DNA of 64,000 nucleotides from Labilibacter marinus. GTDB taxonomy: Bacteria > Bacteroidota > Bacteroidia > Bacteroidales > Marinilabiliaceae. Location: the NCBI RefSeq assembly GCF_001659685.2, contig NZ_LXYE02000012.1:186001-250000 (forward strand). Direction: 5' to 3'. Shown here piece by piece: positions 1 through 64,000 of this stretch. Position numbers and translations under genes: made by a program. The notes under the pieces are model-generated. The model did not search any database. It was not told the DNA's origin and saw nothing but the letters and a program-made list of their open reading frames with translations. The stretch's first letter is position 1, and every line of letters begins with the position of its first letter.

Positions 1-98
1 GCTTCTAGCCGATAGTGATTTTTAGCAACGCGGGTTCCTCCAATTAAGCTTGTTTTTCCTCGGTCGCCTGTTTTTGTGTATACTAAACTTTTATTCAT
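1..98 (-). CDS. Cob(I)alamin adenosyltransferase, PduO type (5' end only)
   Basis: The first 32 codons of a minus-strand gene that runs out of the window at base 1. From the ATG at 98 the product begins [21 protein letters not shown], close to the conserved N-terminus of PduO-type ATP:cob(I)alamin adenosyltransferases (YTKTGDxGxTSLxGG), which binds ATP. The enzyme moves the adenosyl group of ATP to reduced cobalamin to make coenzyme B12. The motif match is clear, but most of the protein lies outside the window, so trimer and cobalamin-site residues cannot be checked. Confidence 0.85.
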
Positions 99-179
99 TC
101 TTATACTATATCAATGTTCTAATCTTTTGTTTAAAGACTGGCTTTATCATTGAAACAGCAACTATTAATAAATGTTCTG

Positions 180-893
180 TTATACTACTTCGGCAGGTGT
201 AATATTTTCGTTTACCGTATCCGATTCTATTAAACCATCCTTAAGTCGGATAATACGGTGGGCATGTTGAGCAATATCTTCCTCATGTGTAACCAGGATA
301 ATGGTGTTACCCATGGCATGAATATCGCCAAATAAACGCATGATATCTACTGATGTTTTTGAATCTAAATTACCTGTAGGCTCATCGGCAAGAATAATGG
401 ATGGGGTGTTGATAAGAGCTCTGGCTACTGCCACTCTTTGTCGCTGACCACCCGATAATTCGTTGGGTTTGTGCGAGGCTCTATCTTCAAGACCAACCTT
501 TGCAATGGCATCATTTCCTTTAATTATTCTTTCCTGTTTAGATACGCCCGCATATATTAATGGTAACATTACGTTTTCTAAAGCAGAGTATCGCGGTAGC
601 AAGTTAAAAGTTTGAAAAACAAAACCAATTTCCTTATTTCTAATTTCGGCTAATCTGTCATCTGTTAAGCGACTAACGTCGGTGCCATTTAAAACATAGC
701 TTCCCCCGGTTGGAGTATCCAATGCACCAATCACATTCATCAAGGTCGATTTTCCAGAACCAGAAGGCCCCATAATGGCTACGTACTCACCTTTTCTAAT
801 GTTTACGTTAACTCCTTGTAGTGCTTTTACTACCTGAGTACCTACCTCGTAAAATTTTGTGATTCCTGTTATTTCAATGACATTGTCGTTCAT
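180..893 (-). CDS. ABC transporter ATP-binding protein, LolD/MacB type
   Basis: A 237-residue ABC ATPase with all motifs intact: Walker [10 protein letters not shown] at residues 42-50, Q-loop FVFQTFN near 91-97, signature LSGGQ at 146-150, Walker B ILADE at 167-171 and the H-loop in VTHE. Length and motif style fit the LolD/MacB/FtsE-like group, whose members power lipoprotein release, macrolide or peptide efflux, or envelope remodelling rather than solute uptake. The cognate FtsX-like permease is not next to it, so the substrate is unknown. The last residues (ENITPAEVV) extend past the usual domain end. Confidence 0.9.
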
Positions 894-918
894 AGGTGAC
901 TTATTTCTTTGGTTGTAA

Positions 919-926
919 CAAATATA
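919..926 (-). promoter_or_regulatory. Putative -7 box (TATATTTG) for the ABC ATPase gene
   Basis: Read on the minus strand this is TATATTTG, a full match to the Bacteroidota -7 consensus TAnnTTTG. It lies 25 bases upstream of the ABC ATPase start codon. No clear -33 TTTG was seen at the expected distance; two TTCAAT hexamers lie there instead. Confidence 0.45.
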
Positions 927-997
927 GTTTTTTAATTGAATTATTGAATAAGGTATAATGGCGCAACAGCATCATGAAATAACGATGTTATCTCAAT

Positions 998-1789
998 CTA
1001 AACTCTTTTAATAATATAATGCTCTTTGTTTTTTTGAATTTTTAATATGGCTACACCAAACCTAAATAAATCAAAGGTTAATGATACATCAGGATGTTGT
1101 TTAATTTCGCTCCAGGCCTTGGCCATTCCTTCAGACCAATAGATATCATCAAAAATAAAAATTGCTGATTCCGAAGCTTTGCTTAAACAGATGTTGAAAT
1201 AGTTTATAGTAGCTTGATAGTCATGATGACCATCGAAATATACAAAATCAACTTCTTTTATTTTACTTATAACCTTTGGAAGTTCTGTTTCAAAAGCACC
1301 TACATTCTGATGGATATGGATGGATTTTGCAATACTAAAATTTTCCTGGGCTTCTTTAGCAATGTTAGCACAGCCTTCGATAGTATACACAGGTGTTGTA
1401 GAATTGGGAAGTGCTAGGTAAAGTGTACCGATTCCTAACGAAGTGCCTAGTTCTATGATGTTTTGGGGTTTGAAATAACTTATTAATCTCGAAATTATCT
1501 CGCCTTGTTGTTGTGAGCTAGCATTGTATTTTACCAAGTTTTTAATGCTTCTTTTATTACTCCTAAATTTTTTAGAACCCGCACCAAAGTCGCTTATTTC
1601 AATCTGTTTTTTCGATTGTAATAAATCATTTCTTATGTCGTTTATAACGACAAAATGATAATATGGATGTACTTCATAAAAAACATCTTGAGCAATGTTT
1701 TGTGCCAAGGGCGATTGAAAATCCTTATCGCGCCATTGCTTTTTCTTAAAGATATATTGAAGGTATGCCTTTGCTTGAAACCAGTTCAC
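998..1789 (-). CDS. Class I SAM-dependent O-methyltransferase-like protein
   Basis: A 263-residue protein with a Rossmann-fold methyltransferase core. Motif I (ELGTSLGIG, residues 113-121) binds S-adenosylmethionine. An acidic residue follows in YTIEGC, and VDFVYFDGHHDY matches the region after strand 4 of catechol-O-methyltransferase-like enzymes (Methyltransf_24 type), where Asp and His often help bind metal. The N-terminal 90 residues carry no motif I recognise. The substrate cannot be told from sequence or neighbours. It stands alone between the ABC ATPase and the XRE/DUF2975 pair. Confidence 0.8.
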   Translation of the reverse strand: MNWFQAKAYLQYIFKKKQWRDKDFQSPLAQNIAQDVFYEVHPYYHFVVINDIRNDLLQSKKQIEISDFGAGSKKFRSNKRSIKNLVKYNASSQQQGEIISRLISYFKPQNIIELGTSLGIGTLYLALPNSTTPVYTIEGCANIAKEAQENFSIAKSIHIHQNVGAFETELPKVISKIKEVDFVYFDGHHDYQATINYFNICLSKASESAIFIFDDIYWSEGMAKAWSEIKQHPDVSLTFDLFRFGVAILKIQKNKEHYIIKRV

Positions 1790-1818
1790 TATAGGTGATT
1801 TATTAATTATTATCTTAT

Positions 1819-2025
1819 TTATTCGTCCTCGTATTCTATTAAGTCGCTAGGTTGACATTGTAATGCCTTACAAATAGAATTTAATGTTGAAAAGCGAATT
1901 GCTTTGGCTTTATTATTCTTTAAAATGGATAGATTAGCCATTGTAATATTTACCTTTTCGGATAGTTCCGATAAAGACACCTTTCGTTTTGCTAGCATTA
2001 CATCTAGGTTGATAATGATTGCCAT
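1819..2025 (-). CDS. Small XRE/Cro-CI family regulator (YozG-like)
   Basis: A 68-residue protein that is nearly all helix-turn-helix: KVSLSELSEKVNITMANLSILKNNKAKAIR covers the HTH, and the end (LQCQPSDLIEYEDE) is typical of the small YozG-like Cro/CI group. It starts two bases after the stop of the DUF2975 gene, so the two are co-transcribed. This XRE-DUF2975 pairing recurs in Firmicutes and Bacteroidota. The regulator probably controls its own operon, but no operator was identified. Confidence 0.85.
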   Translation of the reverse strand: MAIIINLDVMLAKRKVSLSELSEKVNITMANLSILKNNKAKAIRFSTLNSICKALQCQPSDLIEYEDE

Positions 2026-2027
2026 AG

Positions 2028-2672
2028 TTATACAGTAAGTTGGTTTTCAGATTTTAGTTTCTCACCTTCTTTAAATACTTTACTAGCTACCATTAAGAAT
2101 AAGATTACAAATAAAAGGTTAATGTAGGAGTTAATGTTAATATAAAAACCTTGTAAATCTATTTGATTAGCTATAATGTTATTAGAAGCGTTTTTCTCAT
2201 AGTATATGTACGATAATGAAGATCTCCAATATAATAGGACTAAACTTAGGCATAGATAAATGGAGCAATATATAGATGACTTTTTAAAGAATTGAGATGT
2301 ATTGTAAAAAAAAGAACCTTCTTTTCTGGATATATTGACAAAACCTCTAAGTTGGTTAATTATCAAAAGAACAAAAGTAAGGCTGATTAATCCTGACATC
2401 CAAATTTTAAATTTAGAGCCTCCAGATAATTTATTAAAGAAAATACCTTCAATGTCAGAATTTTTATATTCCTCATAGGTTGTAGGTATTTTTGTTATGT
2501 TGCCTGTAAACTCTATGTAAGTATGTTTTGTTAATAGTAATTTTTCTACACTTTGGGGAGAATATCTTGCATGAATGAATAGGTAACTAAATAGAAAAAT
2601 AGAAATAATAATTATAAGCTTTATAAAAGAAAGAAGTTTGCTTGCAAAAAGTAATGTTCGACTCTGTTTCAT
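2028..2672 (-). CDS. DUF2975 domain integral membrane protein
   Basis: A 214-residue protein with four predicted membrane segments (about residues 14-31, 91-107, 131-147 and 182-197). The layout and its downstream XRE partner match DUF2975. The first extracytoplasmic loop (residues 32-88) is unusually large for so small a protein. The family's function is not established; the constant pairing with a small DNA-binding protein suggests a membrane partner that modulates the regulator, which is inference. An A/T-rich stretch of about 95 bases upstream probably holds the promoter. Confidence 0.75.
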   Translation of the reverse strand: MKQSRTLLFASKLLSFIKLIIIISIFLFSYLFIHARYSPQSVEKLLLTKHTYIEFTGNITKIPTTYEEYKNSDIEGIFFNKLSGGSKFKIWMSGLISLTFVLLIINQLRGFVNISRKEGSFFYNTSQFFKKSSIYCSIYLCLSLVLLYWRSSLSYIYYEKNASNNIIANQIDLQGFYININSYINLLFVILFLMVASKVFKEGEKLKSENQLTV

Positions 2673-2767
2673 AGTTTTTTTATTTTAAATTAATAACTCA
2701 AATGTAAAATAAAAATATTAATAAACAATAATAAAATATCGAAAAACGATAAATATATTGATAAGGA

Positions 2768-3565
2768 TTATCTATTCTTAACGCTTATGTTTTCTTCCAG
2801 CTCAGGCAGTATAAATTTGTTAATCACTTTTTTTGCCGCTTTATAACCTACTTCAATCAACTCATCTACTTTCGAATAGTCCCAAGGCGAGTAATGAACA
2901 ATGTTTCTAGGTTCAATAAAAAAGTCGCAATAGTTTCGGCTTTGCCAAACGTTTTGTGCTATAGATAGATAAAATACACGTTCTCCCACTTGTTTAGCCG
3001 ATTCAATGTTCTCCTCGCGTTTAACAGGGTTTACATTAGAACCAATAATGAAATTACACTCACCAATCATAGCTTCTGCTGGTAAGTTATGAAAAAGACC
3101 TCCATCAACATACGCACTTCCGTTTATTTTCAATGGCGTAAAAACTAAAGGAACACCTGCGCTAGCAATTACCCAATCCATCAGTTGACCACCTCGGTTA
3201 ATAATTTCTCCTTTACCCGAGTTTATATTAGATACAGCCACGGAGAAAGGACGTTCTAGTTTTTCGAATTCGTTATGTCCAATGTGTTTTATCAGTAATT
3301 CTTTAACCCCAGTTAAGCTCAGCAAACCAGGCTTAAACCATTCAACTTTAAACCATTTGTAAATTTTCTCATCCTTGAGTAGTTTGGCCATTTTTTTTGC
3401 GCTAAACCCAGCAGCATACATTACGCCCACAATGGCACCCATACTGGTTCCTGCCACTAATTCAGGTTTAATATTATGTTCTTCGAGTGCCTTAATTACC
3501 CCAATGTGTGCTATTCCTCTTGCGCCACCGCCGCTAAGCGCTATGCCTATTTTATTTTCGTTCAT
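2768..3565 (-). CDS. Patatin-like phospholipase (RssA-like)
   Basis: A 265-residue patatin-fold serine hydrolase. The oxyanion motif SGGGARG (residues 11-17), nucleophile elbow GTSMG with Ser41, and the catalytic Asp154 in the DGG motif are all present, giving a complete Ser-Asp dyad. Length and motifs fit the bacterial RssA/YlbK group of cytoplasmic or inner-membrane-associated esterases. There is no signal peptide, porin domain or POTRA domain, so it is not the self-secreting PlpD type. Its lipid substrate is unknown. It lies downstream of oxyR on the same strand with a 73-base gap. Confidence 0.88.
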   Translation of the reverse strand: MNENKIGIALSGGGARGIAHIGVIKALEEHNIKPELVAGTSMGAIVGVMYAAGFSAKKMAKLLKDEKIYKWFKVEWFKPGLLSLTGVKELLIKHIGHNEFEKLERPFSVAVSNINSGKGEIINRGGQLMDWVIASAGVPLVFTPLKINGSAYVDGGLFHNLPAEAMIGECNFIIGSNVNPVKREENIESAKQVGERVFYLSIAQNVWQSRNYCDFFIEPRNIVHYSPWDYSKVDELIEVGYKAAKKVINKFILPELEENISVKNR

Positions 3566-3638
3566 TTTAAATCAATTGACGTTACTTATTATATAATGTC
3601 CTTTTTCCTTCAATTTACTCACTTAACTCCAAGCTAAC

Positions 3639-4586
3639 TTAGTTTCTCCATTCTACAATGTGTCCGTCTGTTTGGTTGAGTAGATATTCAGGAACGCTCT
3701 TTTTTATATGTTCAAATAGATGTTTAAGCAGCTGTTGCTTGGCAAAATTACGCGAATACACCATACTTACTTCTCTTAAAGGATCGCTTTCTCCAATGTT
3801 TTTTACCTGTGCATGTTTGTTATTCAATACATTATCATCAATGCTTAATTCCGGCAAAAGGGTGTAACCTCCTTCTTTCTCAACCAGTTTTTTAATGGTT
3901 TCTAAAGATCCACTTTCGTAGTTAATAGCTATCTCTTCTTTTAATTTATCATGAATAGAACACAAATTAACCACCTGACTACGGAAACAATGACCAGTAC
4001 TTAATAACCATAATCCATCTCCCGCAATTTCAGCAGGATCTACCCTGTTTTTGGGAGCCAGCTGATGTTTATTATTCACGTATAAAAACATTCTCTCGTA
4101 AAAAATAGGCTCTTCTTTTATGCCAGCTTCGTTTAATGGAGTCACCAATAAGCCCAAGTCAATCATGTCTTTATGAAGCTGGTCAATAATATCTTCTGAC
4201 AGTAGTTCAATGATTTTTAGTTTAATGTCGGGGAACTCTCTCGAAAATGAACCTGCAAATAAAGGGAGTAAGTATGGAGCTAGGGAAGGAATTATGCCAA
4301 TAACGAGTTCTCCGCTTACAATTCCTTTTTGCTGTTTTACTAAATCGTAAATTTTATTGTTTTCGGCCAGTGTTTTTCGAGCCTGCTCAATAATTACCTT
4401 GCCCACTTCGGTAGGTACTACAGGTTGTTTGGAGCGGTCAAAAATAACAATGTCAAGTTCATCTTCCAGCTTTTTAAGTTGCATACTTAAAGTAGGTTGC
4501 GATACAAAACATTTTTCGCTAGCAGTAACAAAGTGCCTGTATGTATCCACTGCAACCACATATTCTAATTGTGTTATCGTAATCAT
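3639..4586 (-). CDS. oxyR: Hydrogen peroxide-sensing LysR regulator OxyR
   Basis: A 315-residue LysR-type regulator. The N-terminal winged HTH covers residues 1-60 and the substrate-binding-like domain starts near 90. The redox cysteines are Cys200 and Cys209 in GHCFRSQVVNLC, with the same nine-residue spacing as E. coli OxyR Cys199/Cys208, which supports peroxide sensing by disulfide formation. It is divergently transcribed from dps, a classic OxyR target, across a 168-base intergenic region. The C-terminus extends about 10 residues beyond the E. coli protein. Confidence 0.93.
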   Translation of the reverse strand: MITITQLEYVVAVDTYRHFVTASEKCFVSQPTLSMQLKKLEDELDIVIFDRSKQPVVPTEVGKVIIEQARKTLAENNKIYDLVKQQKGIVSGELVIGIIPSLAPYLLPLFAGSFSREFPDIKLKIIELLSEDIIDQLHKDMIDLGLLVTPLNEAGIKEEPIFYERMFLYVNNKHQLAPKNRVDPAEIAGDGLWLLSTGHCFRSQVVNLCSIHDKLKEEIAINYESGSLETIKKLVEKEGGYTLLPELSIDDNVLNNKHAQVKNIGESDPLREVSMVYSRNFAKQQLLKHLFEHIKKSVPEYLLNQTDGHIVEWRN

Positions 4587-4643
4587 GGCATTTATTTTTT
4601 CACTTCATGTAATGGTAAGTCAAATATAATCAATAGATATAAA

Positions 4644-4655
4644 TAATAGCTATTA
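4644..4655. promoter_or_regulatory. 12-bp perfect palindrome between oxyR and dps
   Basis: TAATAGCTATTA is a perfect 12-bp palindrome lying 18 bases upstream of the dps -33 element. It contains ATAG/CTAT half-sites like those of OxyR operators, but they abut instead of showing the seven-base spacing of the E. coli consensus. A second palindrome (AATCGATT, 4668-4675) lies next to it. It is the best visible candidate for OxyR control of dps, oxyR or both; binding is inferred. Confidence 0.35.
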
Positions 4656-4673
4656 CAATATAAAAACAATCGA

Positions 4674-4705
4674 TTTGATTGATGCTGGCTTAGTTCGCAT
4701 ATTTG
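4674..4705 (+). promoter_or_regulatory. Putative dps promoter (TTTG-N20-CATATTTG)
   Basis: A -33 TTTG at 4674-4677 is followed after 20 bases by CATATTTG at 4698-4705, seven of eight positions compatible with TAnnTTTG and at the usual Bacteroidota spacing. Transcription would start near 4712, leaving a leader of about 43 bases before the dps ATG. Confidence 0.5.
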
Positions 4706-4754
4706 TAGTGTACAATAACAACAAAGAAATAATAACAACAAAAAATATAACGAC

Positions 4755-5222
4755 ATGAAAAATTTAGTAGGATTAGACAAAGAAAAAGCGACTGTATTAG
4801 CAAGTAAGTTAAATGAGTTATTAGCCAATTATCAATTGTTTTATCAAAATTTAAGAGGTTTCCATTGGAACATAAAAGGGAAAAACTTTTTTGAGCTTCA
4901 TGTAAAATTTGAAGAGTTTTATAACGATGCGGTAATTAAAGTGGATGAAATTGCAGAGCGAATTTTAACCTTAGAAGGTGAGCCATTGCATACCTTTAGC
5001 GATTATCTAAAAACAGCCACTTTAGAGGAGCAAAATGGAATTACAGATGGTGTTCAGGCTATCGAAGTAATTGTGGCTAACTTCTCCACATTAGTATTGT
5101 TGGAGCGCGAAATTTTATCCTTAGCAGGAGATGCAGATGATGAAGGAACAGCTTCATTAATGAGTGACTATATCTCAGAAACAGAAAAAACACTTTGGAT
5201 GCTAAATGCTTATTTGAGGTAA
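4755..5222 (+). CDS. dps: Dps ferritin-like DNA-protection protein
   Basis: A 155-residue Dps/miniferritin. The ferroxidase residues typical of Dps appear as FHWNIKG (His, around residue 37), FFELHVKFEEFYND (His, Asp and Glu) and VDEIAERI. Dps forms a dodecamer that oxidises Fe2+ with H2O2, stores the iron and limits Fenton damage to DNA. There is little of the Lys-rich N-terminal tail that E. coli Dps uses to bind DNA, so this protein may act mainly through iron and peroxide removal. Control by the divergent oxyR is likely. Confidence 0.93.
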   Translation: MKNLVGLDKEKATVLASKLNELLANYQLFYQNLRGFHWNIKGKNFFELHVKFEEFYNDAVIKVDEIAERILTLEGEPLHTFSDYLKTATLEEQNGITDGVQAIEVIVANFSTLVLLEREILSLAGDADDEGTASLMSDYISETEKTLWMLNAYLR

Positions 5223-5251
5223 GTTTTGGTATAGGTAGATTAAAAATGAAG

Positions 5252-5286
5252 GCGCAAGGGTATGGAATACGTTTGCGCTTTTTTTT
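5252..5286 (+). terminator. Rho-independent terminator after dps
   Basis: Stem GCGCAA (5252-5257) pairs with TTGCGC (5273-5278) and is followed directly by a run of eight T residues. It lies 30 bases past the dps stop codon. Confidence 0.8.
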
Positions 5287-5369
5287 GTTGATATTTCGTG
5301 GATAGTTTAGGTAATTAAAAGCCTGATTAATAATTCGCGTGAGTCATCCTCATATTTAAATTAAAAGTT

Positions 5370-5377
5370 TATTTTTG
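5370..5377 (+). promoter_or_regulatory. Putative -7 box (TATTTTTG) for purT
   Basis: TATTTTTG is a full match to TAnnTTTG and lies 26 bases before the purT ATG. No strong -33 TTTG is visible 19-21 bases upstream. No PurR operator or purine riboswitch was recognised in the leader. Confidence 0.45.
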
Positions 5378-5403
5378 CAGCTTCTTAAAATACCCAATTA
5401 AAA

Positions 5404-6600
5404 ATGAATAAATCATCAAGTGCTTGCATAGGAACTCCCCTGTCTCCTTCTGCAACAAAAGTTATTATGCTAGGTTCGGGTGAGCTGGGCAAAGAGGTTG
5501 TAATTGAGTTTCAACGATTCGGAGTTGAGGTAATTGCCATTGATAAATACGAAAATGCGCCGGCTATGCAGGTGGCACATCGTAGTTATATCGTTTCTAT
5601 GTTAGATGGCGAATCTTTGGCTAAGATTATTCGTGAAGAGAAACCGGATTATATTATCCCAGAAGTTGAAGCTATAGCTACCGATACTTTATTGGAGTTA
5701 GAGAAAGAAGGATTTAATGTGATTCCAACAGCCAATGCTACTAGTTTAACGATGAATCGTGAGGGCATTCGATCTTTGGCTGCCGAGGAATTGGGGTTAA
5801 AGACATCGCCATATAGATTTGCAGGCACCAAAGCTGAATTTGATGCAGGTGTTGCTGAGATTGGATATCCTTGCGTGATTAAGCCTATTATGAGCTCGTC
5901 AGGTAAAGGACAAAGTGTGATTAAGAGTGAGGCTGATATTGATTATGCTTGGAATTACGCTTTAGAAGGAGCTCGTGGAAATAGCGACCGTGTTATCATT
6001 GAGGGTTTTGTTGATTTTGATTACGAAATAACTTTGCTAACCATTAGTCATATTGGTGGCGTTTCGTTTTGTGCTCCAATTGGTCACCGTCAAGAAGGTG
6101 GTGATTATCAAGAGTCGTGGCAACCGCAAGCCATGAGCGAAAAAGCTTTAGCCGATTCTCAAATGATTTCGGAAAAAGTAGTGAAAGCGCTTGGAGGAAG
6201 AGGTTTATTTGGTGTTGAGTTTTTTGTAAAAGGTGATGAGGTTTATTTTAGTGAGCTTTCTCCTCGTCCGCATGATACAGGTATGGTAACGATGATTTCG
6301 CAAGATTTAAGTGAGTTTGCTTTACATGTAAGAGCTATCCTAGGATTACCCATCCCAAATATTGTTCAGCATGCACCAGCAGCCAGTAGCGTAATTATGG
6401 TTGAAGGAAACTCAAAACAAGTTTCGTTTACCGGATTGGAACAAGCCTTAGCTGAGCCGGATACGCAAGTAAGATTATTTGGGAAACCAGAAGTAGAGGG
6501 TGAGCGAAGAATGGGAGTTTGTTTGGCACGAGGAGCTTCGGTTGAAGAGGCTCGTGAGAAAGCCAATAAAGCAAGCGCTGCTATTAAAGTAAGTTTGTAA
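5404..6600 (+). CDS. purT: Formate-dependent phosphoribosylglycinamide formyltransferase
   Basis: A 398-residue ATP-grasp enzyme that makes formyl-GAR from GAR, formate and ATP, the folate-independent version of the third step of purine synthesis. The N-terminal pre-ATP-grasp domain holds [10 protein letters not shown] (about residues 22-31). The ATP-grasp core has [15 protein letters not shown] (about 157-171), and the metal-binding end has [23 protein letters not shown]. Length equals that of E. coli PurT. It stands alone between terminators; no other purine genes are in the window. Confidence 0.96.
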
Positions 6601-6619
6601 AAATTTAGTATAAAACACA

Positions 6620-6652
6620 AAAGGCACAGAGATATATTCTTTGTGCCTTTTT
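6620..6652. terminator. Bidirectional terminator between purT and the chemoreceptor gene
   Basis: GGCACA (6623-6628) pairs with TGTGCC (6642-6647), extended by flanking A and T runs on both sides (AAA before, TTTTT after). The arrangement can stop transcription from purT on the plus strand and from the convergent chemoreceptor gene on the minus strand. Confidence 0.8.
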
Positions 6653-6684
6653 GTTTAGTTGCTTAATATTAATATCTTCTTAAT

Positions 6685-7806
6685 TTAAGAAACTTTAAAA
6701 AAATCGATTGCTTTTTTGAGGTTTTGAGCCTGTGTAGAAAGCTCTTCAGCGCTTGAAGAAAGTTCCTCGGCTATGGATGCATTTTGCTGTGTGGTATTAT
6801 TCAACGCTTGTATTGCTGAGTTAACTTGATCTACACCATTAGTTTGTTCTAGGCTGGCAGCTGTTATCTCCATCACTAAATCATTAGTTTTAGCTATTTT
6901 TGGCGAAATTTCGACCATTAAATTTCTTGAATTTTCGAACTCGTTCATGCTATCCTGTGAGGTTTGCATAATTTCATCGGCCGATTGTTTACTTATTTCT
7001 GCCAGTTTACGAACTTCTCCTGCAACAACAGCAAACCCTTTGCCTGCGCTACCTGCTCTGGCTGCTTCTACAGAGGCATTAAGAGCAAGTATGTTAGTTT
7101 GTTCAGCAATGCTGTTAATAACAGAAATCTTTTCGATGATGGAATTTACTGACTCAAAACTCTTTTGGGTTGAATCATTTACAATTTTAATTTCTTTGTT
7201 GGATGAGGATGCTATTTTAGAAGTCTCTTGTGCGTTATGAGTATTGCTACTAATATTTCCAGTTATTTCCTCCATGGTAGAGGAAATTTCTTCCAACGAT
7301 GAGGCCTGCTCTGATGAGCCTTGCGATAATGAAGCTGAGGTGTTTTTAAATTGGTTGCTTGCAGATGCAAGATTGGCAGAATTGTTTTTGACTTCTTGAA
7401 TTATTCTAATCAAATTATCAGACAAGTCTATAATGGAATTATTGAGTTTGTTAATTTCATTTTCTTTGTCTTGTTTTTGTAAATCATTTTTTAATTGACC
7501 TTCAGAGAGTTGTTTTACTCTTTCTGCAAAATCTTCGAGTGGTTTTTTTACCCAAACGCTTATAAGTTTCAATGAAACTACGGCAATTATAATACCGAAT
7601 CCAAGATTAAGGTATGCGTTTATGTAACCAAGTGTTGTCCATGCAGATAAAGTATTTACTATAATAATATCGATTACTACAACTAAACCAACCTTGTTTA
7701 ATATGGATTTTTTAAAGAAGTACTTAAGGATAAAATACCCTATTGATGCTCCAAATAATACCCTAATTAGTTGAGAGATTGCATATTGTTGAATATCTAC
7801 GTCCAT
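6685..7806 (-). CDS. Methyl-accepting chemotaxis-type protein lacking a ligand-binding domain
   Basis: A 373-residue receptor. The N-terminal 90 residues form three or four membrane segments with only very short loops, followed by a HAMP-like linker ([16 protein letters not shown]) and a long coiled-coil signalling domain. The conserved hairpin tip, which binds CheA/CheW in classical receptors, is present as [18 protein letters not shown]. No periplasmic sensor domain exists, so it may sense membrane state or act with a partner. No che genes lie nearby; many non-flagellate Bacteroidota keep such receptors, sometimes tied to gliding. Confidence 0.88.
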
Positions 7807-7916
7807 CTTGTTTTTTGTTTATCTTTTGACGGGGAGGGATGGATAAGGGCTATGCTTACGGTAAGTCCTTTTAAAAGTTTCGGGTATTGTGTTAAGAATT
7901 GGTAATTCGGGTATTG

Positions 7917-7948
7917 TTTGCATCATCCGCTTCATTCTACTATTTTTG
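7917..7948 (+). promoter_or_regulatory. recG promoter (TTTG-N20-TATTTTTG)
   Basis: TTTG at 7917-7920 and TATTTTTG at 7941-7948 are separated by exactly 20 bases, a textbook Bacteroidota primary-sigma promoter. The predicted start near 7955 leaves about 19 bases of leader before the recG ATG at 7974. Confidence 0.7.
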
Positions 7949-7973
7949 TTTCCCTTATTTGTAGCGGGAGATT

Positions 7974-10073
7974 ATGTCGGAATTATCCACCAAGGAAATA
8001 ACATACTTAGCGGGAGTAGGTCCTAAAAAAGCCGAAGTGTTAAAGCAGGAGCTTAAGATTCAGTCTTATGAGGACTTGTTGTACCATTTTCCGTACAAAT
8101 ATGTGGATAGAAGCCGCACCTTTAAGATAAGAGAGATTAGTAGTACCTCTTCGCATATTCAGTTGCAAGGAAAGGTAATAGGTTTAAATAAGGTTGGTTC
8201 AGGTAAGTCCGAGCGTTTGGTGGCAAAATTTGCTGATGATACGGGTGTGATTGAATTGGTATGGTTTAAATTTATCAAGCAGATTAAGGGTAATCTGGAT
8301 GCCAATGCTGAGTATATCATTTTTGGAAAACCCACTAAATTCAATCAATCGTATAATATTGTTCATCCCGAAATGGAAAAGGTGGATGAAAGTAAACCTA
8401 AAGTAACAGCTGGTCTTCAGGCTTTTTATCATACAACTGAACGAATGAAGAAAGGCTACCTGAATTCCAAAGGTATTCAGAAGATGCAGGAAAGTATATT
8501 TCTTTCGTTTAAAGGTGCTATTTCTGAAACATTGCCTGCTTATATAGTGCAACAATATAAGTTGATGATTTTAGATCAGGCTTTGCGAACGGTTCATTTT
8601 CCTCCTGATTCGCAAGCCTTGCAGCAAGCACAGTTTCGTTTAAAGTTCGAAGAACTTTTTTATATTCAGCTTAGTATATTAAAACTAAAAAATCAGCGAA
8701 GCCGAAGTATTAAAGGACATATTTTTGCTACGGTAGGTGATTATTTTAATCACTTCTTTTTTAATAATCTTCCTTTTGAACTGACTGGCGCACAAAAACG
8801 TGTTATTCGCGAAATTCGCAATGATGTAGGGTCTGGACGTCAAATGAACCGATTGCTACAAGGCGATGTAGGAAGTGGTAAAACCATGGTGGCCTTAATG
8901 GTGATGTTAATTGCGCTGGATAATAATTATCAGGCATGTCTGATGGCTCCAACCGAAATATTGGCATCGCAGCATTTTGAATCTATTCTGGAACTATTAA
9001 AAGGGATGGATTTAAATGTGAAGCTACTTACCGGTTCAAGTAAAAAGAAAGAACGTGAGCAGATTCATGCAGAATTACTATCAGGTGAGTTGCAGATTTT
9101 AATTGGGACGCATGCTTTGTTAGAAAATATAGTTCAGTTTAAGAATTTGGGTATGGTCATTATAGATGAGCAACACCGCTTTGGAGTAGCTCAGCGTGCC
9201 AAGCTATGGGCAAAAAATACCATTCCTCCTCATGTATTGGTAATGACGGCAACTCCTATTCCTCGTACGCTGGCTATGACGGTTTACGGCGATTTGGATG
9301 TGTCGGTGATTGATGAATTACCTCCTGGGCGTAAACCAATAGAAACCAAGCATTACTTTCATAACAAACGAAATAACCTCAATCATTTTATTAAGGCGGA
9401 AATTGAAAAAGGACGCCAGATATATGTGGTTTATCCTTTAATTGAGGAATCGGAAAAGATGGATTTTAAAAATCTGGCAGAAGGGCTAGAATATATGCAG
9501 TCTGCTTTTCCTGATTATAAAACCACTATGGTTCACGGTAAAATGAAACCAGCAGAAAAAGATGCAGCTATGCAAGAATTTGCTTGCGGAGATGCACAAA
9601 TATTAGTAGCTACAACGGTTATAGAGGTTGGCGTAAATGTACCTAATGCTTCGGTAATGATTATTGAAAGTGCCGAGCGTTTTGGATTGTCGCAATTACA
9701 TCAGCTTCGAGGCAGAGTAGGGCGAGGAGCCGAGCAAAGCTATTGTATTTTAATGACCGGTTATAAGTTAGGAGAGGATACCAAAAAACGAATGGGTATT
9801 ATGGTGGATTCTAATGATGGTTTTGAAATAGCCGAAGCGGATATGAAACTTCGCGGTCCTGGCGATTTAGAAGGAACGCAGCAAAGCGGTTTACCCTTTG
9901 AATTAAAGATTGCCAACATTACGCGCGATGCCCAACTTCTGCAGCATGCCCGAAATGTAGCCAATGCCATTTTGGATAATGATCCTACCCTCGAAAAACC
10001 AGAAAATCAAGTACTCAATAAGCAACTTACCAAGCTTGCCAGACAAAAAATGAATTGGAGTCTGATTTCCTAG
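7974..10073 (+). CDS. recG: ATP-dependent DNA helicase RecG
   Basis: A 699-residue RecG, the branch-migration helicase that reverses stalled replication forks and processes Holliday junctions. An N-terminal HhH-like segment (YLAGVGPKKAEVL) leads into the OB-fold wedge domain (about 50-160), then a superfamily 2 helicase core: Walker A GDVGSGKTMVAL (about 298-309), the Walker B variant IIDEQHRFG, motif III TATPIPRTLAMT, and C-terminal motifs V and VI (QLRGRVGRG). The TRG-like end (EGTQQSGLPFELKIANI) is intact. It is monocistronic with its own promoter. Confidence 0.96.
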   Translation: MSELSTKEITYLAGVGPKKAEVLKQELKIQSYEDLLYHFPYKYVDRSRTFKIREISSTSSHIQLQGKVIGLNKVGSGKSERLVAKFADDTGVIELVWFKFIKQIKGNLDANAEYIIFGKPTKFNQSYNIVHPEMEKVDESKPKVTAGLQAFYHTTERMKKGYLNSKGIQKMQESIFLSFKGAISETLPAYIVQQYKLMILDQALRTVHFPPDSQALQQAQFRLKFEELFYIQLSILKLKNQRSRSIKGHIFATVGDYFNHFFFNNLPFELTGAQKRVIREIRNDVGSGRQMNRLLQGDVGSGKTMVALMVMLIALDNNYQACLMAPTEILASQHFESILELLKGMDLNVKLLTGSSKKKEREQIHAELLSGELQILIGTHALLENIVQFKNLGMVIIDEQHRFGVAQRAKLWAKNTIPPHVLVMTATPIPRTLAMTVYGDLDVSVIDELPPGRKPIETKHYFHNKRNNLNHFIKAEIEKGRQIYVVYPLIEESEKMDFKNLAEGLEYMQSAFPDYKTTMVHGKMKPAEKDAAMQEFACGDAQILVATTVIEVGVNVPNASVMIIESAERFGLSQLHQLRGRVGRGAEQSYCILMTGYKLGEDTKKRMGIMVDSNDGFEIAEADMKLRGPGDLEGTQQSGLPFELKIANITRDAQLLQHARNVANAILDNDPTLEKPENQVLNKQLTKLARQKMNWSLIS

Positions 10074-10143
10074 GTTATGTCGTGCAATGGCAGCGTTTGA
10101 GTTATAAGGTTTAATGCGTAGTTCTTAATGGTATTTGACCAAG

Positions 10144-10210
10144 ATAGCTGACTCCGAACGAACATAGCTTGCAATTTGAAACGCATAGCCAGTCATCCGA
10201 AACACATAGC
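10144..10210. repeat. Four ATAGC-containing repeats with 20-22 bp period
   Basis: ATAGC recurs at 10144, 10164, 10184 and 10206, with GAAC or GAAAC before the last three copies (CGAACGAACATAGC, TGAAACGCATAGC, CGAAACACATAGC). The period of 20, 20 and 22 bp is about two helical turns. The repeats are degenerate and lie just past recG, before the structured repeats. Confidence 0.5.
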
Positions 10211-10303
10211 TGGAAGTTTCCATCCAAAAAAGCAAACCGAAATAGGGGCTATTCAATAATTCATGTCAATAGGTGAAATCACCAAGTTAGTCTAATAAAA
10301 CAA

Positions 10304-10403
10304 TCACGAATTACACAAATTCCCACGAATGTAAATTGCTGTACAATTTTAAGGTTGCAGTAGGCAAACTTTTATTCGTGAAGATTCGTGCAATTCGAGG
10401 TTA
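10304..10403. repeat. CACGAATT structured repeat, copy R1
   Basis: A roughly 100-bp imperfect palindrome. The outer arms TCACGAATT (10304) and AATTCGAGGTT (ends 10402) pair with mismatches; inner CACGAAT pairs with ATTCGTG; the middle holds two small hairpins (AAATTG/CAATTT and TTGC/GGCAA type). It is preceded by a conserved leading element at 10270-10295 containing GGTGAAATCACC, and followed by a conserved tail of about 140 bp. Confidence 0.8.
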
Positions 10404-10572
10404 ATAATAATTGAAGTTGAGGTTTTTTGAATTTGTTTCTCAAGCAGTATATTAAGTTGCATCGTAAATAATGGGAATCAGGCACCGCGGGAAGTTAAGT
10501 CAATAGTCTACCATATCTCCCTTAGTCTATTAAACACTGATAGGTGCAATAACCAAGTTGGTCTAAAAAAAG

Positions 10573-10672
10573 AACCACGAATTACACAAATGCCACGAAT
10601 TTTAATTGCTACGCAATTTTTTGTTTGCCTTAGGTAAACTTTTATTCGTGAAGATTCGTGCAATTTGTGGTT
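10573..10672. repeat. CACGAATT structured repeat, copy R2 (upstream of the GxxExxY gene)
   Basis: Outer arms AACCACGAATT (10573-10583) and AATTTGTGGTT (10662-10672) pair with one mismatch. The inner hairpins are kept although their bases differ from R1: AATTGC/GCAATT and TTTGCCTTAGGTAAA. A leading element like that of R1 is at 10541-10566. The GxxExxY start codon lies 63 bases downstream. Confidence 0.8.
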
Positions 10673-10735
10673 AATAAGTAAATGAGGTTTATTAATTTTA
10701 GTGTATAAATTGAAAGTCTTAAAACCCCAAACGCA

Positions 10736-11110
10736 ATGACCAATATTATATATCGGCAAGAGTCTTACGCTATTATTGGAGCAGCAATGAAAGTTCATAA
10801 TGAGTTAGGTTGTGGTTTCTTGGAATCTGTTTATCAAGAAGCATTTGAAGTTGAATTAAAACATCGAAATATTCCATACCTTAGAGAAGCTCCTTTATCT
10901 ATTAACTACAGGGGTGCAAAACTTAACAAAGAATTTAGGGTTGACTTTATTTGTTATGATAAAGTGATAGTGGAGCTAAAAGCTGTTCGTGAGTTTATTT
11001 CAATTCATGAAGCTCAAGTTTTGAATTATCTAAAGGTTTCTGGGATTTCGTTAGGTCTTTTAATCAACTTCGGAAATATCGAATTGGAAACGAAGAGGTT
11101 TGTTAAATAA
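10736..11110 (+). CDS. GxxExxY family protein (PD-(D/E)XK-like fold)
   Basis: A 124-residue GxxExxY protein (PDDEXK_3 group). The name motif is GFLESVYQEA (about residues 27-36). Nuclease-like residues follow: Asp in EFRVDFICYDKVIVELKAV, with Glu and Lys in the ELK strand, matching a D-(D/E)-x-K arrangement. Function is not established. The gene sits exactly between structured repeats R2 and R3, with R3 beginning at the last base of its stop codon, so it looks like part of the repeat element. It may act on the repeat DNA or RNA; this is inference. Confidence 0.85.
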   Translation: MTNIIYRQESYAIIGAAMKVHNELGCGFLESVYQEAFEVELKHRNIPYLREAPLSINYRGAKLNKEFRVDFICYDKVIVELKAVREFISIHEAQVLNYLKVSGISLGLLINFGNIELETKRFVK

Positions 11111-11200
11111 ACCACGAATTCCACAAATTCCCACGAATGTAAATTGCTATACAATTTTAAGGTTGCAGTAGGCAAACTTTTATTCGTGAAATTTGTGGTT
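11110..11200. repeat. CACGAATT structured repeat, copy R3 (abuts the GxxExxY stop codon)
   Basis: Arms AACCACGAATT (11110-11120) and AATTTGTGGTT (11190-11200) pair with one mismatch. R3 is shorter than the others because about 10 bases of the right arm (the second ATTCGTG-type block) are missing. Its tail (11201-11340) matches the R1 tail closely. It has no leading element because the GxxExxY gene occupies that place. Confidence 0.8.
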
Positions 11201-11372
11201 AATTAATAATTGAAGTTGAGGTTTCTTGAATTCTATCTCTCAAGTGCCATATTAGGTTTCATTGTAAATAATGCGAATCAGGCACCACGGGAAGTGAAGT
11301 CAATAGCTTACTATATCGCTCTTGGTATAATAAACCATAATAGGTGAAATCACCAAATTAGTCTAAAAAAAG

Positions 11373-11473
11373 AACTACGAATTACACAAATTCCCACGAA
11401 TGTAAATTGCTATACAATTTTAAGATTGCAGTAGGCAAACTTTTATTCGTGAAGTTTCGTGCAATTCGTGGTT
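11373..11473. repeat. CACGAATT structured repeat, copy R4
   Basis: Arms AACTACGAATT (11373-11383) and AATTCGTGGTT (11463-11473). The leading element (TAGGTGAAATCACC, from 11341) and the inner hairpins are retained. The tail is truncated: only its first 35-40 bases resemble the R1 and R3 tails before the neighbouring membrane-protein gene begins. Confidence 0.8.
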
Positions 11474-11532
11474 AATAATAATTGAGATTTCTTGAATCTG
11501 TTTTCAAGTGGCATTTGAAATTGAACTAGTTT

Positions 11533-12057
11533 TTAAACGCCTAATTTCTCCATTAATTCTGAGGTTGATAAGGAGTAATTAAGATTAAAGTACTCAAAGA
11601 TAAATGTATATGATAATCCTAAAAGTATAGCTGCTAGCATAACCGTTAAGCGTTGTGATTTTTTAATTTGATAAAGTGTTATTACTCTTTCATTACTCAT
11701 TAATAACACAGGCAACAAAGCTATAATTAGGAGTAAATAATAATACCATTCTGTATTCTCTAATGGGAAGAGAATAATGGCAGCTTTAGTGAAAATATAG
11801 AAGAAAAAATTATTGCTTAAAACCCATCCAGACTTATTGGGCATACATAGGCCAATAATACTTAGTGTAAGAAATGTAGGATTTATTACAGCACCTGAGA
11901 TAAAAAAGCCTTTTATGATATTTGTTAGACTGAGGTTTATTCCTTGGAATTGTTCTAGCGTTTTTACGTCGTTATAAAGATGTATAATATTGAAAATAGC
12001 AACTAATATCAAAAGCAGTCCTACAATTATTACATTTCTATTTTTTAAAGTATTCAT
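11533..12057 (-). CDS. Small integral membrane protein, unknown function
   Basis: A 174-residue hydrophobic protein with about five predicted membrane segments (near residues 9-27, 47-70, 83-98, 106-120 and 137-155) and no recognised motif. It is transcribed toward the structured repeat R4 and away from the rnf operon. Gene-like features are its length, consistent hydrophobic segments and a clean ATG. The family is not recognised. Confidence 0.6.
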   Translation of the reverse strand: MNTLKNRNVIIVGLLLILVAIFNIIHLYNDVKTLEQFQGINLSLTNIIKGFFISGAVINPTFLTLSIIGLCMPNKSGWVLSNNFFFYIFTKAAIILFPLENTEWYYYLLLIIALLPVLLMSNERVITLYQIKKSQRLTVMLAAILLGLSYTFIFEYFNLNYSLSTSELMEKLGV

Positions 12058-12353
12058 GATTTGGCTTAAATTTTATAGGTAAGCAAATATAAATATTTCC
12101 TAAATGTTAACAACTCTAAAATATCCCTGCTTTAATTAAAGAAATATTTCTTTATAACCTCCAAACTGTCAATGTTTAACATGACAAAATACAGTTTTAA
12201 GAAAATGTGAAAAAAAATTAACACACAAAATTCTAAAATTGTAATCTCTACTTTACACTATCCATCAAGGTTTTGCAATGTCCATGTTGCAGTTTTATTT
12301 ATTTATACCAATTCCAAATAGCAAAACGGCCTTTTCTGATTACTCTGATTAAT

Positions 12354-12361
12354 TACATTTG
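12354..12361 (+). promoter_or_regulatory. Putative -7 box (TACATTTG) for the rseC-rnf operon
   Basis: TACATTTG fully matches TAnnTTTG and lies 23 bases before the rseC-like ATG. The matching -33 region (TTTT near 12332) is weak. The rest of the 327-base gap from 12058 is A/T-rich and holds no other element I could support. Confidence 0.5.
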
Positions 12362-12384
12362 TTCTGAAATTTTCCTTAAAAATC

Positions 12385-12813
12385 ATGGCGGAGGTCAAGT
12401 TTGTAGAGCATACAGGAATAGTAGAACAAGTCAATAAAGGACAGGCTAAGGTTTGCATTGTAAGTGAATCTGCATGTGCATCTTGTCATGCCAAAGGGGC
12501 TTGTACTGCTTCCGATAAATCTGAAAAATCCATTGATGTAAATATCTTTGGAATGACTGATTTAAAGGAGGGGCAAAAGGTAATTATTCGCGGACAAAAG
12601 TCTCTAGGACTAAAAGCATCTTTAATTGCCTATATCTATCCATTTATATTGGTTTTCATCACCCTATTTACAACTTACGGAATAACAGAAAGCGAAGGCA
12701 TTGCAGGATTAGCTTCCCTGGCGATATTAGTTCCGTATTATTTAGTGGTGAAGCTGTATACGCCTAAGCTCCAAAAAACATTTGTATTTACTATTAAAGA
12801 AATAATCGACTAG
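12385..12813 (+). CDS. RseC/MucC family protein
   Basis: A 142-residue RseC/MucC-type protein. The N-terminal domain has the family's cysteine cluster (CASCHAKGACTAS, about residues 31-43), which could hold a redox group, followed by two membrane helices (about 75-92 and 98-114). In gammaproteobacteria RseC is linked to SoxR reduction together with the Rnf-like Rsx complex. Its position as first gene of the rnf operon, 16 bases from rnfB, agrees with a role in assembling or tuning Rnf. Confidence 0.88.
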   Translation: MAEVKFVEHTGIVEQVNKGQAKVCIVSESACASCHAKGACTASDKSEKSIDVNIFGMTDLKEGQKVIIRGQKSLGLKASLIAYIYPFILVFITLFTTYGITESEGIAGLASLAILVPYYLVVKLYTPKLQKTFVFTIKEIID

Positions 12814-12829
12814 ATAAAATCAAAATAAA

Positions 12830-13738
12830 ATGAACGTAGTAGTATTAACTATTTTAACACTTGGAATACTCGGAACCGTTGCGGCTTTGGTGCTCTATTT
12901 TGTAGCGCAAAAGTTTAAGGTGTTCGAAGATCCAAGAATTGATCAGGTGGAAGAAGTTCTTCCTGCTGCTAATTGCGGAGGTTGTGGTTTTCCAGGTTGT
13001 AGAGCTTTTGCTGAAGCAATGGTGAAGAGCGATGATATTTCTAGCTTAAATTGTCCCGTTGGTGGTGCAGAAACCATGAGTGCTGCCGCTGGTATTTTAG
13101 GTAAAGAGGTTGCTGCTGCCGATCCTATGATTGCAGTAGTTCGTTGTAATGGAACTTGCGACAATCGTCCTAAAACAAATCACTACGATGGAGCTACTTC
13201 ATGTGCTGTTGCAGCTTCTCTTTATGGAGGAGATACTGGTTGTAGCAATGGTTGTTTAGGCTGTGGTGATTGTGTTGAGGCTTGTACTTTTGATGCCATT
13301 TACATGGATGATAAAACGGGTTTACCTGTTGTTAAAGACAACTGTGTGGCTTGTGGAGCTTGTGTAGACGCTTGTCCTAAAGACATTATTGAATTACGTA
13401 AAGCAGGTCCAAAAGGTCGTAGAATCTTTGTTTCATGTATTAATGTGGCCAAAGGTGGTGTAGCTAAAAAAGCTTGTAAAACAGCCTGTATAGGATGTAA
13501 GAAGTGTCAAAAGGAATGTCCGTTTGATGCCATTACTGTAGAGAATAACCTGGCTTATATAGATTATACCAAGTGTAAGTTATGTCGTAAGTGTGTGGCC
13601 GTATGTCCTACCAACGCGATTCATGAAATTAACTTTCCGCCCAAAAAGGTAAAGCCAGCTGTGGCTCCAGCTACGCCTGTTAAGCCAGTAACTAGTGATA
13701 ATAATCCATCTTCGGATAATAAAAATAAGGAGGAATAA
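12830..13738 (+). CDS. rnfB: Rnf electron transport complex subunit B
   Basis: A 302-residue iron-sulfur subunit. An N-terminal membrane anchor (residues 1-25) is followed by the four-Cys domain ANCGGCGFPGC (about 47-57), then several 4Fe-4S ferredoxin motifs, including CLGCGDCVEAC, CVACGACVDACP, CIGCKKCQKECP and CKLCRKCVAVCP. RnfB is the likely entry point for electrons from ferredoxin. A Pro/Ala-rich tail of about 25 residues ends the protein. The next gene starts two bases after the stop. Confidence 0.95.
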   Translation: MNVVVLTILTLGILGTVAALVLYFVAQKFKVFEDPRIDQVEEVLPAANCGGCGFPGCRAFAEAMVKSDDISSLNCPVGGAETMSAAAGILGKEVAAADPMIAVVRCNGTCDNRPKTNHYDGATSCAVAASLYGGDTGCSNGCLGCGDCVEACTFDAIYMDDKTGLPVVKDNCVACGACVDACPKDIIELRKAGPKGRRIFVSCINVAKGGVAKKACKTACIGCKKCQKECPFDAITVENNLAYIDYTKCKLCRKCVAVCPTNAIHEINFPPKKVKPAVAPATPVKPVTSDNNPSSDNKNKEE

Positions 13739-13740
13739 TT

Positions 13741-15072
13741 GTGTTAAAGACTTTTTCACTTGGAGGAATCCATCCTCCCGAAAACAAATTTTCGGCTGGT
13801 AAAAAAATAGAAGCTTTACCAGTTCCTTCACAGGTAGCTATTCCAGTTTCTCAGCATATTGGAGCACCTGCAAAGCCCATTGTTAAAAAAGGAGATGCTG
13901 TTAAGGTAGGAACTTTAATAGCCGAATCGGCAGGATTTGTATCCGCCAACATTCACTCGCCAGTTTCGGGTACTGTATTTAAAGTAGACGATATTGTTGA
14001 TGCCAGTGGTTATCGCAAGCCAGCTATTATCATTAATGTTGATGGCGACGAATGGGAAGAAAATATTGATAGAAGCACTGAATTAAAGAAAGACATTACA
14101 GCAACGCCAGAGGAAATTGTAAAAGCTGTGGCTAATGCCGGTATTGTTGGATTAGGAGGTGCAACATTTCCATCACATGTTAAGCTTTCGGTACCTCCAG
14201 GGAAAACATGTGAAGTACTTATCTTAAATGCTGTTGAGTGTGAGCCTTATTTAACTGCCGACCACCAATTAATGATGGAAAAAGGTGAGGAGATTATGGT
14301 GGGAACACAAATCATCATGAAAGCACTTAAGGTGGATAAGGCCGTTATTGGAATTGAAAATAACAAGCCAGATGCCATCAAACATATGGAGTCGTTAGCT
14401 TCATCTTATCCTGAAATTACCATCGAACCTTTGAAGGTTCAGTATCCACAAGGAGGAGAGAAGCAATTAATTGATGCTTGCATCAAACGCCAGATTCCTT
14501 CTGGTAAATTACCGATTGAAGTGGGAGCTGTGGTGCAAAACGTAGGTACTACATTAGCGGTTTACGAAGCCGTTCAAAAAAATAAACCATTGTTTGAGCG
14601 CGTGGTAACTATCACAGGTAAGTCGGTTTCAAAGCCGTCAAACTTTTTAACGCGAATTGGTACGCCTTTAAATAACCTAATTGATGCTGCTGGTGGATTA
14701 CCAGAAGATACAGGTAAAGTAATTGGAGGAGGACCAATGATGGGTAAGGCATTAGTAAGTACAGATATTCCTATCACTAAAGGGAGCTCTGGTGTGCTTA
14801 TTATGCCTAATGAAGAGGCCAAGCGTAAACCAATGCAAAACTGCATTAAGTGTAGTAAGTGTATTACAGTTTGCCCAATGGGATTAGAGCCTTATTTGTT
14901 AATGACTGTAAGTGATAAACAAGTTTGGGATAGAGCTGAAGAGGAAAACATCATGGATTGTATTGAGTGTGGTTCTTGTAGTTATACCTGTCCGTCGAGC
15001 CGACCTTTATTGGATTATATCCGATTAGGAAAAGGTAAAGTTGGGCAAATCATGCGCAGCAGAACAAAGTAG
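13741..15072 (+). CDS. rnfC: Rnf electron transport complex subunit C
   Basis: A 443-residue subunit that binds NADH and FMN and carries two 4Fe-4S clusters. GGIHPPENK at residues 7-15 is the family's N-terminal signature; the Gly-rich flavin/NADH region is around VGLGGATFPSHVKLS. The C-terminal clusters are CIKCSKCITVCP and CIECGSCSYTCP. The start is GTG, chosen because GGAGGA lies eight bases upstream and the conserved N-terminus begins directly after it. It lacks the long C-terminal repeat tail of some proteobacterial RnfC proteins. Confidence 0.95.
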   Translation: MLKTFSLGGIHPPENKFSAGKKIEALPVPSQVAIPVSQHIGAPAKPIVKKGDAVKVGTLIAESAGFVSANIHSPVSGTVFKVDDIVDASGYRKPAIIINVDGDEWEENIDRSTELKKDITATPEEIVKAVANAGIVGLGGATFPSHVKLSVPPGKTCEVLILNAVECEPYLTADHQLMMEKGEEIMVGTQIIMKALKVDKAVIGIENNKPDAIKHMESLASSYPEITIEPLKVQYPQGGEKQLIDACIKRQIPSGKLPIEVGAVVQNVGTTLAVYEAVQKNKPLFERVVTITGKSVSKPSNFLTRIGTPLNNLIDAAGGLPEDTGKVIGGGPMMGKALVSTDIPITKGSSGVLIMPNEEAKRKPMQNCIKCSKCITVCPMGLEPYLLMTVSDKQVWDRAEEENIMDCIECGSCSYTCPSSRPLLDYIRLGKGKVGQIMRSRTK

Positions 15073-15139
15073 AATCTGCGAGATACAACAAATTAAAAGA
15101 CTAAATAATAAACTGATATTAGGCTAAATTATAATTAAT

Positions 15140-16141
15140 ATGAGCACATTAACTATTTCACCTTCACCACACGTACATAGTGGCGATAGTGTGAAAAAAA
15201 ATATGTATGGCGTAATCCTAGCCCTTATTCCGGCTTTGATTATTTCCGTATACAACTTTGGGTTAGGAGCCATTGTTGTTACAGCTACAGCTGTTGTGTC
15301 ATGTATGTTGTTTGAGCATCTTATTCAAAAGTTCTTGTTGAAACAAGAAACTACTATTTGGGATGGGTCGGCAATGATTACAGGACTACTACTGGCATTC
15401 AATATTCCGAGTAACTTACCTATTTTTATTATTATAATAGGTGCTTTGATATCTATTGGAGTAGGTAAGATGTCGTTTGGTGGTTTAGGAAACAATCCTT
15501 TTAATCCAGCTTTAGTAGGTAGGGTTTTCTTATTGATTTCGTATCCTGTACAAATGACAAGTTGGCCAATAGCTAAGGCCTTACCTTTTAGTTATACGGA
15601 TGTAACTACAGGAGCTACGCCGCTTTCAGTAATGAAAGAAGCTTTGGCAAATGGTGAGTTACCTACCAATGTGTTACACGAAATTCCGAGTTATCGAGAC
15701 TTATTTTTAGGATTACAAGGAGGTAGTGCAGGAGAAATGGCTGGTATCGCTATTTTATTAGGTTTAGGTTTTATGCTTTTTCGTAAGATTATTACTTGGC
15801 ATATTCCAACAGCTGTTATTGGGTCCGTATTTATCTTCACGGGTCTGCTTCATTGGATTAACCCATTAATGTATGCACCGCCGATGTTCCATGTATTGTC
15901 AGGAGGACTTTTCTTAGGAGCTGTTTTTATGGCTACGGATTATTCCAGTTCGCCGATGAGCAAAAAAGGAGGTCTTATTTTCGGAATCGGAATTGGTGTT
16001 CTAACAGTAGCCATCAGGGTATTTGGAGCCTATCCCGAAGGTATTTCATTTGCGATATTAATTATGAATGCCTTTGTACCATTAATCGATAAGTATATTA
16101 AACCAAAGCGTTTCGGTGAGAAACCTGCGGTTGCTAAATAA
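15140..16141 (+). CDS. rnfD: Rnf electron transport complex subunit D
   Basis: A 333-residue integral membrane subunit related to NqrB, with about nine or ten membrane helices. Thr160 in TTGATPL is the expected site of covalent FMN attachment through a phosphoester bond. GNNPFNPALVGR (about 117-128) is the conserved family block. With RnfG it passes electrons across the membrane while Na+ or H+ is moved. It is separated from rnfC by 67 bases but lies in the same operon. Confidence 0.95.
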   Translation: MSTLTISPSPHVHSGDSVKKNMYGVILALIPALIISVYNFGLGAIVVTATAVVSCMLFEHLIQKFLLKQETTIWDGSAMITGLLLAFNIPSNLPIFIIIIGALISIGVGKMSFGGLGNNPFNPALVGRVFLLISYPVQMTSWPIAKALPFSYTDVTTGATPLSVMKEALANGELPTNVLHEIPSYRDLFLGLQGGSAGEMAGIAILLGLGFMLFRKIITWHIPTAVIGSVFIFTGLLHWINPLMYAPPMFHVLSGGLFLGAVFMATDYSSSPMSKKGGLIFGIGIGVLTVAIRVFGAYPEGISFAILIMNAFVPLIDKYIKPKRFGEKPAVAK

Positions 16142-16151
16142 TTTGTAAATC

Positions 16152-16742
16152 ATGGCAAAAACAGAATCAACATTAGTAAACATGGTGCTTGCCTTGCTGA
16201 TTATTACAGCTGTTGCAGGGGGTACGCTTGGTATGGTTTACAAAGTAACCAAAGAGCCTATTGCGGCTGCTAAATTAGCCAAGCAACAAAAAGCCATTCT
16301 GGAAGTCGTTCCTGGCTTCGATAATTCTCCTACCGATGAAGTGTATGAGTTAACATCGCAAGAAGGATATGTATTGAAGGTTTTTCCTTGTAAAAAAGGC
16401 GAAGAACTTTTAGGGGTGGCTATCTCAACTAAAACGGATAAAGGTTTTAGTGGCGAGATTAAAGTTATGGTAGGCTTAAAGCCAGATGGTTCAATCATCA
16501 ATTATTCTATTTTAGAGCATAAAGAAACACCTGGATTAGGTTCGAAAATGCAAGACTGGTTTAGAGTAGAAGGTAGTAAACAAACTATTTTAGGAATGGA
16601 TCCGGCTACGGCTAAAATGACTGTATCTAAAGATGGTGGAGATATTGATGCTATTACAGCAGCAACCATTAGTTCTAGAGCATTTTTAGATGCCATTACC
16701 ATTGCTTATAATACATACAAAAAGGAGGGAGGCAAAAAATGA
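16152..16742 (+). CDS. rnfG: Rnf electron transport complex subunit G
   Basis: A 196-residue subunit with one N-terminal membrane helix (residues 9-29) and an FMN-binding domain outside the cytoplasm. ETPGLGSKM (about 125-133) is conserved, and Thr172 in ITAATISS is the expected FMN attachment residue; the usual Gly of the (S/T)GAT motif is Ala here, a modest variation. The stop overlaps the start of rnfE by four bases, so translation is probably coupled. Confidence 0.93.
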   Translation: MAKTESTLVNMVLALLIITAVAGGTLGMVYKVTKEPIAAAKLAKQQKAILEVVPGFDNSPTDEVYELTSQEGYVLKVFPCKKGEELLGVAISTKTDKGFSGEIKVMVGLKPDGSIINYSILEHKETPGLGSKMQDWFRVEGSKQTILGMDPATAKMTVSKDGGDIDAITAATISSRAFLDAITIAYNTYKKEGGKK

Positions 16743-17323
16743 ATCAGTTACAGAATTTTACCAAAGGTTTCTTTAAAGAGAATGCAGTATTTACCTTGCT
16801 ATTAGGTATGTGTCCAACTTTAGGGGTAACTTCTTCCGCTATTAACGGATTAGGAATGGGCTTGGCCACTACTTTTGTACTTATCATGAGTAACATTGTA
16901 GTTTCACTGGTTAAGGATTTAATTCCAGACAAAGTTCGTATTCCAGCCTTTATTGTCATTATCGCATCCTTTGTAACTGTAGTAGAGTTATTGATGCAGG
17001 CATACTTACCAGCACTTTTCGAATCATTAGGTCTGTTTATTCCTTTGATTGTTGTAAACTGTGTGGTATTAGGTCGCGCTGAAGCTTTTGCTTCTAAAAA
17101 TAATTTTGTTTCATCTTTAATTGATGGAGCAGGAATGGGACTTGGATTTGCCATGGCATTAACTATGCTAGGTGCAGTAAGAGAATTTTTTGGAAGTGGA
17201 AAAATGTTTGATATGGTGATTTTTCCAGAGCAGTACGGAATGTTAGTATTTGTTTTGGCGCCAGGAGCATTTATTGCTTTAGGTTATTTAATTGCATTAA
17301 TTGATAAACTTAAAAAAGCCTAA
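16739..17323 (+). CDS. rnfE: Rnf electron transport complex subunit E
   Basis: A 194-residue membrane protein with six helices, paralogous to RnfA. LLGMCPTLGVTSSAINGLGMG (residues 21-41) includes the conserved Cys near the first helix, and VVNCVVLGRAEAFA (about 100-113) contains the second. RnfA and RnfE form an inverted-topology pair that binds a 2Fe-2S cluster in the membrane and helps pass electrons across it. Start ATG overlaps the rnfG stop; rnfA follows three bases later. Confidence 0.95.
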   Translation: MNQLQNFTKGFFKENAVFTLLLGMCPTLGVTSSAINGLGMGLATTFVLIMSNIVVSLVKDLIPDKVRIPAFIVIIASFVTVVELLMQAYLPALFESLGLFIPLIVVNCVVLGRAEAFASKNNFVSSLIDGAGMGLGFAMALTMLGAVREFFGSGKMFDMVIFPEQYGMLVFVLAPGAFIALGYLIALIDKLKKA

Positions 17324-17326
17324 CAA

Positions 17327-17899
17327 ATGGAATACGTATTAATATTTATATCGGCCATATTTGTTAACAACATTGTATTGGCCCAGTTCCTGGGAATATG
17401 TCCATTCTTAGGTGTTTCTAAAAAAATATCTACGGGTATTGGTATGACGGGTGCAGTTACCTTTGTAATGGTAATAGCAACTATAGTTACCTATCTGGTT
17501 CAAAAGTTTGTGTTAGATGCCTTTGATATTGGCTATCTACAAACCATCACCTTTATTTTGGTGATTGCTTCTTTGGTTCAATTGGTAGAGATTATTCTTA
17601 AAAAAGTAAGTCCGCCATTGTATCAGGCATTAGGGGTGTTTTTACCATTAATTACCACCAATTGTGCTATTTTAGGGGTAGCTATCATGACTATTCAAAA
17701 AGACCTTAACTTACTTGAAGCGGTTGCTTTTTCTGCTGCCAATGCTATTGGTTTTGGTTTAGCTTTAATTGTTTTTGCAGGTATTCGCGAGCAACTGGAG
17801 TTAGTTGATTTGCCTAAGGGAATGAAAGGGACACCTATTGCTCTTTTAGTAGCAGGTATCCTAGCTTTGGCCTTTATGGGTTTTGCAGGTATGGTGTAA
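17327..17899 (+). CDS. rnfA: Rnf electron transport complex subunit A
   Basis: A 190-residue six-helix membrane subunit, partner of RnfE. Conserved blocks are [20 protein letters not shown] (about 14-33, with its Cys) and [12 protein letters not shown] (about 110-121, second Cys). It closes the rnfBCDGEA order that is usual in Bacteroidota. The full complex couples reduced ferredoxin oxidation by NAD+ to Na+ or H+ export, or runs backwards to make reduced ferredoxin. Confidence 0.95.
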
Positions 17900-17952
17900 C
17901 TGTGAGTGAAAAGTTGAAAGAGTAAAGTACCTACAGGGTACTATAGATATAG

Positions 17953-17984
17953 AAGCCGTTCTTAGAAATAAGAGTGGCTTTTTT
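17953..17984 (+). terminator. Terminator of the rnf operon
   Basis: AAGCC...CTTA (17953-17964) pairs with TAAG...GGCTT (17969-17980) around a GAAA loop, followed by TTTT. The stem has an internal bulge but the outer and inner arms match well. Confidence 0.75.
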
Positions 17985-18064
17985 AGTTATGTATGTTCTT
18001 TGCTATTTTAAAATGTATGATGTATATTTGATATCAAAATAATATCACTATAAATTACCGTTCT

Positions 18065-18919
18065 ATGAAAGCAGATAGAGAAAGAGTTGCCTTAAATGGT
18101 TATGTTATGATTTTAGTACTAGTCATTTTAATGGGGCTGGTGTCGTATAGTTTAGGACAGGAATGGATTCTGTTGGGTATTGTAGGTATTGGAGCAATGA
18201 TTTTTGTGCTTCGAGGTCTGTTTGTTATTAATCCTAATAGTTCAAGGGTATTATTGTTGTTTGGTGCTTATTCGGGTACCATTAAAAAGAATGGTTTTGG
18301 TTGGGTACTTCCTTTTTATACCCGAAAATCAGTTTCTCTTAGAGCACGTAATTTCGAGAGTGAGCGTTTAAAAGTGAATGATAAGCTGGGTAACCCAATT
18401 ATGATTAGTGCTATTTTAGTATGGAAAGTGAGCGACACCTTTAAAGCGCTGTTTGATGTTGATAATTACGAAGATTTTGTGAAAATACAGACGGATGCAG
18501 CCGTTCGTAAACTTGCTGGTAGTTTTCCATACGATCAGTTTGAAGATGATCAAAGCTCAACTACCCTAAGTTCTAACTTTGAGGAAGTAAATAAGTGTTT
18601 AGAAAAAGAAATTACGGATAGACTAAGTATTGCTGGACTAACAGTTATAGAGGCTCGTTTAGGATATTTGGCCTATGCACCTGAAATTGCACAAGCTATG
18701 CTAAAAAGGCAGCAAGCTACCGCTATTATTGCAGCCCGAACAAAAATTGTAGAGGGAGCTGTGGGAATGGTGGAAAGTGCATTACATTTGCTGTCTGAAA
18801 AACAAATTATAAATTTGGACGAAGAAAAGAAAGCTGCCATGGTAAGTAATTTACTTACGGTATTGTGTAGCGATAGTGATGTGGAACCAATCATCAATAC
18901 CGGAACCTTAAATCATTAA
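18065..18919 (+). CDS. SPFH/Band 7 domain membrane protein
   Basis: A 284-residue SPFH protein. Two N-terminal membrane segments (about 12-30 and 34-55) precede the SPFH domain (about 58-220), with VLLLFGAYSGTIKKNGFGW and LRARNFESERLKVNDK as typical blocks. An Ala/Glu-rich helix (QQATAIIAARTKIVEGAVGM) forms the oligomerising coiled coil. SPFH proteins scaffold membrane microdomains. No NfeD or FtsH partner is adjacent; the next gene is a ribbon-helix-helix protein, an arrangement I have seen as recurrent for this SPFH subgroup. Confidence 0.88.
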   Translation: MKADRERVALNGYVMILVLVILMGLVSYSLGQEWILLGIVGIGAMIFVLRGLFVINPNSSRVLLLFGAYSGTIKKNGFGWVLPFYTRKSVSLRARNFESERLKVNDKLGNPIMISAILVWKVSDTFKALFDVDNYEDFVKIQTDAAVRKLAGSFPYDQFEDDQSSTTLSSNFEEVNKCLEKEITDRLSIAGLTVIEARLGYLAYAPEIAQAMLKRQQATAIIAARTKIVEGAVGMVESALHLLSEKQIINLDEEKKAAMVSNLLTVLCSDSDVEPIINTGTLNH

Positions 18920-19019
18920 AACAAGGGTAAGGTTTTTAGGGATGAAATTCCTAAGGGGTTTCAATATTTATTGGAGTGTTTTTAACCTTGATTGGAAAAA
19001 TAAGGATTGACTAGAAGGT

Positions 19020-19205
19020 ATGGCAGGAAAAAAGTCGTTTGCATTACGGATAAATGAAGATATGATGAAGGCTGTTGAAAAGTGGGCTGCAGATGAGTTT
19101 AGAAGCACCAATGGTCAGCTGGAATGGATCATTAATAAAAGCCTGAAAGAAGCGGGCCGATTGAAAAAAGAGCAAGAGAATAAGCAGAAAAAAGAAGAGG
19201 AGTAA
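19020..19205 (+). CDS. Arc-type ribbon-helix-helix DNA-binding protein
   Basis: A 61-residue protein. SFALRINEDMMKAVEKWAADE fits the beta strand and first helix of an Arc/MetJ-type ribbon-helix-helix fold, and GQLEWIINKSLKEAG the second helix. The last 15 residues are charged (Lys/Glu). It would bind DNA as a dimer through the N-terminal strand. It lies 100 bases after the SPFH gene on the same strand and is probably co-transcribed with it. A DNA target is unknown; with so short a strand it could instead have an adaptor role. Confidence 0.75.
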   Translation: MAGKKSFALRINEDMMKAVEKWAADEFRSTNGQLEWIINKSLKEAGRLKKEQENKQKKEEE

Positions 19206-19235
19206 ATAAAATAATCACACCCCTAAAATAAAACC

Positions 19236-19877
19236 ATGGCCGAATTTAGAAACTATTTATCCTATAGCGACGAGCAAGAAGTAGAGCATTATGTAGATGC
19301 ATTTAATGAAAACAATATCAAGTATAATATTTCAAAGTCTACAGCTTCTGTTGATGTAACCTTTACTGGTAATAATCCTACGCAATTTTGGTTACAAATA
19401 TTAGATACAGATTTTAATAGAGCCAATCATTTAATTGAAGAGCTGAATAAAAATAATGCAATAGAGCAAGATCATTATTTAAATGACTTTACGGATAATG
19501 AATTAATTGAGATTATACACAAATATGATGAGTGGAGTAAGTTAGACTTTCAATTAGCTCGTGATTTATTGCAGAAACGAGGTCAATCATATACCGATGC
19601 GCAAATAAGTGAGATTAAGAAGAAGCGATTAGCTCAGCTCGAACAGCCCGAAAAGGTTAAAAGAGGCTGGATATTGTTTGGTTATATTACAGCCTTTTTA
19701 GGAGGATTTATTGCAGTTGTTATTGGATTCTCTATTTATGGTGCCAAAAAAGTAATGCCCGATGGTCGTAAGGTTTATACCTACGATGAAATAAGTAGAT
19801 GGCACGCTAAGGTCATTCTTGGCTTTGGAACAGTATTTTTGATCATTGGTGTTTTGTATAAGGTTTTTTTGAGGTAG
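19236..19877 (+). CDS. Membrane protein with DUF2007-like N-terminus, unknown function
   Basis: A 213-residue protein. The N-terminal 70 residues (YSDEQEVEHYVDAFNENNIKY and following) resemble the ferredoxin-like DUF2007 signal-transduction fold: an acidic helix, then strands. A middle helical part follows (DNELIEIIHKYDEWSKLDFQLARDLLQKRG), and two membrane segments sit near residues 144-165 and 192-212. It follows the ribbon-helix-helix gene by 30 bases and precedes a zinc-ribbon gene by three, so these are probably one operon. The DUF2007 match is tentative. Confidence 0.65.
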   Translation: MAEFRNYLSYSDEQEVEHYVDAFNENNIKYNISKSTASVDVTFTGNNPTQFWLQILDTDFNRANHLIEELNKNNAIEQDHYLNDFTDNELIEIIHKYDEWSKLDFQLARDLLQKRGQSYTDAQISEIKKKRLAQLEQPEKVKRGWILFGYITAFLGGFIAVVIGFSIYGAKKVMPDGRKVYTYDEISRWHAKVILGFGTVFLIIGVLYKVFLR

Positions 19878-19880
19878 GGT

Positions 19881-20246
19881 ATGGTTTATACAATTCCAAG
19901 TTACGACTTAGATTCGCATTATCGTAAAGAAAGCAAAGAGCCAAAGCATATTGGTTTTACAGAATCGATTTCGGAATTTTCTAGCAAAGAACTGATCATT
20001 GCTTTAACCAATAGATATTGTAAGCTCACGGATAAAGCATCCAATAGACTAATTGAAGAAATTAGGAATAGAAGGATTAGTAAACTGCAGATTAAGGAGT
20101 TTTATATAGAGGCTAAAGTATTTAAAAATCCATTCAATGGTTCATGTCCTTGTTGTCAATCTTCTTCATTTTTAACCGAACAAAATTATAAAATAACAGA
20201 CTGTTTAATCTGTGGTTTTAACCATAGAAAAGACAATCCTAACTGA
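19881..20246 (+). CDS. Small zinc-ribbon-like protein, unknown function
   Basis: A 121-residue protein that starts three bases after the stop of the previous gene. The N-terminal part is charged and helical (SSKELIIALTNRYCKLTDKASNRLIEEIRNR). The C-terminus has CPCC (about 90-93) and CLIC (about 109-112), a plausible zinc ribbon. A segment like ELIxxxxNRY...ASxxLxxE also resembles the middle of the upstream protein (ELIEIIHKYDEWSKLDFQLARDLLQ), which suggests the two share a helical module. No known family was recognised. Confidence 0.55.
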   Translation: MVYTIPSYDLDSHYRKESKEPKHIGFTESISEFSSKELIIALTNRYCKLTDKASNRLIEEIRNRRISKLQIKEFYIEAKVFKNPFNGSCPCCQSSSFLTEQNYKITDCLICGFNHRKDNPN

Positions 20247-20289
20247 CCGTTAAATCGATTAAGTTGTTAAGGTTTGGTTTTATTCAATT

Positions 20290-22839
20290 TTACGATAGTT
20301 CAGTATTTACTTCAATAACTTCCTTCTTCTTCAATCTAACAGTAAAAGTCTCTTTAACTCTTTCTGAGTTTAAAAAGTACGGAACCCAAATAGCCATGCG
20401 TATCATGGCTTTAATAATTTCAGAAGTAAAGGAGCTGTCGGTTTCTATATTTAACGCGCTAACCAGTATGCTATCTAAAATGATAAAGACGCTGTTTGAT
20501 ACATAAAAAATAATCATCAAAAGTGGTGCGCTACTTCTTTTGCTATGAAATAGAATATTGGCCAATATTGAAAAAACGATGAATATCACATTAAAAGAAA
20601 ACTCAAAAAATACGATAGATGAGTGTGCTGCACTATAATTACTCGTGGCTTGATTAATGATACCCTCCCATCCATCTAATTCAAAAAAACCATTCGTAAA
20701 AAGGTTGTAGGTCATGATGATTGGACTAAGCGAAATGCCAATGGCAGGAAGAACAAGCCATCCTCCAACGGGAGTGTTGGAATACAGATGTGCCGAGTTT
20801 ACAGGAGGGTTGTAAAAGTAGAATTTGTACGCAAGCATGGCTGCTATTGTAGCAATTAAAAAACCTAAAATATAAATAATAGGACTGGCAGTACTATCCG
20901 AGTCGCTGCCATTTGAGCTTCCGTAGTAAACAATTCCGTATGATAACCTATCGCTTACTTTGTCATTTTTTTCTATGTAGGTTTTGTAATCATCTTTATT
21001 AATGTATGCCTGCTTGGTTTTGTGTGTGTAGTTTAGCGTTAGTTTTTTATTGGCATAGTGTACGCTCTCGTTAAACTGAAATCCAGGGCCAATAATGGAG
21101 TCTTGGCTGTTTGAAATACTCCATCGTTTGGGCAAATTGACGATAATGGTTTGTTGCACCAATCTTTGATTATTTAAGCGCATAGGTGTTTCTCTGCGAG
21201 GGTCAACATCTATGTTAAGCATTTGTCTGAGGCTGTTGGGATAAAAAGTGGTAGATACATCGCGAGGTTTCTTCGGATCATCAACTTCCCAAAAGTCTTT
21301 TATTTGGTACGATTCGTATACTGTAAATTCATTTTTTATTAGATCGTCTTCAAAGTTGAGAATATTGATGGTATCGATATTGGGGTAGTAATAAGCATAG
21401 AATTCTAGATAGCCACTTTGCATATCGTGGGCCGATGAGTTTTTAAAAGTAGATCTTTGATAATCTGCCTCAACACCTTTGTAAATGGTTTTTACATGAA
21501 GTTTAGCATCGCCCTTTAAATCCTTAATATCATAGGTTTCGCTTATAAGCGTTTCTTTAAATATTTGTGTTGGTATCGAACTTAACTGTTTGGTTTTGTC
21601 ATCAATAAGTAAGCCGTAATAATAATCAGGAAAGCAAATGTTGTTGATGTCGCCACCTTGGTTTGAAATGGTGGGATCTACATAAATGGTGTCGCCATTG
21701 TTAATAAAGCAACAAACGCAATGGTTAAACGATTCTAAACTAGGAGGGTATTCGTTAAGTTTGTAGCCCGTATTTGTATGTACTAATACTGGGTAAGAAG
21801 TAAAACCCAGTTCACGGAGCATGGTACATAGTAACCAACTCTTTTCCTTACAGTCGCCCGATTTTTTATTTAATATAGTATTTGGATGCCTTGGTTTGTA
21901 GCTGTAAATGCCGTTCTCATTTCCTAAATACCTTACGTTATTTTGCACGTATCTAATCAACTCTAGTGCCTGCGTTTCTTTAGTTTTATTATCTGATTGT
22001 ACTTGCTTTAATAAATCTTTAATTTCTGAACTTAAGGCCTTGTTTGATGTGTAAAGTGAAAGCATGTGTTTGGCCAGTTTATTCCACGAAGACTTTCTGT
22101 AAAAATAAATACTTGGGTACGGATCAAACCAAGAGGGCTCGTTGTCTTCATGTGTAATTACTTGAGTAGATTCAGAGAGCCATGAATAGTAATTTAATCC
22201 ATTTTGTTTGTGAAGCTTGGGCTCGTTGGCACCGTTAGTTAATTTATATGCATATTTGTTTTCGTTATCTGTAATGATGCAAACATTTATTTTGCCTACG
22301 GGAACTCCAAAGGCTTGGTAGTACCGTAAGAATGCAAAGTCCTTTTTGATTGGATTGTCGCCTGTGAGTGTGTAGCTGTATTCCAAAATATCACCAATTC
22401 TAAGATCATTTACTTCTAAATACCAAGTTAACTCTCCATCTGTAATTCCTTTTTCAAGAGATTTTTCGCGTCTTAAAATTTCAGGTTTTTGAAGCTTTAA
22501 GACATCAATTGTTTGTTGTCCTCTGATAATATGAATATGATTTACCTGTAGTTTTTGGTATTCGCTATCGTAGTCTAGTGTAATGGATGATACATTTCTT
22601 AAGCCAATTTCCTCTGTTATTCTATAGGCTAAGCAATGGTAGTATTCCTTGCTGACCAAATTGATTTGGGAGTCGGATAATAAAAATGTATAACCGTCGG
22701 ATTGTTGGTTTGAGTGAGCTGTGTAGTTTTTATCGTATGTTATTTGTTTGGCCCATTTAGGTTGAAATTGTGCTGATGTGTGCGAGGCGTAAACAGATAG
22801 CAATAGGATTATAGCAGTAATAATTCGGTTTTGTCTCAT
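20290..22839 (-). CDS. DUF3857/transglutaminase-like protein with C-terminal DUF2569 membrane domain
   Basis: An 849-residue envelope protein. Signal peptide at residues 1-23; DUF3857 at about 50-210; a transglutaminase-like domain at about 270-395 with the full catalytic set Cys330 (SGDCKEKS), His373 (FNHC) and Asp388 (VDPT); a second beta-rich region up to about 650. One membrane helix (about 669-687) is followed by a DUF2569-like domain (VGGWLVLPAIGISLSPI) with several more helices. DUF3857-transglutaminase proteins are common in Bacteroidota with unknown substrates. The DUF2569 extension is the uncommon part. Confidence 0.82.
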   Translation of the reverse strand: MRQNRIITAIILLLSVYASHTSAQFQPKWAKQITYDKNYTAHSNQQSDGYTFLLSDSQINLVSKEYYHCLAYRITEEIGLRNVSSITLDYDSEYQKLQVNHIHIIRGQQTIDVLKLQKPEILRREKSLEKGITDGELTWYLEVNDLRIGDILEYSYTLTGDNPIKKDFAFLRYYQAFGVPVGKINVCIITDNENKYAYKLTNGANEPKLHKQNGLNYYSWLSESTQVITHEDNEPSWFDPYPSIYFYRKSSWNKLAKHMLSLYTSNKALSSEIKDLLKQVQSDNKTKETQALELIRYVQNNVRYLGNENGIYSYKPRHPNTILNKKSGDCKEKSWLLCTMLRELGFTSYPVLVHTNTGYKLNEYPPSLESFNHCVCCFINNGDTIYVDPTISNQGGDINNICFPDYYYGLLIDDKTKQLSSIPTQIFKETLISETYDIKDLKGDAKLHVKTIYKGVEADYQRSTFKNSSAHDMQSGYLEFYAYYYPNIDTINILNFEDDLIKNEFTVYESYQIKDFWEVDDPKKPRDVSTTFYPNSLRQMLNIDVDPRRETPMRLNNQRLVQQTIIVNLPKRWSISNSQDSIIGPGFQFNESVHYANKKLTLNYTHKTKQAYINKDDYKTYIEKNDKVSDRLSYGIVYYGSSNGSDSDSTASPIIYILGFLIATIAAMLAYKFYFYNPPVNSAHLYSNTPVGGWLVLPAIGISLSPIIMTYNLFTNGFFELDGWEGIINQATSNYSAAHSSIVFFEFSFNVIFIVFSILANILFHSKRSSAPLLMIIFYVSNSVFIILDSILVSALNIETDSSFTSEIIKAMIRMAIWVPYFLNSERVKETFTVRLKKKEVIEVNTELS

Positions 22840-23028
22840 AGTTTTTCTAGGCTGAAAAATGTTTCAAGCTCAAAAATACAAATGAAAATGATTTTTCAAA
22901 TGGTACCTACTAGTTTTTACATGAGTGCAAGTTTGATGCAGTTTAATGAACAGATTCATATGTCTCAGTGAGTAAAATGAATCTGACTTTAGAAAGGATG
23001 ATTAAGCTTTGCCATGTGAATGAAGTGT

Positions 23029-24465
23029 TTATTTTGCTACCAACTGATTTGATAAGTACAAAAAGTTAACCAATTCCATTTGTTTTTTAACGTAGGTTTC
23101 AATCAGCTTTAAATTGCCATTGATGTATTTTTCCTGGCGTTTGTTAAGTAAGAATACCGAGCTTTCGCCATATTTAACCTTCTCATTTTCTCCTTCCAGC
23201 AGCTGTTTGTAGCCATCTACACTCTTATTTAAAATAGTGATTTGCTCCTCTAAAATAATTTGTTTTTGCAAACTCGATTCTAGCTTGTTTTGCAGTTCGT
23301 ATCTTTTGTTAGCTATATCAAGTTCCAGTTCTTCTATTTTAATTTTACCCTGTTTAATATCTCCTCGTTCGCTTCTTAAAAAAATAGGAAACGAAAAATC
23401 GAGCCCCCATTTGTAGTTAGAGGATGAGTAGTTTGGTGTAATACTATTTTCGTTGGTAGCCAATAAAGCATTGTATTTTACCTTTAATTTAGGAAGTACC
23501 TTTTGGCGCTTTAGGCGTTGTTCTATTTCTAAAATAGAAAGTTTATTCAATGAGGATTGAATGAGCGGATTGGCCGATAAATCGGTGGAGTCGCTAAGTG
23601 AAAAATCAACAAAAAACTTATTTTCATAATTCTCGGGTAGTGTTTGCTCTTGCAATAAAACTGGTTTTTGTTCGTACCACAAATAGGTTTCAATGTCGTT
23701 ACGAGCTTTGGTCAATGCAATTTTATTCTTATTCAGCAAGCGTTGCGCATCTTGATAAACGATTAATGTTTCCAAGGTGTCCATGGCGGTTTTTTCACCA
23801 TTTTTATAGGATAATCGAGTATTGGTAAAATAGTCATTCGCAATGCTCAGGTTGTTCTCAAGCACTTGATGGTTGAAGTGCGATTGTTGCCACAATAAAT
23901 ATTTATACGTTGCATTAAATACCAGCTCATTCAATAGCGATTGCTGTTCTACTTGAGCCATTTGCTGATAAACCTTAGCTTGCTGTAATGCTACCTTCCT
24001 ATCGTTTACCCACAAGCCTTGCAATACGTTAACTTCAACACCCATGTGCCACAACCCATTTTCGTCGGTATATCTTTCTGGGTTTAGCTTTTCGCCATCC
24101 GTATTTTCATAACCTCCAACCACATCAATGCCCAATGGGGTAGGTATAATAAGTTTGCTGGCAAAATGACTATAATATAATTTGTCGTCAAACTCTTTTT
24201 TATCGTAGCTTGATTTTAAAACAGGATCAAACTTGCCACGTGCAGATAAAACATTGGCCTCACCATATTTTAAGCGCAGATTGGCTTTAATAGCCAGTGG
24301 GTGATGGTCGATGATGTGCGCTAAAAACTCTTGATAGGTAAAAGTAGCAGTGCTATCCATTTGTGCTTGAGCAGAAATGCATAACCAAAGCGCAGTAAAC
24401 GCTAGTAAAGCCTTTAAAAGCACGGTTTGTATAATAGCATATATGTGGTTAAGCATTGTTTTCAT
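23029..24465 (-). CDS. TolC-family outer membrane channel
   Basis: A 478-residue outer membrane efflux protein. A signal sequence ends near residue 34 (LWLCISAQAQM). The mature part is mainly long helices with the duplicated hairpin pattern of TolC; PLAIKANLRLKYGEANVLSARGKFDP and the later SNYKWGLDFSFPIFLRSERGDI are typical of the two halves. It forms the trimeric exit duct for the HlyD and ABC genes upstream on the same strand (173-base gap). It lacks the lipoprotein Cys of NodT-type channels. Confidence 0.85.
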   Translation of the reverse strand: MKTMLNHIYAIIQTVLLKALLAFTALWLCISAQAQMDSTATFTYQEFLAHIIDHHPLAIKANLRLKYGEANVLSARGKFDPVLKSSYDKKEFDDKLYYSHFASKLIIPTPLGIDVVGGYENTDGEKLNPERYTDENGLWHMGVEVNVLQGLWVNDRKVALQQAKVYQQMAQVEQQSLLNELVFNATYKYLLWQQSHFNHQVLENNLSIANDYFTNTRLSYKNGEKTAMDTLETLIVYQDAQRLLNKNKIALTKARNDIETYLWYEQKPVLLQEQTLPENYENKFFVDFSLSDSTDLSANPLIQSSLNKLSILEIEQRLKRQKVLPKLKVKYNALLATNENSITPNYSSSNYKWGLDFSFPIFLRSERGDIKQGKIKIEELELDIANKRYELQNKLESSLQKQIILEEQITILNKSVDGYKQLLEGENEKVKYGESSVFLLNKRQEKYINGNLKLIETYVKKQMELVNFLYLSNQLVAK

Positions 24466-24638
24466 ATAAATGATATGTAATTATTTAATGTCAGCAATAA
24501 ACCGATTGTTGTTCCAAATGCTTGAATCGAAAAGTTTAAGTTCGAGGCTTAGTCTTTTTGGGAAAATCATTCATTTTCTTAAATGACTGTTTTTAAAAAA
24601 AAGGCCGTTACGATGAAATTAGACTTTTAGGGCAAGCG

Positions 24639-26015
24639 CTATTTAACCGATTTGATAGGTGCCTTGCGTTTAATTTCATTCTTGGTGTCCTTGCCTTTGC
24701 TATAATGGTCGTCCGGAAAACCATTCAGTTGTCGCCATATTTCGTACCAGATAGGCACCTCGTTTAAAAGCAAGAAGGTGCGTGCTCCTGTACCAACGCG
24801 GAGTTTAGCAGGCCAGTCTCTGTCGTTTTCGTCAGGGCTAATCATAATACGGTAATAGCCACTTGAATTTATCGATTGATCAATTGCTACTACTGTTCCT
24901 CTGAAAACACCAACGCTCGATTCTGGCCAACCACTAATCACCATTACTGGCCATCCATCAAAACGTATGGTGGCTTTACTACCCAACCTAAGTAAAGGTA
25001 AATCTTGCGGTTTTACCGATACTTGCACCGCTAAATCGTACTCCATAGGTGCAATGGTGGCAATGTCAGTTCCCTCTTTGATGGTTTCTCCAATACCCTT
25101 GGTTAATACTTCGTTTATATAACCCGCCTGCGGAGCTGTGGTGTAATGATTATCTTGCCTAATGGTATAATTGCTAAGTTGGTTGCGAAGTTTAGAAGTG
25201 GCGGCAATGCTTTCCATTTTACTTGCAATAGCAGATTGTTTATCGGATTGACTTTTGGCCAACTTATCGGCATATTCTTTTTGTATCGATAAAAGATCAA
25301 TCTGCAAGTTGCTAAGAGAATTTAGCTGGTTGTAATATTTATTTTGCTGCACATTTAATTTGGCCGTTGCCGATTGTACCTTCAATTCTTTTTCCTGCAC
25401 TTCGGTCAACGACTTTAAACCTTTGTTGTATAATTCTTGGGTTCTGGATAATTGATTTTCTGCAATTTTTAAGTTGGCTTTGTAAGCTGTTAAATCAATG
25501 CTATCGTTTTTAACCTTATTGTGTGCTTGTTCAATTTTATTATGAATTTGCTTAGTCTTTAAAACTAAAGATTCTTGTAAAGCCTTGTATTGTTTTTGTA
25601 ATGCTTTAATTTTTTGGTCGTATGATGATATACTTTGCTCTTTGGCATTTAACTGTTCGCTGGTTCTTTCAAGCAGCTCAGGATCTAAGTAGTCATTTTT
25701 TACTTCGGACAAGAATAAAATAGTGTCGCCCTTATTTACAAAATCACCTTCCTTTACATACCACTTCACAATTCTTCCAGCTATCATGGAATGAATCGCT
25801 TGTGGTCTGTGCTCAGGAGAGCGCGTAGTTACGTATCCTTTGGCATCAATACTTTGAGTCCAGGGTAAAAACGAAAAAATAATTAAGCCAAGTAGTAGCG
25901 ACGCAAAAATAATCAGGGTCAACCTTCGTATTCTGGTTTTTACCAGTTGTCTACAAGCTTTAAAATCTTCTATATTGATGTATTGAGATATCTTATTGTC
26001 TGTAATATTCAGCAT
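24639..26015 (-). CDS. HlyD-family membrane fusion protein
   Basis: A 458-residue adaptor of a type I secretion-like or ABC efflux system. A short cytoplasmic N-terminus precedes one membrane helix (about 33-53). Lipoyl-like half-motifs (GRIVKWYVKEGDFVNKGDTI, and AGYINEVLTKGIGETIKEG later) flank a long coiled-coil hairpin at about 115-290. The C-terminal barrel ends near 440. It links the ABC subunit to TolC across the periplasm. The gene begins 12 bases after the ABC gene, so the pair is co-translated. Confidence 0.88.
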   Translation of the reverse strand: MLNITDNKISQYINIEDFKACRQLVKTRIRRLTLIIFASLLLGLIIFSFLPWTQSIDAKGYVTTRSPEHRPQAIHSMIAGRIVKWYVKEGDFVNKGDTILFLSEVKNDYLDPELLERTSEQLNAKEQSISSYDQKIKALQKQYKALQESLVLKTKQIHNKIEQAHNKVKNDSIDLTAYKANLKIAENQLSRTQELYNKGLKSLTEVQEKELKVQSATAKLNVQQNKYYNQLNSLSNLQIDLLSIQKEYADKLAKSQSDKQSAIASKMESIAATSKLRNQLSNYTIRQDNHYTTAPQAGYINEVLTKGIGETIKEGTDIATIAPMEYDLAVQVSVKPQDLPLLRLGSKATIRFDGWPVMVISGWPESSVGVFRGTVVAIDQSINSSGYYRIMISPDENDRDWPAKLRVGTGARTFLLLNEVPIWYEIWRQLNGFPDDHYSKGKDTKNEIKRKAPIKSVK

Positions 26016-26027
26016 GGCCTTGTTGTT

Positions 26028-27701
26028 TTAGTTTTTAACTAACTCAATCACTCTATCGCATTTTTCTTTCCAGTAATAGTAGTCCGAAACGATTATTACT
26101 GTCCAATCTCTGCGTTTATCCATGATGTAGTCCACAATTATTTTTTTATCCTCTTCCTCTAAAAAGTGTAATGGATCTTCTAACAATAATAATTTAGGTT
26201 GATGAACCAAGACACGGGCAATAAGTATTTTTTGTATGATGCCTCTAGGTAGCCTTCTGCCTCCACTATCAAGCATGGTTTCTATGCCTTTAGCCTGATA
26301 ATTTAGGTAAGGTTGTAAATCCAGAAGGTCAATAATTTCTTTTAGCTCAGTTTGAGAGCAAGCTTTACCTAATAGAATATTTTCTTTAAAAGTAGCTTCA
26401 AAAATTTGGTTTGATGGAAAGGCAACGCCTAAGGATTCGTATATTTCATCTTCCTGATAATTGTTATACGGAATACCGTTTATCGTTAAGTTACCGCTGT
26501 CGATATGATGGATGCCTGCTAAAATATGCAGCAGCAAAGATTTACCAGTACCTGATTTTCCTTTAAGTACGATTTTTTCACCCGCTTTAATATCGAAGGA
26601 TAAGTTTTTGATCAGTGTGCGTTTAGGTTCTCCCAGACCAAAATTAATTTTATCCGCTTTAACGGCCATACCAGTTTCCTGATTCATGGTGGCGGTGCCA
26701 TTACTTTGATCTAATTCCAAATCAGTAACATCGCCTATTTTTTCAAGTGCTGTCAATACATCATAAATAGAATCTACACTGTTCATGATTTTTTCCGCTG
26801 AATTAATCACTAATAAAATTATGATTTCGGCAGCTACAAACTGACCAATATTCATTTTCTCGGCAAAAACCAATAATCCACCCATGATAAGTAAAGAGGA
26901 GCTAGCTATAATTTTAAAGCCAATAAACATCTTATACTGGTTCACAATAATTTTAAAGTAGGTTTCTCTTTTGCCTAAGTAATCCGTAACAAGATCATCT
27001 GTTTTGCTCAAGTGAAACTTGTGTTTAGCATTTAGCTTAAAACTACGACTTACATGAGCTACTTCTTCGAGCCAAAAAACTAGGCTGTATTTTAGTTTAC
27101 TTTCTTTAATGCTTGCTTTTAAACCTTTAGGTCCGCTTATTTTAAACATAACCCATGTGGCTACAGCTAATACAAAAGCTAAAATAATAAAGTACGGACT
27201 ATATATGCTTAGTAATACCAGGCCAAAGGTTATTTGGAAAATAGCCAAAGAGAAATCGATAAGTACTTTCGGCAATCCCTTTTGTAATGTTAAAGTATCA
27301 AAAAAACGATTGACCAACTCTGGAGCATGTACTTTATCCAGCTGTAGAAAACTTATTTTGGGTAAACGGTAAGCAAATTCAAAGGCTGAGCGTGCAAATA
27401 TATTACGCTGAATATTCTCCACAGTTCTTAATTGCATAACCTGCAATATTCCTGTAATACCTATACCTCCAATCACAAAAAGTACCAATACCATCCAGGT
27501 TGAGGTTACTTCTCCTGTCTGTAGATAATTGATAATGGCTTGTATACCAAGAGGCAATGTGAGGTTTACAATACCAATAAATATGGCGTAAACATATATC
27601 TGCCTTAACTCGAATTTATATAATTCCAGCAATCGCCAGAATCTTTTTATGGGTGCTAATTTAGTTGTTAACATACTTCTATGTGTAAGATATTTGTTCA
27701 A
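26028..27701 (-). CDS. ABC exporter subunit (membrane + nucleotide-binding domain) with altered ATPase motifs
   Basis: A 557-residue half-size ABC exporter without a C39 peptidase domain. About six membrane helices lie between residues 33 and 300, then the nucleotide-binding domain. Walker A is normal (GKSGTGKS, 381-388). Other motifs are not: the Q-loop Gln is Ser430 (AFPSNQ), the signature is SGGRRLPRG (479-487), the Walker B Asp-Glu pair is reversed to Glu508-Asp509 (LLLLEDP), and the H-loop His is missing (VSDYYY, 538-543). ATP probably binds, but hydrolysis by the usual mechanism is doubtful. It heads the ABC-HlyD-TolC operon. Confidence 0.85.
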   Translation of the reverse strand: MNKYLTHRSMLTTKLAPIKRFWRLLELYKFELRQIYVYAIFIGIVNLTLPLGIQAIINYLQTGEVTSTWMVLVLFVIGGIGITGILQVMQLRTVENIQRNIFARSAFEFAYRLPKISFLQLDKVHAPELVNRFFDTLTLQKGLPKVLIDFSLAIFQITFGLVLLSIYSPYFIILAFVLAVATWVMFKISGPKGLKASIKESKLKYSLVFWLEEVAHVSRSFKLNAKHKFHLSKTDDLVTDYLGKRETYFKIIVNQYKMFIGFKIIASSSLLIMGGLLVFAEKMNIGQFVAAEIIILLVINSAEKIMNSVDSIYDVLTALEKIGDVTDLELDQSNGTATMNQETGMAVKADKINFGLGEPKRTLIKNLSFDIKAGEKIVLKGKSGTGKSLLLHILAGIHHIDSGNLTINGIPYNNYQEDEIYESLGVAFPSNQIFEATFKENILLGKACSQTELKEIIDLLDLQPYLNYQAKGIETMLDSGGRRLPRGIIQKILIARVLVHQPKLLLLEDPLHFLEEEDKKIIVDYIMDKRRDWTVIIVSDYYYWKEKCDRVIELVKN

Positions 27702-27932
27702 AGATTAAGTTCATACTTTAGTAATTGTATAAAATTAAGCTTCTAGCAACAGGTTTTAATTCTCCAAACACAACAATACAGTTGATGTTTTGGTTTACAA
27801 ACCTAAACAAAAAATAGCTTGATTTTGATCTGAAATAGCTAGTATTTAGACTTAAATCATAAAAAAAATCCAAATTTTGTAACCCAGTTGATAACCGCAG
27901 TTAATTATATTCTTTAGGCACACTTTTTTTAT

Positions 27933-27940
27933 TAATTTTG
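27933..27940 (+). promoter_or_regulatory. Putative -7 box (TAATTTTG) for thiL
   Basis: TAATTTTG matches TAnnTTTG and lies 25 bases before the thiL ATG. A T-rich stretch occupies the spacer, and a TTTA at 27913-27916 is the nearest -33 candidate. No TPP riboswitch was recognised in the 264-base gap. Confidence 0.5.
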
Positions 27941-27965
27941 CAGGCTTAAGAAGAATGACATTTTT

Positions 27966-29003
27966 ATGAGTGAGAAGAAAGAAGTAAATCTGGAGAGTTT
28001 AGGAGAGTTTGGTTTAATTGACCGCTTAACAAGTCAGATAAAAATTAAACATAATAGTACTGTAAAGGGGATTGGTGATGATGCAGCAGTGGTAGATTAC
28101 TGTAATAAGCAAATGGTAGTAACTACCGATTTGTTGTTGCAAGGTATTCACTTCGATTTAGTTTATACGCCATTAAGGCATTTAGGCTACAAAGCAGTGA
28201 TGGTAAATCTAAGCGATGTTTATGCTATGAATGCTAAACCTAAACAGATTACTGTTTCTTTGGGCTTAAGTTCTAAGTTTAAATTGGCTTCTATCGAGGA
28301 ACTATACGAAGGTATTAAGATTGCATGTGAACTACATGATGTTGATTTAATTGGCGGAGACACTTCTACTTCATTAACAGGACTAACTATCAGTATTACT
28401 GCATTGGGTGAGATTGATAAAGAAGATGTTGTTTATAGAAGTGGAGCTAAACCCAACGATTTAATTTGTGTATCAGGCGATTTAGGTGGGGCGTATATGG
28501 GCCTTCAGCTGCTAGAGCGTGAAAAGAGAGTTCATGAAGGAAAAAGTACACAACCTGATTTAGCAGGATACGATTATATTTTAGAGCGCCAGTTAAAACC
28601 AGAAGCGCGTAAGGATGTAATAGAGTTTTTAGCTGACATAGGTGTTAAGCCAACTTCTATGATTGATATTTCAGACGGATTGTCTTCTGAGGTTCTTCAT
28701 ATTTGTAAGCAATCGCAAACAGGATGTCGTATCTACGAAAATAAAATTCCTATTGATCACGCAACGTCCTTAATGGCTGAAGAGGTTAATATGAATCCTA
28801 CAGTCGCAGCCTTAAATGGAGGTGAAGATTATGAATTATTATTTACCATTTCTATGGAGGATTACGAAAAATTCTCGAAAGAAACGGATTTGAAAATATA
28901 CACCATAGGTCATATCACCGAAGAAAGCAAAGGTAAATACCTTGTAACGGGTGGAGATCAAGAAGTGGAATTACAAGCTCAAGGATGGAATGCACTAAAT
29001 TAA
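27966..29003 (+). CDS. thiL: Thiamine-monophosphate kinase
   Basis: A 345-residue ThiL, which phosphorylates thiamine monophosphate to the active cofactor thiamine diphosphate using ATP. Conserved features: IGDDAAVV (about 37-44, metal and nucleotide binding), TTDLLLQGIHF (about 54-64), NLSDVYAMNAKP (about 76-87), GGDTSTS (about 122-128), and MIDISDGLSSE (about 227-237). The protein is slightly longer than E. coli ThiL (325) because of an insertion near residues 180-200. It is the first gene of a run with ruvA and sprA. Confidence 0.95.
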   Translation: MSEKKEVNLESLGEFGLIDRLTSQIKIKHNSTVKGIGDDAAVVDYCNKQMVVTTDLLLQGIHFDLVYTPLRHLGYKAVMVNLSDVYAMNAKPKQITVSLGLSSKFKLASIEELYEGIKIACELHDVDLIGGDTSTSLTGLTISITALGEIDKEDVVYRSGAKPNDLICVSGDLGGAYMGLQLLEREKRVHEGKSTQPDLAGYDYILERQLKPEARKDVIEFLADIGVKPTSMIDISDGLSSEVLHICKQSQTGCRIYENKIPIDHATSLMAEEVNMNPTVAALNGGEDYELLFTISMEDYEKFSKETDLKIYTIGHITEESKGKYLVTGGDQEVELQAQGWNALN

Positions 29004-29096
29004 CCGTAGGGTTAATTTGGTCATAAGTAGTTTGTCAGTAGTTATTTTTTATTTGTGATTACTATTGACTATTAACCAATGACTTATTAAACTAGC

Positions 29097-29678
29097 ATGT
29101 TAGAATACATTAAAGGTCATATAATAGAAGCCAGTCCTGCACATTGCATAGTGGAGAATAATGGATTGGGATATTTTATTAATTTATCTGTAAATACGTA
29201 CACGAAACTTCAAAATCAGAAGGAGATACAGTTGTATTTGTTTGAGCAGATTCGGGAGGATGCACATAATTTATATGGCTTTTACGAAAAAACAGAGCGA
29301 AGTATTTTTATTCATTTGATTTCGGTAAGTGGTATTGGAGCCAATACAGCGCGTATGATGCTGTCGTCAATGTCACCAGGTGAAATACATGAAGCCATCA
29401 CCTCTGGAAATGTAAATGTTTTAAAGGGCATTAAAGGGATTGGTGCAAAAACAGCTCAAAGAGTAATTGTTGACCTTGCCGATAAGCTTGGTAAGGAGCC
29501 TGTGGATCAAAAAATATTTACCGAGGCAAACAATACAATAAAAGAAGAGTCGTTATCTGCTTTAGTGATGTTGGGTTTTGTGAAGGGTAGCGCACAAAAA
29601 GTAATTGATAAAATACTAGCTGCTGAACCTGATAGTAAAGTAGAAGATGTAATAAAAAAGTCGTTAAAAATGTTGTAA
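29097..29678 (+). CDS. ruvA: Holliday junction branch migration protein RuvA
   Basis: A 193-residue RuvA, which tetramerises on four-way junctions and guides the RuvB motor. The N-terminal OB fold spans about 1-62, two HhH motifs follow (LISVSGIGANTARMML, about 72-87; LKGIKGIGAKTAQRVIVDL, about 107-125), and the C-terminal RuvB-binding domain is about 145-193. Its position directly upstream of sprA, with a 55-base gap, is widely kept in Bacteroidota. Confidence 0.96.
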   Translation: MLEYIKGHIIEASPAHCIVENNGLGYFINLSVNTYTKLQNQKEIQLYLFEQIREDAHNLYGFYEKTERSIFIHLISVSGIGANTARMMLSSMSPGEIHEAITSGNVNVLKGIKGIGAKTAQRVIVDLADKLGKEPVDQKIFTEANNTIKEESLSALVMLGFVKGSAQKVIDKILAAEPDSKVEDVIKKSLKML

Positions 29679-29733
29679 GCCGGAGTTGCTTATTATTTTC
29701 ATTCGATAGCTTAAACCAATAGTTACCAGTACA

Positions 29734-32700
29734 ATGCAAAAAAACTTGAATAAAGTTTTTCCATATACCTTAATTAGTGTTTTTATACTTACGCTGTTTG
29801 TCGTTTCGGGCTTTGCAGCACCTAAAACTACGCAAAGTACTGAGCTAGGATGGCAGGATTATGATCAGGAACCTGATACACTGCAGCAACAAAGCTCTAG
29901 GTTTAAGCCTGTAGATAAGCAAACTAATAACCCCTTTTTAGATCCACAACAGGAAAAAGCCATGGAGCTAGCCCCTGTTAACAGCTTACAATACGAAACA
30001 GAGTATGATCCTAAAACGGGTCAAATCCATTTTTACCGGAAAATAGGTAATATGAATGTGAAGCTTCCTTACACCATGAGTGTAGAGGAGTATATGGATG
30101 AAGAAACCCGTAATTCACTGTTGTCATATTGGGATACTAGAGCGCGATCGGAACAAGGAAGTGATAAGTTTAGCATCCTAAATCCAAAACTCGATTTAGG
30201 GATTGATGGCTTGGATAATATTTTTGGTAGCGACCTGATTAATATCAAACCTCAGGGTATGGCTGAGCTTAAAATTGGTATTTCCAGAAATAAAATTGAT
30301 AACCCTACCTTACAAGAAAACTTAAGAAAAACCACCACCTTCGATTTTCAGGAGAAAATTCAAATGAATATTCAAGGTAATATAGGTGATAAGTTAAAGA
30401 TGGGTATCAACTATAATACCGAAGCTACTTTTGAGTTCGAAAACGAAATGAAACTGGAGTACGAGGGTAAGGAGGATGATATTATCCAATCCATTGAGGC
30501 AGGTAATGTTTCACTTCCGTTGCCAGGAACTTTAATTACGGGTAGCCAGAGTTTATTTGGTTTAAAAGCCGATTTGCAATTTGGTAAATTGAGCGTAACG
30601 TCCATCTTTTCGCAGCAAAAAGGAGAAACCTCTGTCATGGATATTCAAGGAGGTGCTCAACAACAAGAGTTTGAATTGCCCATTAATGAGTATGATAAAA
30701 ACCGTCACTTCTTTTTATCTAACTATTTTAGAGGTTTATATAACGATGCACAGAAGAATTACCCAATGATTACCCGTATTAATGTGGGTAGGGTAGAAGT
30801 TTGGATTACCAACCGTGCAGGTAAGTTTGATGAAGCCAAGAATGTGCTGGGTATGATGGACCTTGGCGAGACGGGTAATAATTTGTATAATACTGGTGAG
30901 TGGGGTGTGACACCTGATACGGTACCAGATAACAATGCCAACGGTGTTTATGCTGCTTTAATAGATGTGAATGTATATGGTGCTGTTCGTGATATAAATA
31001 AAGTAACAGAAACCTTTCGTAATTCACAATTGGTAAATGGAGTTGATTACGAAAAAGTGGAGAATGCCAGACGTTTATCGCCATCAGAGTACACCTTAAA
31101 TAGTGCTTTGGGTTTTATCTCTTTAAATATGTCGCTTAATGCGGATGAGGTTTTAGCGGTAGCTTTTGAATACGATATTGATGGGAATACTTTTCAGGTG
31201 GGTGAATTTGCTGGAGATGGAGCAGAATCTAACGAGACCCTTTTCTTGAAGATGTTGAAAAGTACCAACCTAACGCCAAGTGTTAAGCCAACTTGGGATT
31301 TGATGATGAAAAACATCTATGCCATTGGTGCTTATCAGGTAAATCGTGAGGATTTTATTTTTGATGTTACCTACGTAGATGATTCAACAGGTGCGCATAT
31401 TAATTACATGCCCGACGAGGGAGACTTAAAAGGGCAGTTGTTTTTAAGATTATTGGATTTGGATAAATTAAACGAGGTTTATGATCCAACGCCTGATGGT
31501 ACCTTTGATTACATCGAAAACCAAACTATTTATCCGCAAAATGGTAGAGTGATTTTTCCTGTGCTAGAACCCTTTGGTTCCCATTTATTCGAGTTGTTTG
31601 GTTCGAACGTTGACGATCCGCTTTGGAAAAAATACGGATATCAAGCTTTGTACGATTCTACGCAGACCTTGGCTACTCAAGATGCCGAGAAAAATAAGTT
31701 CCGATTAAAAGGTTCCTATAAATCAAGCAGTGGAAGCGAGATTTCTTTGAATGCTCAAAATATTCCTAAAGGATCAGTGATTGTTACGGCAGGCGGTATT
31801 AAGCTGGTTGAGAATGTGGATTATACCGTAGATTATTCTTTTGGTACGGTAAAAATTATTAATCAAGGTTTATTAAATAGTGGATCTCCTATTCAGGTAT
31901 CTCTTGAAAGTCAAAGTTTGTTCAATCTACAAACTAAAACGTTGATGGGTACCCACATGAACTACCAGTTTAATAAAGATTTTAATATTGGCGGTACTAT
32001 CATGCATCTTAGGGAACGTCCGTTAACGCAAAAAGTTAATATTGGCGATGAGCCTATTGCCAATACCATTTATGGTTTCAATACTTCTTATTTTTCCGAG
32101 TCGCAATGGATTACCAATTTATTAAATAATCTGCCGTTGTTGCAGGTTACAGAGCCTTCTAGTGTTTCGTTCGAAGGAGAATATGCACAATTAATTCCTG
32201 GTCATCCTGATGTGATAAAAGAAGAGGGTGAGGCCTATATCGATGACTTTGAAGGGACAAAGATATCGATTGATATGCGTAACTGGACAGCATGGAATTT
32301 GGCCAGTACACCACAAGGTCAAAAGGATAAATTTCCGAAGGCAGAAGAAATTAATGACATAAGCGCCGGTTACGAAAGAGCCAAAGCTGCTTGGTATATT
32401 ATCGACCCATTATTTTCTCGGGATAATCAGTATACTCCAAATCATATTAAAAACGATTTGGACATGCAATCTAATCACTTCTCGCGTGAAGTATTTATTA
32501 AAGAGATATTCCCAGATCAGGATGTAGCAACAGGCACGCCAACTAATGTACCTGTGCTTAACTTTGCATACTATCCAAAAGAAAGAGGGCCTTATAATTT
32601 TGATACAAATGTAGAAGAGAACGGTGATTTAGTGGCACCTGAAACGAGATGGGGAGGTATTCAGAGGCGTGTAGAAACAAGTGATTTTGAAGCGGCCAAT

Positions 32701-35700
32701 ATTGAGTTTGTGGAGTTTTGGGTAATGGATCCATTTGTGTATGATGAGAACCCAGATAAGGCGGGTGAGTTATATATAAACTTGGGTAATGTTTCTGAGG
32801 ATGTATTGAGCGATTCGCGTAAATCTTTTGAACAGGGTTTACCAGGGCCCGATGAACCATATGATGTTGATTCTACCGCATGGGGTGTGGTTTCTAAAAA
32901 GCAAAGTTTGGTTAGTGCCTTTAGTAATGAAGCTGATGTGCGGATAAGACAAGATGTAGGTTTAAATGGATTGAATTCTGGACAAGAGCTGACCTTTTAT
33001 GAGCAGTTTATGTCTGATATGGAGGCTTTAAGAACAAATGGTAATTTGGCTGATGAAGCTTATAATAGGATTGTTGAAGATCCTGCATCGGATAATTACC
33101 ATTACTTTAGAGGAAGTGACTTTGATCGTGATGAGGTAGACATTCTAGATAGATATAAGAATTTTAACGGACCAGAGGGTAACTCGGTACCTTCGGAATA
33201 CTCGCCGGAGTCCTATGCTACCGCATCTATTTCTATTCCTAACCAAGAGGATATTAATAGAGATAATACTTTAAGTGAAAATGAAAGTTATTTCCAGTAT
33301 AAGGTACGTTTCGACCCTACGGATATGCAAGTGGGAAATAATTATATCTCCGATATACGTGAAGCAGAAGTTAAACTGAAGAATGGTGATGTAGATAAAG
33401 TAAAGTGGTATCAGTTTAGAGTTCCAATAACTATTCCAGATACTATTGTGGGTAATATTGAGGATGTACGTTCCATTCGATTTATGCGTATGTTTATGCA
33501 TGGTTTTCAGGATACTACCATACTGCGTTTTGCTACGCTCGATTTAGTAAGAAGTGAATGGCGTAAATATACCGATGACCTGATAGAGGCGGACGAATAT
33601 GTCCCTAATGCTAATGGTGTATTTGAAACTGGAGCTGTAAATATTGAGGAGAATGCAAGTAGGCAACCAATTAACTACGTTTTACCACCAGGAATTGATC
33701 GTATTATTGACCCTGCCAATCCTCAATTGCGTGAGTTGAATGAGCAGTCTATTTCATTAAAGGTTTCAGATATTGCTAAAAATGACAGGCGAGCCGTATT
33801 TAAAACCATGAATATGGATATGCGTCAGTATGGTCGTTTGCAAATGGAAGTTCATGCGGAAGAAGTGGAAGAGGGAACAATTTTAAATGGTAAAGCAAAG
33901 GCTTTTATTCGCTTAGGTTCAGATGCTAAGAATAACTATTACGAATATGAAATTCCGCTAGAAATGACGGCGCATGGAGCTACCGACCGAGAGGATATTT
34001 GGCCCCAAAATAACCGTTTTGATTTTGCCTTAAAGGCTTTTCAGACAATTAAGCTAAAACGAAGTAAAATTGGTAAGCCTGTTAATGAGGTGTATGTAAC
34101 ACCGGATCCTGATAACGACAGGAATAAGGTAAAGATTAAAGGTAATCCAAACTTGAGCAATGTAAGAACCATTATGCTTGGTTTGCGTAGTGCTAATGAA
34201 GAGGAAGTTTCGTATGAGGTATGGTTCAATGAACTTAGGCTTACGGACTTTAACGAAGAAGGTGGTTGGGCTGCTAATGCCAGGATGAATATTAAACTAT
34301 CCGATTTAGGTAATTTATCCTTAGCTGGTAATACCTATACCGTTGGTTTTGGTAGTATCGAGAAAAATGTGGCAGGCAGAAGTCAGGAAGATTTTTATCA
34401 GTATGATATTGCCACAAATCTTGAGTTAGGTAAGTTCACCGGAGCTAAATCTCGTATGTCTATTCCATTTTATTACGGATACTCAAAAGAAGTGGCTAGT
34501 CCGAATTATTACCCGTTAGATCCGGATATTCCCTTGGATGTAGCTTTGGATAATGCCAAAGATGAAGCAGAAAGAGATAGTATCAAAAAGATGTCGCAGG
34601 ATGTGGTAAAACGTAAAAGTGTGAATTTTACCAACGTTCGCTTAAAACCAAAAGGCAATAAATCTAAGATTTACGATGTGTCTAACGTGTCGGCTACCTA
34701 TTCTTATAATGAAACTACAGAGCGAAGTGTTAACACGGAAAGTAAATTAGATAAAGATTATAGAGGGGTATTGGCTTATAATTTTAATAACAGACCAAAA
34801 GTTTATGAGCCATTTAAAAAGAGTAAAGCATTAAAAGGTGAAGCTTTTAAACTGATTAAAGATTTTAACTTTTATTTGATGCCTACACAGTTGTCCTATC
34901 GTACCGAAATGTTAAGGAGGTATAGTCAGGAGCAACTTAGAAATGTTAATAATCCAACATTTAAAATACCTGTTACGGTTCGAAAAGATTTTAATTGGAA
35001 TAGATATTTCGACCTTCGTTATAATTTAACCAAGTCTTTGAAATTTGATTTTAAATCGGTTACCAATGCCCGTATTGATGAGCCCCTGGATATATTAGTG
35101 GTAGATAAAGACCTGAAGGATGAGTATTCGGAGTGGAAGGAAGAGGTGATGTCTAATATTATGGGAGGTGGTAGAGTAACCAATTATCAGCATAACTTTA
35201 ATGCCAGCTATAAAGTTCCGATTAATAAATTACCGTATTTAAATTGGACTAGCGCTAACTTGAGATATAGCGGTATGTATAGATGGCAAACTGCACCTAG
35301 GTCAACCGATGAGTCGATTACTTGGGGTAATACTATTAGTAACTCCAACAATGTACAGGGAACTTTACAGTTTAACTTTAAAACTTTATATAATAGATCT
35401 AAGTATTTAAAGGGACTGTCTCGTAAGTATAATGGTTCAAGCAAGAATAAAAATACCAAGCAAACAGTTAGATATAATAAAGATGGCATTAAGCTTAAGA
35501 AAGGCGAATCTTTTATTATCAACCATAAGTTAAAAACCACCGAAACTAGGGTGAGGATGTATGATGCCAATGGTAGAACAGCGCGTGGTAAAACAGTGCC
35601 AATCGACCAAAATAAGTCGGAGTTTATTCCTGAGGCAGATTATGATAATGCCAGAGTGATGGTGACAGGTACCAAAGAAAATAAGACAACTATATTTGGT

Positions 35701-37122
35701 ACAATGGTTGACTATACGGCCATGATAGCTACAGGTATTAAAAATGTAAACCTAAGTTACACTGAAACAAACGGAACAATATTACCAGGGTATTTACCGA
35801 CTTCTAAGTTTATGGGAACTTCTTCGTATGGAGGGTTTAGTGCTCCGGGTTATGGTTTTATTGCTGGTTGGCAAGATCGTAATTATGCTCAGAAAGCGGC
35901 TGAGCGAGGATGGGTTACAAGTTCTACTATTAACCAGGCATATGTAATGACGCATCAAGAAGACTTTACCATTAAAGCAACGATTGAGCCGATAAATGGA
36001 TTACGAATTGATTTAACTGGTAATAGGAGATACTCTAATAACTTAAACGAATACTATAATTATAATGATAATAGTGGTGTTTTTGAGGTTTCAAACCTTC
36101 GTGAAAATGGTAATTTCAGTATGACCTTTAATATGATTGGCACTTCGTTTGAAAAGGTTGGTAAAACAGGTACTTATGAATCTAAAACTTACAATGAGTT
36201 TCTGGAAAATAGACAAATTATAGCGGATCGATTGGCGCAAGATAAAATTGGTTATACGGATTCAGAAACAGGAGAAGTATATAACCCTGATCCAGGAGAA
36301 GGAATAGATGGAGCTAATGGTTATAGCTTAAACTCGCAGGAGGTATTAATACCATCTTTACTGGCGGCGTATAGCGGACGCGATGCAAATAATATTTTTA
36401 CCGATTTATTTCCGAGTTTATTAAGTATGCACCCTAATTGGCGGGTGTCGTACAATGGTTTGTCAAAAATAAAACCTCTTAAAAAATATATTAAGTCATT
36501 TGACATTACCCATGGTTATCGATCTACCTATAATGTGGGCTCGTATGTAACTAATTCTGGTTATGATGAAGATGGTTATGGAATTAGTTGGGTTAGAAAC
36601 TTGCAAGAAGATTTCATAACGCCGTTTCAAGTAAATTCAGTTTCGTTAAGCGAGATGTTTACGCCATTAATTGGATTAAATATTACCTGGAAAAATAATG
36701 TAACAACTAAAATTGAAAATAAAAAGACTAGGACAATCAACCTAAGTTTATCTAATAATCAGTTAATTGAAAACTATAATAACGATTGGGTTATTGGATT
36801 AGGTTATAGGTTTGATAAAATGGATATGATTTTGGGAAGTAAATCGGGGCAAAAGAAAATTTCAAGTGACCTTAACTTAAGAGCCGATTTCTCCATTAAG
36901 GATAATATTGCCATTTTCAGAAGAATTGAAGATGGTGTTAGTCAGTTAACCTCCGGTAGAAGAATCAATACTTTAAAAATAACGGCGGATTATGTATTAA
37001 GTGATAGATTTAATATGCAGGTGTTTTATGATAGAGCCTTAACGTCGCCATATATTTCTACATCATACCCAACTACCAATAGTAATTTTGGAGTAAGTTT
37101 CCGATTCTCACTAACGCAGTAA
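29734..37122 (+). CDS. sprA: T9SS translocon protein SprA
   Basis: A full-length 2462-residue SprA, the very large outer-membrane barrel that forms the protein-conducting pore of the type IX secretion system and, in gliding species, is needed for surface adhesin export. A signal peptide ends near residue 29 (SGFAAP). Early residues include SilenceD-type blocks typical of SprA such as LDLGIDGLDNIFGSDLINIKPQG (in part) and FDFQEKIQMNIQGNIGDKLK. The C-terminus ends in Phe-rich strand residues (FGVSFRFSLTQ), as expected for barrel assembly by Bam. A T9SS cargo protein is encoded at 60098-61396. Confidence 0.96.
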   Translation: MQKNLNKVFPYTLISVFILTLFVVSGFAAPKTTQSTELGWQDYDQEPDTLQQQSSRFKPVDKQTNNPFLDPQQEKAMELAPVNSLQYETEYDPKTGQIHFYRKIGNMNVKLPYTMSVEEYMDEETRNSLLSYWDTRARSEQGSDKFSILNPKLDLGIDGLDNIFGSDLINIKPQGMAELKIGISRNKIDNPTLQENLRKTTTFDFQEKIQMNIQGNIGDKLKMGINYNTEATFEFENEMKLEYEGKEDDIIQSIEAGNVSLPLPGTLITGSQSLFGLKADLQFGKLSVTSIFSQQKGETSVMDIQGGAQQQEFELPINEYDKNRHFFLSNYFRGLYNDAQKNYPMITRINVGRVEVWITNRAGKFDEAKNVLGMMDLGETGNNLYNTGEWGVTPDTVPDNNANGVYAALIDVNVYGAVRDINKVTETFRNSQLVNGVDYEKVENARRLSPSEYTLNSALGFISLNMSLNADEVLAVAFEYDIDGNTFQVGEFAGDGAESNETLFLKMLKSTNLTPSVKPTWDLMMKNIYAIGAYQVNREDFIFDVTYVDDSTGAHINYMPDEGDLKGQLFLRLLDLDKLNEVYDPTPDGTFDYIENQTIYPQNGRVIFPVLEPFGSHLFELFGSNVDDPLWKKYGYQALYDSTQTLATQDAEKNKFRLKGSYKSSSGSEISLNAQNIPKGSVIVTAGGIKLVENVDYTVDYSFGTVKIINQGLLNSGSPIQVSLESQSLFNLQTKTLMGTHMNYQFNKDFNIGGTIMHLRERPLTQKVNIGDEPIANTIYGFNTSYFSESQWITNLLNNLPLLQVTEPSSVSFEGEYAQLIPGHPDVIKEEGEAYIDDFEGTKISIDMRNWTAWNLASTPQGQKDKFPKAEEINDISAGYERAKAAWYIIDPLFSRDNQYTPNHIKNDLDMQSNHFSREVFIKEIFPDQDVATGTPTNVPVLNFAYYPKERGPYNFDTNVEENGDLVAPETRWGGIQRRVETSDFEAANIEFVEFWVMDPFVYDENPDKAGELYINLGNVSEDVLSDSRKSFEQGLPGPDEPYDVDSTAWGVVSKKQSLVSAFSNEADVRIRQDVGLNGLNSGQELTFYEQFMSDMEALRTNGNLADEAYNRIVEDPASDNYHYFRGSDFDRDEVDILDRYKNFNGPEGNSVPSEYSPESYATASISIPNQEDINRDNTLSENESYFQYKVRFDPTDMQVGNNYISDIREAEVKLKNGDVDKVKWYQFRVPITIPDTIVGNIEDVRSIRFMRMFMHGFQDTTILRFATLDLVRSEWRKYTDDLIEADEYVPNANGVFETGAVNIEENASRQPINYVLPPGIDRIIDPANPQLRELNEQSISLKVSDIAKNDRRAVFKTMNMDMRQYGRLQMEVHAEEVEEGTILNGKAKAFIRLGSDAKNNYYEYEIPLEMTAHGATDREDIWPQNNRFDFALKAFQTIKLKRSKIGKPVNEVYVTPDPDNDRNKVKIKGNPNLSNVRTIMLGLRSANEEEVSYEVWFNELRLTDFNEEGGWAANARMNIKLSDLGNLSLAGNTYTVGFGSIEKNVAGRSQEDFYQYDIATNLELGKFTGAKSRMSIPFYYGYSKEVASPNYYPLDPDIPLDVALDNAKDEAERDSIKKMSQDVVKRKSVNFTNVRLKPKGNKSKIYDVSNVSATYSYNETTERSVNTESKLDKDYRGVLAYNFNNRPKVYEPFKKSKALKGEAFKLIKDFNFYLMPTQLSYRTEMLRRYSQEQLRNVNNPTFKIPVTVRKDFNWNRYFDLRYNLTKSLKFDFKSVTNARIDEPLDILVVDKDLKDEYSEWKEEVMSNIMGGGRVTNYQHNFNASYKVPINKLPYLNWTSANLRYSGMYRWQTAPRSTDESITWGNTISNSNNVQGTLQFNFKTLYNRSKYLKGLSRKYNGSSKNKNTKQTVRYNKDGIKLKKGESFIINHKLKTTETRVRMYDANGRTARGKTVPIDQNKSEFIPEADYDNARVMVTGTKENKTTIFGTMVDYTAMIATGIKNVNLSYTETNGTILPGYLPTSKFMGTSSYGGFSAPGYGFIAGWQDRNYAQKAAERGWVTSSTINQAYVMTHQEDFTIKATIEPINGLRIDLTGNRRYSNNLNEYYNYNDNSGVFEVSNLRENGNFSMTFNMIGTSFEKVGKTGTYESKTYNEFLENRQIIADRLAQDKIGYTDSETGEVYNPDPGEGIDGANGYSLNSQEVLIPSLLAAYSGRDANNIFTDLFPSLLSMHPNWRVSYNGLSKIKPLKKYIKSFDITHGYRSTYNVGSYVTNSGYDEDGYGISWVRNLQEDFITPFQVNSVSLSEMFTPLIGLNITWKNNVTTKIENKKTRTINLSLSNNQLIENYNNDWVIGLGYRFDKMDMILGSKSGQKKISSDLNLRADFSIKDNIAIFRRIEDGVSQLTSGRRINTLKITADYVLSDRFNMQVFYDRALTSPYISTSYPTTNSNFGVSFRFSLTQ

Positions 37123-37137
37123 GAAGAGAATCGGAAG
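37098..37137 (+). terminator. Perfect 11-bp inverted repeat spanning the sprA stop codon
   Basis: TTCCGATTCTC (37099-37109) pairs with GAGAATCGGAA (37126-37136), and the sprA TAA lies in the loop side of the second arm. A short TTTT follows at 37143. It probably ends or stabilises the sprA transcript where it meets the convergent lipoprotein gene. The T run is too far for a classical Rho-independent terminator. Confidence 0.5.
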
Positions 37138-37144
37138 GCGGGTT

Positions 37145-37915
37145 TTATTCGATAGATTGAGCTTCTAGAACTTTTAAATAGATATATCCGCATAATAGTG
37201 TTACGGTACCTACACCAACCATAAAGTTGCCAAAGTCTGTTGTTTTAGAATTGTAAAAGGTGTCCTTTCTATCTTTAATGGATGCAGATGAAGTGCGAAA
37301 TATACTCGAAACCCAAAAGTCCGTATCTATTTTTTTAAGACGATTTCCATTAGGATTATCACAATAGGCCAAGCTGCAGTTAAACTTATAAGGAGATGAT
37401 GCTTGGTTGAATAAATGCTCCCTGACTTTAGTGGGAGTGCCGGAAGTATTATATGTGTAGATGGGAATGCGCATGGTACTGTCAGCATTTTGTGTACTTA
37501 AAAATCCTTTTTGCTCCAGTGTGTTGTAAATAGATGATTGTCCTTTGGCAGGTATTCTTTCGATGGATTTGGATTTAGTAGAATGTGTGCTGTTTCCATA
37601 TTCAAAACTATCGTTAAAATAAGATAAGCTTGGTTTTAAGGGTACTAAGATGTTGTTTATGTTTAGCTTTGAATTTTGCCAATCGATATATATGGTTGTA
37701 TCTAATTTGTTAAAAATATCTATTTGTATAGGGCATCCAGAGCCATCAAAGGAATACACCACCTGTATACTGTCATCTTCATAAAAAAAATCATCGTATT
37801 GCGATTTCGGAAGGTTACTACTTAAGGTAGAATATTGGTAGGCAGAACAAGAGCATAATGAGCTAATAATAGCAATAGAAATTACAAAAATGGGTAAAGG
37901 TAAAGATGTTTTCAT
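37145..37915 (-). CDS. Predicted lipoprotein, unknown function
   Basis: A 256-residue protein. The N-terminal hydrophobic segment ends in a lipobox-like LCSC with Cys23 as the likely lipidated residue. The mature part looks beta-rich (VVYSFDGSGCPIQIDIFNKLDTTIYIDWQNS), like small Bacteroidota envelope proteins with an immunoglobulin-like fold. A hydrophobic stretch near the C-terminus (FMVGVGTVTLLCGYIYLKV) could be a membrane helix. It is convergent with sprA. No characterised family recognised. Confidence 0.7.
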   Translation of the reverse strand: MKTSLPLPIFVISIAIISSLCSCSAYQYSTLSSNLPKSQYDDFFYEDDSIQVVYSFDGSGCPIQIDIFNKLDTTIYIDWQNSKLNINNILVPLKPSLSYFNDSFEYGNSTHSTKSKSIERIPAKGQSSIYNTLEQKGFLSTQNADSTMRIPIYTYNTSGTPTKVREHLFNQASSPYKFNCSLAYCDNPNGNRLKKIDTDFWVSSIFRTSSASIKDRKDTFYNSKTTDFGNFMVGVGTVTLLCGYIYLKVLEAQSIE

Positions 37916-38128
37916 CGGATGTTAATTATAGTTTGTTAAAGTAATTGTTGGCGTCTATGTTGAATCAATTTCTATGCCAAATCTTTAATCATTGAAATTA
38001 GCTTAAGTCCGTTTATTGTTGAAATAAAGTTGTTTTTAGGATAGAAAATGGCTTTGCTTAGAGGTGGTTTTTAATGTGTTTGTCTTGTACTATTCTGCTA
38101 AAAACCACAAGTTTTCGGTATAATTTGT

Positions 38129-38136
38129 TAATTTTG
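38129..38136 (+). promoter_or_regulatory. Putative -7 box (TAATTTTG) for the DUF5063 operon
   Basis: TAATTTTG matches TAnnTTTG and is 113 bases before the DUF5063 ATG, which would leave a leader of about 105 bases. The rest of the 334-base gap (37916-38249) holds no other element I could support. Confidence 0.4.
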
Positions 38137-38249
38137 CGCATTAAATTAATATCGATAATAAATTTAAGATAGAATATTGCGGTAAGCTACTGGTTTATTG
38201 TGCTGTGTGCTCATAGTAGGCATGGATATTTTATCATCTAAATATTAGA

Positions 38250-38867
38250 ATGGAAAAAGAGTTAGACCATATTGTTTATTCAAAAAATGTGCTTGAATTT
38301 GTAACGGTAGCTAACGAATATTGTAATCAAATAGAAGCAGTAGAAGAAATGTCTGTGAAAGAATTGATTACTTTAGCTACACGTATCTTACCTCTGGTTT
38401 ATTTAAAAGCAGTGGTATTGCCAAAAGTAGAGTTTGTTTTGGATGAAAGCATCGAGAAAACAATTAGAGAAGAAGATTATATTAGAGTTCAACATACTTT
38501 ATTGAATAAATTAGGTGAGTACGACGATTATTTGGAAGTCTTTGTTCCAGATAATGAGCAAGATCAAGGTGATGTTGCTTCTAGTGTATCCGAAAACTTA
38601 GCGGATATATATCAAGATTTAAAAGATTTTCTTTTTGCCTATAAAATTGGAGTAACTGATATAATGAATGATGCGTTAGCTGAGCTGAATAATGCATTTG
38701 AGCTTTATTGGGGGCAAAAATTAGTCAATGTACTACGAGCTTGCCATAACTTGTTATATAGCAATAAAGATTTAGACGAAGAAAGCCTGTATGGCTCAAG
38801 CGAAGGAGAGAGTACAAATAATTGGTTCAATAAGTTTCAGGACCAATGGCAGGAAGGTGAGGATTAA
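38250..38867 (+). CDS. DUF5063 domain-containing protein
   Basis: A 205-residue, strongly acidic and all-helical protein. VLEFVTVANEYCNQIEAVEEM and ITLATRILPLVYLKAVVLPK fit DUF5063, a family seen in Bacteroidota directly ahead of a 3'-5' exonuclease gene, as here. The function is unknown. Its TAA and the next ATG are directly adjacent, indicating translational coupling and probably joint function with the exonuclease. Confidence 0.82.
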   Translation: MEKELDHIVYSKNVLEFVTVANEYCNQIEAVEEMSVKELITLATRILPLVYLKAVVLPKVEFVLDESIEKTIREEDYIRVQHTLLNKLGEYDDYLEVFVPDNEQDQGDVASSVSENLADIYQDLKDFLFAYKIGVTDIMNDALAELNNAFELYWGQKLVNVLRACHNLLYSNKDLDEESLYGSSEGESTNNWFNKFQDQWQEGED

Positions 38868-39503
38868 ATGGATAAAGGAGAACACTTGATCAAGAATAAA
38901 ATAACAAACGAAGAGCTTAATGAATTACCTTTGCAGCACTATACTGGAGAAATAGTAGTGGTTGAAGATGCCAATGGTGTAACACAGGTAATGAAAGAAA
39001 TAAATGGTGAAACCATCTTAGGTTTTGATACGGAAACGCGACCATCGTTTAAAAAAGGTAAAACCAATTTTATTTCGCTTATTCAGCTTACTACAGAAAA
39101 ATCTACTTTTTTAATCAGAACAAATAAAACGGGTGTTACGCAAGAGTTAGTTGACTTGCTTCGTGATGAGAATGTTAAAAAAGTTGGTGTTGGTATTCGT
39201 GATGATATCAGAGGACTTCAGAAAATAGAAGCGTTTGAGCCTGGTGGCTTTGTGGAGCTTCAGACCATGGCTGTGGATAAGGGGCTAAAAGACTTTTCCT
39301 TAAAAAAGCTAGCTGGAATTTTATTGGAGTTTCGGGTTTCAAAACGTCAACGGCTTTCTAATTGGGAAGCTGACGAATTATCGCAAGGTCAAATGATTTA
39401 TGCAGCTACCGATTCTTGGGTAGCATTAGAGATATTTAAAAAATTAAACATACTCGATAAAGGTCAAATTATTGACGTTGAACCTGAAGAGGATCAGGCA
39501 TAA
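38868..39503 (+). CDS. 3'-5' exonuclease, DEDDy type (RNase D-like)
   Basis: A 211-residue single-domain DEDD exonuclease. Exo I is GFDTET (about residues 54-59; Asp and Glu bind metal), Exo II lies in KVGVGIRDDIRGLQK, and Exo III is YAATDSWVALEIF (about 177-189) with Tyr in the DEDDy place. It lacks the HRDC domains of RNase D and may act on RNA or DNA ends. It is coupled to the DUF5063 gene and followed by an RlmI-like rRNA methyltransferase gene, which hints at RNA work. Confidence 0.88.
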   Translation: MDKGEHLIKNKITNEELNELPLQHYTGEIVVVEDANGVTQVMKEINGETILGFDTETRPSFKKGKTNFISLIQLTTEKSTFLIRTNKTGVTQELVDLLRDENVKKVGVGIRDDIRGLQKIEAFEPGGFVELQTMAVDKGLKDFSLKKLAGILLEFRVSKRQRLSNWEADELSQGQMIYAATDSWVALEIFKKLNILDKGQIIDVEPEEDQA

Positions 39504-39546
39504 TTAATCGAACAAAACTACATTCAAAAAAATAACAAATAATTTC

Positions 39547-40731
39547 ATGTCATATATTAAAGTTGTTCTAAAATCAGGAAAAGATCAGTCTTTACGTAGA
39601 TTTCACCCGTGGGTATTTAGTGGTGCAATAAAAAAAATATACGGAGAGCCTGCAGAGGGAGATATAGTTGAGGTTTTTGACAATAAAGATGGTTTCTTAG
39701 GTTTAGGACATTATCAAATTGGTTCAATTGCTATTCGTATTGTTTCGTTTAAGCAAGTAGAAATTACGGATGAGTTTTGGGCTGATAAAATTAAGCAAGC
39801 CTATCAGTTGCGTAAAGATCAAGGATTAATTGATGACCCTAATACAGATGCGTATCGTTTGATAGGTGCTGAAGGGGATAATATGCCAGGCCTAATAATT
39901 GATATGTATGGCGATACAGCAGTAGTGCAAATGCACTCTGTAGGTATGTTCCTAATCAAAGATAAGATAGATCAAATTCTGAAAGATGTTTTTGGAGATG
40001 CTTTAAAGGCTATTTATAATAAATCAGAAGGAACACTTCCTTTTAAAGCTAAAGTGACGCCTGAAAATGGATATACTTTTGGTAAATCGGAAGCCAGAAT
40101 TGCACTAGAAAATGGATTGAAGTTTAGGGTAGATTGGGAGAAGGGACAGAAAACGGGTTTCTTTGTTGATCAGCGAGAAAATAGAGCGTTATTGGAGCAT
40201 TATAGTAAAGGTAAGTCTGTGTTAAACATGTTTTGTTATACAGGAGGATTTTCCTTTTATGCCATGCGTGGAGGTGCAGAATTAGTTCACTCGGTAGATA
40301 GTTCGGAAAGAGCTATTGAGTTAACTAAAGAAAATGTTGAGCTAAATTATCCAGGAGATGAGCGTCACGATGCATTTGCTGTGGATGCTTTTAAATATTT
40401 GGATGATATAAAAGACAAATATGACTTAATTATTCTTGATCCACCTGCATTTGCTAAACACAATAATGTGCTAAATAATGCTTTGCAAGGATACAAGAAA
40501 TTGAATGCTAAAGCTTTTGAGCAGATAAAATCAGGCGGTATTATTTTTACCTTCTCTTGCTCTCAGGTTGTTAGTAAAGATGCATTTAGAAAAGCTGTTT
40601 TTTCTGCAGCTGCTAGGTCGGGGCGAAATGTAAGAATACTAAATCAGCTTACTCAACCTGCAGATCATCCTGTAAATATTTATCATCCAGAAGGAGAATA
40701 TTTAAAAGGATTAGTGTTATACGTTGAATAA
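39547..40731 (+). CDS. RlmI-like rRNA (cytosine-C5) methyltransferase
   Basis: A 394-residue class I methyltransferase. An N-terminal PUA domain (about 1-80, SLRRFHPWVFSGAIKKIYG) is followed by an EEHEE-like linker and the catalytic domain: motif I NMFCYTGGFSFYAM (about 221-234), motif IV LDPPAFAK (about 299-306) and FSCSQ (about 338-342), the arrangement of the RlmI/YccW family that makes m5C in 23S rRNA. The exact target base in this organism is inferred. Confidence 0.9.
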   Translation: MSYIKVVLKSGKDQSLRRFHPWVFSGAIKKIYGEPAEGDIVEVFDNKDGFLGLGHYQIGSIAIRIVSFKQVEITDEFWADKIKQAYQLRKDQGLIDDPNTDAYRLIGAEGDNMPGLIIDMYGDTAVVQMHSVGMFLIKDKIDQILKDVFGDALKAIYNKSEGTLPFKAKVTPENGYTFGKSEARIALENGLKFRVDWEKGQKTGFFVDQRENRALLEHYSKGKSVLNMFCYTGGFSFYAMRGGAELVHSVDSSERAIELTKENVELNYPGDERHDAFAVDAFKYLDDIKDKYDLIILDPPAFAKHNNVLNNALQGYKKLNAKAFEQIKSGGIIFTFSCSQVVSKDAFRKAVFSAAARSGRNVRILNQLTQPADHPVNIYHPEGEYLKGLVLYVE

Positions 40732-40796
40732 TATTGTAGTACATAGTTTGGTGTCCTGACGATTTTGTCTGGATGTTTTATACTAATAAAGGATAC

Positions 40797-42044
40797 ATGA
40801 AGTTTACAGAATTTGATTTTTCCCAAGAAGTATTAGATGGATTGGATGCCATGCGTTTTGATGAGGCTACTCCTGTTCAGGAAAAAACCATTCCTATTAT
40901 AAAAACGGGAACAGATTTAATTGCGTGTGCCCAAACTGGTACGGGAAAAACGGCTGCCTATTTGTTGCCTGTGTTAGATCGTATTGTGCGTGAAGGACAT
41001 AATGGTACTACAGCCTTAATTCTTGTTCCTACAAGGGAATTGGCTTTGCAGATAGATCAGCAGATAGAAGGTTTTAGTTACTTTTTGGATGTCACTTCAA
41101 TGTCTGTTTTTGGAGGTAATGATAAAGGGCTTTGGGATCAGCAAAAAATTGGATTAACTAAAGGTGCGGATATCATTGTTGCTACTCCAGGGAGGATGAT
41201 TCAGCATTTAACCATGGGTTATGTTGATTTTAAATCTGTGAAACACTTGATCTTAGATGAGGCAGATAGAATGCTTGATATGGGTTTCTTGGATGATCTT
41301 ATGCAGATAGAGAGCTTCTTACCAAAAGAAAATAGACAAGGTTTATTGTTTTCTGCTACTATGCCTCCTAAAATTAGGGATTTAGCAAAAAAGTTATTGG
41401 ATAAACCTGAAGAAATTAATATTGCCATTTCAAAGCCTGCGGAAGGTATTTTACAAGCGGCTTACGTGGTTCATGAGCATCAAAAAATAGACTTAATTGT
41501 AGATCTATTGAAGGATAAAGATGTTCCAAGTATCATTATTTTTTCTTCTCGTAAGTCGAAGGTAAATGATATTGTAAGGGCTTTAAAAAGAAATGAATTT
41601 AATGCGCGAGGAATTCATTCTGATTTGGATCAGAAAGAACGAATTGAAGTGCTTAGAGAATTTAAGAATCGTAATGTTCAGATTCTTGTTGCAACGGATA
41701 TTGTGGCTCGAGGGATTGATATTGAAAAGATAGATTTAGTAATCAATATAGATGTTCCTAATGATGCGGAGGATTATGTGCATAGAATTGGTCGTACTGC
41801 CAGAGCTCAAACGCAAGGAGTGGGTATTACCTTTATTAACGAAGATGATCAATATGACTTTCATAAGATTGAAAAATTAATAGAAACAGATATTTATAAA
41901 ATTCCATTACCTCCGCATTACGAAGAGGCGCCTAAATATGAGCCAGAGGCCAAGATGAAACGTTTTGGAGGAAAGCGCAAAGGTGGTGGTAAAAAAAGTG
42001 GTGGAAAACCCCAGTATAAAAAAAAGGCGCCAAAGAAGGATTAA
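40797..42044 (+). CDS. DEAD-box RNA helicase (RhlE/CshA-like)
   Basis: A 415-residue DEAD-box helicase. The preferred start is the ATG at 40797, giving MKFTEFDFSQEV, because AAAGGA lies just upstream and the Q-motif phenylalanine follows at the usual distance; the ATG at 40773 would add eight unconserved residues. Motifs: AQTGTGKT (I), PTREL (Ia), DEAD (II), SATMP (III), and HRIGRTAR (VI). A basic tail of about 30 residues rich in Lys and Gly (RFGGKRKGGGKKSGGK) probably binds RNA. Expected roles are ribosome assembly and mRNA turnover, often in the cold. Confidence 0.93.
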   Translation: MKFTEFDFSQEVLDGLDAMRFDEATPVQEKTIPIIKTGTDLIACAQTGTGKTAAYLLPVLDRIVREGHNGTTALILVPTRELALQIDQQIEGFSYFLDVTSMSVFGGNDKGLWDQQKIGLTKGADIIVATPGRMIQHLTMGYVDFKSVKHLILDEADRMLDMGFLDDLMQIESFLPKENRQGLLFSATMPPKIRDLAKKLLDKPEEINIAISKPAEGILQAAYVVHEHQKIDLIVDLLKDKDVPSIIIFSSRKSKVNDIVRALKRNEFNARGIHSDLDQKERIEVLREFKNRNVQILVATDIVARGIDIEKIDLVINIDVPNDAEDYVHRIGRTARAQTQGVGITFINEDDQYDFHKIEKLIETDIYKIPLPPHYEEAPKYEPEAKMKRFGGKRKGGGKKSGGKPQYKKKAPKKD

Positions 42045-42160
42045 TGCTTTCTTGCGCGTAAAAATATTTAAATCTGGTAATGTGTGATACCGCTGTATAA
42101 ATTCAGCGAAACGATGAGTTGAGATGTGGTATTCATTATTACTTTCTCAAACAACAACAC

Positions 42161-44296
42161 ATGTCAACTCAAATTAATCAGATTATAGCTCAGGAGCTGA
42201 AGTTGCAGCTCAATCATGTAAATAGTACCATCGAATTAATTAGCGAAGGAGCTACTGTTCCATTTATTAGCCGTTATCGAAAAGAACGAACGGGTAGTAT
42301 GGATGAGGTAAATGTTGCTTTAGTTAAAGAGAGATACGAAAAGTTGCTTGAAATAGAAAAGCGAAAAGAAGCTATTTTAAAGTCGATGGACGAGCAAGGG
42401 GTGTTGACTGCTGAGCTTCGAAAGAAAATTACGGAAACTTTTAATTCTACTGAATTAGAGGATATTTACCTTCCTTTTAAACCCAAAAGAAAAACGCGTG
42501 CTGTAAAGGCTAAAGAAAAAGGACTTGAGCCTTTGGCTAAAGTCATCATGAAGCAATATGAACGTGATGTAGAAGGGAAAGCTTCGCAGTTTGTAAATGA
42601 TGAGGTATTGGATGCAGAAGAGGCTTTACAAGGTGCGCGAGATATAATTGCGGAGTGGGTTAATGAAAACTCTGTTGCACGAGATATTGTACGTACGGGT
42701 TTTGATCGAAACGCTATAGTTTCTTCCTCCTTGGTGAAAGGAAAACAGGAAGAAGGAATGAAATATAAAGATTATTTCGACTTTAGTGAGCCTCTTAAAA
42801 AGTGTCCTAGCCATCGTTTGTTGGCGATACGTAGAGGAGAAAAAGAAGGGGTTTTAAAAGTTAATATTTCGCCAGATGAAGAACAGATTTTAGATCGTCT
42901 AGGTCGCTATTTTGTAAAAGGTAATACAGAGGCTTCGGAGCAGGTGGAATTGGCTGTAAAGGATTCGTTAAAGCGTTTGTTGAAACCATCCTTAGAAACG
43001 GAGTTTGCTAACCTCTCAAAAGAAAAGGCAGATGCTGAAGCGATAAATGTGTTCACAAATAACTTACGACAATTGTTACTTTCTTCGCCTTTGGGCCAGA
43101 AAAGAGTGTTGGCTATTGATCCTGGCTTCAGGACGGGTTGTAAGGTCGTTTGCTTGGATGCGCAAAGTAATTTAGTGCATAATGAGAATATCTATCCGCA
43201 TCCTCCGCAAAGAGAGACTAAGCAGGCAGCAAAGAAAATATCTTCTTTGGTAGATGCTTATAAGATTGAAGCCATTGCGATTGGCAATGGTACTGCCTCT
43301 CGAGAAACAGAATCGTTTATTCGAAGTATAAAATACAGTAGAGATATTCAGGTTTTTGTGGTGAGTGAAGATGGAGCATCTATTTATTCGGCCAGTAAGG
43401 TGGCTCGTGAGGAATTTCCAGAGTATGATGTTACGGTTCGTGGAGCGGTTTCTATCGGCAGGCGTTTAATGGATCCTTTGGCAGAGTTGGTAAAAATTGA
43501 TCCTAAGTCAATTGGTGTGGGACAGTATCAGCATGATGTTGATCAATCTAGTTTGAAGTCATCGTTAGATCAAGTAGTTGAGTCTTGCGTAAATAAAGTG
43601 GGAGTTGACTTAAATACGGCTAGTATGCACTTGTTAACTTACGTCTCAGGTTTAGGGCCGCAGTTGGCTAAAAATATTGTAGAATATAGAAAAGAGAACG
43701 GAGCTTTTGCTTCCCGCAATCAGTTGAAAAAGGTGCCGAGATTAGGTGCCAAGGCTTATGAGCAGGCTACGGGATTTTTACGAATAACCGAAGCTAAAAA
43801 TCCTTTAGATAATTCTGCAGTTCATCCTGAATCGTATGCTATAGTGGAAAAAATGGCTAAGGATAATGACTGTAAGGTAAAGGATTTAATTTCGGATAAA
43901 AATATCCGGGATAGGATAAAATTAAACGATTACGTTACAGAAACTATCGGAATGCCTACGCTTAAAGATATCATGAGTGAGTTAGAAAAGCCTGGGCGTG
44001 ACCCGCGACAAATCATTAAAGTATTTGAGTTTGATAAAAATGTGAGGGGTATTGAGGATTTGATTGAAGGCATGATTTTACCAGGTATCGTGACCAATAT
44101 AACCAATTTTGGGGCTTTTGTAGATGTGGGTGTAAAACAGGATGGTTTGGTTCATATTTCGCAGCTAGCCAACAAGTTTATAAGCGACCCTAATGAGGTT
44201 ATTGCTTTACATCAGCATGTAAAAGTTAAAGTAATGGAAGTAGATAGGGTGCGTAAAAGAATTCAACTGTCGATTAAAGAAGCAGAGATGCAGTAG
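42161..44296 (+). CDS. tex: Tex family S1 RNA-binding protein
   Basis: A 711-residue Tex/YhgF protein. The ATG at 42161 (MSTQINQII) is preferred over the in-frame TTG at 42119, which adds 14 unconserved residues. Domains: N-terminal HTH region, a YqgF/RuvX-like RNase H fold (VLAIDPGFRTGCKVV), HhH motifs (YVSGLGPQLAKNIVEYRKENG) and a C-terminal S1 domain (ILPGIVTNITNFGAFVDVG). Tex is a conserved nucleic-acid-binding protein linked to transcription and RNA processing, related to eukaryotic Spt6. Confidence 0.94.
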   Translation: MSTQINQIIAQELKLQLNHVNSTIELISEGATVPFISRYRKERTGSMDEVNVALVKERYEKLLEIEKRKEAILKSMDEQGVLTAELRKKITETFNSTELEDIYLPFKPKRKTRAVKAKEKGLEPLAKVIMKQYERDVEGKASQFVNDEVLDAEEALQGARDIIAEWVNENSVARDIVRTGFDRNAIVSSSLVKGKQEEGMKYKDYFDFSEPLKKCPSHRLLAIRRGEKEGVLKVNISPDEEQILDRLGRYFVKGNTEASEQVELAVKDSLKRLLKPSLETEFANLSKEKADAEAINVFTNNLRQLLLSSPLGQKRVLAIDPGFRTGCKVVCLDAQSNLVHNENIYPHPPQRETKQAAKKISSLVDAYKIEAIAIGNGTASRETESFIRSIKYSRDIQVFVVSEDGASIYSASKVAREEFPEYDVTVRGAVSIGRRLMDPLAELVKIDPKSIGVGQYQHDVDQSSLKSSLDQVVESCVNKVGVDLNTASMHLLTYVSGLGPQLAKNIVEYRKENGAFASRNQLKKVPRLGAKAYEQATGFLRITEAKNPLDNSAVHPESYAIVEKMAKDNDCKVKDLISDKNIRDRIKLNDYVTETIGMPTLKDIMSELEKPGRDPRQIIKVFEFDKNVRGIEDLIEGMILPGIVTNITNFGAFVDVGVKQDGLVHISQLANKFISDPNEVIALHQHVKVKVMEVDRVRKRIQLSIKEAEMQ

Positions 44297-44319
44297 CGAA
44301 TGCTTATAAAGTATAAAGT

Positions 44320-44371
44320 AAAGGGTGTGGCTATATGAAGAATAGACATGCCCTTTTCGTTTATGGGCATG
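44320..44371 (+). terminator. Terminator-like region after tex with two competing hairpins
   Basis: AAAGGG (44320-44325) can pair with CCCTTT (44351-44356), which ends in TTTT. The same CCC also lies in CATGCCC (44347-44353), which pairs with GGGCATG (44365-44371). The two stems exclude each other. The region is 24-75 bases past the tex stop and upstream of the symporter promoter. Confidence 0.45.
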
Positions 44372-44384
44372 CGAATTCTCTTCG

Positions 44385-44413
44385 TTGGTGCGTGGAATAT
44401 TTATCTATATTTG
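44385..44413 (+). promoter_or_regulatory. Promoter of the AGCS symporter gene (TTG-N18-TATATTTG)
   Basis: TTG at 44385-44387 and TATATTTG at 44406-44413 (full TAnnTTTG match) are 18 bases apart. The start would be near 44420, about 32 bases before the ATG. Confidence 0.6.
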
Positions 44414-44451
44414 TGTTGTTTCAAACAAAATGATGAAAATTTAAGGTTGTT

Positions 44452-46176
44452 ATGCAGGAATTTAATGATTTTTTGGTCAATATAGACTCGTATATTGGGA
44501 GTAGTGCTTGGTTTGTTTACCTTTTATTAGGTGTAGGGTTATTCTTTACAATTTACTTAGGGTTTCCGCAATTGCGATATATGCGATATGCGCTTAAAAT
44601 TGTAATGGGTAAATTTGATCGAGAAGGAGATAAAGGAGATACTTCGCATTTTCAAGCCTTAACTACAGCCTTGTCTGGTACGGTTGGTACTGGTAATATT
44701 GCTGGGGTTGCTTATGCAGTGTATCTTGGCGGTCCGGCTGCCTTATTTTGGATGCTAGTAACTGCTTTTATTGGTATGACAACCAAGTTTGTGGAGGTAA
44801 CATTATCTCATAAGTATAGGGAGACTGCTGAAGATGGTTCAATTTCTGGAGGGCCCATGTATTTCATGAAAAAGCGACTGGATATAAAAATGCCTTCAGG
44901 AAAGGTGGTGAAAACGGGTAAGCTGATGGCGATTATTTTTGCTGTGGCAACTGTATTATCTTCGTTTGGAACAGGAAGTTTACCGCAAATTAATAGTATC
45001 TCCAATTCGATAAATTCTACGTTTGGCGTTCCTCATATGATTACTGGTATTGTTCTGGCAGTTTTATTGGCTATCATTATTATTGGTGGAATAAAGCGAA
45101 TTGCTCAGGTTACTTCTAAGTTAGTTCCTACAATGGCTGTTATTTATTTTTTAGGTGCTATTGCAGTTATATTATACAACTATGATAATGTAATTCCTTC
45201 TATTGTTTCTGTTTTTGCAGATGTTTTTACAGGCTCTGCCGCTACAGGAGGTTTTTTAGGAGCAACTATTGCTTTTGCGTTTAATAGGGGAGTTAATAGA
45301 GGATTGTTTTCCAATGAGGCGGGTCAGGGTTCAGCACCAATTGCGCATTCTGCAGCACGAGCACACGAGCCTGTTTCTGAGGGGTTAGTAGCTTTGTTAG
45401 AGCCTTTTATCGATACAATTGTGATATGTTCAATTACTGGTCTTACCTTGCTGGCTTCTGGTGTGTGGAGTGAAAAGTTTCAAAATACTTTTCAGCGTTC
45501 AGACATGCAAATTGTAAATGGTATTTATGATGATACAAACGATAAGGATAGACTAACTCTAGGAAATCATATCAATGATGTTTCTTCTATTGCATTGTTC
45601 TCGGGGCAATTAAATATTGAAGAAGGTGAAATCAAATCTGATATTTCTATTTTACATTCTAGATCTTTAGCAGAAAATATAAAGGTGTATTCCGGAAAAG
45701 AATTATTTACAGGAAATTTAAGTGTAAAGGATGGAGTGGTTGAAAACAATAAAAAAATAAGTTTTCAAGGAAAATCATTAGTACATAGTGCTCCGCTAAC
45801 CACTATTGCCTTTACTAAAAGTTGGTTTGGTGATTTTGGTAAGTATATTGTATCTGTAGGTTTGCTTTTATTTGCCTTTTCTACTGCTATTTCTTGGTCG
45901 TACTATGGAAGTAGAGCCATCATATTCTTATTTGGAGTAAAAGGGGTTAAATATTACCGTATTGTGTATGTGCTAGGGTTTTTCTTGGCCTCGTTTACGG
46001 ATACTACAATTATTTGGACTCTTTCAGGTATTACTATAGCCTTAATGACCATTCCTAATCTAATTGGAATATTTGCGTTGCATGGAGAGATGAAAAGTGA
46101 AGTTGGTAAATTTTGGAAGGAATATGCCAAGCGATTTCCAAAGGAAAAATTACCGCTTTTCCATAAAGATAAGTAG
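44452..46176 (+). CDS. Alanine/glycine:cation symporter (AGCS) with an extra loop domain
   Basis: A 574-residue symporter of the AGCS family (AgcS/DagA/AlsT), which takes up alanine or glycine with Na+. Family signatures: [17 protein letters not shown] (about 71-87), SGGPMYFM (about 132-139) and [19 protein letters not shown] (about 278-296). Usual length is 450-490 residues. The excess is a polar block at about 341-446 between two late membrane helices (LTLLASGVW and [10 protein letters not shown]), rich in charged residues and beta-like repeats. That block carries no family motif. Confidence 0.92.
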
Positions 46177-46322
46177 TAAGGTGTGGATAATATGTAAACA
46201 AAACATAATACATGATGAGTGTTTTGTAATTATGATGTTTTTCTTTACATTATCTTTCTTTTTGCTTATGTTTGTATTGCTTCCTTGTAATTTAGTAAGG
46301 AGCATCGCAAAAGCTAGTAACA

Positions 46323-47966
46323 ATGAAAAGTCTTAATCTATATTTGATACTGTTGTTCTGTTTTATAATAGGAAGTGGAGTTGATGCTAATTCTCAGGAA
46401 TTATCTAAAGACGAGATAGAGCGGGCTTTTGTAGAAATAGATTTTAATACGATATACTATCCCGAAAAGGCAAAACAGCAATTTGATTCTATTAGAGGTG
46501 TTTTGACGAGTGACAAGCAATCTGAATATATTGGCTATATTAATTTTTTGACGGCAGAGATGCTGTTTAAAGATTTAAAAGTGGATTCTAGTTTGTTGTT
46601 GGTGGAGTCGTCTATTGGCATGTTTACATCTCAGGATAATCGGGTTTGGTTAGCTAAATGTCAACATTTATTAGGTCGAATTGCTGAAGCAACTGGTTTG
46701 ATGGAGCAGGCTAAAATAAATTATTATGAGGCGATTAATTTATCTGATGAAACAAATGGCTGGGTTGGAAGTGCTTATATAGGAATTGCTAGGTGTAAGA
46801 GGGTGTTAGGTGAGTTATTTATGGAGGATCTTACCTTAGGGATTAAGTATATGTCAGAGTCTGATAGGAGGGAGTTTGTTCTGTATGCTAGGCTCATAAA
46901 AGAAATATTTAATCTAGGTGCGCAGGGTGCTCCTGATAGGTTGGGAGAAGTTGCGGACGAATACCTTGCTCTTGAAATGTATGATAGAGTTGCAAGTGTT
47001 TATAAAATGATTGCAAGTAGTTATAATATCCAGTCTGAGTTTGATTCTGCTCACGAGTATTGTGATAGAGCTATAGGATTGTGTGAGGTGAATGAGACTG
47101 GAGGTATGATACTTCCTGCTTTATATCAGTTTAAAGGAGTGTTGTATTTTAGGCAATCTAGGTTAAATGTTGCTGGGGTTTATTTTGAGAGATCTCTTAA
47201 GATGTATGAGATTAATAATCAACCTAATAGGATGTTGTATGCATATAATTATATACATCAAATAGATGTTGCTAAAGGTAATTATAAAAGAGCTTATCGG
47301 AATTTGCAGGAATATAATGATCTTGTTGAGAAAACGACATCGTCTGAGAAGGTTAGGATGGCTAAGGTGTTAGAGATTAATAATAAGGTGGCGCTTATGA
47401 AGGGGCAGTTGGCTCAGTTGAAGACTGAAAAAAAAGCCAGTGAATTTATGTTGTATCTAGTTTTAGTGATTACTATTGTTGTTTTGCTAGGGGTGGGTGT
47501 ATATATATATCTATATCAGAAAAGTAAAAAAGCGAAAATTGAGGAACTAAATAAAGAGTTTCATAATTTACTGATAGGTATTGGTGAAAAGCAGTTGTTG
47601 GAGCATAGGTTAAATAGTAGTCAAAATCTATCAAGAAAGGATAGGAAGGAACTTAGTTTTGTTGATAGTTCCGGATTGTCGGTGGCTAGTGAAGGGGGTA
47701 TCGGTGATAGTTTTGATAGTTGTTATATGGAGACGATTAATTTGTTTACAGACTCTTTTCCTCAGCTTACGAAAACTGAGGTGCGCTATTCGGTAATGAT
47801 TTGTTTAAGGTTGCCTATTGAGGTGATAGCAAAAGTTCAAAACGTTCAGCCTGCTTCTATAAGGAAAGCGAAGCAGCGTATTCGGACAAAATTAGATGTA
47901 AAAGATAGTTTGGAGGATTATTTACAGGAATTCAGAGAACGTCAAATTTCTAGCCTAGCAGTTTAG
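46323..47966 (+). CDS. Membrane-bound TPR regulator with LuxR-like C-terminal HTH
   Basis: A 547-residue one-component regulator. Signal sequence at residues 1-24; TPR-like helical repeats at about 65-335 (periplasmic); one membrane helix at 375-398; a short coiled coil; then a cytoplasmic C-terminal HTH at about 478-535 (FPQLTKTEVRYSVMICLRLP, IAKVQNVQPASIRKAKQRIR) of the LuxR/GerE-like kind common to Bacteroidota TPR regulators. It could carry an outside signal directly to DNA. The nearest target is the peptide gene 243 bases downstream. Codon use favours AGG for Arg more than the neighbouring genes do. Confidence 0.85.
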   Translation: MKSLNLYLILLFCFIIGSGVDANSQELSKDEIERAFVEIDFNTIYYPEKAKQQFDSIRGVLTSDKQSEYIGYINFLTAEMLFKDLKVDSSLLLVESSIGMFTSQDNRVWLAKCQHLLGRIAEATGLMEQAKINYYEAINLSDETNGWVGSAYIGIARCKRVLGELFMEDLTLGIKYMSESDRREFVLYARLIKEIFNLGAQGAPDRLGEVADEYLALEMYDRVASVYKMIASSYNIQSEFDSAHEYCDRAIGLCEVNETGGMILPALYQFKGVLYFRQSRLNVAGVYFERSLKMYEINNQPNRMLYAYNYIHQIDVAKGNYKRAYRNLQEYNDLVEKTTSSEKVRMAKVLEINNKVALMKGQLAQLKTEKKASEFMLYLVLVITIVVLLGVGVYIYLYQKSKKAKIEELNKEFHNLLIGIGEKQLLEHRLNSSQNLSRKDRKELSFVDSSGLSVASEGGIGDSFDSCYMETINLFTDSFPQLTKTEVRYSVMICLRLPIEVIAKVQNVQPASIRKAKQRIRTKLDVKDSLEDYLQEFRERQISSLAV

Positions 47967-48071
47967 TGTTGGTTGTGTGGAACATAATAATGATTTGCAG
48001 ATTGTTCGATATCGATCACTTTTAGATGTATTCTTTAGTATTATGTTTTGTTCTGGATTGAGTTGTTTTTT

Positions 48072-48092
48072 AAGCTCATTTTTTTTGAGCTT
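48072..48092. repeat. Inverted repeat between the TPR regulator and the peptide gene
   Basis: AAGCTCA (48072-48078) pairs perfectly with TGAGCTT (48086-48092) around a loop of seven T residues. No T run follows, so it is not a standard terminator; it may be a weak terminator or a protein-binding site. Confidence 0.4.
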
Positions 48093-48120
48093 GTAAAATG
48101 TTGTGCCATAGCGTTATGGA

Positions 48121-48142
48121 TTTTGTCACGCTTTTGTCACGC
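48121..48142 (+). promoter_or_regulatory. Two tandem 11-bp repeats (TTTTGTCACGC) upstream of the peptide gene
   Basis: TTTTGTCACGC occurs at 48121-48131 and again, with no gap and no mismatch, at 48132-48142. The period is one helical turn, as expected for two protein subunits binding side by side. The pair ends 31 bases before the putative -7 box, the usual place for an activator site. Confidence 0.55.
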
Positions 48143-48172
48143 CTAAAATTCGTATTTTTTTACCTCTCCTTA

Positions 48173-48180
48173 GATATTTG
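48173..48180 (+). promoter_or_regulatory. Putative -7 box (GATATTTG) for the peptide gene
   Basis: GATATTTG matches TAnnTTTG at all positions but the first T. A T-rich -33 region (TTTTTTT, 48154-48161) lies at an acceptable distance. The start would be near 48187, giving a leader of about 23 bases before the ATG at 48210. An imperfect -7 box fits a promoter that needs an activator. Confidence 0.4.
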
Positions 48181-48209
48181 TGATAAACAATTCAAAAACA
48201 ACGTTTATC

Positions 48210-48407
48210 ATGAAAACTTCAAAATTATTTTTTGCAATTATAACAGTGTCTGTAATTTTTTCATTTTCGAATATAAATGCTAATGAAAAAAAGGATTTAA
48301 TCGAATTTGAGAAGAGTAGTGTTGTGAAAGAAGACCCTATTATTATAATGATGGGCGAAAGTAAGGTTGTAAAAGAAGATCCTATTATTATAATGATGGG
48401 CGAGTAG
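48210..48407 (+). CDS. Small secreted peptide precursor with two 13-residue repeats
   Basis: A 65-residue product from the ATG at 48210 (the in-frame GTG at 48180 lies inside the promoter). A signal peptide (residues 1-24, ending NINA) is followed by a short acidic linker and two copies of VVKEDPIIIMMGE at 38-50 and 53-65, so the protein ends exactly at the second copy. The repeat DNA is 39 bp at 48321-48359 and 48366-48404; the three base differences all fall at third codon positions and are silent. No known family was recognised. A secreted signal peptide sensed by the upstream TPR regulator is an inference. Confidence 0.7.
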   Translation: MKTSKLFFAIITVSVIFSFSNINANEKKDLIEFEKSSVVKEDPIIIMMGESKVVKEDPIIIMMGE

Positions 48408-48439
48408 GTTATATATGTGTTATTTTTAAAGATATTAAT

Positions 48440-48805
48440 ATGGTAACTGTTTCGGTATATGGAGATATAGTTGAGGTGGATTTAAACAGATTCATTACCA
48501 TTGAAGATGTAATAGATTCAGTAAAGGAATATGCGGATGAGTCAAATACTCTACCGTCGAGCCATTTATTAGTTATAAATGCTACTAATTGTAGAACTAA
48601 TATTGGACTTAAAGATTTAGCTAGGTTAGACCAGGTAAACGAATTGCTAAGTGAAAAATTTGAATTGCTTAAAGTGGCGGTGTTAATAAATGACCCCATG
48701 TATACTGCAATTTGCATGATATATCAAAAGTTGATTAAATCAAACCATTATCATTTTCAGGTATTTTCTACAAGAGGTGCCGCGCATAGATGGTTAAAAA
48801 GATAG
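48440..48805 (+). CDS. SpoIIAA/STAS-like protein, copy 1
   Basis: A 121-residue alpha/beta protein, 32 bases after the peptide gene and probably in its transcript. The layout (strand MVTVSVYGDIVEVDL, helix TIEDVIDSVKEYA, strand HLLVINATNC, helix, strand KVAVLINDP, helix, strand FQVFSTRGAAHRWL) fits the SpoIIAA-like/STAS fold. The C-terminal VFSTRGAAHRWL block is shared with the protein at 49096-49548. Such proteins often work as regulatory adaptors; no partner is known here. Confidence 0.7.
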   Translation: MVTVSVYGDIVEVDLNRFITIEDVIDSVKEYADESNTLPSSHLLVINATNCRTNIGLKDLARLDQVNELLSEKFELLKVAVLINDPMYTAICMIYQKLIKSNHYHFQVFSTRGAAHRWLKR

Positions 48806-48920
48806 TTTAGAAAGAAAATAGGTTGCTAAATATTCTTGTTGAAAATAGAGGCATTGAAAAAAATTGCGCTGATTCCCAAATTGTTGCAGTCCGTATGCCG
48901 CCTATTACTAAACAAGATGT

Positions 48921-48955
48921 AAGTCCGTCATGATATTTTATCTGGCGGACTTTTT
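48921..48955 (+). terminator. Rho-independent terminator of the peptide/SpoIIAA-like operon
   Basis: AAGTCCGTCA (48921-48930) pairs with TGGCGGACTT (48943-48952) over ten positions, including one G-U pair, and ends in five T residues. It separates the first SpoIIAA-like gene from the second, which has its own -7 box. Confidence 0.85.
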
Positions 48956-48969
48956 ACAATGTATAAAAA

Positions 48970-48977
48970 TATGTTTG
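48970..48977 (+). promoter_or_regulatory. Putative -7 box (TATGTTTG) for the second SpoIIAA-like gene
   Basis: TATGTTTG is a full TAnnTTTG match located just after the terminator at 48921-48955. The -33 candidate is a TTTTT at 48951-48955 shared with that terminator. Confidence 0.4.
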
Positions 48978-49095
48978 TTACATTATCGAAGGTGTTAATG
49001 TAAGGTTGTTGAGTTTGAATAGTTTTATTGCTGGTTTTTTTAATGAAGAAAAAAAACTAACTTTATATTCAATCGTTAAAATTTTGGTTTATCGA

Positions 49096-49548
49096 ATGAG
49101 GAAAATAGGAGAGAACTATATAATCCAATATAAATTTGTAAATGATTTCAACTTAATTGTTGAAAAACATATTGGTTATGTGCAATTGGATGTTTTAAAA
49201 GATTCGATTAAATTATTGAGTTCTAAAAAGGAGTTTTCAATTAATGCCAATTATTTAATTGATCTGAGAGAGTCTGGTTTTAGTATGAATATTGATAAGG
49301 TTAAGGAATTTGTGAATTTTTTGGATGAAAACTACAGTGGTGCATTAGAGAATAGAATTGCCATGATTGCTGATGAATCGGACCAGGTAGCTATGGCTAC
49401 GCTCTTTAAAATGTTACAGCCTAGAACTTCAAGAAATGTACATGTTTTTTCAACTTTAGAATATGCTCTTTTATGGCTTAATGTTGATTTAGAAGAACGT
49501 AGAATGGAGCAGATTATTGAATCTGCCAATTCGCTGGTCAAGTGTTAA
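49096..49548 (+). CDS. SpoIIAA/STAS-like protein, copy 2
   Basis: A 150-residue protein from the ATG at 49096; a TTG at 49006 would add 30 residues with no counterpart in copy 1. Strand and helix order match a SpoIIAA-like fold: NDFNLIVEKHIGYVQLDVLKD, NYLIDLRES, RIAMIADES, then HVFSTLEYALLWL, which parallels the VFST...WL block of copy 1. The LxDLRES motif is the place where STAS anti-sigma antagonists carry a phosphorylated Ser, but that role is not established here. A 17-residue acidic helix ends the protein. Confidence 0.65.
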   Translation: MRKIGENYIIQYKFVNDFNLIVEKHIGYVQLDVLKDSIKLLSSKKEFSINANYLIDLRESGFSMNIDKVKEFVNFLDENYSGALENRIAMIADESDQVAMATLFKMLQPRTSRNVHVFSTLEYALLWLNVDLEERRMEQIIESANSLVKC

Positions 49549-49563
49549 TTGTTCTAAACTTCT

Positions 49564-51477
49564 TTACATCTCCTGCGTCTGATAATACTCTAATAAGTCA
49601 GTAAGTTTTTCGCTTGATAACTGAAGCCCACCTTTTCTATTTCTTATTACCCAAAGCTTTTTATGATTGATGATTAATTCTTCCAGTTCTTGGGCGAGTT
49701 TTTTTCTTGTTTCACTATCTATATTTTCAGTAGCGTAATTTTCTGCTTCAAGTCTTGCTAATCCTAAGTTGATTCCATGTATGGCTAGATTGGCGGCTTG
49801 TTTTAATTCTTCCAATATTACTTCTGCTTTATACCCTTTAGGTTCTGATGAATCCAATAATTCTAAAGCTAATTTTATTTCTTTTTTGGCCTTTAATAGG
49901 TTTTCACTAGTTAGCATTTTCGTTTGGTAATGGCCTTTCATAGTCCATCTGTAACGCCTAAGCATTAAATGAAAAGCGTTTGCATTGCCTTCTTGAATAT
50001 CGCATGCTAGATAAGCATTTCCCAATTTTAATAAGGCCTCCGAAAGTTTGTCGGTTTTATCTTCAAAAATATAGTTGGATAAAACAGGTGCTAATTTAGC
50101 AGTCGGATTACTTTCGCTATTCCATGAATAAGCTGATCCAACTGCCATGGCAGGATAACATACCGAAAGAGGTTGCCAGTGCCCCCAGTCGCCCCAATTG
50201 GTGTTAAGATAGCCTTTGGCTTTATTGGTGCTACCGTAAACGGCAGCTTGTTTTAAATTAATGAATGCATCTTTGTTTCGTCCAATTTCAGAACGCCATG
50301 TGGAAGTTCCAGGGCAAACATAAAAATCAAGCCCTGCATCTTTGAATTTAGGAAGGTTTTCTTGGAAAGGATAAGTGCTTTCGTAGCCCCAAACCATAGC
50401 TGTCATATTTTTAGGGATTTCCGAAATGAGCTCAGAGTGATTTAGGATGATGTCTCCCCAAAACTGCGCTTTTTTGCCATTGATATTGGCTTCTGAATTA
50501 AGCTTTTTTACATAGTCAAGATATACATTTCCAACGCCTTGCTTTTTACATGTTTTTTTTGACAGACCATTACCTAATTCAACAGTTTCATCACATCCTA
50601 TATTAAAATATTCGCTACTGAAGTTGGGTAGTAGTTCGGTGTACAATTCCTTCATTAAGTCAAACGATTCGGGGTTTAAAGGATTTAGACTATGCCTGCT
50701 TCTTGTTCCCCATTTGGTATCGCAATCGGTTGGGCATTCTGCTAAATGAAGATATTCATCGTGTTTTAACCAGTTTTCCATATGTCCAAATGAATTCTGA
50801 TTAGGCACTAAATCGATGAATTTAGCTTTGCAATACGCGTCAATTTGTGTAATTTCTTTAGGTGTCATCGGACTAGCCTCTTCCCAAACTTTTTTATGGT
50901 TTTGATAGGCGAATGTGTGTTCTGTGTATAGTTGGAATTCATTGATTTTCCAAGAAGCCAACAAGTCTATAATATGATAAAGTGTTTCCATGGTTGGAAC
51001 CTTATCTCGGCTAATATCCAACATGTAACCGCGTCTCTCAAAATCTGGCCAATCATTAATGGTTAAGCAAGGAGTTGCTTGTCCTGTTTCTTGGCTGTAT
51101 TTGATAATTTGAAGTAATGTTTGCTTTCCGTAATAAAGGGCAGCTTCATCTTTACCAGTAATAGTAATATTAGTTGAGTCAATAGTTAGTTTATATTGCT
51201 GTAGATGAGTTAAGGTGCTATCAATGGAAAGCTTGAAGGTATTATTTGTTAATGGTGATGAGAGTACTTTTAATTCGCCTTTAATATTAAAAGCCAATGA
51301 TTTTTTTATAACCGAATAGAATTCGTTCGATGAGAATGTTGCGCCTTGTACTTCGTTGAAGTTGCCTGTGGCATATTTTACCTCTTTAGGCGCAGGAAAT
51401 AAATAATCGTTTAACTCTTGTGCTTGAACTGAAATGCAAATAAAAAGAAGTATAGATAATGTGGCAAATATTCTCAT
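49564..51477 (-). CDS. Family 20 beta-N-acetylhexosaminidase
   Basis: A 637-residue secreted or periplasmic GH20 enzyme. Signal peptide at residues 1-19; an N-terminal GH20b domain (about 25-140); a TIM-barrel catalytic domain from about 142, with the Asp-Glu pair Asp296-Glu297 in NIGCDETVELG, where Glu is the acid/base and Asp orients the substrate acetamido group. It removes terminal GlcNAc or GalNAc from chitin fragments, glycans or cell-wall material. The 150-residue C-terminal helical part has no known motif. It follows the radical SAM gene by 12 bases. Confidence 0.92.
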   Translation of the reverse strand: MRIFATLSILLFICISVQAQELNDYLFPAPKEVKYATGNFNEVQGATFSSNEFYSVIKKSLAFNIKGELKVLSSPLTNNTFKLSIDSTLTHLQQYKLTIDSTNITITGKDEAALYYGKQTLLQIIKYSQETGQATPCLTINDWPDFERRGYMLDISRDKVPTMETLYHIIDLLASWKINEFQLYTEHTFAYQNHKKVWEEASPMTPKEITQIDAYCKAKFIDLVPNQNSFGHMENWLKHDEYLHLAECPTDCDTKWGTRSRHSLNPLNPESFDLMKELYTELLPNFSSEYFNIGCDETVELGNGLSKKTCKKQGVGNVYLDYVKKLNSEANINGKKAQFWGDIILNHSELISEIPKNMTAMVWGYESTYPFQENLPKFKDAGLDFYVCPGTSTWRSEIGRNKDAFINLKQAAVYGSTNKAKGYLNTNWGDWGHWQPLSVCYPAMAVGSAYSWNSESNPTAKLAPVLSNYIFEDKTDKLSEALLKLGNAYLACDIQEGNANAFHLMLRRYRWTMKGHYQTKMLTSENLLKAKKEIKLALELLDSSEPKGYKAEVILEELKQAANLAIHGINLGLARLEAENYATENIDSETRKKLAQELEELIINHKKLWVIRNRKGGLQLSSEKLTDLLEYYQTQEM

Positions 51478-51489
51478 CTTAATTGAATG

Positions 51490-53676
51490 TTAGATTGTAA
51501 GTAAACCTAATTGTTTTAACTGTTGTAATGTATAGCTTTTCCAGAAAATCGTAAAATCTCCAAGCTCATTTTTTTCAAATTCTTTTTGTGTATCTGCTAT
51601 GGTTGGCTGAAGGACTTGGCTGATGGAACATTTACCCAATAGCTCTATAATCCACTGCCCTAATGATTCCTTCGTGTTTATGATTTCTGTGCTTTCTCGC
51701 AAATGAAAGATTAATTCGCACATCTTCGTTGATTTACCTTTTTTCTTTTTGGAATAAAGTCGCAGACTAGGAAGGTTTTCAGTCCATATAAGTTTTCTAT
51801 TGGGCGAGTTATCCTCCTCGATTACGCTGATACTATTGTGTATTAAATCGTAAGGGATCTTTGTTCTAGGGATTTTAAAATCAAACCAGTCCTGTAAAGG
51901 AAGGTCGAAGCCAACATCTAGCATGTAATTGTATAACGATTTTTTTAACCCTTCGCTATATAAATGATGAGAAGCACCAGTTGAGTCAATATGTTCAAGG
52001 TCGTTATTGGCAAAGGAATTGGTTTCAGGATTTTTGGCTTCCACCTGGAACTTTTCTGGATTTTGTCCCACTGGACTATGAGCAGTCATAGCAAATTGGT
52101 GCCAAAAGCCAGAATTTACAATCTGGTTTTCAAATAATTGCCTAACAACTTCAAGCGAGTCAATGGTTTCTTGGTCTGTTTGAGTAGGGAACCCATACAT
52201 TAAATACGCATGAGTTAAAATGCCTGCGCTGGTTAGGTTTTTACAAACCTGTGCAACCTTTTCAACACTTACCCCTTTGTTGATGAGGGATAAAATTCGG
52301 TTAGAGGCTACTTCTAAACCTCCTGAAACAGCTATGCATCCTGATTTTTTAAGTAAGGTGCAAACATCTGATGTAAAACTACTTTCAAATCGAATGTTAG
52401 TCCACCAAGTAAAGTTTAGTTTTCGTTTAATCAATTCTTTGGCTAACGCAATCATTAAGGCTGGAGGAGCTGCTTCATCTACGAAATGAAAGCCAGATTG
52501 GCCTGTTTGTTCGTAAATGGTTTCCATTTTATTGCATAGCACTTTTGCTGTTACAGGCTCGAAGCGAGCTATATAATCGAGCGTTGTATCGCAAAAAGTA
52601 CACCTACCCCAATAGCATCCATGAGCCATGGTTAATTTATTCCAAAAACCATCACTCCACAATCGATGCATGGGGTTAGTTATTTCTATAAAAGAAAGGT
52701 AATTATCTACTTTTATGTTGTTATAGCTAGGGCTTATTTCTTGTTTTAGGGAGATATCCTTACTGCTAGAGTTGTCGATATATTCAACTTTGTTATCCGC
52801 TTTTATTAAAGTGCGTTTTAATGGTCGGCTATTGTCGCTGATGTGCTCTATCAGGTTCAATAATGGTGTTTCTCCGTCATCTAAAGTAATATAATCAATG
52901 AACTCAAAAATACGTGTGTCAGATAAAGAGCGGAGTTCTGTATTGGCATAACCACCTCCCATGCAAATTTTAATGTTGGGATAATTGCCTTTTAAATACT
53001 GTCCGCATTTTAATGCTGAAAACAAATTACCAGGAAAGGGCACCGTGATGGCTACGATGCTTGGTTGTTCTTGCTGAATGCAATCATCAATAATTTTGTG
53101 TTGATGCTGAATGATGAGTGAGTCCTCTTTTAGAACCTCCTCATAAATTGGAGTGAAACTAAAAGCTGAAGAGCTAAGTCTCTCAGCATATCTGCTAAAT
53201 CCAAAGTGTGGGTCAATAGTTTCAACAATAAAATCGGATAAATCTTCTAATAATAGTGTGGCTAGATGCCGAGCTTTATCTCTAATTCCCATGTTGCCAA
53301 AACTCCAATCTAAATCTTCAGCTTGAGAAAAACGAGAAGCTTTGGGCAAATAGGCATCTGAGCAAATTCGGTAAGCCAAGGTCTCATCATTTCCCTTAAG
53401 AAAAAGGATGACGTCATCAATCACTTCAATATATGAATCTTTTAGGGCTTGTATCCTTTGGCTGTTATCTGAAAGTTCTTGAATATTTAGTGCTTGGTTA
53501 AATATTTCATTCAATCCATGGCTCGAGAATATTTTCAGAATTACTTCAAGGCCCAGATCAATTTGATAAGAAGGGATTTCTTTATGTTCTAGAAAACCCT
53601 TAAGATATGTGGTAGCAGGGTATGGCGTATTAAGTTGGGTAAAAGGCGGAGTTATTAAAAGTACTTTAGCGCTCAA
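51490..53676 (-). CDS. B12-binding-type radical SAM protein
   Basis: A 728-residue protein from the TTG at 53676. An upstream in-frame TTG at 53703 lies inside a -7 box (TACTTTTG read on the minus strand, 53701-53708), so the later start is preferred. A cobalamin-binding-like region (about 1-300; IVAITVPFPGNLFSALKCGQ, CMGGGYANTEL) leads into a radical SAM core with Cys354, Cys359 and Cys362 in GCYWGRCTFC, a C-x4-C-x2-C spacing instead of C-x3-C-x2-C. GGLEVASNR follows, near the SAM-binding loop. The substrate is unknown; pairing with a GH20 enzyme suggests glycan or peptidoglycan chemistry. Confidence 0.82.
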   Translation of the reverse strand: MSAKVLLITPPFTQLNTPYPATTYLKGFLEHKEIPSYQIDLGLEVILKIFSSHGLNEIFNQALNIQELSDNSQRIQALKDSYIEVIDDVILFLKGNDETLAYRICSDAYLPKASRFSQAEDLDWSFGNMGIRDKARHLATLLLEDLSDFIVETIDPHFGFSRYAERLSSSAFSFTPIYEEVLKEDSLIIQHQHKIIDDCIQQEQPSIVAITVPFPGNLFSALKCGQYLKGNYPNIKICMGGGYANTELRSLSDTRIFEFIDYITLDDGETPLLNLIEHISDNSRPLKRTLIKADNKVEYIDNSSSKDISLKQEISPSYNNIKVDNYLSFIEITNPMHRLWSDGFWNKLTMAHGCYWGRCTFCDTTLDYIARFEPVTAKVLCNKMETIYEQTGQSGFHFVDEAAPPALMIALAKELIKRKLNFTWWTNIRFESSFTSDVCTLLKKSGCIAVSGGLEVASNRILSLINKGVSVEKVAQVCKNLTSAGILTHAYLMYGFPTQTDQETIDSLEVVRQLFENQIVNSGFWHQFAMTAHSPVGQNPEKFQVEAKNPETNSFANNDLEHIDSTGASHHLYSEGLKKSLYNYMLDVGFDLPLQDWFDFKIPRTKIPYDLIHNSISVIEEDNSPNRKLIWTENLPSLRLYSKKKKGKSTKMCELIFHLRESTEIINTKESLGQWIIELLGKCSISQVLQPTIADTQKEFEKNELGDFTIFWKSYTLQQLKQLGLLTI

Positions 53677-53700
53677 TGTTTCTGATTTTATAATGTGTTG

Positions 53701-53708
53701 CAAAAGTA
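53701..53708 (-). promoter_or_regulatory. Putative -7 box (TACTTTTG) for the radical SAM-GH20 operon
   Basis: On the minus strand this reads TACTTTTG, a full TAnnTTTG match. Transcription would start near 53695, so translation must begin downstream of it; this decides the start codon of the radical SAM gene in favour of 53676. Confidence 0.5.
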
Positions 53709-53878
53709 CTAAAAATGTCCACTAAGTAATTGTAAAAATACTGGAAGAAAATATGGTATGTTTTTAAGAGGAGTTATTAAATATATGTTTTCTAATTATT
53801 TGCTATATAATTCTTGCATCTTTCAATAAAATCATCGAATTTCACGCATCTAATTTCAAAATAACCGACTTTAATTTA

Positions 53879-55054
53879 ATGAAAAAGATATTGACCATCT
53901 GGAGGTATTCTAGTACCTGTGTTTTTCTATTGTTATGCTTATCGATTGTATTTATCTCTTGTGAAGAGGTTCAAGAAAAACGACCTGTTGTAAAAACCGA
54001 ATCTCCCATAGTTAAGGATGTGGCTTTGTATGGAGAATATGTAGGGCGTGTTAAGGCATACCGACATGTAGAGGTGAGAGCACGTGTTGAGGGCTTTTTA
54101 GAGAAGAGACTTTTCTCTGAAGGTAAGAAAGTGCAAGATAAAGAAGTACTTTTCATAATAGACCCTTCACAGTATGAGGCTAGGTTAAATGCATCTCGCG
54201 CTAAGCTTAAGCAGTCAAGGGCCGCAGCAGCTAAAGCTCAAAGAGATGTAGATCGATTGCAGCCATTATATGAACAAAATGCGGCTAGTAGGCAAGATTT
54301 GGATAATGCAATTTCGGCCTTAGAATTAGAAGAGGCGAGTATTGCGATAAGCGCCGCAGAGCTTCAGCAATCGGAGTTGGAGTTAAGTTTTACAAAAGTG
54401 AGATCGCCATTAAATGGATATGTTGGAGAACGTGAGGCTGATATAGGTGCTTTAGTTGGTGGATCCGGAATTTCTTTGTTAACGACCGTTTTTCAGGCAG
54501 ATACAGTGTTTATAAGTTTTAGTCTTACAGCTCTGGATTACCTAAGAAGCAAGCAAAGAAATGTAGATATATCGCAATCGGATAGTACAAGAAAATGGAA
54601 ACCAACTATTACGGTTACTTTGGCAGATAATTCGGAGTATCCAATTAAAGGTATAGTTGATTTTACGAATCCTGAGGTGGATACGGAAACAGGTACTTTT
54701 GAAGTAAGAGCAGAGTTAGCTAATCCGGATATGGCTCTGTTACCTGGCCAGTTTACCAAAGTTAAACTATTATTAGATGTAGTTGAGTCCGCTCTAGTTG
54801 TTCCACGTAAATCTTTAATCATTGAAGATGGAGGTGCATATATTTATGTGATGCGATCGGATAGTATAGCAGAAAAAAGATTTGTGGAAATTGGGCAGGA
54901 TTTTGATAATGAAATTATTATTGAGCGTGGATTAATTGCTCATGATAAAATAGTTATTGAAGGTCAGCATAAATTGTCACCTGGCATTAAAATGTTGCCA
55001 GTAGCTGAAGGGGATACGATTTATCAAACAAAAAATGAGGAGGAGAATAAATGA
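53879..55054 (+). CDS. RND efflux periplasmic adaptor (AcrA-like lipoprotein)
   Basis: A 391-residue membrane fusion protein. The signal sequence ends in a lipobox-like FISC with Cys28. Lipoyl halves flank a helical hairpin (about 90-165, ARLNASRAKLKQSRAAAAKA), followed by a beta-barrel and a membrane-proximal domain (ALVVPRKSLIIEDGGAYIYV). It joins the RND pump to the outer membrane channel. Its last four bases overlap the pump start. No TetR or other regulator gene is adjacent. Confidence 0.92.
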   Translation: MKKILTIWRYSSTCVFLLLCLSIVFISCEEVQEKRPVVKTESPIVKDVALYGEYVGRVKAYRHVEVRARVEGFLEKRLFSEGKKVQDKEVLFIIDPSQYEARLNASRAKLKQSRAAAAKAQRDVDRLQPLYEQNAASRQDLDNAISALELEEASIAISAAELQQSELELSFTKVRSPLNGYVGEREADIGALVGGSGISLLTTVFQADTVFISFSLTALDYLRSKQRNVDISQSDSTRKWKPTITVTLADNSEYPIKGIVDFTNPEVDTETGTFEVRAELANPDMALLPGQFTKVKLLLDVVESALVVPRKSLIIEDGGAYIYVMRSDSIAEKRFVEIGQDFDNEIIIERGLIAHDKIVIEGQHKLSPGIKMLPVAEGDTIYQTKNEEENK

Positions 55055-58000
55055 AGCCAGGTTATTTTATAGATAGGCCTGTGTTGTCTATGGTATTGTC
55101 CATACTTATTGTTTTAATTGGAATAATTTCGGTTTATATATTGCCCGTGGATCAATATCCACAAATAACACCACCTTTGGTTCGTGTTAAGGCTAACTAT
55201 TCAGGAGCCAGCGCTGTAACAGTTGCTGAGGCTATTGCAACACCCATTGAGCAGGAGTTGAATGGTACTCCTGATATGATTTACATGGAATCTAGTTGTA
55301 CCAATTCTGGCGGTTTAACTATTAATGCAACTTTTGAAGTGGGTACGGATCCTGCCATTGCGGCGGTAGAAATTCAAAATAGGGTTAAGCTCGCGGAATC
55401 TCGTTTACCTGCAGAAGTAGTGCAAAATGGAGTAGAGGTAGAAAGACAAGCGGCAGGGCAATTAATGACTGTAAGCCTTACATCTTCGGATACAAAATTT
55501 GATGAGATTTACTTAAGTAACTTTGCCACCATTAATATATTAGATATTCTTAGACGAGTGCCTGGTGTTGGTCGAGTTTCTAATGTGGGTAGTCGATATT
55601 ATTCTATGCGTATTTGGGTGTACCCAGATAGGTTGGCGGGTTACGGATTGACTATTGCTGATCTGCAAAGTTCTATTAAGGATCAAAATAGAGAGTCGGC
55701 AGCTGGAGAATTAGGACTTCAGCCCAATAACAGCATTGATATAACTATCCCAATTTCAACAGCGGGTAGACTTTCTTCAGTGGAGGAATTTGAAAAAATT
55801 GTTTTAAGAGCTAATTCTGATGGAAGTATTATTCGTTTGAGAGATGTAGCTAGAGTTAGCCTTGAGGCATCTAGTTATAATCAAGAATCGGGTTTTGATA
55901 ATAAGAATGCAGCGATTTTAGCTATTTACCTTTTGCCTGGTGCAAATGCACTTGAGGTAGGAGATAATATTAAAGCTGCGATGAAGGATATTAGTGCAAC
56001 CTTCCCAAAAGGAATTGATTATCATATCCCGTTTGATATGACCAATTACATTTCTACTTCTATCAAGGAAGTGTATGTTACTTTGTTTCAGGCTTTGTTA
56101 CTTGTGATTATAGTGGTTTTCTTGTCCTTACAGAATTGGAGAGCCACTTTAATACCTATTATTGCTGTTCCAATTTCACTTATTGGAACATTTGGTGTGA
56201 TGCTGGCGCTAGGGTTCTCTATTAATATGTTAACGCTTTTAGGATTGATTCTGGCCATTGGTATTGTGGTGGATGATGCTATTGTGGTAGTTGAAAATGT
56301 GGAACGTCTGATGGAGGAGAAAAAGATTCAAGCGCGTGAAGCAACGCATTTGGCTATGAAAGAATTGTCAGGAGCCTTAGTGGCAACTTCTTTAGTATTG
56401 GCTGCGGTTTTTGTTCCAGTAAGTTTTTTAGGCGGAATATCAGGAGAGTTATATAAGCAGTTTTCGGTTACTATTGTTGTTTCTGTATTACTATCTACCG
56501 TGGTTGCACTAACGCTTAGTCCAGCTATGTGTGCTATTGTGCTAAAACCTTCATCTGGTAAAGAAAATATTGTTTTTAGAAAAATAAACGAGTGGCTAAA
56601 TATTGGGAATAAAAAGTATGTAGGCTACATAAGCGCATCGGTTGCTTGGCCTAAAAGGGTATTGGCTGGTTTTGGTTTGGTTTTAGTCGCTGTATTTGTG
56701 TTGGCTACCATTGTACCAGAAAGCTTTATTCCTGAAGAGGATCAAGGGCAGTTTACGGTAGAAATCGACTTGCCTGAAGGAGCAACCTTGCAACGCACTG
56801 CTGAAGTGGCTAAAAGAGCGGTTGATTTTCTTTTATCGGTACCTGGAGTTCGAACTGTTGAGCAAGTAGTGGGTACTAGTCCCCGCTTAGGAAGTAGTCA
56901 AGCACGCGCCAAATTAACTGTATTGCTAGATGATTGGGATGAAAGAGGAAGTGATGAATTATCAGTGAATGGTATTATTGAGCAGGTAAGAGAAGAATTT
57001 TATCGATATCCTGAAGCTCGGATATTTCTATCAAAACCACCATTGATTCCTGGTTTAGGAGAGTCGGGTGGAGTAGAACTTCAATTACAGGCACGCTCAG
57101 GAGCTTCATTTGATAACTTAGTGGATGCGGTGGATACCTTGTTGTTTTATGCCAATCAAGCGCCAGAATTGCAAGGTGTTTCGGCAAATATTCAGCCCAA
57201 TGTACCTCAATTGTTTTTTGATGTAGATAAGGATGCGGCTATGTTTTTAGGTATTCCTTTATCAGATATATTTTCATCTATGAAAGCATATTTAGGCGCT
57301 TTGTATGTCAATGACTTTAATATGTTTAACCGTGTTTATAAGGTGAATATTCAGGCGGACGAAAATTATAGGATGTCCCAAGGAAACTTAAATATGTTTT
57401 TTGTGAAAGCCAAGAATGGTTCTATGGTGCCAATTACTGCTATTGGTTCTGCGGAGTATCAAACAGGACCTGGTGGTATCAAACGTTTTAACATGTTTAA
57501 TACTACCGTGGTGAGAGCAGAAGCAGCATCTGGTTATAGTTCTGGTCAGGCTATGTTAGTTTTAGAGGACTTGATAAATAACAAACTTCCTGAAAATATG
57601 GCATATGAGTGGAGTGGAATATCTTATCAAGAGAAGCAAGCTGGTGGACAAACGGGGTATGTGATGATTCTAGTGGTTTTGTTTGTTTTTCTATTTCTAG
57701 CGGCTCAATACGAAAGCTGGTATATTCCAGCGTCGGTTATGTTATCTCTTCCGGTGGCTGTGTTAGGTGCGTTTATGGGCGTTTGGGTAGTGGGTTTAAG
57801 TAATGATATTTACTTTCAGATTGGATTAGTTACCTTAATCGGTTTATCCGCAAAAAATGCCATTTTAATTGTTGAAGTGGCTAAGCAAGAAGTAGAAAAT
57901 GGAGTGGATGTTGTGAATGCTGCAGTCACTGCTGCCTCCCTTAGGTTTCGTCCTATTGTAATGACTTCTTTAGCCTTTGTATTGGGAATGCTTCCGCTTG

Positions 58001-58161
58001 TTTTTGCTTCAGGGCCAGGCTCGGCCAGTCGTCACTCAATTGGAACGGGCGTATTTTTCGGAATGTTGTTTTCAATTACTTTAGGAATTGTAATTGTTCC
58101 ATTCTTTTTTGTCGTCATCAATAAATCAATTCATTTTGTCAAACAGAAATCAAAACAATAG
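55051..58161 (+). CDS. RND efflux pump, AcrB/HAE-1 family
   Basis: A 1036-residue inner-membrane pump of the hydrophobe/amphiphile efflux-1 group. Twelve membrane helices and two large periplasmic loops are visible. The proton-relay helix 4 has the Asp-Asp pair in GIVVDDAIVVVENVER; helix 10 has the matching Lys in LIGLSAKNAILIVEVAK. FIPEEDQGQFTVEIDLPEGATL begins the second loop. It would export drugs, bile-like compounds or detergents. The start overlaps the adaptor gene by four bases. Confidence 0.95.
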   Translation: MKPGYFIDRPVLSMVLSILIVLIGIISVYILPVDQYPQITPPLVRVKANYSGASAVTVAEAIATPIEQELNGTPDMIYMESSCTNSGGLTINATFEVGTDPAIAAVEIQNRVKLAESRLPAEVVQNGVEVERQAAGQLMTVSLTSSDTKFDEIYLSNFATINILDILRRVPGVGRVSNVGSRYYSMRIWVYPDRLAGYGLTIADLQSSIKDQNRESAAGELGLQPNNSIDITIPISTAGRLSSVEEFEKIVLRANSDGSIIRLRDVARVSLEASSYNQESGFDNKNAAILAIYLLPGANALEVGDNIKAAMKDISATFPKGIDYHIPFDMTNYISTSIKEVYVTLFQALLLVIIVVFLSLQNWRATLIPIIAVPISLIGTFGVMLALGFSINMLTLLGLILAIGIVVDDAIVVVENVERLMEEKKIQAREATHLAMKELSGALVATSLVLAAVFVPVSFLGGISGELYKQFSVTIVVSVLLSTVVALTLSPAMCAIVLKPSSGKENIVFRKINEWLNIGNKKYVGYISASVAWPKRVLAGFGLVLVAVFVLATIVPESFIPEEDQGQFTVEIDLPEGATLQRTAEVAKRAVDFLLSVPGVRTVEQVVGTSPRLGSSQARAKLTVLLDDWDERGSDELSVNGIIEQVREEFYRYPEARIFLSKPPLIPGLGESGGVELQLQARSGASFDNLVDAVDTLLFYANQAPELQGVSANIQPNVPQLFFDVDKDAAMFLGIPLSDIFSSMKAYLGALYVNDFNMFNRVYKVNIQADENYRMSQGNLNMFFVKAKNGSMVPITAIGSAEYQTGPGGIKRFNMFNTTVVRAEAASGYSSGQAMLVLEDLINNKLPENMAYEWSGISYQEKQAGGQTGYVMILVVLFVFLFLAAQYESWYIPASVMLSLPVAVLGAFMGVWVVGLSNDIYFQIGLVTLIGLSAKNAILIVEVAKQEVENGVDVVNAAVTAASLRFRPIVMTSLAFVLGMLPLVFASGPGSASRHSIGTGVFFGMLFSITLGIVIVPFFFVVINKSIHFVKQKSKQ

Positions 58162-58162
58162 T

Positions 58163-59530
58163 ATGCAATTCAAAAAAATATTTATTGGCTCATTGCTGGT
58201 TTTGTTGTGCATAAATGCTTGTAAAGTTGGTAAGAAATATCAAACACCCGAATTAGATATTCCTAATCAGGTTTCTTTTTCTCAAGCCAATGATTCATTA
58301 ACTATTGCCGATGTTGAATGGTACGAAATGTTTAATGATACTGTTTTAATCAACTATATTGAGCTAGCCCTGGCAAATAACCAAGATGTTAGAATTGCAG
58401 CTGCACGTATTCGCGAAGCAATGGCATTGAAAAGAATGTCAGAGGCTCCTTTGGTACCTAGTTTAGATTTATATGCTGAAAGTAATAGGGAGCAAGTAGA
58501 AGGGGATGATTTAGACATAGAGCATGTTGCGAGGTTCGAATTGAGTTGGGAGTTAGATTTATGGGGGAATATAAGATGGGGGAGAGAGGCTTCTATAGCG
58601 GAGTATTTTAGTACTGTGGAGGCACATAGAGCAGTTAAAATGGCTTTAATTTCAAGTGTTGCTAAAGCCTATTTCGAATTAATAGCCTCTAAAAGAGAGT
58701 TGGAGATTGTGAAAGAAACAGGTCGTGCTAGACGGGAAGGCGTTCATATAGCAGAATTGCGATATAAAGGCGGCCTCACATCAGAAACTTCCCTAATGCA
58801 GGCCAAGGTTGAGTTTGCTAAAACCATGTCGCTTATACCGAGTGTTGAGCGGGATATTTCTTTAACTAGAAATAGCTTAGCGAAGCTCTTAGGGCAAATG
58901 CCTCAGGAGGAGATGGTCAGTTTAAGCCTTTATCATCAAAAGCAAGGTGCTAAAATTCCAGTAGGTATGCCTTCCTATGTTTTAAAGCGTAGGCCTGATA
59001 TTAAGCAAGCAGAACAATCGTTAATCATCGCAAATGCCAATGTAGGAGTTGCTTATACAGATATGTTCCCTAAAATAACGCTTACTGCCAAATATGGAAA
59101 TGAGAGTGAATCATTTGAAGAACTGTTAAAAAGTCCTTATAGCTATCTGGCAGGTAGCTTATTGGCTCCTGTCTTCTCGGGCGGAGCCAGAAGAGCAAAG
59201 TTAAAGGCTCAGAAAGCAGTTCTTGATCAAGCTTTACTTGAATATGAAAAAGTGATTATAACTGCTTTTCAGGAAACAGATAATGCCATTTTAACCTTTC
59301 GTAAGGCGAAAGAGATTAAAGAGTTGAGGATTGATTTAGAGAAGTCTGCTGAGAATTATTTAGAATTGGCTCAGATACAATATATAAATGGTGCTATTAA
59401 TTATTTAGATCTCCTAGATGCGCAAAGGTTTTTATTTGATGCGGAGGTTTCGTTGAATGAAGCTGTTTTAAATGAGCTACTATCTTATGTTTATTTATAT
59501 AAAACTTTAGGTGGTGGATGGAATAGTTAA
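58163..59530 (+). CDS. NodT/OprM-type outer membrane efflux lipoprotein
   Basis: A 455-residue channel protein. The ATG at 58163 (MQFKKIFIG) is chosen over an earlier ATG at 58094 because it restores a lipoprotein signal with Cys20 (INAC) and starts one base after the pump stop. KYQTPELDIP is typical for NodT proteins just past the lipid Cys. Two helical halves follow, with RRPDIKQAEQSLIIANANVGVA marking the second. It completes a tripartite RND system with the two genes upstream. Confidence 0.92.
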   Translation: MQFKKIFIGSLLVLLCINACKVGKKYQTPELDIPNQVSFSQANDSLTIADVEWYEMFNDTVLINYIELALANNQDVRIAAARIREAMALKRMSEAPLVPSLDLYAESNREQVEGDDLDIEHVARFELSWELDLWGNIRWGREASIAEYFSTVEAHRAVKMALISSVAKAYFELIASKRELEIVKETGRARREGVHIAELRYKGGLTSETSLMQAKVEFAKTMSLIPSVERDISLTRNSLAKLLGQMPQEEMVSLSLYHQKQGAKIPVGMPSYVLKRRPDIKQAEQSLIIANANVGVAYTDMFPKITLTAKYGNESESFEELLKSPYSYLAGSLLAPVFSGGARRAKLKAQKAVLDQALLEYEKVIITAFQETDNAILTFRKAKEIKELRIDLEKSAENYLELAQIQYINGAINYLDLLDAQRFLFDAEVSLNEAVLNELLSYVYLYKTLGGGWNS

Positions 59531-59618
59531 TATTGATAAATGGCAGGATTGCTCTTTTTGTAATCTTTCTAAATTATTAAGAAATAATAAATTAATATAG
59601 AAAGTAAACTATAATAAT

Positions 59619-59648
59619 TTTGATTAGATGTAATCTTTTCTATTTTTG
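59619..59648 (+). promoter_or_regulatory. Promoter (TTTG-N18-TATTTTTG) opening a long leader
   Basis: TTTG at 59619-59622 and TATTTTTG at 59641-59648 (full match) give the strongest promoter of this gap. Transcription from about 59655 would run some 440 bases before the first gene (60098). A second -7-like box (TAATTTTG, 59999-60006) lies nearer to that gene but lacks a -33 partner. Confidence 0.55.
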
Positions 59649-59744
59649 CATAGCGTTCTGAAAAAGAAATGTAGATATCTAAGAAAAGTGTGTTTTTTAG
59701 GTAGTATGTACTTAAAATTAAGAGCGTTTGTGCTGAAAGAGGTG

Positions 59745-59770
59745 CTATTTTATATGGGGATATAAAATAG
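59745..59770. repeat. Perfect 11-bp hairpin with GGGG loop
   Basis: CTATTTTATAT (59745-59755) and ATATAAAATAG (59760-59770) pair perfectly around GGGG, and the stem can grow by two more pairs. It sits about 90 bases into the leader transcribed from the promoter at 59619. No T run follows, so it is not a standard terminator. Confidence 0.75.
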
Positions 59771-60097
59771 TATAAACAAGATTTGATGTGTTGTGGTCTT
59801 GTGTTTTTTTAGTGAATACATATTGTTTGATGTGAGAATCAAGTTCGAATTGGAAAAATGTTTTAATGAAACCTTTTAAAATGGTTTTCGTTAACTGTTG
59901 ACAAATGACCAATTCTAAACCATGAATTAACAGTTTGGTTTGATTAAACTTAAAAGTTAACGAAGGAAACGAACAAACGAAGTTGCTTAAATTGAAATTA
60001 ATTTTGGGGAAAATTAATTGAAAACAGAAACAACAAATCGTACTATGATTATTACAATGAACAATTAAGATTTTTATAACACAACACAAAACACAGC

Positions 60098-61396
60098 ATG
60101 TTAAAATTTATTTTCTTATCAGTTTTAGTTTGGGGAGTAGCTATACTACAGGTATCAGCTCAAGGGGGAAAGACTTGTGTGGAAGCGACTACTGCAAATC
60201 AAGGAATAAATATTAGTAACAACTCCATGGGCGAGCAGTGGTTTAAATACACTGCTACTACCAACGGAAAAGTAATCGTCTCTTCTTGCGGGCAAACAAC
60301 TGCCGATACTTACGTTGAAATATTTGATGGATGTAATTTAGAAGCCTTTACTTTTAGTAATGACTTTTGCGATAAGCAATCAGAAGTTTGTTTTGAAGTG
60401 ATTAGTGGACTTACCTATTGGATCTGTTGGAAAGATTCATATACATTACAAACGTATGAGTGGTTTTTAACTGAAGAAAGTAAGAATCAAGGCGAGTTTT
60501 GTAGTAATCCTATGAGTATTGGATCGGGAAACTTATCAAACATTATTCAAGAAAATACTTATAAGTGGTTCGAGTTTACAGCATCTCGTAATGGTAAAAT
60601 TACTGTTCAAGCAAATAGTACAGATTGTAAAATTGCAGTATTTAATGATTGTAGTACTTCTTCAACTTTAAATAATGATGAAAATTGGAATCCAAGTATT
60701 ACTGCTTTTGAAGGACAAACCGGTCAGTCATATTTAATTGCTATCCGTAATTCGTCTTCTAATACAAATGTAGGATGGAGTATTACAGAAAGTAACTGGG
60801 AATTAGGAGAGCGTTGTGCTGAGCCAATAGATGTACATAGTTTAGATAATTTACCAATTAACCATGATTCTGGTACCGATAAGTGGTATAGATTTATTGC
60901 TTTAAGAGATGGTGATATTACAATTACATCAGCAAATGCTACAACAGAAGATACATATTTAGAGGTTTATGAGGGTTGTGGTTCAGGAAAAGTTGCATTT
61001 AGCGATGATGCAGTTGGTATGCAGTCCGAATTAGTTCTTTCGGTTAAAGCTAACAAAGCATATTACATTAAGTGGGATAATATATTTCAACCAAAGCAAT
61101 ATGCGTGGAGCTTAAAATCAGGAGATACTACTACGGAAGATCCAGAAATAGAAAATTCTAATATTGGTATCTACCCAAATCCATCAACAGGTCCAGTAAA
61201 TATAGATTTAAGAGGGTTTAATTCTGAAATGGTAACTGTAAAAGTATTAAGCCTAACAGGTACACCTATTAAAATCTTAAAGTTAACTGGTGGTGAAAGT
61301 ACTCCTTTTAATTTATCCGATTTAGAAGCAGGAATGTATCAAATAGTATTAGATGATTTAGTATCAAGAAAAGTAGTGAAGTTTTTAAAACAATAA
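60098..61396 (+). CDS. Secreted protein with three repeats and a T9SS sorting domain
   Basis: A 432-residue exported protein. Signal peptide at residues 1-21 (LQVSAQG). Three repeats of about 110 residues follow, each starting near a Cys (KTCVEATTA, GEFCSNPMS, GERCAEPID) and containing a W-(F/Y)-(K/E/R)-(F/Y) block (EQWFKYTAT, YKWFEFTAS, DKWYRFIAL), then an acidic D/G-C segment; they resemble the beta-sandwich PPC domain. The last 80 residues (IGIYPNPSTG to the C-terminal KFLKQ) form a type A T9SS sorting domain, so export would use SprA. No enzymatic motif is seen. Confidence 0.88.
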   Translation: MLKFIFLSVLVWGVAILQVSAQGGKTCVEATTANQGINISNNSMGEQWFKYTATTNGKVIVSSCGQTTADTYVEIFDGCNLEAFTFSNDFCDKQSEVCFEVISGLTYWICWKDSYTLQTYEWFLTEESKNQGEFCSNPMSIGSGNLSNIIQENTYKWFEFTASRNGKITVQANSTDCKIAVFNDCSTSSTLNNDENWNPSITAFEGQTGQSYLIAIRNSSSNTNVGWSITESNWELGERCAEPIDVHSLDNLPINHDSGTDKWYRFIALRDGDITITSANATTEDTYLEVYEGCGSGKVAFSDDAVGMQSELVLSVKANKAYYIKWDNIFQPKQYAWSLKSGDTTTEDPEIENSNIGIYPNPSTGPVNIDLRGFNSEMVTVKVLSLTGTPIKILKLTGGESTPFNLSDLEAGMYQIVLDDLVSRKVVKFLKQ

Positions 61397-61420
61397 TATA
61401 ACCGTACACATTTTGAAGGG

Positions 61421-61466
61421 TGCACCCAGAAAACTCCAAGTAAGTTTTCTAGGGTGCATTTTTTTT
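61421..61466 (+). terminator. Strong Rho-independent terminator after the T9SS cargo gene
   Basis: TGCACCC-AGAAAAC (61421-61434) pairs with GTTTTCT-AGGGTGCA (61444-61458) with one bulge, then eight T residues. Confidence 0.88.
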
Positions 61467-61850
61467 GTCTTTAAATTTGTTCTACATGGTTTTCAAACCT
61501 TTCTGCTGGTTTGAATTTAATACTAAAAATAGGATTCGTTACAACTTCTTAATAAATCTTAAAATATGTAGAACTATTTAGGTTTATAGCTGTTTGGTCT
61601 GTTGGAAAAATATTTGATATAGTAACAGCTTGAGAATAATCAGTAGTATATAGTTATCTGTAATTCATATAATCTTATTTGACGCGGAATTAAATCTATT
61701 TTAGATCTGAATAATGGCGTTTCATCCTCTTAATTTAAATATTTGAAAGGATTGCCATTAGTTTTAAGATATCTAATCAATAGGATTTGTAGATGCTTTT
61801 TTATTCATCTAATAATGCCATATATTTTAAGGGGTAAATATCCGATATAA

Positions 61851-61979
61851 AAAATATGCATTTTAGAATTGCTTTTTGTAAAAGAAGCTTTAAATTGGGT
61901 GACGTTTTTAGACGATAAAAGAAAGACTCCAGGATTAGATGGTATGATGATTGGCCAAGGATACAATTGGTCATTTTAG
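61851..61979 (+). pseudogene. Possible reverse-transcriptase remnant (very tentative)
   Basis: A 42-codon open stretch with no start, ending at TAG (61977). Its middle reads DDKRKTPGLDGM, which resembles the NKGxPGIDGM block at the start of group II intron reverse transcriptases. Nothing else of such an enzyme or of a group II intron RNA (domain V) was found nearby. The rest of the 671-base gap (61397-62067) is very A/T-rich, with small hairpins but no supportable gene. Chance similarity is quite possible. Confidence 0.15.
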
Positions 61980-62067
61980 GGAAAGGAATCGTTCTCAAGC
62001 GATTATTATTTTTTTTGAATAACATCTTTAATTATAAGTAGATTAAAGTTAACTATAAATAAGTATC

Positions 62068-62676
62068 ATGCAATCAAAACTTCAGGAACTTACGGATAAG
62101 CTCTATTCCGATGGCATACAGAAAGCCAACGAAGAGGCGGATTCCATCATTACAAAGGCCAAGCAAGAGGCCGAAAGGATAGTTGAAGAGGCACAGAAAA
62201 AAGCCGCTGATAAAGTTGAAGAAGCAGAAAAACAAGCCGCTGAAACCAAGAGGAATGTAGAAGCAGAAATTAAACTAGCTTCACAGCAAGCCATTTCTTC
62301 TTTGCGTCAGAAAATAGGTAACAGTATTACGGTTGCTGTGTCGGAACCAACTTTAAAAGAAGTTTTTTCAGATAAGGATTATGTACAGTCTTTAATTAGT
62401 AAGCTAGTTGAAGGTTGGGGAAAAACAGGGAACTTTGATATTAACGTGGTTCTTCCTGAATCTGAAAAAGCAGAACTAGACAAAAAAATTGAAAAAAGCT
62501 TTGCTGCCGAAATCAATAAAGGATTATCATTTGAGTTTGATGCAGCTGTAAAAGCTGGGTTTAAAGTTGGGCCTTCGGATGGAAGTTATGTAATAAGCTT
62601 TACGGAGGGTGATTTCCAGAACTTCTTTAAATCATTCTTGCGCCCTAAAACAAATCAATTATTATTTGAAGCGTAA
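62068..62676 (+). CDS. atpE: V-type ATP synthase subunit E
   Basis: A 202-residue peripheral-stalk subunit. A long charged helix rich in Ala, Glu and Lys (about 15-90, ITKAKQEAERIVEEAQKKAA) is followed by a compact C-terminal domain, the standard NtpE/AtpE layout. It holds the catalytic head of the V/A-type ATPase in place while the rotor turns. It is the first gene of the operon that continues past the window end. Confidence 0.88.
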   Translation: MQSKLQELTDKLYSDGIQKANEEADSIITKAKQEAERIVEEAQKKAADKVEEAEKQAAETKRNVEAEIKLASQQAISSLRQKIGNSITVAVSEPTLKEVFSDKDYVQSLISKLVEGWGKTGNFDINVVLPESEKAELDKKIEKSFAAEINKGLSFEFDAAVKAGFKVGPSDGSYVISFTEGDFQNFFKSFLRPKTNQLLFEA

Positions 62677-62681
62677 AAGGC

Positions 62682-63545
62682 ATGGCAAAAAACTATTACT
62701 GTCTGGTTGCCGGTTTACCTGATTTATTATTAGGTGATAAAAAAGTGGCGTTTAATTCTATTGCACTGAAAGATATGTTGCAAGAAGAATTGAATACGCG
62801 TGACTTTAGTATGGCGCAAGCACTGTATTTGCCTTTCGATCATTACAACCTCATTAACTTATTGTTTCAACAACATAAAGAGTTTGACCCAAGAGGGAAT
62901 TACCTCTCACTGGAGTTAGAATCTTTAACAGATAAAAAAGAGCTTGAAGCAATAGAAGGAAGCGACTTTCCTACTTATTTAATTGACTTCTGTAAGCAAA
63001 TATTATTTGCAGAAGAGCCAATTGAAAAAGTGGATGCAGAGGTAATTTTGTTTAAAATGTATTCGGATTTCTTAACAGGTTTTTCCAATACGTTTTTATG
63101 CGAGTATCTTCAGTTTGAAATTAACCAGAAAAACATATTCACAGCGCTTACAGGTCGTAAGTTTGATATGGAGTTTGAAAAAGAGTTAATTGGAGATGGA
63201 GAGGTAGTAGAGGCTTTAGTAAAAAGCCGATCGAGAGACTTTGGCTTGGCCAATGAACTAGAGTATACTGAACCCTTAATTCAGATATACGAAGAAGAAA
63301 ATATTTTGGAACGTGAACTTAAAATTGATCGTTTAAAATGGAACTATCTAGATGAAAGTACATTCTTTAACTACTTTACGGTAGAAAGAGTATTGGCTTT
63401 TGTTTATAAATTATTGATAGTTGAACGATGGATTGCCTTAGATGAAGAAGAAGGCAAAAAGATGTTCCAAAAATTATTGAGCGAATTGGAAAGCAGTTAC
63501 GAATTTCCTGAAGAATATAAATTACGCCATGGAAAGAAAAAATAA
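62682..63545 (+). CDS. DUF2764 protein of the V-type ATPase operon
   Basis: A 287-residue helical protein (MAKNYYCLVAGLPDLLLGDKK) that matches DUF2764, found in Bacteroidota V-type ATPase operons between subunits E and A. The N-terminal block YYxLVAxLPDL resembles V-ATPase subunit C (NtpC), so it probably fills the place of the C subunit linking stator and rotor; that is inference. Five bases separate it from the E gene, and its end overlaps the A gene by 17 bases. Confidence 0.82.
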   Translation: MAKNYYCLVAGLPDLLLGDKKVAFNSIALKDMLQEELNTRDFSMAQALYLPFDHYNLINLLFQQHKEFDPRGNYLSLELESLTDKKELEAIEGSDFPTYLIDFCKQILFAEEPIEKVDAEVILFKMYSDFLTGFSNTFLCEYLQFEINQKNIFTALTGRKFDMEFEKELIGDGEVVEALVKSRSRDFGLANELEYTEPLIQIYEEENILERELKIDRLKWNYLDESTFFNYFTVERVLAFVYKLLIVERWIALDEEEGKKMFQKLLSELESSYEFPEEYKLRHGKKK

Positions 63546-64000
63546 AACCACCGGTGTTGTTGCCGGTATTATTGCCAACCTTGTAATTGTAGAGGTTGAA
63601 GGTCCTGTGGCCCAAAACGAAATTTGTTTTATTCAGCATCCAGAAAGTAACCTGATGGCTGAGGTAATTAAAATTTTGGGTAAAAATGTTTATGTACAGG
63701 TCTTTGAGAGCACCCGTGGATTAAAGATTGGAACCAAGGTGGAATTTGAAGGTCACTTATTAGAAGTGACGTTAGGGCCTGGAATCCTCTCAAGAAACTA
63801 CGATGGTCTTCAAAACGATTTAGATAAGATGGATGGTGTATTTCTGAAAAGAGGAGATTACACCGATCCGTTAAATAGAGAGAAAAAGTGGGACTGGACG
63901 CCGATTGCCAAAGCTGGTGAAGAGGTAAGTGCAGGTTCTTGGTTAGGCGAAGTTCCTGAAAACGGAATGCCACACCGTATTATGGTTCCTTTTAAATTTG
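63529..64000 (+). CDS. atpA: V-type ATP synthase catalytic subunit A (5' part)
   Basis: The first 157 codons of a gene cut by the window end. The product begins MERKNKTTGVVAGIIANLVI with the N-terminal beta-barrel (VEVEGPVAQNEICFIQ), then LGPGILSRNYDGLQNDLDKM, a hallmark of V/A-type A subunits, and part of the non-homologous insert (WDWTPIAKAGEEV). The Walker A loop lies beyond the window. The ATG overlaps the DUF2764 gene by 17 bases in another frame, indicating coupled translation. Confidence 0.9.
   Translation, partial: MERKNKTTGVVAGIIANLVIVEVEGPVAQNEICFIQHPESNLMAEVIKILGKNVYVQVFESTRGLKIGTKVEFEGHLLEVTLGPGILSRNYDGLQNDLDKMDGVFLKRGDYTDPLNREKKWDWTPIAKAGEEVSAGSWLGEVPENGMPHRIMVPFKF

Follow-up and report, generated by a model that had tools for sequence, protein, structure and literature searches.

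The locus raises the question of whether a membrane-spanning TPR regulator of Labilibacter marinus senses the small secreted repeat peptide encoded immediately downstream of it. The genome carrying the window (the whole stretch of DNA analyzed, 64,000 nucleotides) is 6.03 Mb in size, and the regulator, peptide and STAS-like genes follow one another on the + strand, with 243 bp separating the first two. The features are listed below by their positions in the window.

46323 to 47966, + strand: regulator gene, 547 aa, with signal sequence, periplasmic TPR domain, one membrane helix and cytoplasmic HTH (predicted topology)
48121 to 48142, + strand: operator, an 11-bp direct repeat, TTTTGTCACGC TTTTGTCACGC
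48173 to 48181, + strand: GATATTTGT, candidate -7 element of a Bacteroidota-type promoter, invariant in all eight orthologous loci
48210 to 48407, + strand: predicted secreted repeat-peptide precursor, 65 aa, with homologues in related genomes
48210 to 48281, + strand: signal peptide, approximately residues 1-24, read from the sequence by eye
48288 to 48314, + strand: degenerate first unit KKDLIEFEK, aligned by eye
48327 to 48353, + strand: 9-mer unit 1, KEDPIIIMM
48372 to 48398, + strand: 9-mer unit 2, KEDPIIIMM; GE and the stop codon come next
48440 to 48805, + strand: STAS/SpoIIAA-like gene, 121 aa
48917 to 48957, + strand: terminator-like hairpin with a T run (RNA fold of 48900-48965, -18.2 kcal/mol, z -3.8)

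The hairpin is missing from our terminator scan, whose loop limit it exceeds, and the promoter scan of the locus covered sigma-70 types only and was uninformative. The first-pass annotation had described this regulator architecture beside a repeat peptide, with a SpoIIAA-like gene in the same run, and the arrangement proved real: it is intact in six of the eight other genus genomes and broken in one, and the STAS-like gene begins 32 nt past the peptide stop. A STAS-like homologue (54-60% identity) occupies the same position in six of the eight orthologous loci, the window's included; because the sole Pfam match of the L. marinus protein (DUF7793, E 0.0016) falls under the gathering score, SpoIIAA-like is a label and not a tested membership. 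Plasmid records gave no match, and PHROGs returned nothing for the peptide or the STAS-like protein and one weak match (E 0.001) for the regulator. No SusC/D-like gene occurs among the ORFs read at 43000-52000; a gene named by eye as glycoside hydrolase-like lies on the opposite strand at 49564-51477, and an equivalent adjoins the genus loci.

A regulator orthologue was found in eight of the nine genus genomes (the window's own and seven others at 54-58% identity), and in all eight the peptide gene adjoins it. Seven of these peptide frames are intact and one, in G004, is interrupted and has a single KEDPIVIQL at its end; G004 therefore counts as linked by position here and as a miss in the uniform ORF scan described below. 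The ninth genome, G001, lacks a regulator orthologue, and a single-protein search found no peptide in it, which is weak evidence of absence because the same search missed the peptides of G003 and G008, later recovered by the ORF scan.

The precursor itself has no Pfam match at E<=1, and its lone NCBIfam hit (15.7 bits versus a cut-off of 389) was rejected as chance. It contains VVKEDPIIIMMGE twice, identical over 13 residues and with the second copy reaching the stop codon, so that the two 13-residue units originally described hold in identity and in placement, with a spacing of 15 residues (45 nt) rather than 13. The seven intact precursors of the genus carry two to six units each at spacings that differ by species (11, 13 or 15 residues). 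Their conserved core is the 9-mer [KRE]EDPI[IV][IV]XX, and conservation thus indicates a 9-residue unit in place of the longer KEDPIIIMMGE suggested earlier; in four of the seven the protein ends where the last 9-mer ends. Within precursors the 9-mers are identical at 522 of 531 compared positions (98%) and the spacers at 87 of 128. Between species the consensus 9-mers match at about 62%, and the differences lie chiefly in the last two residues (MM, TK, TR, GR, QQ, IG or MC).

Between-copy differences, summed over eight precursors (the seven intact orthologous ones and that of G001:C13, which adds no differences), amount to a pS of 0.66 and a pN of 0.040 per site, as plain uncorrected pairwise counts over pairs that are not independent; pS exceeds 0.8 in both six-unit precursors. 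Homogenization at the DNA level would remove synonymous differences, and the comparison therefore indicates that selection on the peptide is what holds the copies identical within a precursor, with synonymous sites near saturation. The wide synonymous divergence rules out chance or recent duplication as the origin of the repeat. Positional orthology of copies across species was sought in four species pairs and not found. Copies that are alike within and different between species are what one expects if a single partner must recognize every copy, and it is from the conservation that release of the units as 9-mers is predicted. The same within-precursor signature, identical peptides with saturated synonymous sites, gives genome searches for multi-copy peptide signals a general basis.

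Control of the peptide promoter by the regulator, as first proposed, gained support from a conserved direct-repeat operator at that promoter that tracks the regulator family. An exact TTTGTCACG[CT]TTTTGTCACGC lies upstream of the peptide gene in all eight orthologous loci, and the core TTTGTCACG[CT]TTTTGTCACG recurs, less exactly, at four of the six peptide genes of regulators with 27-35% identity to the window's. With up to two mismatches, TTTGTCACGNTTTTGTCACG has 36 sites in the nine genus genomes versus 1 for the reversed pattern, and 7 versus 6 in 62 other family genomes, where three of the seven fall in G016, a carrier of a family regulator. Of 13 small-peptide genes, a set that omits G004 (whose operator was found separately) and the G553 loci, 11 have an operator, scored as two half-sites with 0-4 mismatches, at 84-94 bp before the ATG. 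All seven orthologous genes in the set have 0 mismatches, the paralogous genes of G016, G001:C41 and G046 have 2 and that of G041 has 4, and none of 111 control upstream regions scored 4 or fewer. The 11-bp operator was not found at the peptide genes of G000:C40 and G001:C13, whose regulators carry NIN in the HTH; operator-linked regulators carry VQ or IQ. The G019 regulator has VQ, yet neither a peptide nor an operator match. GATATTTGT starts 30 bp past the operator and is, going by the consensus, presumably the -7 element of a Bacteroidota-type promoter; if so, the operator would sit near -57, an activator position. On these comparisons, control of the peptide promoter by the regulator, by way of the operator, is highly probable.

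The operator also marks genes beyond the one promoter for which control had been proposed. We examined 40 sites, comprising all TTTGTCACGNTTTTGTCACG matches except those of the window itself, G011 and G048; 37 are intergenic and three fall inside predicted ORFs, that of G054 in a frame of 407 aa. Shared targets, that is, those seen in more than one genome and assigned from ORF starts, are the peptide unit (eight genomes); a chemoreceptor-like protein with a STAS-like gene (G003 and G007; MCPsignal E 6e-30 in G003), a site of this type in G000 having the same upstream gene and then the contig end; a 67-aa protein (G000 and G007, in the latter behind a STAS-like gene); a membrane protein of ~76 aa (G000, G002, G003 and G004), with arrays of three to six half-sites in 11-bp phase; a TonB-type receptor (G003 and G008); and an operon encoding a small HTH protein, HlyD, a C39 peptidase transporter and GG-leader peptides (G006 by Pfam, G007 from sequence). 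G002 and G005 share this half-site array ahead of the same ABC gene. In G016 the operator precedes small secreted ORFs without a DP repeat, and many other sites have no clear common target.

Outside the orthologous loci, seven paralogous regulators with 27-35% identity to the window protein occur in six Marinilabiliaceae genomes. Six have a small secreted ORF nearby, divergently oriented in four cases and in every case acidic-rich with a DP; no such ORF was found near the G019 paralogue. The peptides of G000:C40, G041 and G046 share a C-terminal W(I/L)(L/M)xLxG(L/F), and a profile of this second peptide type gave three strong matches in 71 family genomes, each at one of these regulator loci, the other matches having E values of at least 0.001. 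The profile of the eight precursors, run against 395 class genomes, with two of the family among the genomes listed, returned the window's own locus and two weak matches at E ~0.005, which we took as chance (one lies in a 346-aa frame, the other contains stops). Unlinked peptide homologues, which the first-pass annotation had named as grounds for rejecting its proposal, were thus not confirmed in any of these genomes. Three regulators were found later in G553, a member of another Bacteroidales family; two of them are followed on their own strand by small secreted ORFs of acidic composition, one containing DDDERDP, and the operator is absent at all G553 small ORFs. The class and order regulator searches scored the best three candidates per genome and may have missed distant members.

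Linkage was scored uniformly as an ATG-started ORF of 60-120 aa within 1.3 kb that has a hydrophobic, basic N-terminus and no second hydrophobic segment. Such an ORF accompanies 14 of 19 family regulators versus none of 18 distant relatives (other L. marinus proteins picked on a related C-terminal domain and not on TPRs, 15 of them of 495-561 aa, one of 963 aa and two of ~280 aa resembling response regulators) and 5 of 103 other genes (loci around operator sites, STAS-like genes and the 18 controls, not a random sample). When [DE]DP is also required, the counts are 11 of 19 family regulators versus 0 of 103 other genes. The misses are G004 (the broken frame), G019, G033, G553a and G001:C13, the last of which has a DEDDPIILPTDI repeat peptide that the second-hydrophobic filter excluded. 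Several of the 18 controls adjoin genes that by eye are sulfatase-, glycosidase- or SusC-like.

The regulator matches TPR_12 in Pfam (E 1.2e-8), with no HTH match in that database. Its AlphaFold2 model (mean pLDDT 83) consists of helical repeats at residues 29-320, a single helix at 321-433, in which the hydrophobic membrane segment lies, and a C-terminal five-helix domain at 464-546. The best Foldseek matches of the model are TPR proteins, including LGN/Pins complexes (E 2.5e-7), Rap with the pheromone CSF (4gyo; E 3e-5, TMt 0.58) and phage phi3T Rap with its pheromone (8rsu; E 3.5e-5, TMt 0.61), a likeness that is unspecific among TPR superhelices, with LGN/Pins, consensus TPRs and OGT at the top. 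The sequence profile likewise leads to consensus TPRs and kinesin light chains. The modeled fold resembles peptide-binding TPRs and would be consistent with peptide binding. Among eight orthologues, mean pairwise identity is 52% for the TPR domain, 76% for the stalk and membrane helix and 80% for the HTH, indicating that the TPR domain is diverging faster than the HTH. We count this difference in favor of peptide sensing; faster evolution of the sensor domain is, however, usual for many regulators. The NCBIfam model BT_3442 matches the TPR part far under the model cut-off; BT_3442 is a multi-domain TPR protein according to the available part of PMC2954219.

The reading that we favor, with a probability of roughly 0.55, is a one-component periplasmic peptide-sensing system with autoregulation, for which the comparisons support linkage, operator, regulon and selection on the unit. 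Sec would export the precursor to the periplasm, where it would be cut into copies of the species-specific 9-mer, KEDPIIIMM here, for binding by the regulator's periplasmic TPR superhelix. Along the long helix through the membrane, the signal would then reach the cytoplasmic HTH; the HTH would bind the TTTTGTCACG tandem repeat ~57 bp upstream of the presumed transcription start and activate, rather than repress, a small regulon and, as autoregulation, the peptide-STAS unit. The peptide may either exit the cell as a population signal or act in the periplasm only; no protease, exporter or importer for it was identified. The predicted topology puts the exported precursor and the TPR domain in one compartment. 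A peptide ligand, a TPR receptor and autoregulation through the tandem operator form the most economical reading, and we put the odds that the peptide is the ligand, bound by the TPR domain, slightly above even. No small secreted ORF was found for the regulators of G019, G033 and one of the three in G553. These bacteria would seem to possess here an undescribed means of sensing their own peptide, and since ligand candidate (the 9-mer), operator and regulon are all predicted, the system is directly testable with synthetic peptides and a reporter.

The principal alternative is that the peptide is an output and not the ligand, a secreted multi-copy bioactive (e.g., bacteriocin-like) peptide, with the regulator controlling its promoter in answer to some different cue in the periplasm, for instance envelope stress or a fragment of a glycan. 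We judge this unlikely, even with the operator standing before a C39/GG-leader peptide-export operon in two species and before the G016 ORFs that lack a DP repeat, and with the sulfatase- and glycosidase-like neighbors of related L. marinus TPR-HTH proteins suggesting other ligands. Selection for identical copies also fits a peptide with a single outside target. Nevertheless, a small secreted acidic ORF is kept nearby despite changes in peptide type and orientation, which is more natural for a cognate ligand than for one target among several, and no immunity-like gene was recognized beside the peptide. An improbable second alternative is that the peptide stays in the cell and that its level after Sec export and proteolysis tells the regulator about the state of the envelope, of export or of proteases. 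This would leave unexplained why the last two residues of the 9-mer vary among species and are identical within each precursor, although the periplasm would be common to peptide and TPR domain, no outer-membrane exporter is linked, and STAS-like and membrane proteins are among the regulon members. More improbable still is a repeat protein of structural or adhesive function (amyloid-like or beta-repeat), or a TonB-box mimic, in which the repeats would serve structure and not the recognition of free units. In its favor, the AlphaFold2 model of a relative's six-unit precursor, which has an N-terminal helix, shows a short strand at most units, and stretches such as EEDPIVVTK may resemble TonB boxes. 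Against it, the repeat region of that model has no confident fold (pLDDT ~36-49), unit spacing varies between species, the L. marinus precursor has just two intact units, and the peptides of paralogous loci retain the acidic DP without the TonB-box-like stretch.

The peptide-sensing reading has its closest analogue in RRNPPA systems (Rap/Phr, PlcR/PapR and AimR; Bacillota), in which the gene of a TPR receptor adjoins that of a secreted propeptide with one to four identical or similar pheromones (available part of PMC11343458). As there, the locus has an adjacent small secreted propeptide with the candidate pheromone at or near its C-terminus, and the TPR model resembles pheromone-bound Rap. 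RRNPPA receptors are cytoplasmic with a C-terminal TPR domain and, where there is an HTH, with that domain N-terminal; the regulator is not of this kind because its order is TPR N-terminal, membrane helix, HTH. It spans the membrane and belongs to a Gram-negative phylum, with up to six units per precursor, and re-import by an oligopeptide permease would be unneeded given a periplasmic receptor. The RRNPP likeness noted initially thus stands as an analogy of logic, and the locus is not a member of that family. RRNPP_detector was applied to complete Firmicutes genomes and discarded N-terminal TPRs (available part of PMC10075063), and TPR genes have been noted within Bacteroidales RiPP clusters (available part of PMC10352776). 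The system is not described in the available parts of these three articles or of PMC2954219, and among open-licence papers we found no description of dedicated-receptor peptide sensing in Bacteroidota. It is a tentative proposal, somewhat short of even odds, that this is an undescribed Gram-negative pheromone system, in which a Sec-exported polyprotein-like precursor holds up to six copies of a species-specific nonapeptide and a membrane-spanning one-component TPR transcription factor reads it in the periplasm and activates the ligand gene and a regulon, and that it is one instance of a wider Bacteroidota peptide-sensing family. The latter part is suggested by regulators of the same clade in other Marinilabiliaceae and in G553, which are paired with different small secreted peptides of acidic character. 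A literature search for NVEALA, a name for small secreted Bacteroidota peptides, found nothing.

The regulator has the TPR-TM-HTH architecture of the SusR-like regulators of Bacteroidota polysaccharide utilization loci, with a related C-terminal domain; it appears to differ in that its neighbor is a small secreted peptide and not a polysaccharide locus, but the glycoside hydrolase-like gene lies nearby. If the peptide-sensing reading is true, peptide sensing is a new use of a TPR-TM-HTH scaffold that has relatives close to polysaccharide genes. Yeast alpha-factor type precursors consist of a signal peptide followed by several identical peptide copies, and the precursor resembles them in its signal peptide, identical copies and less constrained spacers, although it is bacterial and receptor and processing are unrelated. 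Regulated class II bacteriocin systems of lactic acid bacteria combine direct-repeat operators with a histidine kinase/response regulator pair and double-glycine leaders. Direct-repeat operators likewise mark the peptide gene and, in two species, the C39/GG-leader export operon, but the locus has no histidine kinase/response regulator pair, and the repeat peptide has a Sec-type N-terminus without GG, unlike a double-glycine (C39-exported) RiPP or bacteriocin. The C39 transporters are confined to other loci that carry the operator. In some species, the proposed pheromone regulon would include bacteriocin-like peptide export.

The operator, an 11-bp tandem direct repeat that is a candidate target of the regulator (the TPR/HTH membrane protein), lies upstream of further genes in the L. 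marinus genome and its relatives:

L132:4412-4699, L133:1111-1377 and L083:3265-3516 (loci of G016, a Marinilabiliaceae MAG): three small secreted ORFs, all different, each preceded by the operator
L111:3924-8682 and L120:4632-8895 (G006 and G007): bacteriocin-like C39/GG-leader export operons with an exact operator copy
L107:3882-6028 (L. marinus, C4:108881 and C4:110022): tandem pair of genes of 240 aa that look alike, with a separate copy of the operator for each

The G016 ORFs, which had no Pfam matches, are reminiscent of NVEALA-type peptides, and downstream of two of the three lie genes for TolB-like propeller lipoproteins (PF15869). The first gene of the 240-aa pair matched DUF6261.

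TGTCACG half-sites were also found in arrays of three to six at an 11-bp phase, in the upstream regions of loci L110, L114, L119, L129 and L131. These arrays precede a small membrane protein (~76 aa) in four genomes; in the fifth, the array is followed by the ABC gene that also follows it in G002. This arrangement looks like cooperative binding on one face of the DNA.

A related C-terminal HTH occurs in ~20 proteins of the L. marinus genome (20 places), several of which adjoin sulfatase, glycosidase or SusC-like genes. A second regulator fragment, decayed and containing in-frame stops, is present at G002:C57:21977-22603.

In G004, the peptide frame is broken between the start codon and the signal sequence (L091, upstream of 5810, - strand) and the repeat is down to one unit; the regulator, operator and STAS-like gene are all retained despite this break.

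The window also contains the following gene:

49096-49548, +: second STAS/SEC14-like protein, 3' of the terminator-like hairpin

Pfam gave only sub-threshold matches for this protein, and by eye its counterparts adjoin the locus in G004 and G008.
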